From positions 1 to 34,501 of the forward strand of contig JAHCKS010000056.1 in the NCBI GenBank assembly GCA_026125665.1: 34,501 nucleotides of DNA, in the 5' to 3' direction. Below, piece by piece: positions 1 through 34,501 of the stretch (the stretch's first letter is position 1; each line of letters opens with the position of its first letter). A program made the translations under genes and the position numbers. The stretch is from Rubrivivax sp. (GTDB lineage Bacteria > Pseudomonadota > Gammaproteobacteria > Burkholderiales > Burkholderiaceae_C). The notes beneath the pieces are model-generated. The model was not told the origin of the DNA, did no database searches, and saw nothing but the letters and a program-made list of their open reading frames with translations.

Positions 1-3000
1 CAGGCGGCACCGCGGTCGGCCGCGTCGCTGGCATCGGCGAGGGCACGGCGGCAGGAGGCGGGGCCGCGGCCGGCTCGCCGCCCCCGCTGCGCAGCGCCTC
101 GAGCAGCGTGGCCATGCGGTCGGACCGCAGCAGCAGCGGTTCGATGTCGGCAGCGTGCACCGGACCACGGGCAGCCAGCCGCTCGATCGCCGTCTCCAGC
201 CGATGGGCGAGCTCGCCGAGCCGCATCGCACCGGCCAGGCGGGCACCGCCCTTCAGCGTGTGCAGCGTGCGCATGCAGGCCGCCGGCGCGTCGCGGTCGC
301 CGGGGTGGTCGTGCCACTCGAGCAGGCGGTTCTGCAACTGCGGCAGCAGTTCGGCCGCCTCCTCGTCGAACACCGGGAACAGCTCGGGGTCGACGGCGTC
401 GGTGGCGTCGAGGTCCTCGTCGTCGTCGAAAGCTTCGCTGCGCGGCGCGACACCCGCCTCGGGCTCGGCCATCAGCGGCAGGAAGTCGGAGATCTCCACC
501 GCCACACCGGGCACCGCGCCGGTGGGCGAGAGCTCGGGCAGGTGCTCGTGCTCGGCGAGCCGCTCCATCAGCTGCGGCGACGCCGGCGGCAGGAAGCCGG
601 CGGCGAACTGGTGCAGCAGGCGGCGGATCTCGTCGGCGGCGTCGCTGAACAGCGCCGGCTCGCCGCGCCGGCCGCGTCCGGCCGCCGCCGACCGCGCGAG
701 GGCGTGCTCCAGCGCGCGGGCCAGGGCCGACAGGTCCGCGTAGCCCACCGTGGCCGACGTGCCCGCCAGCGAGTGCGCCAGCGCGACCGCCGTCTCCGGC
801 ACGGGGTGCCGCGAAGGCTCGACGCCCCACTCGCCGAGCTCGGTGACGAGGCGCCGCGAAAGCTCGTCGGCCTCGTTGAGGAAGATGTTGAACAGCGGGA
901 TCGAGATGCGCAGCGTGCCGATGACCTTGACCGGCTCCTCGGGTGCGGCCTCGGGCGCGACGGGCGGCTGCGGCTGCGTGGCGAAGACGCGCTCCAGCTC
1001 CTCGGCGTCGATGTCCAGCGACTGTGCGTCGCCGGCGGGCAGGTCGAGGGCGCCGGGGTGCGTCGTCGGGCCGAGATCGATGTCCGGCGCCGTGCCGCCG
1101 GCGGCGGCCGCGGGTTCGTCGAGGCCGGCCAGGTCGAGATCGAACGAGGCCACCTCGGGCACCGGCGTCGGCTCGGTGCGGGGAACCTCCTCGGCGGCCA
1201 GCGGTGCCTCGGCCGTTTCGGGCAGCGGCAGGTCGAAGTCCAGCGGCGCCTCTGCCAGCGTCGGGCCGGCCAGCCCGGCCGGCCGGCCGGTCGTTTCGCC
1301 GGGAGCGGGGGGCACCTCGGTGGCATCGGCCAGGTCCAGCGTCGGCAGCGGGAAGTCCAGGCTGCCCGCCAGCGGCTGTGGCGCCTGGGCACCCAGATCC
1401 AGGTCGGCGGCGCTCGGCAGCTGCGGCACCTGCTCCTGCAGGCGCTGCACGACGGCCGGCGGACCGGGTGGCGCGGGCGCGCCGAGGTCGAGCGTGAATC
1501 CGAAGCCGGAGTCGGGCGCGACCTCGCGCCGCTCGCGGCCGGGCAACGCCACGGTGCGCGGCAGGTCGGTGGGCGACGGCGGCGGCGTGCCGCGGCCCGG
1601 CAAGGCGATCGTCGAGGGCCCGCTCGCCTGCAACGGCACGGGTGCCGAGACCGGGGCCGACGGCTCCGCGGCGGGGCGCGGCAGGACGATCGTCGGCACC
1701 TCGCCCGTCGCGCCGGCGTCGGGCAGCGCGGCCCGCGGCAGCGCGATGGTCGGCGGCTGCTTCGGCCCGGGCACGCCGATGGCCACGCGGCGGCCCTCCT
1801 GCCGCAGCGTGTCGGCGGCGCGCACCACGTCCTCGGCGCGGTGACCGTCGTCGCGTCCCGCGGCGATGGCCTCCACCCAGTCGGCGAGGTACTGCAGGGC
1901 CTCGTCGGTGAACTCGCGCAGCGGCGCGTCCATGCGCGGCGCCTGCGCGAGGCGGGCGTTGTACAGCTGCTCGCAGCCCCAGGCGGCCTCGCCGAACGCG
2001 CTGAGGCCGACCATGCGCGAGCTGCCCTTCAGGGTGTGGAAGGCCCGCCGCACCGAGGTCAGCTCCGTCGTGCTCTCCGGCGTCTCGGCCAGATGTTCGA
2101 GCGCGGCGTTCGCATCGGCCAGCACCTCGCGCGCCTCCTCGATGAAGACTTCGCGCATCTCGGCGTCGTCTTCCAGGCCCGTGCCACCGGCGACGGCCGG
2201 GGCACGCGGCGGCGGCACCGGCGCCGGCGGCGGCGCCGGTTCGGCGGCGGCGGGCCGAGGCCGGCCAGGTTGCGCGCCAGGTCGGTGCGCACCGCGCGGC
2301 GCTGCTGCTCGTCGGTGACGCGCTTCAGCCGGTCGAGCGCGTCGCCGGCGATGCGCGCCAAGCCGGGCTGCTCGGCGGTGAGCGCACGCTGCGCCAGCCG
2401 CTCGAGCTGCCGCGTCAGCTGCGGCACGCCGGTGTCGGGGTCGAGCGCCGCCGAGCCGACCTGCCGCGCGTAGTCGTCCAGCGTCAGCGGCACCTCGCCG
2501 GCGGGCAGCTCGCCGGCGAGCGTGAGGCCGCCGGCCTCGGTGTCGGGCTCGTCGTCCTCGGGCAGGTCGAGGAACCCGGAGGGGCGCTCGGCCTGGCCCA
2601 TCACCGCCGAGAGGTTGCCGGTGACCGGGTCGAAGCGGAACAGCGACTTGGCGAGCGCCGGCTGCACGCTCAGCATGTCGATCAGGAAGCCCAGCGTGCC
2701 GAGGTTGTCGGCGACACGGTCGAACGTGCCGGTTTCGCGCGCACGCTGCGGGTCGACCTCGGTGTTGGCCAGCTCGTCGATGTCGTCGCGCATGTGCAGC
2801 ACCGCGGCCGAGGCCTGGTCCAGCCCGAGCACCGACAGCACGCCGCGCATCGCCGACAGCTGCGCCGGCACCGGGATGAGCACCTGCCGCTCGCCGGGTT
2901 GGCGGAAGTACTGGTCGAGCTGCTTCTCCACCTCGGACAACGAGGCGCGCAGCTCCTGCACGACGCTGCCCATCGTCTGGCGGTCGCTGACGCGGCGGTA

Positions 3001-4344
3001 CAGCTCCTCCATCCATGGCTCGAGCGGCAGCGGCTCGACGCCGATGCGCACGTCGTCGATGCGCTTGGCCAGCCGGCGCATGCGCGCGGCCAGCTCGGGG
3101 TGGTCGAGCTCGCCGTCCTCGATCGTCGCGTCGAGGTAGAGGATGGCCGTGGCCACTTCCATCGCCAGCGGCGCCGAAGGGGCCTGCAGCGTGTTGGCCG
3201 CCGGGGCCACCGCCGCCTGCAGCGACGCAGCGAGCAGTTCGCCGGCGGGCATCAGCCGTGTCAGCGAGTCGCCGACGAGCGTGAACTGCTCGGTCAGCGC
3301 GGCGGCACGGTGCATGTCGCCGCCGGCCACGGCGGCCCAGTTGTCCTTCGCGGCGGCGACCCGCTTCTTCGCCAGCGCCACCAGCGCCGGATCGAAGCGG
3401 CCCAGCCGCGGCGTCTCGTAGTCCACCTCGGCGCCGGGCTGCAGGCGCCAGGTCCGCCGCACGGCATCGAGGCGCGGGGTCAGCGCCGCCGAGCTCGGCT
3501 TGGCGTGCGCGCAGAAGAAGAGCAGGTCCTCGGCCAGGCGGGCGCTCACCTCCTCCTGCCCGCGCACGGCCATGCGCAGCTGCGTCAGCAGACGTGACGC
3601 GAGACGCTTGGTGTAGACGTCGGCGGCCAGCACGCCGGCGGCCTGTGCCTCGAACACGGCGCCGGCCAGCTGCCACAGCGTGCGCGCCGGGCCCATCGCG
3701 CCGGCGCCGAGGCCCGCGCACAGGTCGCTCGTGCGTGCCAGCGTGTCGGCGCCCGCCTGCCGCATCAACCCGAGCGTCAGCCCCTCCATCGTGCTGCGCG
3801 CCTGGTCGTCGGCGGCCAGCGGCGTGGCCCGCTCGTCGTCGGGCAGCTCGCGCCACTGGAAGTCCATGCGCCAGAGGTCGGCCGGGTGCACGCGGTCGGC
3901 ACCGGCCAGCTGCTGCGCCGCGCGGTACTGCGGGAACAGCATCACCGGCGACACCGGCTTGCCGGCGAGCTGGCGCGCCACGAAGTCGAGCACCGCGAAC
4001 GACAGGCGCTCCACCGTCTCGACGGCGGCCAGGTCGATCATCTGCGGCCGCTGCGCGAGGCGGTTGACGAGGTTCTCGCCGGCACGCAGCACGTCGGCCA
4101 CTTCCGACAGGCCGACGAGCTCGAGCGCGCCGGCACTCTGGTGGATCTGCACGCGGGCGCCGCGCAGCACCGATGGATCGACCGTGTCGACGTCGGAGCC
4201 GCCGGCGGCCTCGGCTTCCCTCAGGTATCGGCGCAGCGCCTTGTGCGCCGTCTCGAGCGAGCGGCGCAGCTCGTCGTGCACCCACGCCAGGGCGCTGAGG
4301 TCGTCGCCCTTGCCGGGCACCGGGTTCACGACAGCGGCGTTCAC
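1..4344 (-). CDS. chpA: ChpA/PilL-type multi-Hpt chemotaxis kinase, N-terminal part; frameshifted, runs off left edge
   Basis: N-terminal half of the hybrid histidine kinase of the type IV pilus (Chp) chemosensory system; the CheA catalytic, CheW and receiver domains expected of the family would lie beyond base 1. The GTG start at 4344 has a GGGAG-like ribosome site about 8 nt upstream. The first ~690 residues hold degenerate Hpt-like helical bundles (an HQSAGALELVG box near residue 75). Near 2240-2262 the frame must shift by one base: the original frame decays into poly-Arg and stops at 2059. The other frame continues openly to base 1 with HTLKGSSRMVG (His codon 2036-2038), HSLAGTSATVG and HTLKGGARLAG (His codon 260-262), separated by Pro/Ala/acidic linkers. 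The break sits in a CCG-repeat run, where one missing base would explain it, so it may be a sequencing error. It is the last gene of the pilGHIJ-chpA run. Identity is secure; intactness is not. Confidence 0.86.
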
Positions 4345-4431
4345 GGTGCGCGCTCCCGCGTCGCCTCAGCGCCGCACAGCGGCCAGGCCGGTGGCCGCCA
4401 CGGATCCGGCTCTGCCGGTCCGTCGGCGGCG

Positions 4432-4470
4432 CCCCCCCGGGGGGGAGGCGACCGCAGGTCGCTTCGGGGG
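4432..4470. repeat. C7G7 palindrome plus hairpin between pilJ and chpA
   Basis: The 134-bp spacer between pilJ and chpA contains a perfect CCCCCCCGGGGGGG palindrome (4432-4445). It is followed by a GCGACC-GCA-GGTCGC stem-loop (4448-4462) and a run of eight Gs from about 4466. There is no T-tract, so it is not a standard intrinsic terminator. I recall G/C-run repeats of this kind as common between genes in Burkholderiales, but that is memory and not a search. It could attenuate transcription into chpA or be a REP-like repeat. Confidence 0.5.
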
Positions 4471-4478
4471 GGGACCAC

Positions 4479-6851
4479 TCACGCCACCTTGAACCGCGCC
4501 ACCGAGGCCTTGAGCTCGTCGGCCGTGCGCGACAGCTCGCGCACCATCTGCGCCGTCGAGCGCGTGCCCTCGGAGGTCTGCTCGGTCACGGCGAAGATGT
4601 GCTGGATGTTGGCCGCCACCTCGTTGGCCGATTCGGCTTCGCGCGAGGCGCTCGCGGAGATGCGCTCGATGAGGTCGGCGAGCTCGCGTGTCACGCGGTC
4701 GATGTCGGCCAGCGCAGCGCCGGCGGCGTCGGACAGCCGTGCCCCCTCGACCACGCCCTGCGTGCTGCGCTCCATGGCGGCCACGGCGTCCTGCGTGTCG
4801 GTCTGAATGGTGCGCACGATGGCGGCGATCTGCCGCGTCGCGTCGCCCGAGCGTTCGGCCAGGCGCTGCACTTCCTCGGCCACGACGGAGAAGCCGCGTC
4901 CGGCCTCACCGGCACTCGCGGCCTGGATGGCGGCGTTCAGGGCCAGCACGTTCGTCTGTTCCGTGATGTCCGAGATCAGCTCGGTGATCTCGCCGATCTC
5001 CTGCGAGCTCTCGCCCAGGCGCTTGATGCGCTTGGAGGTTTCCTGGATCTGCTCGCGGATCGAGTTCATGCCACCGATCGAGTTCTGCACCGCCTGCAGG
5101 CCCGACTCGGAGGCGCGCAGCGATTGCCGGGCCACCTGGGCGCTCTGCTGCGCCTGCGCCGAGACGTCGTTGATGCGGCCGGCCATCTGCAGCACCGACT
5201 CGCCGGTGTCGCGGATCTCGCGCAGCTGCTCGGTGGAGGCCGCGAGCAGCTCGGTGGACGTCTGCTCGACCTGCAGCGTCGTGTCGGTCACGCGCGCCGC
5301 CGTCATCTGCACCTGCGACACCAGCGAACGCAGCTCCTCGACGGTGTAGTTCACCGAATCGGCGATGGCGCCGGTGATGTCCTCGGTGACGGTGGCGGTC
5401 TGCGTCAGGTCGCCTTCGGCCACCGTCTGCAGCTCGTTCATCAGCCGCAGGATGGCCGCCTGGTTGGCGTCGTTGACGCGCTTGGCCTCCTGCTCCTGGC
5501 GCTCGGCCTCCTGGCGCTGCTGCTCGGCCACGCGCGAGCGGCTGGTCTGGTCCTGCACGAACAGGCGCAAGAGCCCGTAGCCCGCGCCGACGATCGCCGC
5601 CAGGCCGAGCAGCACCGCCAGCAGACCGATCATGCCCAGGCCGCCGCCGCCGGCCAGGCCGGCCTGCAGCGAGTCGAGGCCGCGACGCAGCGGCTCGCTG
5701 TCGGTGACGACGCTCGTCTGCGCCTCGCGCGCCGCGACCAGGCCCTGCAGGTTGCCGAGAATGGCACTGGCGTCCACGCGCACCTGCTCGTACTGCGTCA
5801 GCAGCTGCTGCAGCCGCTCGCGCACCTGCGGGTCGCGCGTGCCCGGCAGGCGCAGGTCGGCGTTGCCGTTGATGACGCCCTGCGCGATCTCCTTGAAGCT
5901 GTTGAGGTCCTTGCCGAGAAGGAACACCGCCTCGGCGCTGACGCCCTCGGTGGTGAGGAACTCGTTGGCGCTCTTGCCGATGCGCTGGGTGAGCATGACG
6001 AGCTGCCCCACCGCGGAAAGCTCGGCCGCCGACGCACCCTGCTGCAGCTTCAGCGACGCCACCGTCTCGGCCGTCTCCAGCAGGTCGGCGCTCTGGCGGT
6101 TGATGGCGCGCAGCGCCTGGCCCACCTGGGTCAGGGTCTTCTGCTGAGTCAGCACGATCGCCGCGTTCTTCTCGGCACGGTCGATCAGCGGCAGCAGCGG
6201 GTCGAGCAGCGCCTGCAGGCTGCCCGGCAGCGCCGGCACGTCACCTTCGCCGGTCTTCAACGAGCGCAGGTTGCGCGTCAGCACCTCGACGCTCTCGCGC
6301 ACCTCGGGGAACGCCGCGGCGCTGCCCACCAGCGCCTGCGACACCGACTTGGCCAGCCGCTGCGACTGCATCTGCGCCTGGCCGGCCGCCGCCACCTGCG
6401 ACGACACGCGCGCCCCGGAGATCAACGCCACCAGGACCGCGCCCAGCAGCAGCAGCAGGCCGGCGACGAAGAGGCCGATCAGCGCGCGCTGCTGGCGCTC
6501 CATCGGCCAGGTACCGATCATCGGCAGGCGGGGCAGGCGCCGCCCCTTGGCCGCCTCGGTGCGGTCGCCGGGCAGGCGGGTCTCGGGAAACTCGCTCTTC
6601 AGCTCGGAGGGCGCCGCCTCGGAAATGATCGACGCGCCGCGCGGCGAGGGCACCGTCCCGGCATGCGCCAGTGCCGCCGCGTGCGCGCCGCCGTGGTTGG
6701 CCTGCGCCACGGCCCCCGGGCTCAGGCGCACCGTCGCCTCCATCGGGCTCGGACGGGAAGCGAGGTCGTCGTAGTCGGGCAGCTGCGAAGGCGCCGTGTG
6801 CGGGTAGCCCTTGCCACGCGTGTTGCCCTTGATACGGTCCAGGAAGCTCAT
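4479..6851 (-). CDS. pilJ: PilJ, methyl-accepting chemotaxis protein of the type IV pilus system
   Basis: Membrane chemoreceptor that feeds the Chp/Pil phosphorelay controlling twitching motility. At 790 residues it has a ~120-residue cytoplasmic low-complexity N-terminus, TM1 at about 123-145, a periplasmic region of two helical PilJ-type sensor modules (about 150-400), TM2 at about 405-431, a HAMP-like linker, and a long coiled-coil signalling domain. The conserved MCP hairpin tip lies at about 626-665 ([20 protein letters not shown], then [15 protein letters not shown]). The start was set at ATG 6851, because MSFLDRIKG follows a GAGGG ribosome site 5 nt upstream; an ATG 36 bp earlier is less likely. 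pilI lies upstream and chpA downstream on the same strand. The N-terminal tail before TM1 seems longer than in the Pseudomonas protein. No CheB/CheR genes are visible here. Confidence 0.93.
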
Positions 6852-6957
6852 GTCGCCCTCGTCACGTCCGACGTCCGCCCGCGGCATCGGCCGTCGGGCT
6901 GGGACACGGTGGTCGGTTCATCCACGCACACCCAGGCAGCAGCCGCACACACACCGA

Positions 6958-7488
6958 TCAGGCCGAGATGCCCAGGAACTGCTCGTGCCGCGCCAGCGCC
7001 TGCAGGTCCAGCTCCTGCCACATGCGCCCGTCCGCGTCGCGCCACACCGGGCCGGCAAAGGCCGGCCGCGTCGCCTCGTCGGCCGCGTCCTGGCGCTGCA
7101 ACTGCTCGGGCAGTCGCAACCCCGCGAGGCGCTCGACGAGCAGCGCACACTGCGCGCCCAGCGCCGGGTTCAGCGCCACCAGCCGCGCGTGCTCGCGCAC
7201 GGACTCGGGCAGCGTCGGCGCCCGCAGGCCGAGGAACGCGGCGAGATCGACCACGCCGTGCAGCCCGCCACGCAGGTTGGCCACGCCGACGAACCAGCTC
7301 TGGGTGTGCGGCACGGGCTTCAAGGCCGACAGCGGGAAGATCTCGCCAGCGTCGGCCAGACCGAGCAGGAAGCCGATGCCGCCGCTTTCCACGGCCAGCC
7401 ATTGCGCCGTGCGCGCCTCGTCCTGAGACGACTGCAACCGCGCCGCCAGGCGGCTTTGCAGTTCACGAAGCGCTTCGCGGTTGGCCAT
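6958..7488 (-). CDS. pilI: PilI, CheW-like adaptor
   Basis: CheW-family scaffold (176 residues) expected to couple PilJ receptors to the ChpA kinase. After an N-terminal amphipathic helix (residues 1-30), the CheW fold is recognisable: GIGFLLGLADAGEIFPLS, then SWFVGVANLRGGLHGVVDLAAFLGL, with the family NLRG motif, and a C-terminal segment ending EQFLGISA. The length is typical. It lies between pilH and pilJ, with gaps of 126 and 106 bp, and all genes are codirectional, so it is probably co-transcribed. The ATG at 7488 has only a weak ribosome site. Position in the cluster separates it from a flagellar CheW; the family assignment is firm. Confidence 0.9.
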   Translation of the reverse strand: MANREALRELQSRLAARLQSSQDEARTAQWLAVESGGIGFLLGLADAGEIFPLSALKPVPHTQSWFVGVANLRGGLHGVVDLAAFLGLRAPTLPESVREHARLVALNPALGAQCALLVERLAGLRLPEQLQRQDAADEATRPAFAGPVWRDADGRMWQELDLQALARHEQFLGISA

Positions 7489-7548
7489 GGCTTCAGAAAG
7501 CGCGAAGGAGCCGTCGCGAGCGGCCCGAGGTCGGCTCGAGGACCGCAG

Positions 7549-7564
7549 CCGTGCTCTCGCACGG
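7549..7564. repeat. Small hairpin flanked by a 12-nt direct repeat between pilH and pilI
   Basis: CCGTGC-TCTC-GCACGG is a perfect 6-bp stem-loop in the 126-bp pilH-pilI spacer. It is flanked on each side by the same 12-mer, CGAGGACCGCAG (from 7537 and from 7565). There is no T-run. It could set the pilH/pilI transcript ratio or be incidental; function is unknown. Confidence 0.4.
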
Positions 7565-7614
7565 CGAGGACCGCAGGGCCGAGATCGGGGCGCGCAGCAG
7601 GCTCATTCGTGCTT

Positions 7615-7980
7615 TCAGTCGAAGGCCTTGATCTTGGCGACGAGCTCGTCGGCGTTGACCGGCTTGACGATGTAGTCGCGCGCGCCCTGCCGCATGCCCC
7701 AGACCTTGTCGGTTTCCTGGTTCTTGCTCGTGCACATGATCACCGGCACGTCGGCAAAACGCGGATCGCGCGTGATGGCGCGCGTCAGCTGGAAGCCGTT
7801 CTGGCCCGGCATCACGACATCCATCAGGATGAGGTCGGGCTTCTCCTCGTTCAGCCGGCGCATCGCCTCGTCGCCGTTCTCCGCCGTGCGCACCTGGTAG
7901 CCGCGCTTGAGCAGGATTTCCGAGAGGTGGTGCAGTTCGGTCTTCGAATCGTCGACGAGCAGGACTTTCTGGATCGCCAT
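7615..7980 (-). CDS. pilH: PilH, CheY-like response regulator
   Basis: Stand-alone receiver domain (121 residues) of the Pil/Chp system, with no output domain. It shows the acidic pair in VLLVDDSKTE (residues ~10-11), the phosphoacceptor Asp in LILMDVVMPG (~54), the Thr/Ser switch in VIMCTSKNQ, and the KPVNADELVAKI end with the conserved Lys-Pro. The ATG at 7980 was chosen because GAGGA lies 8 nt upstream and MAIQKVLLVDD matches the normal family start; the longer open frame upstream has no homology-like content. It follows pilG by 71 bp and precedes pilI. In Pseudomonas, PilH is linked to retraction/phosphate-sink control; applying that here is by family analogy. Confidence 0.92.
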   Translation of the reverse strand: MAIQKVLLVDDSKTELHHLSEILLKRGYQVRTAENGDEAMRRLNEEKPDLILMDVVMPGQNGFQLTRAITRDPRFADVPVIMCTSKNQETDKVWGMRQGARDYIVKPVNADELVAKIKAFD

Positions 7981-8051
7981 GGGAATGTCCTCGGGCGCGG
8001 CGGCCGGCTCCGGGTGCCCGCAGGCCACCGGCAGCTGCCGGTTCGCGCCTT

Positions 8052-8465
8052 TCAGGCCGCGGCGCGGCGGAAGGTCTCCACCGCGCGCAGCAGTTGCTCC
8101 TTGGTGAAGGGCTTGGTCAGGTAGTCCTCCGAGCCGACCATGCGCCCGCGCGCCTTGTCGAACAAGCCGTCCTTGGACGACAGCATGATCACCGGCACAT
8201 GCGCGAAGCGCGGATTGCGCTTGATGATCGCGCACGTCTGGTAGCCGTCCAGGCGCGGCATCAGGATGTCGCAGAAGATGAGCTCCGGCGTGTGGTCGTT
8301 GACCTTCGCCAGCGCGTCGAAGCCGTCCTCGGCCAGCACGACCTCGTGCCCGCCCTGGCGCAGGAAGATCTCGGCGCTGCGGCGGATGGTGTTGCTGTCG
8401 TCGATGACCAGGACCTTGGCGCCCTGGCTCACGGCGCTGTCTGGCTGCTGGCTGCTGCTTTCCAA
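8052..8465 (-). CDS. pilG: PilG, CheY-like response regulator (TTG start)
   Basis: First gene of the chemosensory operon; a single receiver domain of 137 residues. Seen: VLVIDDSNTIRRSAE (acidic pair), ELIFCDILMPRLDG (phospho-Asp), VIMLSSKDGLFDKARG (switch Ser), and DYLTKPFTKEQLL (Lys-Pro). These are hallmarks of PilG, including the ASP-NTIRR signature. The likely start is TTG 8465, because GAGGAG lies 7 nt upstream. An in-frame GTG at 8432 would begin directly at MSQGAKVLVIDD but lacks a ribosome site. In other bacteria PilG promotes pilus extension through PilB and cyclase activity. The rubredoxin gene lies 83 bp upstream on the same strand. Confidence 0.92.
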   Translation of the reverse strand: MESSSQQPDSAVSQGAKVLVIDDSNTIRRSAEIFLRQGGHEVVLAEDGFDALAKVNDHTPELIFCDILMPRLDGYQTCAIIKRNPRFAHVPVIMLSSKDGLFDKARGRMVGSEDYLTKPFTKEQLLRAVETFRRAAA

Positions 8466-8548
8466 GCGCTTGCTCCTCGCCCTGTCCTACGCAGTACCCT
8501 CGCGCCGGCCGCGTGCTTCTCCCTGATGCACCCCGTGCGCGGCTGCGC

Positions 8549-8722
8549 TCAGATCTGCACCATCTCGAAGTCTTCCTTGCGCGCGCCGCACTCCGGACAG
8601 GTCCAGTTCATCGACACGTCCGACCAGGCGGTGCCGGGAGGAATGCCGTGCTCCGGGTCGCCCTCGGCTTCGTTGTAGATCCAGCCGCAGATCAGGCACA
8701 TCCAGGTGCGCGGTTCGCTCAC
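8549..8722 (-). CDS. Rubredoxin
   Basis: Small cytoplasmic electron carrier of 57 residues with one Fe(Cys)4 centre. Both ligand pairs are intact: CLICG near the start and CPECG near the end, with the classic intervening features WIYNEAEGDPEHGIPPGT and W(S)DV…W. The GTG at 8722 gives the normal rubredoxin N-terminus (MSEPRTWMCLICGW); the next ATG would remove residues before the first Cys pair. It is divergent from thiD across 160 bp containing a palindromic promoter-like site, and codirectional with the pil operon. A rubredoxin-pilG neighbourhood is familiar in Burkholderiales but has no obvious functional link to pili. Confidence 0.93.
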   Translation of the reverse strand: MSEPRTWMCLICGWIYNEAEGDPEHGIPPGTAWSDVSMNWTCPECGARKEDFEMVQI

Positions 8723-8740
8723 GGTGAGACGGTGTCGTCA

Positions 8741-8792
8741 CTACAATGGTCGTCCATTGTAGCCACGCGATTCCGCGAAATTCCGAGGAATT
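8741..8792. promoter_or_regulatory. Divergent rubredoxin/thiD control region with perfect palindrome
   Basis: A perfect 9-bp inverted repeat with a 4-nt spacer, CTACAATGG-TCGT-CCATTGTAG, lies at 8741-8762. It places a TACAAT -10-like hexamer on each strand (8742-8747 plus; 8756-8761 minus), so two divergent -10 elements overlap one operator-like symmetric site. A second symmetric element, AATTCC-GA-GGAATT, lies at 8779-8792, in an AT-rich patch unusual for this GC-rich window. -35 boxes are weak. It could be a repressor site or back-to-back promoters. Confidence 0.5.
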
Positions 8793-8882
8793 GTGAGGAC
8801 CTACACAGCGTTCCTCAGGGATTGCTGGAGGTTTGGCCGGCGCCTCGCGGGCGCCGCCGGCAAGGCAACGGAGCTGCCCACC

Positions 8883-9884
8883 ATGACCCCCGACCCCGCT
8901 CCGAACACGCCCGAAGACGCCACCACCGAGCCGCCCGCGCCCGCCTGCGTGATGTGCTTCAACGCCAGCGACGCCAGCGGCGCCGCCGGCCTTTCCGGCG
9001 ACATCGCCACCGTCGCGGCCATGGGTGCACACGCGCTGCCGGTGGTCACCTCCATCGTCATGCGCGACACGGCCGACGTGTTCGACCAGCACGCCATCGA
9101 CCCCGACCAGGTGGCCGAGCAGGCGCGCACCGTGCTCGAGGACGTCACCGTCGCGGCCTGGAAGGTCGGCTTCCTCGGCAGCGCCGAAGGCGTCAGCGCC
9201 GTGGCCGAGATCCTCTCCGACTACGCCGACGTGCCGCTCGTCGCCTACCTGCCGGGCCTGACCTGGCTCGAGGAAGACAAGCTGCAGCCCTACCTGGACG
9301 CGTTCCGCGAGCTCATCCTGCCGGCCGCCGAGGTGCTGGTGGGCAGCCACAAGGCGCTGCAGGACTTCCTTCTGCCCGACTGGGAGAGCGAACGGCCGCC
9401 CTCGGCACGCGAGCTCGCCGTGGCCGCCGGCGAACACGGCACGCGGCACGTGCTCGTCACCGGCATCCTGCTGCCCGGCAAGGGCAAGGAACAGTTCATC
9501 GACAACGTGCTGGCCTCGCCGCAGGGGGCCATCGCCGGCGAGAAGTTCGAGATGTTCGACGCGGCGTTCGTCGGCGCCGGCGACACGTTGTCGGCGGCGC
9601 TGGCCGCACTGCTCGCCTCCGACGGCGACCTGCCGTCGGCGGTCAGCGAAGCGCTGTCGTTCCTCGACCAGAGCCTCGACGCAGGTTTCCGCCCGGGCAT
9701 GGGCAACATCGTGCCGGACCGCTTTTTCTGGGCCCTGCCGCCGGCCGAGGACGGTGAAGGCGAGGCCGGCGGGCCCGACGGCGAAGCCGGAGGCAACGGC
9801 CCCGGCGGCCGCGGCCCCGGCGGGGGCAAGGGCTCCGACGCCGACGATTCGAAGACCAAGACCGTGCCGCGCCGCGTGCACTGA
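8883..9884 (+). CDS. thiD: ThiD-type hydroxymethylpyrimidine/phosphomethylpyrimidine kinase
   Basis: Ribokinase-fold kinase (333 residues) that phosphorylates HMP and HMP-P to HMP-PP for thiamine synthesis. The N-terminal substrate loop is [18 protein letters not shown] (about residues 25-42), a variant of the usual SDSSGGAGIQADLK pattern. The middle has [14 protein letters not shown]. The catalytic anion-hole motif is [20 protein letters not shown] (about 225-244). Start ATG 8883 has GGAG 10 nt upstream; an earlier in-frame codon at 8793 would add a tail without homology. The last ~50 residues form a Gly/acidic low-complexity tail not expected of ThiD. hemL follows after 13 bp, so they are likely co-transcribed. 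No TPP riboswitch was recognised in the leader, although a GGCGCC-TCGCG-GGCGCC hairpin lies at 8839-8855. A diverged kinase of related specificity is possible. Confidence 0.83.
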
Positions 9885-9897
9885 ACACACCGACCCG

Positions 9898-11193
9898 ATG
9901 CCGGCCGACCGCAACGCCGAACTGTTCGAGCGCGCGCAGCGCGTCATCCCCGGCGGAGTCAACTCGCCGGTGCGCGCCTTCCGCGCCGTCGGCGGCACGC
10001 CGCGCTTCATCACGCGGGCCGAAGGCGCCTGGATCTGGGACGCCGAGGGGAGGCGCTACATCGACTACATCGGCTCGTGGGGGCCGATGATCCTCGGCCA
10101 CGGCCACCCCGCGGTGCTGGATGCCGTGCAGCGCGCCGCGCGCGAGGGCCTGAGCTTCGGCGCACCCACCGAACGCGAGGTCGAGCTGGCCGAAGCCATC
10201 ATCGCGCACGTGCCGGGCCTGGAGCAGGTGCGCCTCGTCTCCAGCGGCACCGAGGCCGGCATGAGCGCGCTGCGCCTGGCGCGCGGCGCCACCGGCCGCA
10301 GCCGCATCGTCAAGTTCGAGGGCTGCTACCACGGCCACGCCGACGCGCTGCTCGTCAAGGCGGGCTCGGGCCTGGCCACCTTCGGCCACCCGACGAGCGC
10401 GGGCGTGCCGGCCGAGGTGGTGCAGCACACGCTCGTGCTCGAGTACAACCACGTCGCCCAGCTCGAGGAGGCCTTCAGCGTGCACGGCCGCGACATCGCC
10501 TGCGTGATGATCGAGCCGATCGCCGGCAACATGAACTTCGTGCGCGCCAGCGTGCCGTTCATGAAGCGGCTGCGCGAGCTCGCCACGCAGCACGGCGCGC
10601 TGCTCGTCTTCGACGAGGTGATGACCGGCTTCCGGGTCGGGCTGGGCGGCGCCCATGCGCACTACGCGAAGCTGATTCCCGGCTTCGCGCCCGACATGTG
10701 GGTGTTCGGCAAGGTCATCGGCGGCGGCATGCCGCTGGCGGCCTTCGGCGGCAGCCGCCACGTGATGAGCCAGCTCGCGCCGCTCGGGCCCGTCTACCAG
10801 GCCGGCACGCTCTCGGGCAACCCGGTGGCCACGGCCTGCGGCCTGGCGACGCTGCGCGAGATCGCGCGGCCGGGCTTCTTCGATGCGCTCGCGGCGAAGA
10901 CGCGGTCACTCTGCGAAGGCTTGGCGGGCGCCGCGCGCGCCGCCGGCGTGCCGCTCGTCACCGACTGCGAAGGCGGCATGTTCGGCTTCTTCTTCGCCGG
11001 CGAGTTGCCGCAGAACTACGCCGCCGTGATGGCCACCGACAAGGAGCGCTTCAACCGCTTCTTCCACGCGATGCTGTCGCGCGGCGTGTACCTTGCGCCG
11101 GCGCTGTACGAGGCTGGCTTCGTCAGCAGCGCGCACGGCGAAGCCGACATCGCGGCCACGGTGGCCGCGGCGGGCGAGGCGCTGCGGGCCTGA
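9898..11193 (+). CDS. hemL: Glutamate-1-semialdehyde 2,1-aminomutase
   Basis: PLP enzyme converting glutamate-1-semialdehyde to 5-aminolevulinate in the C5 tetrapyrrole pathway. At 431 residues it is full family length. It starts with the typical [23 protein letters not shown]. Other family segments: [35 protein letters not shown] (phosphate-binding region), [34 protein letters not shown] (Asp contacting the PLP ring N), and the PLP-lysine in [17 protein letters not shown] (Lys272). [10 protein letters not shown] is also intact. ATG 9898 is 13 bp after thiD and has no clear ribosome site, which suggests coupling to thiD translation. Downstream is a structured repeat and a convergent gene. Confidence 0.97.
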
Positions 11194-11242
11194 GGCGGCG
11201 CGTCGGTCCAGGGCCCTGCGCCGCGGTTGGGCGGCACACCTC

Positions 11243-11527
11243 GGTCGCGGCGCGCCAAGGACGCCGGGTGGTCGGCTCCGCGAATGTCCTCTTTGGGCGG
11301 ACCAGCTTCGCTGGTCCCCCCAATGCCCCCTTGATTTCGCTGCGCCGACCACCCGCCGTCCTTGGCGTGGCACCGTCGTCTGACTTCGGGGTACCACGAC
11401 GGTGCCGGATCGGGACGGCGGGGTGCCCTGCGCCGTGAAATCAAGGGGGCATCGAGGGGACCAGCGAAGCTGGGCCGCTCGAAGAGGACATTCACGGCGC
11501 AGGGTACCCCGCCGGCGCGATCCCGCC
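11243..11527. repeat. Composite inverted-repeat element, copy 1 (REPIN/MITE-like)
   Basis: This fills most of the 392-bp gene-free stretch between convergent hemL and the DUF6152-type gene. A 57-nt core (11282-11338, plus) recurs inverted at 11437-11493 with 52 of 57 identities. Each core has an inner hairpin, CCAGC-TTC-GCTGG. Core 1 is enclosed by 24-nt complementary arms (11253-11276 / 11344-11367, 23 of 24 pairs). Core 2 is enclosed by about 30-nt arms (11407-11436 / 11494-11523, about 26-27 pairs). Between them is a perfect 11-bp hairpin (GGCACCGTCGT at 11369, ACGACGGTGCC at 11396). The same architecture recurs at 18610-18898. No transposase or target-site duplication is visible. The short peptides it could encode in several frames are not credible genes. 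Confidence 0.85.
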
Positions 11528-11532
11528 TCCGA

Positions 11533-11553
11533 CTGGGGAGCGCCCCTCCCCAG
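11533..11553. terminator. GC-rich stem-loop between convergent hemL and DUF6152-type gene
   Basis: CTGGGGAG-CGCCC-CTCCCCAG is a perfect 8-bp stem with a 5-nt loop, located 33 nt past the stop of the minus-strand gene and beyond the repeat element downstream of hemL. Neither side has a T-tract, so it is at best a non-canonical bidirectional terminator. Confidence 0.4.
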
Positions 11554-11585
11554 GCTACCGCTTCCGCCCGAAGATCGCGCCGCGT

Positions 11586-12065
11586 TCAGGCCGGCGACGA
11601 GCGCAGCCCGTAGGCCTTGCCACCGACGAACAGGTACTCGACGCGCAGCACCGCGTCGCCCTTCTCGCCGGCGAACGTGAAGCCGAGCACGCCGACGCGG
11701 TCGCCGGTCTTCAGCGGCGTCACGTTCCACGCCTCCATGCGCGTCAGCGGTGCCAGCTCGATCAACCAGCGGCGGTCCTTGCGCGTCGGCAGCTGCGCCG
11801 CCTTCAGCAGCGCCGGTCCGTCGACGGCGGCCCGCTGCGCCGGCAGCGCGCGCGTCGCCAGGTCGGCGGGCAGCTTCAGGTCGGCTGGCACTTCGAGCTC
11901 GAACTCGACGTGCGGGTTGCGCCACATCACCTTGCCGGCCTGACCCTCGAGGTAGATCGGGCGCCCCTGGTCGAAGCTGCTCCATCCATGGTGGGCCAAC
12001 GCCGCGGGCAGCAGCGGCAGCCCGCCGGACAGGGCAACGAGTCGGGCGAAGTGGCGGCGGTGCAT
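11586..12065 (-). CDS. Exported DUF6152-family-like protein
   Basis: A 159-residue secreted protein of unknown function. The N-terminus MHRRHFARLVALSGGLPLLP ending at ALA-HH is a cleavable signal, with a twin-Arg that could mark Tat export. The mature part starts HHGWSSFDQGRPIYLEGQ and contains VMWRNPHVEFELEV, a pattern I associate with the DUF6152 family; it then has a beta-rich C-terminal half (GDRVGVLGFTFAGEKGDAVL). ATG 12065 has AAAGGA 7 nt upstream. The next gene upstream, 53 bp away on the same strand, encodes a small integral membrane protein, an association that recurs with this family in memory. The mature His-His near the N-terminus might bind metal; this is speculation. Family assignment is moderate and biochemical role unknown. 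Confidence 0.72.
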   Translation of the reverse strand: MHRRHFARLVALSGGLPLLPAALAHHGWSSFDQGRPIYLEGQAGKVMWRNPHVEFELEVPADLKLPADLATRALPAQRAAVDGPALLKAAQLPTRKDRRWLIELAPLTRMEAWNVTPLKTGDRVGVLGFTFAGEKGDAVLRVEYLFVGGKAYGLRSSPA

Positions 12066-12118
12066 GGGCTTGTCCTTTCTCTCCTCTTGCGGACCGTGTG
12101 CCGAGCGAGTGCGGCTAG

Positions 12119-12568
12119 CTAGCGGTAGGCGATCCAGCGGCCGCAGATGATGACCAGCAGCCATAGCCCCAGCGACAGCACGGTCTGTGCACGCGCCAGG
12201 CGGTCCAGTCGGGCCAGCCCGTCGCGCGCGTGGAACCAGGCCGCGTTGAGGCCGGCCAGGGCCACCAGCCCCATCTTCACGACGAACGCGTCGTTGGCCA
12301 GCAGGTCGGCCGGTTGCGCGCTGAACATCGCCAGCCCGGTGGCGGCGACGACAGCGAAGCCGGCCAGCGCGAGCCGCAGCGACAGCCGGGCCAGCGGGCG
12401 CACGGGCAGCTCCGCGGCCATGCCCCACACGCGCGCCTCGAGCAGCACGAGGTTGCCCACCAGCAGCGCGATGCCGGCGATGTGCGCGACCTCCAGCGCC
12501 GGGTAGGCCCAGGGGTGGCTCGCCAGCGCCGGGAAACCCGCAAACGCGGGGAGGTCGAAGCCGCCCAT
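12119..12568 (-). CDS. Small four-helix inner-membrane protein (DUF6644/CopD-like)
   Basis: A 149-residue integral membrane protein of unknown function. Four hydrophobic segments can be seen: about 24-46 (VAHIAGIALLVGNLVLLEA), 60-82 (LALAGFAVVAATGLAMF), 92-109 (VVKMGLVALAGLNAAWF) and 126-146 (TVLSLGLWLLVIICGRWIAY). His residues in helix 1 (EVAHIAG) and after helix 3 (AWFHARDG) resemble haem- or metal-binding membrane families such as CopD/DUF6644, but I cannot assign one firmly. ATG 12568 is divergent from mpl. A TAGCGT hexamer lies only 6 nt upstream of the start, so the message may be nearly leaderless. The exported DUF6152-like gene follows after 53 bp, and the two probably work as a pair at the cell envelope. 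Confidence 0.68.
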   Translation of the reverse strand: MGGFDLPAFAGFPALASHPWAYPALEVAHIAGIALLVGNLVLLEARVWGMAAELPVRPLARLSLRLALAGFAVVAATGLAMFSAQPADLLANDAFVVKMGLVALAGLNAAWFHARDGLARLDRLARAQTVLSLGLWLLVIICGRWIAYR

Positions 12569-12628
12569 GCACGCACGCTAGCACGCCGGCTCGCCCGCAA
12601 GGGCGTGCGCGCGCCGGCCACGCATTCC

Positions 12629-12634
12629 TAGAAT
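12629..12634 (+). promoter_or_regulatory. -10-like TAGAAT just upstream of mpl
   Basis: TAGAAT ends 7 nt before the mpl ATG at 12642, so transcription would begin at or next to the start codon, giving a leaderless mRNA. No good -35 box and no ribosome site are seen. Confidence 0.4.
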
Positions 12635-12641
12635 GACCGCG

Positions 12642-14093
12642 ATGCACCTGCACATCCTCGGCATCTGCGGCACGTTCATGGGCAGCGTCGCCGCGCTGGC
12701 GCGCGAGGCCGGCCACCGTGTCACCGGCTGCGACGAGAAGGTCTACCCGCCGATGAGCGAGCAGCTCGCCGCGCTCGGCATCGAGCTCCACCTCGGCTTC
12801 GACGCCGCGCAGATGTCGCTCGCCCCCGACGTGTTCGTCGTCGGCAACGTCGTCAAGCGCGGCAACCCGCTGATGGAGGCCATCCTCGAAGCCGGCGCCC
12901 GCATGACGAGCGGCCCGCAGTGGTTGGCCGAACACGTGCTGCACGGCCGCCACGTGCTGGCCGTGGCCGGCACGCACGGCAAGACGAGCACGACGGCGAT
13001 GCTCGCCTGGGTGCTCGAGCAGGCCGGCCTCGCGCCGGGCTTCCTCGTCGGCGGCGTACCGATCGACTTCGGCATCTCGGCCCGGCTCGGCCGCGTGGCG
13101 CCGGGCAGCCCCTTCGTCATCGAGGCCGACGAGTACGACACGGCCCTCTTCGACAAGCGCAGCAAGTTCGTGCACTACCGGCCGCGCACCGCCGTGCTCA
13201 ACAACCTCGAGCTCGACCACGCCGACATCTTCGCCGACATCGCCGCCATCGAGACGCAGTTCCACCACCTCGTGCGCACGATGCCGGCCGGTGGCCTCGT
13301 CGTCGTCAACGCGCGCGACGAGGCACTGGCGCGCGTGCTCAAGCGCGGCTGCTGGAGCCGCGTGCAGCGCTTCGCCACGCGGCGCGAGGAGCCCGGCGGC
13401 CTCACCGCGCGCGGCGACCCGCAGGCCTTCGACGTGCTGCGCGGCAGCCTGAAGCTCGGCCGGGTCGAATGGGAGCAGCTGGGCGAGCACAACCAGCTCA
13501 ACGCGCTGGCCGCCATCGCCGCCGCCGAGGACGTGGGCGTCGACCCGCAGGCCGCCGCCGCGGCGCTCTGCCGCTTTCGCGGCGTGCGCCGGCGAATGGA
13601 GCTGCGCGGCGAGGCCGGCGGCGTGCGCGTCTACGACGACTTCGCGCACCACCCGACGGCCATGCGCACGACGATCGACGGCCTGCGCCACAAGCTCGAG
13701 CGCGAGCAGCTCGCGGCCGGCGGCGCCGCGCCGCGCATCCTGGCCGTTTTCGAGCCGCGCTCGAACACGATGAAGCTCGGCACGATGAAGGCGCAGCTGC
13801 CCTGGGCGCTGGAAGAAGCCGACCTCTCCTTCGCGCTGCAGGGGCCCTGGGGCTGGGACGTCGCCGAGGCGCTGGCGCCGCTGGGCGAGGCGGCGCAGGT
13901 GCGCGAGGACGTGGCGGCCCTGGTGGCCGCGGTCGCCGCGGCCGCCCACCCCGGCGACCACGTGCTGGTGATGAGCAACGGCGGCTTCGAGGGCATCCAC
14001 GGGCGGTTGCTGGAAGCGCTTGCCACTCCGGCTGCCGCGGCGAAGAGCGCCCCTTCTCCGGGCCGCCCGGCGGCGCGCGCGGGGCACCGCTGA
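12642..14093 (+). CDS. mpl: UDP-MurNAc:L-Ala-gamma-D-Glu-meso-Dap ligase (Mpl)
   Basis: Cytoplasmic Mur-ligase-family enzyme that reattaches the murein tripeptide to UDP-MurNAc during peptidoglycan recycling. The 483 residues begin MHLHILGICGTFMGSVAALA, the usual Mpl N-terminus with its Rossmann-like glycines. The ATP P-loop is AGTHGKTSTTAM at about 109-120. The central domain has FVIEADEYDTALFDKRSKF and HYRPRTAVLNNLELDHADIF, followed by VYDDFAHHPTAM (catalytic His region) and the C-terminal FEPRSNTMKLG and MSNGGFEG. These distinguish Mpl from MurC. An in-frame ATG at 12633 would add MTA; 12642 matches the family start and a TAGAAT -10-like box. The last ~25 residues (Ala/Pro/Arg) are not conserved-looking. 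Confidence 0.95.
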   Translation: MHLHILGICGTFMGSVAALAREAGHRVTGCDEKVYPPMSEQLAALGIELHLGFDAAQMSLAPDVFVVGNVVKRGNPLMEAILEAGARMTSGPQWLAEHVLHGRHVLAVAGTHGKTSTTAMLAWVLEQAGLAPGFLVGGVPIDFGISARLGRVAPGSPFVIEADEYDTALFDKRSKFVHYRPRTAVLNNLELDHADIFADIAAIETQFHHLVRTMPAGGLVVVNARDEALARVLKRGCWSRVQRFATRREEPGGLTARGDPQAFDVLRGSLKLGRVEWEQLGEHNQLNALAAIAAAEDVGVDPQAAAAALCRFRGVRRRMELRGEAGGVRVYDDFAHHPTAMRTTIDGLRHKLEREQLAAGGAAPRILAVFEPRSNTMKLGTMKAQLPWALEEADLSFALQGPWGWDVAEALAPLGEAAQVREDVAALVAAVAAAAHPGDHVLVMSNGGFEGIHGRLLEALATPAAAAKSAPSPGRPAARAGHR

Positions 14094-14330
14094 CCGCTGC
14101 CGCAGGCGCGCATTCCCGTCACTCCGCGCCTCGCGCTCCGCCCCTTCCGCGCCTTCCGCCCTCTCCGCCCCTTCCCGTCGTCCGTGACGTCCGGCGGCCG
14201 ATTCGTCGCACGGGCCGGTGGGCGCCGCGGGGCCGCGGTACCGTTCGCACTTTCGCTCGTGCCGCCGCCCCCGCGCATGTGCGGACCTGGCCGTCCCTCC
14301 CACGCACCTCCCGGTTGCCCGCCCTCGAAC
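14094..14330. other. Gene-free spacer with strand-biased pyrimidine tract
   Basis: A 237-bp gap between mpl and the metalloprotease. Bases 14131-14183 are nearly all C/T on the plus strand, with repeated TCCGCCCCTTCC-type units, giving G-runs on the minus strand that might form a G-quadruplex or triplex. An open frame crosses it in phase with the next gene but has no protein-like content. No clear promoter is visible. Confidence 0.45.
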
Positions 14331-17189
14331 ATGAGCCGCCCCGCCGACCCCCAGCCTTCGTCCCTCCATCCCCTGGCCGCCCTGGGCGGCGCCATCGCCA
14401 CGGCGCTGATCGCTGGCTGCGCGGCGACGCCGCCGGCCGCCGATGATGCTCGCGCCGCAGCCGCCGCGCCCACGCACGTGGCCATGGCGCCCGGCACCAG
14501 GCCTGTCGCGGCGTCGGCGTCGGCACCGGGCGCCGGCGCTTCGGCCCCCGGCGCCAGGCCTGGCCAACCGCCCGGAACGCCGCCCCCGTTCGCCGAGGTG
14601 ACGCGCGGCGCCAAGAGCAGCGACGGCTTCCTGACACTCTGGACGCGCGACGAGAAGACTTGGCTCGAGATCCCGGCCGACCGGCTGGACAAGCCGTTCT
14701 TCCTCGGCAACTCGCTCGCCTCGGGCCTGGGCAGCGGCTTCGTCCTGCCCGGGCTCACGGGCCCCGAGCACGTCGTCGTGCTGCGGCGCGTCGGCAACAC
14801 CGTGCAGCTGGTCGCCGTGAACCTGCTCGCCCGTGCCCGGGAGGGCACGCCGCTGGCGCAAGCCGTGGCCGAGAGCTACTCAGGCAGCCTGCTGGCCGCC
14901 GCGCCGCTGGCCGCCGCGCCGCACCTCGAGCGCAAGTCGCTGCTCGTCGAAGCGCAGGCGCTGCTCGGCGGCGACATCCTCGCGCTGCAGACCTTCGTCG
15001 AGCGCTCGTTCCGCGTGCCGTACGCGCACGACCGCGCCAACTCGTCGATCGAGCGCATGCACACGAGCACCGAGGCGACGACGCTGACGCTGCGCAACCA
15101 CTACGCAGTGCCGAAGGTGCCGCTGCCGCCGCTGGCCGTGCCCGGCGCGCCGCCGCCGAACCCGGCGATGCTGCCGAACCCGCCGCGCACGCTGCCCGAT
15201 GCGCGCAGCTTCTTCGTCTCCATCGCCTACACGCTGGCGCCGCTGCCGGCGCAGCCGATGAAGGCGCGCCGCGCCGACCCGCGTGTCGGCTTCTTCACCG
15301 ACAGCTTCGTCGACTTCGACGACGAGAACGCCGGCGAGCGCCGCGCCCACATCGTGCAGCGCTGGCGGCTGGAGAAGAAGGACCCGGCGGCCGCCGTCTC
15401 CGAGCCGAAGCAGCCGATCCGCGTTGTCATGGACCGCAACATCCCCGAGAAGTGGCGGCCCGCGGTGCGCGACGGCATCCTCGAGTGGAACAAGGCCTTC
15501 GAGCGCGCGGGCTTCCGCAACGCACTCGTCGTCGAGCAGCAGCCGGCCGGCGCCGACTGGGCCTCGGTGGAAGGCATGCGCCTGCTGGCGGTGCGCTGGT
15601 TCACGATGGACGGGCCGGGCGCCACGGCCGTGGGCCCGAGCCAGGCCGACCCGCGCACCGGCGAAATCCTGCGCGGCGCCGCCATCATCCCGGAGAACTG
15701 GGCGCGCTTCGACCGCTCGGTCGTCGCCGACACCGCGCCACGCCTGCCCGGGGATGCCGCCGCGGACATGGCGACGCATGCCGGGCCGCGCGGCGAGTTC
15801 GCCCCGCGCTTTGCGCAGTGCACCTATGCCGACGAGGCGCTGGAGCAGGCGGCCATCGGCCTGGAGCTGCTGTCGATGCGCGGCGACATCGCACCGGGCA
15901 GCGCCGATGCCGACCGCTACATCGCCGCCAGCCTGAAGGCCGTCGTCGTGCACGAGGTCGGTCACGCCCTCGGGCTGCGCCACAACTTCCGGGCCTCCAC
16001 CGGCATCACCGCCGCGCAGTTGCGCGACAAGGGGTTCACCGGCACGCGCGGCATCTCCAACTCGGTGATGGACTACAACCCGCCGAACATCTCGCTGCCC
16101 GGCGAGCCGGTGGCCGACATCCACATGCCCGGCCTCGGCGCCTACGACCACTGGGCGATCGAGTACGGCTACCGCGAGTACGCCACGCCGGCGGAGGAGC
16201 GAGAGGCGCTGGCCCGCCTGGCGGCGCGTGGCGACACGGAGCCGGCGCTGGCCTTCGCCACCGACGGCGACGCCGGCGCCGGCGACCCGACGGTGAACCT
16301 GTTCGACCTCGGCGAGGACCCGATGGCCTACGCGCGCCGCCAGCTGGCGCTGGCCAAGGAGTTGTGGGAGCGCACCCAGGCGCGCCAGCTGCCGGCCGAG
16401 GACACGATGGAGGTCTATCGCCGCAACCTCTCGCGCGGGCTCTCGAACGTGTCGCGTGCGGCCGCGTTGCTGACGAAGTACGTCGGCGGCGCCGTGACGA
16501 GCCGCGCCACCGCCGGTGCCGACAAGCCGCTTGTCGCGCCGGTGCCGGCGGCGCAACAGCGCCAGGCACTGTCGATCCTGCTCGACGAGGTCTTCTCGGC
16601 CTCCAGCTTCCGCTTCCAGCCGCGCTTCATGAGCCGGCTCGGCGTGGACCCGCTGGACGACCGGCGCGGGGGCCGCGCCGCGGACTTCAGCCTCGCCGGC
16701 AGCGTGCTGGGCATGCAACGAACGGCGCTCGACGCGCTGATGTCCGACGGCATCGCGCAGCGCCTCGCCGACGCCGAGGTGAAGGTCAGCGACCAGAGCC
16801 AGCTGCTCGGCTATGCCGAGCTGCAGGCGCGGCTGCGCGACGCCGTGTGGTCGGAGGTCGCGCCGCCGGCCAAGCCGACGACACGCCGCCTGCCGGGCAA
16901 GACCGCGGCCACCCCGTCGGGCCCGCCGCCCACCGAGATCGACAGCCTTCGCCGCAACCTGCAGCGCGAACACGTGCGCCGCATCGCGGGCGGCGTGCTG
17001 CGCCCGACCTCGGCCGTGGCCGCCGACGTGCGCGCGGTGCACCGGCAGGTCGCGCTGGAACTCGAAGCCTCGCTGAAGGCGGCGCTGGGTTCACGCAAGT
17101 GGTCGCCGATGGCGCAGGCGCACCTCGCCGACAGCCTGGCCGTGCTGAGCGAGGCGCTGAAGGCGCCGTTGAACCGGCAGGGGGTGTGA
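14331..17189 (+). CDS. Zinc-dependent metalloprotease lipoprotein (DUF5117/DUF4953-type)
   Basis: A large envelope protease of 952 residues. ATG 14331 gives a lipoprotein signal: a hydrophobic stretch followed by lipobox LIAGC (Cys about residue 27), then an Ala/Pro-rich linker to about 90. The body has a DUF5118/5117-like region (DEKTWLEIPADRLDKPFFLG; SFVDFDDENAGERRAHIVQR; RNIPEKWRPAVRDGILEWNK). The metzincin-like site is HEVGHALGLRHNF, with His541, Glu542, His545 and His551, followed by the Met-turn-like NSVMDYNPPN. The C-terminal DUF4953-like region runs to the end (LFDLGEDPMAYARRQLALAKELWE…). No ribosome site is obvious; an upstream in-frame extension lacks a signal sequence and was rejected. 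Substrate is unknown. It converges on codA with 33 bp between the stops. Confidence 0.9.
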   Translation: MSRPADPQPSSLHPLAALGGAIATALIAGCAATPPAADDARAAAAAPTHVAMAPGTRPVAASASAPGAGASAPGARPGQPPGTPPPFAEVTRGAKSSDGFLTLWTRDEKTWLEIPADRLDKPFFLGNSLASGLGSGFVLPGLTGPEHVVVLRRVGNTVQLVAVNLLARAREGTPLAQAVAESYSGSLLAAAPLAAAPHLERKSLLVEAQALLGGDILALQTFVERSFRVPYAHDRANSSIERMHTSTEATTLTLRNHYAVPKVPLPPLAVPGAPPPNPAMLPNPPRTLPDARSFFVSIAYTLAPLPAQPMKARRADPRVGFFTDSFVDFDDENAGERRAHIVQRWRLEKKDPAAAVSEPKQPIRVVMDRNIPEKWRPAVRDGILEWNKAFERAGFRNALVVEQQPAGADWASVEGMRLLAVRWFTMDGPGATAVGPSQADPRTGEILRGAAIIPENWARFDRSVVADTAPRLPGDAAADMATHAGPRGEFAPRFAQCTYADEALEQAAIGLELLSMRGDIAPGSADADRYIAASLKAVVVHEVGHALGLRHNFRASTGITAAQLRDKGFTGTRGISNSVMDYNPPNISLPGEPVADIHMPGLGAYDHWAIEYGYREYATPAEEREALARLAARGDTEPALAFATDGDAGAGDPTVNLFDLGEDPMAYARRQLALAKELWERTQARQLPAEDTMEVYRRNLSRGLSNVSRAAALLTKYVGGAVTSRATAGADKPLVAPVPAAQQRQALSILLDEVFSASSFRFQPRFMSRLGVDPLDDRRGGRAADFSLAGSVLGMQRTALDALMSDGIAQRLADAEVKVSDQSQLLGYAELQARLRDAVWSEVAPPAKPTTRRLPGKTAATPSGPPPTEIDSLRRNLQREHVRRIAGGVLRPTSAVAADVRAVHRQVALELEASLKAALGSRKWSPMAQAHLADSLAVLSEALKAPLNRQGV

Positions 17190-17222
17190 GCGGCGCCGCG
17201 CGGCCGCTGCCGGGCCGAGCCC

Positions 17223-18518
17223 CTAGCGCACGAGCGTGAAGTCGACGCTCGCCGGCCGGCCGGCCAGGGCCAGCGAGGCCGTGGCCAGCGGCGTCGCCGC
17301 GATGCGCCGGCCGCGCCGATAGACCGCCAGCCGCGTCGCGCGAAGCCGGATCGCCTCGACCGGATCGTGCGCCTGCAGCCACACGAAGTCGGCGTGGTTG
17401 CCGGGCTCGAGCCCGTAGCCTTCCAGTTGCAGGATGCCTGCCGGCGCCGTGGTCACCGCGTCGAAGCACTGCCGCATCGCCGCCTGGCTCGTCATCTGCG
17501 CCACGTGCAGGCCCATCGCCGCCACCTCCAGCATGTCGCCAGAGCCGAGGCTGTACCACGGGTCCATCACGCAGTCGTGGCCGAAGGCCACCGTGAGGCC
17601 GATGGCCAGCTGCTCGGGCACGCGCGTCATGCCGCGGCGCTTCGGGTAGGTGTCGTGCCGGCCCTGCAGCGTGATGTTGATGAGGGGGTTGGCGACGACG
17701 TTCAGCCGCGCCTCGGCCAAGAGCGGCAGCAGCTTGCTGACGTAGTAGTTGTCCATGCTGTGCATGGAGGTGAGGTGCGAGCCGGTGACGCGGCCCTGCA
17801 GGCCGAGCCGCACCGTCTCGGCGGCGAGCGTCTCGACGTGCCGCGACAGCGGGTCGTCGCTCTCGTCGCAGTGCATGTCGACGAGCCGGCCCTGCAGCGC
17901 CGCCAGCTCGCACAGCAGCCGCACGCTCTCGGCGCCTTCGGCCATCGTGCGCTCGAAGTGCGGGATGCCGCCGACGACGTCGACGCCCATCGCCAGCGCG
18001 CGCTTCAGGTTGGTCAGAGCATGCGGCGAACGCAGCACGCCGTCCTGCGGGAAGGCGACGAGCTGCAGGTCGAGGTACGGCGCGACGCGGCGCTTCACGT
18101 CGAGCAACGCCTGCACGGCGAGCAGCCGGTCGTCGCAGACGTCGACGTGCGAGCGGATGGCGAGCAGCCCCCTGGCCACGGCCCAGTCGCAGTAGGCGAG
18201 CGCACGTTCGACGATCGCTTCGTGCGTGAGCTGGGGCTTGAGCTCGCCCCACAGCGCGATGCCTTCGAGCAGCGTGCCGCTCTGGTTGACGCGAGGCAGG
18301 CCGTAGCTCAGCGTGGCGTCCATGTGGAAGTGCGCATCGACGAAGGGCGCGCTGACGAGCAGCCCCGCGGCGTCGAGCACTTCGTGCGCGGCGGGCGCCG
18401 AAGTCGCGTCGACGCCGAGCCCCTCGCGCACCTCGACGATGCGGCCGCCCTCGACGGCGATGCCCACGCCCCGGCGGCCGTCGGGCAGGGTCGCGTTGCG
18501 CACGAGCAGATCCAGCAT
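17223..18518 (-). CDS. codA: Cytosine deaminase (amidohydrolase superfamily)
   Basis: Metal-dependent deaminase converting cytosine to uracil in pyrimidine salvage; 431 residues, like E. coli CodA (~427). Metal and active-site motifs can be read in order: DAHFHMDATLSYG (HxH), QLVAFPQDG, DMHCDESDDPLSRHVE (HCDE, metal His and catalytic Glu), GSHLTSMHSMDNYY (metal His), and FGHDCVMDPWYSLGSGDMLE (metal Asp; E. coli has HDDVFDPWYPLG). The C-terminal beta-sandwich strand is GNHADFVWLQAHDP. ATG 18518 is preceded by GGGGGAG; the frame stays open upstream through the repeat but without homology. It is the last gene of the ABC uptake cluster, separated from the permease gene by a 401-bp repeat-bearing gap, so it may need its own promoter. 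Related deaminases acting on other bases cannot be excluded. Confidence 0.88.
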   Translation of the reverse strand: MLDLLVRNATLPDGRRGVGIAVEGGRIVEVREGLGVDATSAPAAHEVLDAAGLLVSAPFVDAHFHMDATLSYGLPRVNQSGTLLEGIALWGELKPQLTHEAIVERALAYCDWAVARGLLAIRSHVDVCDDRLLAVQALLDVKRRVAPYLDLQLVAFPQDGVLRSPHALTNLKRALAMGVDVVGGIPHFERTMAEGAESVRLLCELAALQGRLVDMHCDESDDPLSRHVETLAAETVRLGLQGRVTGSHLTSMHSMDNYYVSKLLPLLAEARLNVVANPLINITLQGRHDTYPKRRGMTRVPEQLAIGLTVAFGHDCVMDPWYSLGSGDMLEVAAMGLHVAQMTSQAAMRQCFDAVTTAPAGILQLEGYGLEPGNHADFVWLQAHDPVEAIRLRATRLAVYRRGRRIAATPLATASLALAGRPASVDFTLVR

Positions 18519-18574
18519 CTCAGTGGCTCCCCCGCGCGCGGCGCGACTCGCGACCCACGAAACGCTGCTCATGT

Positions 18575-18640
18575 GAGGTCGTCGCGCGCCAAGGCCGCCG
18601 TGGGGTGGAGGTCGTGGCGCGCCAACGCCGCCGGGCGGTC
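18575..18640. repeat. 33-nt tandem duplication at the edge of repeat copy 2
   Basis: Two adjacent 33-nt units (18575-18607 and 18608-18640) share GAGGTCGT, GCGCGCCAA and GCCGCCG blocks with few differences. The second unit forms the left arm of the composite element, so the outer arm has been duplicated outward. Copy 1 near 11243 has a single unit. Confidence 0.65.
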
Positions 18641-18898
18641 GGCTCCGCGAATGTCCTCTTTGAGCGGCCCAGCTTCGCTGGTCCCCCCAATGCCCCCTTG
18701 ATTTCGCTGCGCCGACCACCCGGCGTCCTTGGCGTGGCACTGCCGGTTGTCTTCGACGGGACGCCACCGACGGTGCCGGCTCGGGCCGACGGGGTGCCCT
18801 GCTCCGTGAAATCAAGGGGGCATTCGGGGGACGAGCGAAGCTCGTCCGCCGAAAGAGGACACTCACGGAGCAGGGCACCCCGTCGGTCCGAGCCCGCC
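18610..18898. repeat. Composite inverted-repeat element, copy 2 (REPIN/MITE-like)
   Basis: This occupies the 401-bp gap between codA and the upstream permease gene. Core 1 (18649-18705, plus) and the inverted core 2 (18808-18864) match those at 11282 and 11437. The arms of core 1 (18620-18643 / 18711-18734) pair at 21 of 24 positions. The arms of core 2 (18778-18807 / 18865-18894) pair at 29 of 30. A linker hairpin joins 18736-18747 with 18766-18777. Against copy 1, the core-2 arms differ at stem positions 3, 12 and 26 but remain paired in both copies. The inner hairpin of core 2 changed from GGACCAGC/GCTGGTCC to GGACGAGC/GCTCGTCC, which is also compensated. The rest of the gap shows only the tandem arm units. 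Confidence 0.85.
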
Positions 18899-18919
18899 AC
18901 GACCTGCACAGGATTCATC

Positions 18920-19843
18920 TCAGCGTTCTCCCTTGCGGTAGGGCTTCATCAACGCCTGCGGGTAGGCCGCGCGGCGCGCCACGAGCACCAGCGCGGCGAT
19001 CGACAGCAGGTACGGCAGCATCAGGTACACCTGATACGGCAGCGCGGCACCCGGGCTCTGCTGCAGCCGCAGCTGCAGCGCGTCGAAGAAGCCGAACAGC
19101 AGCGCCCCCAGCAGCGCCTTGCCGGGTCGCCACGAGGCGAAGACGACGAGCGCCACGCAGACCCAGCCGCGGCCGTTGACCATGTTGAAGAAGAAGGCGT
19201 TGAAGGCGGCGAGGGTGAGGAACGAGCCGGCCACGCCCATCAACGCCGAGCCGGCGACGACGGCACTCGTGCGCAGCGCCGCCACCGAGAGGCCCTGCCC
19301 TTCGGCCGCCTGCGGGTTTTCACCCACCATGCGCAGCGCCAGCCCGGCCGGCGTGCGCACGATGAACCAGGCCAGCAGCGGCACGAGCACCAGCGCCAGC
19401 AGTGTCAGCGGCGTCTGCGCCGAGAGCACCGGCAACGGCAGCCAGGTCATCTCGGCGAAGGGCGTCACCGTCGGCGGCGTGTTCACCTTCGGGAAGCCGA
19501 CGCGGTAGCCGTAGTACGAGAGTGCCGTCGCGAGCATCGTGATGCCGAGCCCGGAGACATGCTGCGACAACGCGAGGCCCACGGTGAGGCCGGCGTGCAG
19601 CAGCCCGAACAGCGCGCCCGCGGCAGCCGCGGCCAGCACGCCGCCCCACAGGCCCGCGCCCGCGTACACCGCGAGCCAGCCGATGAAGGCCCCGGCCACC
19701 ATGATCCCCTCGATGCCGAGGTTGAGCACGCCGGCGCGCTCGCACAGCAACACGCCGAGCGTGCCGAGGATGAGCGGCGTGGCGATGCGCAGCACCGCCA
19801 CCCAGAAGGCCTCGCTGGCGACGACGTCGAAGGCTTCGGGCAT
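18920..19843 (-). CDS. ABC transporter permease (BMP/nucleoside-type importer), second subunit
   Basis: Inner-membrane permease of 307 residues belonging to the branched-chain/simple-sugar-type family that works with BMP binding proteins. The N-terminus has AVLRIATPLILGTLGVLLCE then RAGVLNLGIEGIMVAGAFIG, the conserved family signature (GVLNLGIEG). About eight to nine hydrophobic segments follow, with the cytoplasmic loop LRMVGENPQAAEGQGLSVAALR (EAA-like coupling region, GENPxAA). The ATG at 19843 was chosen from the family start; the frame is open further upstream, but that part overlaps the hypothetical gene. It lies 46 bp after the frame-disrupted hypothetical gene and upstream of codA. Substrate inferred from context: nucleosides or nucleobases. 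Confidence 0.9.
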   Translation of the reverse strand: MPEAFDVVASEAFWVAVLRIATPLILGTLGVLLCERAGVLNLGIEGIMVAGAFIGWLAVYAGAGLWGGVLAAAAAGALFGLLHAGLTVGLALSQHVSGLGITMLATALSYYGYRVGFPKVNTPPTVTPFAEMTWLPLPVLSAQTPLTLLALVLVPLLAWFIVRTPAGLALRMVGENPQAAEGQGLSVAALRTSAVVAGSALMGVAGSFLTLAAFNAFFFNMVNGRGWVCVALVVFASWRPGKALLGALLFGFFDALQLRLQQSPGAALPYQVYLMLPYLLSIAALVLVARRAAYPQALMKPYRKGER

Positions 19844-19889
19844 GGGCGCGTGAGGCGCGGCTTGCGGCGGGCTTGCGGGAGCAGGCGTC

Positions 19890-20849
19890 TCAGCGCCCGG
19901 CAGGGGGTGGGCTCGGCGGCGCGATCGACGGCGACGCGGGCGGCGACTGGAGCGTCGCTGCCGCGCTGCGCCGCAGGGCTTCGAGCTCACCTTCGCGCTC
20001 GACGGCGACGATGTGCTCCCGCTGCCCTTCGACGGTCGCGCACCCGAGCGGCCGCCGCTCGTCCACCGACCAGCGGTGCTCCTGCTTCTGCAGCTCCTGC
20101 ACTTCGGCATCCAGGCGCTGCAGACGGTCGGCCGGCCAGCCGAGGCGCTCGCCGAGCTCGCGCCCGAGCATGAGGCCCTGCACGGAGTCGCTGTGCTCGA
20201 CGAGCAGGCGTGCCAGGCGTTCGCACTCCCCCGCGCCGGCGGCGGGCGCCACCGCGGCATCGGGTCGCGGCCCGCAGCGCTCGAGCACCGGCGTCAGCGG
20301 CGGCGCCGGGAAGGCGGCGTCGCGCATCATCGCTTCCATGGCCAGCGTGGCGTGCAGGTAGGCGGGAAGGTCGGCGCCGAGCCCGCGCACGGCCAAGCCC
20401 GCCAGCGCCAGTGGATGCTCGCGCCAGTAACTCGCCCGGGCCAGGCCGGCCCAGGCGGCCGCCGCGGCCTCGGGTTCGTCGTTTGCCCAGTCCAGCCAAT
20501 GCAGGGCGTTGGCCGGTTCGGCCTGCACACGCGCGCGCGACAGCCGGCGCCGGCAGGCCGCCTCGTCCGCGACGAACGTGCAGGCGGCGCTCGCCCAGCG
20601 CATGGCCTGCGCGTCGCGGCTCGCCAGCCCCTCGGCCAGGAGGCCGCGCGCCCACGCCGCCTGTCGGCCGGGGTCGAGGTCGTCGGGCTGCTGCAGCAGG
20701 CGCGCGGCGACGCGCTGGCGGGCGTCGCCGGTGGCCAGCGCCTGCACGAGCCGCGCCTGCGCGTCCTGCAGCGCGTACTGGCCCATCGCGGCCGGCAGCC
20801 CGGGCAACGCCCCGCCTTCCTGCGCGCGCCCCTGCGGCGGCACGACCAC
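19890..20849 (-). CDS. Hypothetical protein, C-terminal part of a frame-disrupted gene
   Basis: No family recognised. About 319 residues from a GTG at 20849, mostly Ala-rich helical sequence (ALQDAQARLVQALATGDARQ; AAWARGLLAEGLASRDAQAM) reminiscent of helical-repeat scaffolds, with scattered Cys residues and a Pro/Ser tail (PSIAPPSPPP). The preceding 100-residue segment (20862-21164) is in exactly the same frame, separated only by a TGA at 20862-20864. Between about 20853 and 20902 another frame reads GAVWQVDLCEVR, which looks more protein-like than the stop-containing frame. The simplest view is one ~424-residue gene from 21164 with two compensating indels. It sits between the two permease genes, where no such component is usually found. 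Role in transport is unknown. Confidence 0.6.
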   Translation of the reverse strand: MVVPPQGRAQEGGALPGLPAAMGQYALQDAQARLVQALATGDARQRVAARLLQQPDDLDPGRQAAWARGLLAEGLASRDAQAMRWASAACTFVADEAACRRRLSRARVQAEPANALHWLDWANDEPEAAAAAWAGLARASYWREHPLALAGLAVRGLGADLPAYLHATLAMEAMMRDAAFPAPPLTPVLERCGPRPDAAVAPAAGAGECERLARLLVEHSDSVQGLMLGRELGERLGWPADRLQRLDAEVQELQKQEHRWSVDERRPLGCATVEGQREHIVAVEREGELEALRRSAAATLQSPPASPSIAPPSPPPAGR

Positions 20850-20861
20850 ACGACCCGCACC

Positions 20862-21164
20862 TCACACAGGTCGACCTGCCAGACCGCGCCGGGCACCACT
20901 GATCGGGCCGGGCTCGCGCGGGCCGGGCGCGGAGGCCGCTGCTTCGGCGGGCACCACCGGCGCCACCTCGGTTGCATCGCCTGGCGGCGTCATCGGCGCG
21001 CGGGCCCAGGGGAAGCCCGGCGCCCCGGCGTGCAGCCGCACTCCGTCGTCGGCCCGCGGCAACAGCGCCCACGCGACGGCGCCGACGAACACGACCGCAC
21101 CGAGCACGCCGGCGGCAACCAGCACGCGTCGCTTCGTGGTCGATGCACCGCCGATGGCCTTCAT
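20862..21164 (-). CDS. Hypothetical membrane-anchored protein, N-terminal part of a frame-disrupted gene
   Basis: ATG 21164 overlaps the stop of the upstream permease gene (ATGA) and has GGAG 5 nt before it, so this is a genuine translation start coupled to the transporter operon. The peptide has a positively charged start (MKAIGGASTTKRR), one transmembrane helix (about 14-35, VLVAAGVLGAVVFVGAVAWALL), and then a Pro/Ala-rich segment (FPWARAPMTPPGDATEV…). It reaches a TGA at 20862 after 100 codons; the same frame reopens immediately and encodes the 319-residue helical part. I read both as one single-pass envelope protein whose frame is disturbed between about 20850 and 20903. No family recognised. 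Confidence 0.6.
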   Translation of the reverse strand: MKAIGGASTTKRRVLVAAGVLGAVVFVGAVAWALLPRADDGVRLHAGAPGFPWARAPMTPPGDATEVAPVVPAEAAASAPGPREPGPISGARRGLAGRPV

Positions 21165-22275
21165 GTCGCTCCTGCACCCGTGGCCCGCGTGACCGCCGGC
21201 CGACGCCAGCGCACACGGTACTGCGCCAGCATCGTCGCCACCAGCACCGCGATGAGCGACGTGGCCACGACGACATCGGCGATGTAGGTCGGCACGCCGA
21301 CGACGCGGCTCATGCTGTCGGCGCCCACCAGCACGCCGGCGACGAAGATCGCCGCGGCGAGCACGCCGAGCGGATGCAGCGCCGCCAGCATCGCGATGAC
21401 GATGCCCGAGTAGCCGTAGCCGGGCGACATGTCCAGCGTGACGTAGCCGGTCCGCCCCGCCACCTCGATGGCGCCGGCCAGCCCCGCGAGGCCCCCGGAC
21501 AGCACGGCCACGACGAGCGTCGTGCGCAGTGCCGGCACGCCGGCGAACGCGGCGGCGCGCGTGTTGGCGCCGCTGGCGCGGATGCGGAAGCCGAGCACCG
21601 TGTGCCGGAACAGCACCGCGAGCGCCACCGCCAGCACGGCCGCCACGGCGAGGCCGCTGTGCAGCCTGAGGCCCTGGAAGGGCCGGGCAAGCTCGAGCTC
21701 GCCCGGCAGCGCGACGCTCTGCGGCCAGCCCATCGCCAGCGGGTCCTTCATCGGCCCGTCGAGCAGCGCCGACACACCCAGCAGGATGACGAAGTTCATC
21801 AACAGCGTCGTCACGACCTCGTCCACGCCGAGCTTCGCCTTCAGCCATGCCGGCCCGAGCAGCAGCAGCGCACCGGCGAGCGCCGCCGCGGCGCAGACGA
21901 GCACCAGCGCCGGCACCGGCGGCAGCGCCAGCGCCACGGCACCGTCGGCGCCTTCGACGACGAGCGCGCTGCCCATCGCCACCGCCGCCATCGCGCCGCC
22001 GTAGAGCTGGCCCTCGGCGCCGATGTTGTACAGGCGCGCCTTGAACGCCACCGTCGCCGCCAGGCCCGTGAGCACGAGCGGCACGGCACGCGTCAGCGTT
22101 TCGCTCCACGCGAACAGCGAGCCGAAGCCGCCGGCGACGATCGCGGCGTACGTGCGGCCGACGGGCGCGCCGGCCCACCAGACGAGCAGCGCGCAAACGG
22201 CGAGCGTCGCCGCGACGGCCGCGACCGGCGCGAGCACCAGGGCCACGGCCGACGGCTGGCTGCGCCGTTCGAGCC

Positions 22276-22279
<4 letters not shown>
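21161..22279 (-). CDS. ABC transporter permease (BMP/nucleoside-type importer), first subunit
   Basis: Inner-membrane permease of 372 residues. An initial TM (SAVALVLAPVAAVAATLAVC) leads to the family segment TRAVPLVLTGLAATVAFKAR followed by LYNIGAEGQLYGGAMAAVAM (conserved NIGAEGQ motif). There are about nine further hydrophobic segments and the coupling loop GFRIRASGANTRAAAFAGVP. It resembles NupB/YufP-type permeases of nucleoside importers. ATG 22279 overlaps the ATPase stop by 4 bp (ATGA), and its own stop overlaps the next start in the same way, so translation is coupled through the operon. It pairs with the shorter permease at 18920-19843. Confidence 0.92.
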
Positions 22280-23817
<1,538 letters not shown>

Positions 23818-23863
23818 CGTGAAGGAGCCGCCGTGCCCCGCCCGCGCTGACGAGGGGCAGCGG

Positions 23864-24865
23864 TCAGATCGTCGACTTGGGCTGCGTGTCGTTCACCTTG
23901 ACGACGAACTTGCCGTCGAGGATCGCCTTCTCCTTCGCGCGCACCTTGGCCACGAGGTCCTTCGGCAGCTTCGCCTCGAAGGTGCCGAACGGCGCCAGCG
24001 AGCTGCCCTTGTGCTTCATCATCGAGTATGGGCCGTAGTCCTCGGCCGTGAACTTTCCGCCCTTGACGAGGCCCAGCGCGCGGTCGATCGTCGGCTCCAT
24101 GTGCCACAGCGCGCTGGCCACCACCGTCTCGGGGTACTTGTCCTGCGTGTCGATGACGTTGCCGATGGCCAGCACCTTGCGTTCCTTGGCCGCGTCGCTG
24201 ACGCCGAAGCGCTCGGCGTACATCACGTCGGCGCCCTTGTCGATCATCGCGAAGGCCGCTTCCTTGGCCTTCGGCGGGTCGAACCAGCTGTTGATGAAGG
24301 TGACCATGAACTGCACCTTCGGGTTGACCTCGCGCGCGCCGGCCATGAAGGCGTGCATCAGGCGGTTCACCTCGGGGATCGGGAAACCACCGACCATGCC
24401 GATCTTGCCGCTCTTGGTGATGCCGCCGGCGACCATGCCGGTGAGGTAGGCCGGGTCCTGGATGTAGTTGTCGAAGACGGCGAAGTTGGGCGCCTGCGGC
24501 TTGCCGCTGCTGCCCATCAGGAACATCACCTTCGGGAAGTCCTTGGCCACCTTGCGCGCCGCCGCCTCGACCGCGAAGCTCTCGCCGACGATCAGCTGGT
24601 TGCCGGCGTTGGCGTACTCGCGCATCACGCGCTCGTAGTCGGCGTTGGCGACGTTCTCGCTCGCCTTGTACTCGATGTCGCCGCGCGCTTCGGCCGCCTT
24701 CAATGCCTTGTGGATGCGGCTCACCCACTGCTGCTCGAACGGCACGGTGTAGATCGCCGCGACCTTGATCTTCGCGCCCTGCGCGCGCGCCGAGCCCGCG
24801 AGGCTGGCAGCGAGTGCGGCGCCGGCGAACGCGAGCTGTCGGCGGGTGAAGCGGGGAAACGTCAT
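23864..24865 (-). CDS. BMP-family periplasmic substrate-binding protein
   Basis: A 333-residue solute-binding protein of the PnrA/BMP family (Bmp domain), which typically binds purine or pyrimidine nucleosides or nucleobases. Residues 1-28 form a signal peptide ending SARA; FTRRQLAF resembles a Tat motif. The mature protein begins KIKVAAIYTVPFEQQWVSRI and continues with family segments ENVANADYERVMREYANAG, GMVAGGITKSGKIGMVGGFP, FINSWFDPPKAKEAA and KGADVMYAERFGVSDAA. ATG 24865 has a strong GGAGG ribosome site. It is the first gene of the importer operon, 49 bp after hoxW on the same strand; a separate promoter is likely but not evident. CodA at the operon end suggests a cytosine- or cytidine-like ligand; this is inference. 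Confidence 0.92.
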   Translation of the reverse strand: MTFPRFTRRQLAFAGAALAASLAGSARAQGAKIKVAAIYTVPFEQQWVSRIHKALKAAEARGDIEYKASENVANADYERVMREYANAGNQLIVGESFAVEAAARKVAKDFPKVMFLMGSSGKPQAPNFAVFDNYIQDPAYLTGMVAGGITKSGKIGMVGGFPIPEVNRLMHAFMAGAREVNPKVQFMVTFINSWFDPPKAKEAAFAMIDKGADVMYAERFGVSDAAKERKVLAIGNVIDTQDKYPETVVASALWHMEPTIDRALGLVKGGKFTAEDYGPYSMMKHKGSSLAPFGTFEAKLPKDLVAKVRAKEKAILDGKFVVKVNDTQPKSTI

Positions 24866-24914
24866 GGGGCCCTCCTGGAGGTTCGTGTCGGGTTGTGCGG
24901 GGAGCGCGACGATA

Positions 24915-25397
24915 TCAAGCGCAGCGGCTGCGCGGGCCGAACCGCCGCGCCCGCAACCAGGCGCCCGCGAGCGACCGGGCGCGCCCGAGATGGCGTTCGC
25001 CGGCCGGGCTCGGCGGCTCGCCCAGGCCGAAGCTCGCCCCTTCGATCGCCAGCAGCCAGGCCGCCGGCGCGTGCCCGTCCAGCAGCTCTGCCACGCGCAG
25101 CACCGCGGCCGGGTGCAGGGCGTGCGTGGCCGCGGTGGGCGCGTGGTCGGGGACCAGCGTGGACAGCACGGCCCCCGGCACCGCGCCCGGCAGCGCGGCG
25201 TCGACGAAGAGCACGCCGCGCCGGCCGCGCAGGTCCAGCGCGTGCTCGACCTGGAGCTGGAAGTCCGTCAGCAGTTCCACCTCGCCGCCGGCTTCGACGC
25301 CGGATTCGCGCAGCCGCTCGAGCAGCAGCGGCGCCAGCGCGTCGTCGCCGCGGGCCGGGTTGCCCACCGCCAGCACGAGCCACGGTGCGACGCTCAC
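24915..25397 (-). CDS. hoxW: HoxW-type [NiFe]-hydrogenase maturation endopeptidase
   Basis: Nickel-sensing protease (160 residues) that removes the C-terminal tail of the hydrogenase large subunit after metal insertion. It contains the family start LVLAVGNPARGDDALAPLLL (acidic Ni ligand Asp18/19), the second acidic segment VLFVDAALPG and the His region THALHPAAV, corresponding to Glu16/Asp62/His93 of HybD. GTG 25397 overlaps the hoxH stop (GTGA), so translation is coupled to its substrate. The C-terminal Arg-rich end (RARRFGPRSRCA) is not informative. Its position directly after hoxH supports HoxW rather than a general HyaD/HycI. Confidence 0.88.
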   Translation of the reverse strand: MSVAPWLVLAVGNPARGDDALAPLLLERLRESGVEAGGEVELLTDFQLQVEHALDLRGRRGVLFVDAALPGAVPGAVLSTLVPDHAPTAATHALHPAAVLRVAELLDGHAPAAWLLAIEGASFGLGEPPSPAGERHLGRARSLAGAWLRARRFGPRSRCA

Positions 25398-26893
25398 GGC
25401 ACCTGCCGCTCGACGCGGCCGTCGCCGTGCCGCCACACGCGCTCGCGCAGCGCGCCGTCGGCGCCGACCACCGCCACCTCCAGCGGCATGCGCCCGAGCG
25501 CGTGCGTGGCGCAGCTCAGGCAGGGGTCGTAGGCACGCACCGCGACCTCGATGCGGTTGAGCATCGGCTCGCTGACCTCGCGGCCATCGAACACCTCCTC
25601 GGCCACCACGCGCACCGACTCGTTCATCGCCCGGTTGTTGTGCGTCGTGCTGACGATCAGGTTGCACTCGGCGATCAGGTCGTCGGCACCGACGGCGTAG
25701 TGGTGGATCAGCGTGCCACGCGGCGCCTCGATGACGCCGACGCCTTCGCGCCGCGCCGGCCCGGGCCCGGGCAACGGCGCCGTCATCTCGCCCTCGACCA
25801 GCGCGTCGTCGCGCAGCAGCTCGCCGATGACCTCCATCGCGTGCAGCATCTCGATCATGCGCGCCCAGTGATAGGCAAGCGTGGCGTGCACCGGCCCCTG
25901 CACCAGCAGCCGCCGGCGCTGCGCCTCGGCGCGCGGGCTCGGCAGCCGGTCGCAGTTGTGCATGCGGGCCAGCGGCCCGACGCGGTACCAGCCGCGCTCG
26001 GGGCCGAGCGAGCGCAGGTAGGGGAACTTGAGGTAGGTCCACGGCTCCGTGCGCTCCTCGATCAGCGCGTGGTAGCCCTGCACGTCGGCGCCATCGAGCA
26101 GCGTGGTGCCGTCGGCGTCGCGCGCGCGCAGCACGCCGTCGTAGAGATCGAGCGCGCCGTCGGGCCGCACGAGCGAGAGCCACGAACTGCGCAGCGTGCC
26201 GAAGCGCTGGTGCAGCGCGCCGCCCTCGGCGTACAGCCGCGCGACGAGATCCACCGCCTCCTCGCACCAGCCGATCATCCGCGGCACCTGCGCCGCGAGC
26301 TCGTCGCGCTCCGCCGGCGCGAGCCGCCGGTTCACGCCGCCGGGCACCGAGCCCGTGCCGTGCACGCGCTTGCCTGCGGTGAGCCGGATGACCTCCTGCC
26401 CGTACTTGCGCAGCAGCACGCCGCGCCGCGCGATGTCGGGGTGCGCGGCGGCGACGCCGACGATGTTGCGCCGGCCCACCTCGCTGTCGAAGCCGAACAG
26501 CAGGTCCGGCGACGCGAGGTGGAAGAAGTGCAGCGCGTGGCTCTGCATGACCTGGCCGTAGTGCATCAGGCGGCGCATCAACTCGGCCGTGCGCGGTACC
26601 GCGCCGGCGACGCCGAGCGCCACGTCGAGCGCCTTGCACGCCGCCAGGTGGTGCGAGACCGGGCAGATGCCGCACAGCCGCTGCACCATCACCGGCACTT
26701 CCCAGTACGGGCGGCCGACGATGAAGGCCTCGAAGCCGCGGAACTCGACGATGTGCAGCCGCGCCTGGTGCACGCGGTTGTGCTCGTCGAGCAGCAGCGT
26801 GACCTTGCCGTGGCCTTCGACGCGCGACAGCGGGTCGATGGCGACGCGGCGCAGGCCGGGGGTCTCGGTGGCGGCGGTGGCGGCGGCCGGCAT
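25394..26893 (-). CDS. hoxH: HoxH, [NiFe]-hydrogenase large subunit (NAD-linked, group 3d type)
   Basis: Catalytic subunit carrying the NiFe(CN)2CO site of a cytoplasmic NAD-reducing hydrogenase. It has 499 residues. The L1 motif has RVEGHGKV (24-31) and RLCGICPVSHH with Cys74 and Cys77. The L2 motif is DPCLSCATH with Cys458 and Cys461. All four Ni-ligand cysteines are present. The 35 residues after His464 (starting ALGRMPLEV) form the tail expected to be cut by HoxW; the C. necator enzyme is cut at the equivalent His, from memory. ATG 26893 lies 10 bp after the hoxY stop. A regulatory H2 sensor is unlikely, because the cleavable tail and the hoxFU genes are present. Confidence 0.96.
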   Translation of the reverse strand: MPAAATAATETPGLRRVAIDPLSRVEGHGKVTLLLDEHNRVHQARLHIVEFRGFEAFIVGRPYWEVPVMVQRLCGICPVSHHLAACKALDVALGVAGAVPRTAELMRRLMHYGQVMQSHALHFFHLASPDLLFGFDSEVGRRNIVGVAAAHPDIARRGVLLRKYGQEVIRLTAGKRVHGTGSVPGGVNRRLAPAERDELAAQVPRMIGWCEEAVDLVARLYAEGGALHQRFGTLRSSWLSLVRPDGALDLYDGVLRARDADGTTLLDGADVQGYHALIEERTEPWTYLKFPYLRSLGPERGWYRVGPLARMHNCDRLPSPRAEAQRRRLLVQGPVHATLAYHWARMIEMLHAMEVIGELLRDDALVEGEMTAPLPGPGPARREGVGVIEAPRGTLIHHYAVGADDLIAECNLIVSTTHNNRAMNESVRVVAEEVFDGREVSEPMLNRIEVAVRAYDPCLSCATHALGRMPLEVAVVGADGALRERVWRHGDGRVERQVP

Positions 26894-26903
26894 GCCGGGC
26901 TCC

Positions 26904-27494
26904 TCAGTCGTAGTGCATCAGGTGGCGGGCGAGCTTCGGCTCGCGCCCGTCGAGCAGCGCGCCGAGGAAGGCCCAGATCGCGTCGGCGCTCGGCGGGCAG
27001 CCGGGCAGGAAGTGGTCGACGTGCACCACCTCGTGGATCGGGTGCACGCGCGCCAGCGGCAGCGGCAGCTCGGGGTCGTTCGGCACGGCGCTGCCGGGCG
27101 CCAGGCCGTCGCGCTGCTCGTAGACGCTGCGCAGGATCTGCCCGACATCGAGCGCGTTGCGCTGCGCCGGCAGGCCGCCGTTGATGGCGCAGGCGCCCAC
27201 CGCGACGAGCACCTTGCAGCGCGCGCGGAACTCGCGCAGCACGTGCACGTTCTCGGCATTGCACAGGCCGCCCTCGACGAGGCCGATGTCGCACGGCCCG
27301 CAGTGCTTGATGTCGGTGAGCGGCGAGCGGTCGAGCTCCACCCGCTCGAACAGCGGGAACAGCCGCTCGTCGAGGTCCATCATCGACATGTGGCAGCCGA
27401 AGCAGCCGGCGAGCGAGCAGGTGGCGACGCGCAGCTTGCGCACCGCCGCGGGCTGCGTGCCCGAAGGCACAGCGGGCGGATCAGTTGCGGACAT
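26904..27494 (-). CDS. hoxY: HoxY, [NiFe]-hydrogenase small subunit
   Basis: Small subunit (196 residues) holding the proximal [4Fe-4S] cluster that passes electrons from HoxH to HoxU/F. The Cys pattern is CSLAGCFGCHMS (26, 31, 34), then CGPCDIGL, VGACAINGG and LPGCPPS. It is short, without the C-terminal multi-cluster domain of membrane-bound uptake enzymes, which fits soluble hydrogenases. ATG 27494 overlaps the hoxU end by 14 bp and has GAGGAGG 6 nt upstream; a longer upstream frame is only the shifted hoxU 3' end. The terminal LARHLMHYD is typical of HoxY. Confidence 0.95.
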   Translation of the reverse strand: MSATDPPAVPSGTQPAAVRKLRVATCSLAGCFGCHMSMMDLDERLFPLFERVELDRSPLTDIKHCGPCDIGLVEGGLCNAENVHVLREFRARCKVLVAVGACAINGGLPAQRNALDVGQILRSVYEQRDGLAPGSAVPNDPELPLPLARVHPIHEVVHVDHFLPGCPPSADAIWAFLGALLDGREPKLARHLMHYD

Positions 27495-28203
27495 CACCGG
27501 CCTCCTCGGCGGGCGCCGACGCGGCGTCGGCACCCGGCCCGACATCGAAGCGCCGCGCGCCGATCGGCACGGCGAAGCCCCGCCGCTTGGGCAGGATGGC
27601 CCCCACGGGGCACACCTGCGCCGCGAAGTCCTCGGGCGCCAGCGCGCTGTCGCCCAGGCGCCCGCTCGGCGAGTTGATCAGCAGCCGCGTGCCGATGCCG
27701 TGCCCGCCGATCGCGAACACGTCCTTGTGGTCGATCTCGTGGCTGGCGCGCACGCACAGCTTGCACAGGATGCAGCGGTTGAGTTCCAGCCACATCTGCG
27801 GATGGCTGGCGTCGACGGGCCGCTGCGGGTGGAACTCCTCGAACCCGGGGCCCGTCATGCCGAGCTCGTAGCCGGCGGCCTGCAGCAGGCAGTCGCCGCT
27901 CTTCTCGCAGCCGGGGCAGAAGTGGTTGCCCTCGACGAAAAGCATCTGCACCAGCATGCGGCGGCGGCCGTCGAGGTCGGGCGTGCGGTTCTCGACCACG
28001 AGCCCGGGCGCGGCGCGTGTCGTGCACGCGGCCGCCAGCCGGCCGTCGACACGCACCGTGCACAGCCGGCAGGCACCGCTTTGCCCCAGGCGCGGGTGCC
28101 AGCACAAGTGCGGCACGTGCCGGCCGGCACGCACCGCCGCCGCCATCAGCGTGTCGCCTTCCTCGAACGGGACCTCGGCGCCGTCGAGCCTGAACGTGCT
28201 CAT
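27481..28203 (-). CDS. hoxU: HoxU, iron-sulfur diaphorase subunit
   Basis: Electron-transfer subunit (240 residues) of the diaphorase half, homologous to the N-terminus of NuoG. It has a ferredoxin-like [2Fe-2S] domain (Cys34, 45, 48, 60 in HLCWHPRLGQSGACRLC…), a His-Cys cluster motif HFCPGCEKSGDC, and a further [4Fe-4S] motif CILCKLCVRAS with a later CPVGAI. The last ~25 residues are Ala/acidic. ATG 28203 overlaps the hoxF stop (ATGA), and its 3' end overlaps hoxY. It acts between HoxF and HoxY. Confidence 0.95.
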   Translation of the reverse strand: MSTFRLDGAEVPFEEGDTLMAAAVRAGRHVPHLCWHPRLGQSGACRLCTVRVDGRLAAACTTRAAPGLVVENRTPDLDGRRRMLVQMLFVEGNHFCPGCEKSGDCLLQAAGYELGMTGPGFEEFHPQRPVDASHPQMWLELNRCILCKLCVRASHEIDHKDVFAIGGHGIGTRLLINSPSGRLGDSALAPEDFAAQVCPVGAILPKRRGFAVPIGARRFDVGPGADAASAPAEEAGDVRN

Positions 28204-30023
28204 GATGCGTGCCGCTCCAGGTGCGCGCCGGGGTCGTCGCGGCCGGTCACGCGCCGCGCCGGCTCGAGCTCGGCGTCGAGGTCGAAGCCGGGCTGGAAGT
28301 CCGGCGCCTGCAGCCGCCGCTCGTAGGCCGGCCGGAAGCGCGCCAGCGTGTCGCGCAACGGATTGGTGGCCGTGGCCCCGAGGCCGCAGTGCGTCGTGCC
28401 GTGCAGCAGCGATTCGAGCCCCTCGAGCGTGGCGCCGTCGAACATCGAGCCGTGGCCTTCGGCGATCTTGTCCATGCGCCGCACGACGAGCTCGGTGCCG
28501 ACGCGGCACGGCGTGCAGAAGCCGCAGCTCTCGTGCGCGAAGAAGTGCGCGAAGCTGCGCGCCACCTCGAACATGTCGCGCGAGGCGTCGAACACCATCA
28601 GCGCGCCGGCCGTGGGCACGTCCTCGAAGCCGATGCGGCGCCCGGCTTCGCCGGCCGCCAGGCACACGCCCGAGGGCCCGCCCACCTGCATCGCCTGCAC
28701 CGGCCGCCCCGCGGTGCCGGCGCCGCAGTCGTGCAGGATCTGCTCCAGCGTGACGCCGAACGGGTACTCGTAGACGCCGGGCCGGGCGCAATCGCCGCTG
28801 ACCGAGTGCAGCTTGGTGCCGGTGCTGAGCGCGGTGCCGATGCCGGCCCACCAGGCACCGCCGCGCTCGGCGATGTGCGCCGCGGCGACGAAGGTCTCGA
28901 CGTTGTTCACCACGGTCGGCTGCCCGAGGTAACCACGCTCCACCGGGAAGGGCGGCCGGATGCGCGGCGTGCCGCGTTTGCCTTCGAGCGACTCGATGAG
29001 CGAGCTCTCCTCGCCGCAGACGTAGGCGCCGGCACCGAGGTAGACCTGGATGTCGAAGTCGAAGCCCGCCGCGCCGAGGATGCCCCGGCCGAGCAGGCCC
29101 TCGGCGCGGCGCCGTGCCAGCACCTCGAGCAGCCCGTCGAGCAGGTAGCGGTACTCGCCGCGCAGGTAGACGAAGCCCAGCCGCGCACCCAGCACGTACG
29201 CCGCCGCGGTCATGCCCTCGAAGACCGCGTCGGCGTGGCGCGTCAGCAGCACGCGGTCCTTGAACGTGCCCGGTTCACCTTCGTCGGCATTGCAGACGAC
29301 GACGCGCGTGCCTGCCTCGGGCACGGCGGCGGCACGCGCCAGGCGCCACTTGTTGCCGGTGGAGAAACCCGCCCCGCCGCGGCCGCGCAGCTTCGAGGCA
29401 AGGATCTCGTCGAGCGTGGCAACGGCGCCGCGGGCCAGCGCCGCACGCAGCGCCTGGCCACGCATCGGCGGCGCGGCGAGCAGCACGTCGGCGCGGCGGA
29501 TCTGCTCGTCGATGGTGAACCACTCCGCCGGCCAGTCCTCGAGCGGCGTGCCGGCGCGCAGCAGGTCGGCCAGCTGCACGATGCGCGGCTCGTCCATGCG
29601 CGTCAGCGCGCGCCGCTGGTTCACGAGCACGGCGGGCCCCTGGTCGGGCAGGCCGATGCACGACGTGAAGTCGACGCTGGCCAGGCCGTCGGCCGTGCGC
29701 CCGCCCGGCGCGATGCCGAGCTGGCGGCACAGCGTGCGCGCGAGGTGCCGGCTGCCGGACATGCGGTCGGTGACGTTGTCGCTGAACAGCAGGTGGTGCC
29801 GTCCGACCTCGCGCAGGTGGAAAAAGCGGTAGAAGCCCGCAACGCCCTCGACGATGGCCGGCGTCAGGCCGACACCGGCGGCGACCTGCGCCAGCACTTC
29901 TCGCGGCAGCCAGCGCGTGTGTTCCTGCACCTCGCGCAGGATCTGCACCAGTGCGTCGCGCCGCGCGCCGTGCCGTTGCAGCACGCGCTCGACGGGCTCG
30001 GCGCGGGTCTCGGGGGCGGGCAT
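28200..30023 (-). CDS. hoxF: HoxF, NAD(H)- and FMN-binding diaphorase subunit
   Basis: A 607-residue subunit (C. necator HoxF about 602) that exchanges hydride with NAD+ via FMN. The N-terminal ~160 residues resemble NuoE but retain only one of the usual cluster cysteines (FTSCIGLPDQ), so the [2Fe-2S] site there looks lost. The NuoF-like part has the NADH loop RGRGGAGFSTGNKW, FMN motif CNADEGEPGTFKDR, GAGAYVCGEESSLIESLEGK and the [4Fe-4S] motif SCGFCTPCRVG with a later HCGLGA. ATG 30023 (MPAPETRAEPVERVLQRHG) aligns with known HoxF starts. An ATG at 30068 would add 15 residues but falls inside a possible -24/-12 promoter. It is the first gene of hoxFUYHW. Confidence 0.94.
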   Translation of the reverse strand: MPAPETRAEPVERVLQRHGARRDALVQILREVQEHTRWLPREVLAQVAAGVGLTPAIVEGVAGFYRFFHLREVGRHHLLFSDNVTDRMSGSRHLARTLCRQLGIAPGGRTADGLASVDFTSCIGLPDQGPAVLVNQRRALTRMDEPRIVQLADLLRAGTPLEDWPAEWFTIDEQIRRADVLLAAPPMRGQALRAALARGAVATLDEILASKLRGRGGAGFSTGNKWRLARAAAVPEAGTRVVVCNADEGEPGTFKDRVLLTRHADAVFEGMTAAAYVLGARLGFVYLRGEYRYLLDGLLEVLARRRAEGLLGRGILGAAGFDFDIQVYLGAGAYVCGEESSLIESLEGKRGTPRIRPPFPVERGYLGQPTVVNNVETFVAAAHIAERGGAWWAGIGTALSTGTKLHSVSGDCARPGVYEYPFGVTLEQILHDCGAGTAGRPVQAMQVGGPSGVCLAAGEAGRRIGFEDVPTAGALMVFDASRDMFEVARSFAHFFAHESCGFCTPCRVGTELVVRRMDKIAEGHGSMFDGATLEGLESLLHGTTHCGLGATATNPLRDTLARFRPAYERRLQAPDFQPGFDLDAELEPARRVTGRDDPGAHLERHAS

Positions 30024-30063
30024 GGGCGAGGCGAGGCGTACGGCGGCCGGCGGGCCGCCGAGG

Positions 30064-30079
30064 GGCATTGTCACGGCCA
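30064..30079 (-). promoter_or_regulatory. hoxF: Possible sigma-54 (-24/-12) promoter for hoxFUYHW
   Basis: On the minus strand TGGCCGTGACAATGCC has the -24 GG and -12 GC with the required 10-nt spacing, TGGC intact and ATGC in place of TTGC; two consensus bases after TGGC differ. The predicted start would be near 30053, about 30 nt before the ATG at 30023. Hydrogenase operons of C. necator use sigma-54 with HoxA; no hoxA gene is in this window. Confidence 0.35.
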
Positions 30080-30235
30080 CGGCGCGCGGCCGTGCTTGAT
30101 CACCGTCAGGTCGAGTCCCGTCGTGCCGGGATGTTCCTCGGGGCCGACCCTGAGCCCGGCTCTCCTTCGCCTCGGTGCCGCGCCGGCATCGCTTCGTTCT
30201 CGCCGTTCGACGCCGGCCGATAGACTGCACGCACC

Positions 30236-30817
30236 GTGACCACCCACCTGCTCTACCTGCACGGCTTTCGCTCGTCACCGCAATCGTTCAAGGCACGGAT
30301 GCTGGCCGCCTGGCTGGCCGCGCACCGGCCGGGCGTGACCTGGTGGTGCCCGCAGCTCCCGCCCTCGCCGCGCGAGGCGATCGCGCTGGCCGAGCAGGGC
30401 ACGGCCGCCTGGCCGCGCGAAACGCGCGCGGTGCTCGGCAGCTCGCTCGGCGGCTTCTACGCCACCGTGCTGGCCGAGCGCTGGGGCTGCCCGGCGGTGG
30501 TGATGAACCCGGCCGTCGATCCGGCGCGCGACCTCGTGCGCTACGTCGGCGAGCAGACCGCCTTTCACGATCCGGCGCAGCGTTTCGAATTCCGCGCGGA
30601 GTTCGTCGACGAGCTGGGCGCGATGACACCACGAGCGATCACGCGCCCCGAGCGCTACTTCGCCCTCGTCGCCAAGGGCGACGAGGTGCTCGACTGGCGC
30701 GAGATGAGCGCACGCTACCCGGGCGCTGCCGGGCGGCTGCTCGAAGGCAGCGACCACGGCCTGTCCGATTTCGCCCTGCACCTGCCGGCGATCGTGCAGT
30801 TCCTGCACCTCGCCTGA
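30236..30817 (+). CDS. YqiA/YcfP-type alpha/beta-hydrolase (esterase)
   Basis: Small cytoplasmic hydrolase of 193 residues, the usual size for the YqiA esterase family. It starts LLYLHGFRSSPQSFKA (oxyanion-hole region HGF), has the nucleophile elbow GSSLGGFYA with Ser70, an acid residue in ALVAKGDEVLDW, and the catalytic His in GSDHGLSDF. The GTG at 30236 was chosen because MTTHLLYLHGF is the family start. A TAGACT -10-like hexamer lies 9 nt upstream (30221-30226), suggesting an almost leaderless transcript. It is divergent from hoxF (212-bp gap) and followed by the RNB gene after 56 bp. Natural substrate unknown. Confidence 0.87.
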   Translation: MTTHLLYLHGFRSSPQSFKARMLAAWLAAHRPGVTWWCPQLPPSPREAIALAEQGTAAWPRETRAVLGSSLGGFYATVLAERWGCPAVVMNPAVDPARDLVRYVGEQTAFHDPAQRFEFRAEFVDELGAMTPRAITRPERYFALVAKGDEVLDWREMSARYPGAAGRLLEGSDHGLSDFALHLPAIVQFLHLA

Positions 30818-30859
30818 GCCCGCCCGGGGGCCTCGGCCCGACGCATGCGCCCGCCGGGC

Positions 30860-30865
30860 GACAAT
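30860..30865 (+). promoter_or_regulatory. -10-like GACAAT just upstream of the RNB gene
   Basis: GACAAT ends 8 nt before ATG 30874, so transcription would start close to the start codon. No ribosome site is seen. The same arrangement occurs at mpl (12629) and the yqiA-like gene (30221). Confidence 0.35.
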
Positions 30866-30873
30866 CCGCCCCG

Positions 30874-33009
30874 ATGTACGTCCTCTTCGACGACGCCGGC
30901 CGCTTCCACGCCGGGCGCGTGCTCGCCGACGGCGACAGCTCGCTGCAGGTGGAGCTGGAGTCCGGCAAGCGCGTCAAGGTCAAGTCCGCCAACGTGATGC
31001 TGCGCTTCGACAAGCCCGCGCCGGCGGAGCTGATCGAACGCGCGCGCGCGCTCGCCGGCGAGATCGACCTCGACCTCGCGTGGGAGTTCGCGCCCGACAG
31101 CGACTTCGGCTTCGCCGACCTGGCGCGCGACTACTTCGAACCCGGCGCCGGGCCCGAGAAGCAGGCCGCGGCGCTGTTCCGCCTGTTCGACGCGCCGCAC
31201 TACTTCCGCCGCGTCGGCAAGGGGCAGTTCCGCAAGGCGCCCGAAGAGACGGTGAAGGCCGCACTCGCGGCGCTCGAGCGCAAGCGGCTCGTCGCCGAGC
31301 AGATCGCCGCCTGGGCGGGCGAGATCGCCGCCGGCCGCTGCCCGGCGCCGGTGCGCGAGCAGCTCTACCGCATCCTGTTCAAGCCCGACAAGAACGCGCC
31401 GGAGTACCGCGCCGTCGTCGAGGCGTCGCGGCACACGCATCGCGCGCCGCTGGAGCTGCTGAAGGAGGCCGGCGCCATCGCCAGCCCCTACCAGTTCCAC
31501 TGGCGGCGCTTCCTGTTCGAGACCTTTCCGCGCGGCACCGCCTTCCCGCCGAAGCTGGAGGCGCCGCGCATCGCCGACGACCTGCCGCTCGCCGAGGGGC
31601 TGGCGGCGTTCTCGATCGACGACTCGGCAACGACCGAGATCGACGACGCGCTGTCGGTGCAAGGCCTGGGCACCGGCACGGTGACCTTCGGCATCCACAT
31701 CGCCGCGCCCGGCCTGGCCATCGCGCCCGACTCGGCGCTCGACAAGGTGGCACGCGAGCGGCTGTCCACCGTGTACATGCCGGGCTGGAAGATCACGATG
31801 CTGCCGGCGGACGTGGTGGAGGCCTACACGCTGACCGAAGGCCGCGACTGCCCGGCGGTGAGCCTGTACGCCACGGTGGACGAGGCGACGCTCGAGGTGC
31901 GCGGCAGCCAGACGCGGCTGGAGCGCGTGCCGATCGTCACCAACCTGCGCCACGACCGGCTCGATGCCCTCGTGACGGACGAGGTGCTGGGCGGCGTGTC
32001 GGCCGGCACGCTGGCCGCCGCCGACGCGGGCTTTCCGTTCGCCGCCGAGCTCGCCTTCGCGCACCGCTTCGCGCAGGCGCTGAAGGCCCGGCGCGAAGTG
32101 GTGCGCGGCAAGCCCGAGACCTTCAACCGGCCCGACTACGCCTTCCGGCTGGAGCGTGGCGACGTGGCCGAGGGGGCCGAGCCGGCAACCGGTGAACCCA
32201 CCGGCGACGAGCGCATCGTCATCACGCCGCGCCGGCGCGGCGCGCCGCTGGACCTCATCGTCGCCGAAGCGATGATCCTCGCCAACAGCACCTGGGGCGC
32301 CTGGCTCGCCGAACACGGCGTGCCCGGCATCTACCGCAGCCAGGCGAGCCTGGCCCCGGGCATCAAGGTGCGCATGGGTGTGAAGCCGCTGCCGCACGCC
32401 GGCATGGGCGTCGCGCAGTACGCCTGGGCCACCTCGCCGCTGCGGCGCATGGTGGACCTCGTCAACCAGTGGCAGATCATCGCCGTGGCACGGCAGGGCC
32501 GCACGGCGGCGCTGGTGGCGCCGTTCAAGCCGAAGGACGCGGCGCTCTTCGCGCTGATCTCGGCCTACGAGGCGGCGCATGCCATGTACCACGACTTCCA
32601 GAGCGGCATCGAGCGCTTCTGGACGCTGCGCTGGCTGCAGCAGAACGGCGTGGCGGAGCTCGATGCGACCGTCATCAAGCCCGGCGTCGTTCGTGCCGAG
32701 ACGCTGCCGCTCGTCTTCGCGCTGCCCGGCACCGACGCGCTGCCGCGTGGCGCGCGCGTGCGCGCCCGCATCGCCGGCATGGACCTGCTGACGCTGGACC
32801 TGCACGCCACGCTGGCCGCGACGCTGGCCGCGGCCGCGCCGGCCGAGGTGGCGGTCGACGAGACCGAGACCGGTGCCGACGAGGACGACGGCGACGTGGC
32901 GGCCGGGCCGCTGCACCTGGCCATCGACGACAGCGCGCAGGCGGCCCCCGCGGTGGACGCCGCGGCGGACGAAGATGCCGCGGCGCAGGCCGCCGCGGCC
33001 GCCCGCTGA
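30874..33009 (+). CDS. RNB-domain 3'-5' exoribonuclease (RNase II family)
   Basis: A 711-residue ribonuclease that degrades RNA processively from the 3' end. The N-terminal ~240 residues form a small beta-barrel and helical region (MYVLFDDAGRFHAGRVLADG). The RNB catalytic centre is FSIDDSATTEIDDALS: Asp249, Glu255, Asp257 and Asp258, with Glu at the place of E. coli RNase II Asp207. Further RNB motifs include VYMPGWKITMLP, IVAEAMILANSTWG and YAWATSPLRRMVDLVNQWQI (Arg of the active site). A short S1-like segment (VRARIAGMDLLTLDL) precedes an acidic Ala-rich tail of about 60 residues. ATG 30874 was selected because the family start MYVLFDD fits and the open frame upstream lies in the yqiA-like gene. 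RNase R is less likely, given the missing N-terminal helix-turn-helix. Confidence 0.9.
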   Translation: MYVLFDDAGRFHAGRVLADGDSSLQVELESGKRVKVKSANVMLRFDKPAPAELIERARALAGEIDLDLAWEFAPDSDFGFADLARDYFEPGAGPEKQAAALFRLFDAPHYFRRVGKGQFRKAPEETVKAALAALERKRLVAEQIAAWAGEIAAGRCPAPVREQLYRILFKPDKNAPEYRAVVEASRHTHRAPLELLKEAGAIASPYQFHWRRFLFETFPRGTAFPPKLEAPRIADDLPLAEGLAAFSIDDSATTEIDDALSVQGLGTGTVTFGIHIAAPGLAIAPDSALDKVARERLSTVYMPGWKITMLPADVVEAYTLTEGRDCPAVSLYATVDEATLEVRGSQTRLERVPIVTNLRHDRLDALVTDEVLGGVSAGTLAAADAGFPFAAELAFAHRFAQALKARREVVRGKPETFNRPDYAFRLERGDVAEGAEPATGEPTGDERIVITPRRRGAPLDLIVAEAMILANSTWGAWLAEHGVPGIYRSQASLAPGIKVRMGVKPLPHAGMGVAQYAWATSPLRRMVDLVNQWQIIAVARQGRTAALVAPFKPKDAALFALISAYEAAHAMYHDFQSGIERFWTLRWLQQNGVAELDATVIKPGVVRAETLPLVFALPGTDALPRGARVRARIAGMDLLTLDLHATLAATLAAAAPAEVAVDETETGADEDDGDVAAGPLHLAIDDSAQAAPAVDAAADEDAAAQAAAAAR

Positions 33010-33058
33010 CCGCCGTCAACGCCAGGGCGCTGGGTTCGCACGGAGGTTCACGGGCACG

Positions 33059-34066
33059 ATGGCCGACAGGTCTCCCGACTTCGAGCCGACGCAGATCGTC
33101 GAGCACGATCCGGCGCCGCCCCGGCCGCCGCGGCCGCGCGCCGCGTCCCGCCAGGCGGCCCCCGCCGCGGCGGGCGGTTCCGCGGCGCCCGGGGTGCTGG
33201 CCGCGCTGCGCGCGCGCTGGCGCGAGCTCTCGGCGCTGCAGCTGGCGCTGCTGATCTCCGGCGCCGTGCACGCGGCGCTGCTCACCGTGCGCTTCGTCGA
33301 CCCCGAACGCTTCGAACGCGCGTTCCGCGACACGCCGCTGGAGGTGATCCTCGTCAACGCCCGCTCGCGCGAGGCACCGGTGCAGGCGCAGGCCATCGCG
33401 CAGGCCAATCTGGCCGGCGGCGGCGAGGCCGAGCGGGGCCGCGCCACCTCGCCGCTGCCCGTCGCACCGCAGGTGTCGCTCGGCGACTCGTCCGAGGAGA
33501 CGCGGCGGCGCATCGACCGCCTGGCCGACGAGCAGCAGCAGCTGCTGGCGCAGCTGCGGCGCGAGATCGCCGCGCTGCCGCCGCCCGATCCGCGGCGCGA
33601 CACCGGCACGGCCGAGGAACGCGACCAGGAAGAGCGCCGGCGGCAGATGCTGCGCATGCTGGCCGAGATCGAGAAGCGCGTGAACGAGGAGAACGCGCGG
33701 CCGAAGAAGCGCTACATCAGCCCGGCCACGCGCGAGGAGGTCTACGCGCTGTACTACGATGCGCTGCGCCGGCGCATCGAGGAACGCGGCACGCGCGACT
33801 TCCCCACCTACCAGGGCCAGAAGCTCTACGGCGAGCTGGTGATGAACGTCACCGTCGATGCCGCCGGGCAGGTGGTGGACACCGAGGTCGTGCGGCCGTC
33901 GCGCTCGCGCGTGCTCGACGCGAAGGCGATGTCGATCGTGCGTGCCGCGGCGCCGTTCGGCTCGTTCAGCAGCGCGATGCGCGCGCAGGCCGACCAGATC
34001 GTCATCACGGCGCGCTTCCGCTTCACGCGCGAAGAGGGTTTCGAGACCCAGCTCACCTCGCAATGA
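33059..34066 (+). CDS. TonB-like energy-transducer protein
   Basis: A 335-residue inner-membrane protein. After a Pro/Arg-rich cytoplasmic N-terminus comes one TM helix (about 58-78, [20 protein letters not shown]), then [20 protein letters not shown] (typical start of TonB periplasmic linkers), a long charged coiled coil (about 135-220, [20 protein letters not shown]), and a C-terminal TonB-type domain ([52 protein letters not shown]). It differs from classical TonB by the coiled coil in place of a Pro-rich spacer. GGAGG lies 12 nt before ATG 33059. Its TGA overlaps the aroE ATG. No exbB/exbD here, so partner complexes are unknown. Confidence 0.85.
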
Positions 34067-34501
34067 ACACCGCCGCCCGCCCGCAAGACTGGCGCTACGC
34101 CGTGCTCGGCCACCCGGTGGCGCACAGCCGCTCGCCGTTCATCCACGAGGCCTTCGCACGCCAGTGCGGCCTGCCCATCGTCTACGAACGCGTGCTGTGC
34201 CCGCTCGACGGCTTCGAGGCGAGCGTGCGCGGCTACGCCGCGGCCGGCGGGCGCGGCGTCAACGTGACGGTGCCGTTCAAGTTCCGCGCGCTCGCGCTGG
34301 CGGCGCGGTGCAGGGAGCGGGCGCGGCTGGCCGGCGCGGCCAACGTGCTGAAGCTCGACGAGCCCGGCTGGTACGCCGACAACACCGACGGCATCGGCCT
34401 CGTGCGCGACATCGAGCGCGGCGGCGGCATGGTGATCGCCGGCCGGCGCGTGCTGCTCGTCGGCGCGGGCGGCGCGGCGGCGGGCGCACTCGGCCCGCTG
34501 C
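34063..34501 (+). CDS. aroE: Shikimate dehydrogenase, N-terminal part (cut by window end)
   Basis: NADP-dependent reduction of 3-dehydroshikimate to shikimate in aromatic amino-acid synthesis. About 146 residues are visible: the shikimate-binding [16 protein letters not shown] (Ser22/Ser24), [10 protein letters not shown] with catalytic Lys73, the catalytic Asp in ADNTDGIGL (Asp109), and the nucleotide-binding [16 protein letters not shown] 34063 overlaps the stop of the TonB-like gene (ATGA), so translation is coupled. The remaining ~130 residues lie beyond base 34501. Confidence 0.96.

Follow-up and report, generated by a model that had tools for sequence, protein, structure and literature searches.

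Paired inverted hairpins dispersed in a Rubrivivax genome suggest a little-known mobile-element family with shape-based recognition

Results

Anatomy of the locus

The window (the whole stretch of DNA analysed, 34,501 nt of a Rubrivivax sp. contig) holds two copies of an element of ~290 bases, the second of which, at 18610–18898, belongs to a dispersed element built of two cores. In each core a long outer stem leads to an inner hairpin by way of a conserved, purine-rich internal loop. Core A of copy 2 (18617–18735; 68.6 bits with the covariance model R1, described below) has its purine-rich strand on the minus strand and is separated by a linker of 42 nt (18736–18777, as delimited by the edges of the model matches) from core B (18778–18896, plus strand, 76.9 bits), which shows the architecture of core A, inverted; the cores of copy 1 lie at 11250–11368 (core A, minus strand, 81.6 bits) and 11407–11525 (core B, plus strand, 69.1 bits). 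Within core B of copy 2, the 5' side of the internal loop (18806–18822, plus strand) reads GTGAAATCAAGGGGGCA and the 3' side (18854–18866, plus strand) reads AGAGGACACTCAC, the respective family consensuses being GCGAARTMAAGGAGGAG and GGGGACATKMGC according to the base counts of 134 pattern-selected cores, and between them stands an inner hairpin of free sequence (18823–18853, plus strand, delimited from fold and sequence). The foot of the inner stem (2–3 bp), e.g., in that same hairpin, is very variable and mostly paired among the copies of one genome.

When folded with RNA parameters, core A of copy 2 reaches −73 kcal/mol on the minus (purine) strand versus −62 on the plus strand, and with DNA parameters −46 on the purine strand versus −31 on its complement, while the purine-strand folds of copy 2 have z scores of −12.3 (core B) and −6.0 (core A) against 200 dinucleotide shuffles.

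The original prediction had placed the element correctly as far as the two cores (18617–18896) are concerned; the whole inserted stretch, however, is longer and spans about 18519–18919. On the side of the downstream gene it ends in a shared module (18519–18576, minus strand), whose minus-strand end, GGGGGAGCCACTGAG, stands directly before a likely ATG (18518–18516, minus strand), which, together with the gene name, represents our own reading of the start of a cytosine-deaminase-like gene. Next to this module the element end is repeated once more in part, as AGGTCGTCGCGCGCCAAGGCCGCCGTGGGGTGG (18577–18609, plus strand), in tandem with the true end, and similar tandem partial repeats (~31–33 bp) beside the true end were also seen at L016, L024 and L010. 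On the side of the upstream gene, an end module at 18897–18919, to which 10 of 30 copies have a similar sequence when compared by eye, reaches the stop codon TCA (18920–18922) of a minus-strand transporter-like gene. The insert is flanked by an 8-bp direct repeat, CATCTCAG (18516–18523 and 18916–18923), which might be either a target duplication or a part of the element end.

Differences between the two copies and covariation of the cores

It had been claimed originally that the arms of copy 2 (18610–18898) differ from those of copy 1 (11243–11527) by three changes, each matched in the opposite arm, and this was borne out by the comparison of the B cores (18778–18896 versus 11407–11525), where 8 of the 36 compared arm pairs differ and three of the differences, in the direction from copy 1 to copy 2, are two-sided (A-T to C-G, G-C to A-T and G-C to T-A, at positions 6, 15 and 29 in the numbering used here, or 3, 12 and 26 in the earlier one, which is offset by 3). 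Also confirmed was the C-G to G-C swap within the inner hairpin, where core B has ACCAGCGAAGCTGG in copy 1 and ACGAGCGAAGCTCG in copy 2. The remaining five arm changes, absent from the original prediction, are one-sided: two are gains of pairing (G.G to G-C and A.G to C-G), two keep the pairing (G-C to G.T and G.T to G-C) and one, at the loop edge, is a loss (A-T to A.C).

A covariance model, R1, was built from 66 cores and comprises 109 positions and 38 pairs, at which 92.2% of the cells are paired; 697 cells are changed on both sides versus 197 in shuffles, the covariation score amounts to 0.746 versus 0.180 for shuffled alignments, and sliding the partner columns by one makes the pairing fall to 36–39%. 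With 150 cores (an alignment fitted to the model) 93.5% of the cells are paired, and 1622 double changes stand against 457 in shuffles, while G-C, C-G, A-T and T-A all occur at most of the outer pairs. In both of these larger alignments, of 66 and of 150 cores, the covariation is far beyond chance when compared with shuffles, and a structural constraint on the cores is close to certain. Three causes had been offered for the paired changes, and selection on base-paired structure is the one that has stood, as the observed covariation was reached by none of 500 shuffles, whereas strand copying and gene conversion between the arms, taken as the main cause, are contradicted by the mismatches: copying would clear away G.T and A.C to the same extent, yet they stand at 441:30, and G.A and A.G together stand at 114:7 against C.T, which is what they would become on the opposite strand.

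Strand asymmetry and the internal loop

Read on the purine strand, the outer-stem cells of 284 distinct cores (300 aligned rows less 16 that were dropped as duplicates or for having no GGACA on that strand, with perhaps a small number of genuine but diverged cores among them) comprise 5841 Watson-Crick pairs, 441 G.T and 30 A.C, followed by 114 G.A/A.G, 43 G.G, 7 C.T, 7 C.C, 6 T.T and 3 A.A. G.T on this strand therefore makes up ~7% of the cells and is 15 times commoner than A.C, the ratio for the window's genome alone being 33:3. As a G.T on one strand is an A.C on the other, equal counts of the two would be expected from neutral change or from copying between the arms; their asymmetry marks selection on a single strand, and it is the purine-rich strand whose fold selection maintains. 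The two cores of a pair show about the same ratio, 82:3 in the one that the upstream gene would read as antisense and 79:7 in the sense core, so the selection is not tied to read-through from the host gene, and read-through RNA as the sole selected form was rejected for this equality of the two cores.

The two sides of the internal loop on the purine strand, GCGAARTMAAGGRGGA and GRGGACAYKMGCRG, are preserved across genera among the 134 pattern-selected cores, the search pattern behind which held a large part of the loop constant and admitted nothing but purines at the exchange positions. Among these cores, GCGAAG partners ATGAGC (with two G.A mismatches), GCGAAA partners ATTCGC (Watson-Crick) and GCGAGG partners ACGAGC, with 4 exceptions of mixed type. 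The central position of GGRGG/GGRGG is A/G in 100 cores, G/A in 29, A/A in 5 and G/G, a state that the pattern had permitted, in 0 (Fisher p ~1e-24, a value that ignores relatedness). The same position in the 284 cores aligned by the model, many of whose loci had originally been found by the same pattern, is A/G in 181, G/A in 93, A/A in 8, C/G in 1, a gap in 1 and G/G in 0. Since the two cores of the dimers L157, L166 and L179 are in opposite A/G and G/A states, the exchange has recurred, and a reciprocal A.G to G.A exchange is beyond the reach of copying, which contradicts arm copying as the main cause. Given that arm copying explains neither the G.T/A.C asymmetry nor this exchange within the loop, it is a one-strand structure that is under selection.

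Copies and distribution

Searching the window's genome (6.3 Mb in 268 contigs) at the DNA level brought up 39 further full or partial copies among the 40 scored of 136 candidates, and at a threshold of 50 bits R1 finds at least 87 non-overlapping cores there, i.e., at least 39 inverted pairs and 9 unpaired cores (C195, C222 and seven stronger ones), the 39 pairs being a lower bound obtained with 150 of 8598 candidates scored. All 39 pairs have the (−,+) arrangement, and of 114 core pairs collected overall (111 distinct, as three are loci counted twice) all 114 have both purine strands facing outward, with a gap between the model edges of 16–67 nt in 97 pairs and 85–171 nt in 17. For the single cores, a loose motif search within 330 bp on the linker side found no full partner motif pair in 26 of 27 cases, with a partial motif at L196 and weak lone matches at L143 and L087. 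At L175, upstream of 579, the partner core seems to have been reduced to a plain palindrome lacking the internal loop and the inner hairpin.

Of the other genomes from the same genus, G009 and G012 have many copies and others show weaker matches. A pattern scan of one genome per species (84,980 species) matched at least 116 stretches, and the genera among the matches listed include Hydrogenophaga, Variovorax, Rhodoferax, Polaromonas, Ramlibacter, Rubrivivax, Methylibium and others, as well as Sulfurisoma and, furthermore, Lysobacter, Pseudoxanthomonas and Thermomonas, which we take to represent Burkholderiales, Rhodocyclales and Xanthomonadaceae. With even sampling the occurrence proves patchy: under stricter filters the element was seen in 9 of 200 genomes from the order and in 4 of 377 from the class, the window's genome being included in both counts. 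Furthermore, 15 host genomes have from 9 to 91 model matches each, some of which are probably antisense shadows.

Neither the window nor nine other loci with canonical cores matched any Rfam 15 family at the gathering score, and the weak matches, mostly to microRNA models, were far below it. Viral contigs gave no exact match to the search pattern and plasmids no match to the window copy, and a phage or plasmid origin was set aside on these two results; three Variovorax replicons larger than 1 Mb weakly match a Hydrogenophaga copy. In the literature covered, which lay largely outside subscription journals, no title or abstract opening names the element family.

Genomic position and end modules

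With genes called by our own codon-composition heuristic, the 85 gaps that hold an element comprise 47 codirectional, 32 convergent and 6 divergent ones, as opposed to 73, 22 and 42, respectively, among 137 background gaps of 50–600 bp, and 236, 72 and 72 among all 380 background gaps of up to 600 bp. The resulting depletion of divergent gaps has Fisher p values, relatedness ignored, of 2e-5 against the 50–600 bp background and 0.006 against all gaps, the divergent counts themselves having varied by run (0 of 39, then 11 of 101 in a larger set, then 6 of 85 with repeats removed and gaps redefined). Core edges lie mostly 15–110 bp past a stop codon; a TGA-specific target is not established (96 of 121 stops near elements are TGA versus 272 of 385 elsewhere, p = 0.06).

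The end module of ~50 nt facing the downstream gene is shared by 8 of 30 copies in the window's genome, seen as it is at window 18519–18576 and at the ends of L012, L016, L017, L018, L024, L027 and L028, and it finishes in GGAGC-NACTGA(G/C), at or no more than 3 nt from the start codons of different genes, so that, judging by its sequence, it looks like a Shine-Dalgarno (ribosome-binding) site carried by the element itself. The linkers of other genera share no sequence when compared by eye, and a consensus scan of 18500–18960, covering promoters of the sigma-70 type, found no sigma-70-like promoter, which led to transcription from the linker being rejected; one terminator-like site was found in the same stretch, where 0.2 would be expected.

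Filled and empty sites

The genes orthologous to those flanking the window copy are 18 nt apart in G022 versus 401 nt in the window; no second empty site for this copy was found among the other genomes compared, the genes in G016 being farther apart. In Variovorax, site 1 is empty in G283, G289, G259 and G260, the flanking genes there adjoining each other directly, and also in G266, which has another short spacer in its place; it is filled in G247, G261, G270, G288 and G255, and altered or partial in G268 and G264. Site 2, read in 12 genomes, lacks the element in 8, carries it in G259 and G268 and holds a remnant or other sequence in two, while site 3 is filled in G261 and, of 8 genomes, empty in six and altered in two. 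As there are orthologous sites without the element, the window copy's own among them, it is close to certain that the element is mobile. Direct repeats are present at the window copy (the 8 bp of CATCTCAG) and, as a 9-bp near-repeat (8 of 9), at one Variovorax copy; the other two sites in Variovorax show none that is clear.

Two further observations were made at one Variovorax locus. Two copies of the element flank a segment of ~9 kb (L262:8473–17938) whose arrangement differs from that in G289, possibly through recombination between the copies; in G289 only ~20 nt separate the outer flanks. A different repeat of ~705 bp at L262:16933–17651, with two inverted arms of ~250 bp (TTTCTTTTGCTTCGCCAAAAGAAAGTAAGC...), has many matches on both strands in related genomes.

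Discussion

The reading that seems to fit best, with a probability of roughly 60%, is that of a non-autonomous mobile element made of paired inverted hairpins, which works in a REPIN-like manner with much larger cores. The outward purine strands give each DNA strand one "sense" core; a trans-acting enzyme might bind the folded purine-strand hairpin through the internal loop whenever it becomes single-stranded, most likely as ssDNA during replication or transcription, and the bound enzyme would spread the element. Paired changes would accumulate under such a regime, given that any change keeping the fold would keep the copy mobile. The molecule under selection would, by preference, be the folded ssDNA as a substrate of transposition, because selection acts equally on the two cores of a pair, and their inverted arrangement is that of transposon ends.

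The main rival, considerably less probable though still to be reckoned with, is that the selected molecule is RNA, each core being a structured module, e.g., a protein-binding site that protects or regulates mRNA 3' ends, with the elements having spread as tolerated or useful insertions past stop codons. The excess of G.T (~7%, 15 times A.C) resembles that of G.U in RNA, the elements do lie past stop codons and avoid divergent pairs, and tandem G.A pairs alternating with Watson-Crick pairs, as in the internal loop, are familiar in RNA. The mismatch order, G.T > G.A > G.G > A.C, however, also fits the stability of mismatches in ssDNA, the core that the upstream gene would read as antisense shows much the same asymmetry, any transcript across the element would contain only one sense core, and neither a shared linker sequence nor a sigma-70-like promoter in 18500–18960 was found that would speak for RNA made from the element.

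That these are ordinary REPINs with unusually long REPs, moved by a resident RAYT (PF01797), seems improbable, even though the inverted hairpin pairs, the many copies and the extragenic position agree with it and PF01797 scores over its cut-off in 16 of 22 hosts (mostly as a single match; 18 of 22 at E ≤ 0.01). The remaining four hosts (G000, G012, G184 and G196) gave no PF01797 match at E ≤ 0.01, and three of them (G012, G184 and G196) are listed as 99–100% complete and are rich in copies; not a single core lies near any of 33 PF01797 loci at E ≤ 0.01, examined mostly over ~1.5 kb on each side, and on these two results RAYT was rejected as a necessary mobiliser. Y1 genes are also present in same-genus genomes without a DNA match to the element (e.g., G010, G011 and G013), and the core is ~110 nt long rather than a short palindrome headed by GTAG. 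Clustering of 808 open frames from neighbouring genes brought forward no transposase-like family, its largest clusters resembling compositional noise or wrong frames, and no core pair with a long insert, i.e., a possible autonomous form, was seen by eye in the pair lists; the PF01797, neighbour-gene and long-insert searches thus yielded neither a mobilising enzyme nor an autonomous copy.

It is similarly unlikely that the element is a MITE of a DDE transposon that cuts dsDNA and leaves a target duplication of 8–9 bp, the hairpins serving some other purpose. The inverted ends, the 8-bp repeat around the window copy and the near-repeat at one Variovorax copy would all suit such a transposon, but two further sites in Variovorax show no clear duplication, the motif that is repeated, CTGANATG, doubles as a stop/start junction and could be part of the element end, and recognition of dsDNA has no need of strand-specific folding. 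As for template switching or gene conversion between the arms in the absence of any selection for structure, long inverted repeats are prone to arm-templated correction, which could yield some of the paired changes and may account for a minor share of them, but as a general explanation it is very improbable, for it predicts G.T equal to A.C (441:30 observed), would have erased the mismatched internal loop that is kept across genera, and is at odds with the reciprocal A.G/G.A exchange.

Returning to the mobile-element reading, the element might, as a tentative extension, represent a new class, characterised by a large purine-strand hairpin as substrate, a non-Watson-Crick core (GGAGG facing GGGGG with an exchangeable A.G), an enzyme other than Y1, and entry at stop codons with a ribosome-binding site brought along by the element. 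Were this true, such elements would insert immediately downstream of stop codons, which in some lineages are part of coupled stop/start junctions, and there the ribosome-binding site of the element end would keep the downstream gene readable. A family that spans several proteobacterial groups and reaches tens of copies in certain genomes, with exceptionally clear covariation and no Rfam match, could serve as a test case for recognition by shape over sequence, for the covariation of a non-Watson-Crick A.G pair, and for how a mobile element might enter an operon without breaking it.

Comparison with known systems

IS200/IS605 ends are imperfect hairpins read on one strand, and both lie on the same strand with the gene between them, unlike the cores of the element, which are inverted around a short linker (114 of 114 pairs). 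Bacterial MITEs are likewise short, with inverted ends and insertion polymorphism; here, however, it is the fold and not the end sequence that is conserved across genera, no parent transposon was met in the loci examined, and repeats of 8–9 bp that might be target-site duplications are found at two sites and are unclear at two. Strong covariation and a conserved internal loop are reminiscent of the structured RNAs of Rfam, from which the element differs in having no gathering-score match in the window or the nine other loci.

The closest likeness is arguably to REPINs and REP-BIMEs, given the two inverted hairpins with a short spacer (114 of 114), the extragenic position, the many copies and no evident coding capacity. 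It may extend to strand-specific recognition with conserved stem mismatches: PMC8266576 describes TnpAREP binding one strand, E. coli REPs requiring stem mismatches and, for IS200/IS605, ends that are imperfect one-strand hairpins. REPs, per PMC3733652 (in which none of six genus names sought was present), are palindromes of 20–40 bp tagged GTAG or CGTC, whereas the core is ~110 nt long, has a conserved purine internal loop set between its two helices, and has no GTAG-type tetranucleotide at its 5' foot, GCGAARTMAAGGAGGAG being one side of the internal loop in the core consensus. For a resident RAYT, typical of REPINs, 4 of 22 hosts gave no PF01797 match, and the flanking of the RAYT gene by repeats has no counterpart at the 33 PF01797 loci (0 cores). 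The element is therefore REPIN-like in its arrangement and strand preference, though not necessarily a REPIN, and the evidence as a whole points to a little-known family of mobile elements that is recognised by its shape.
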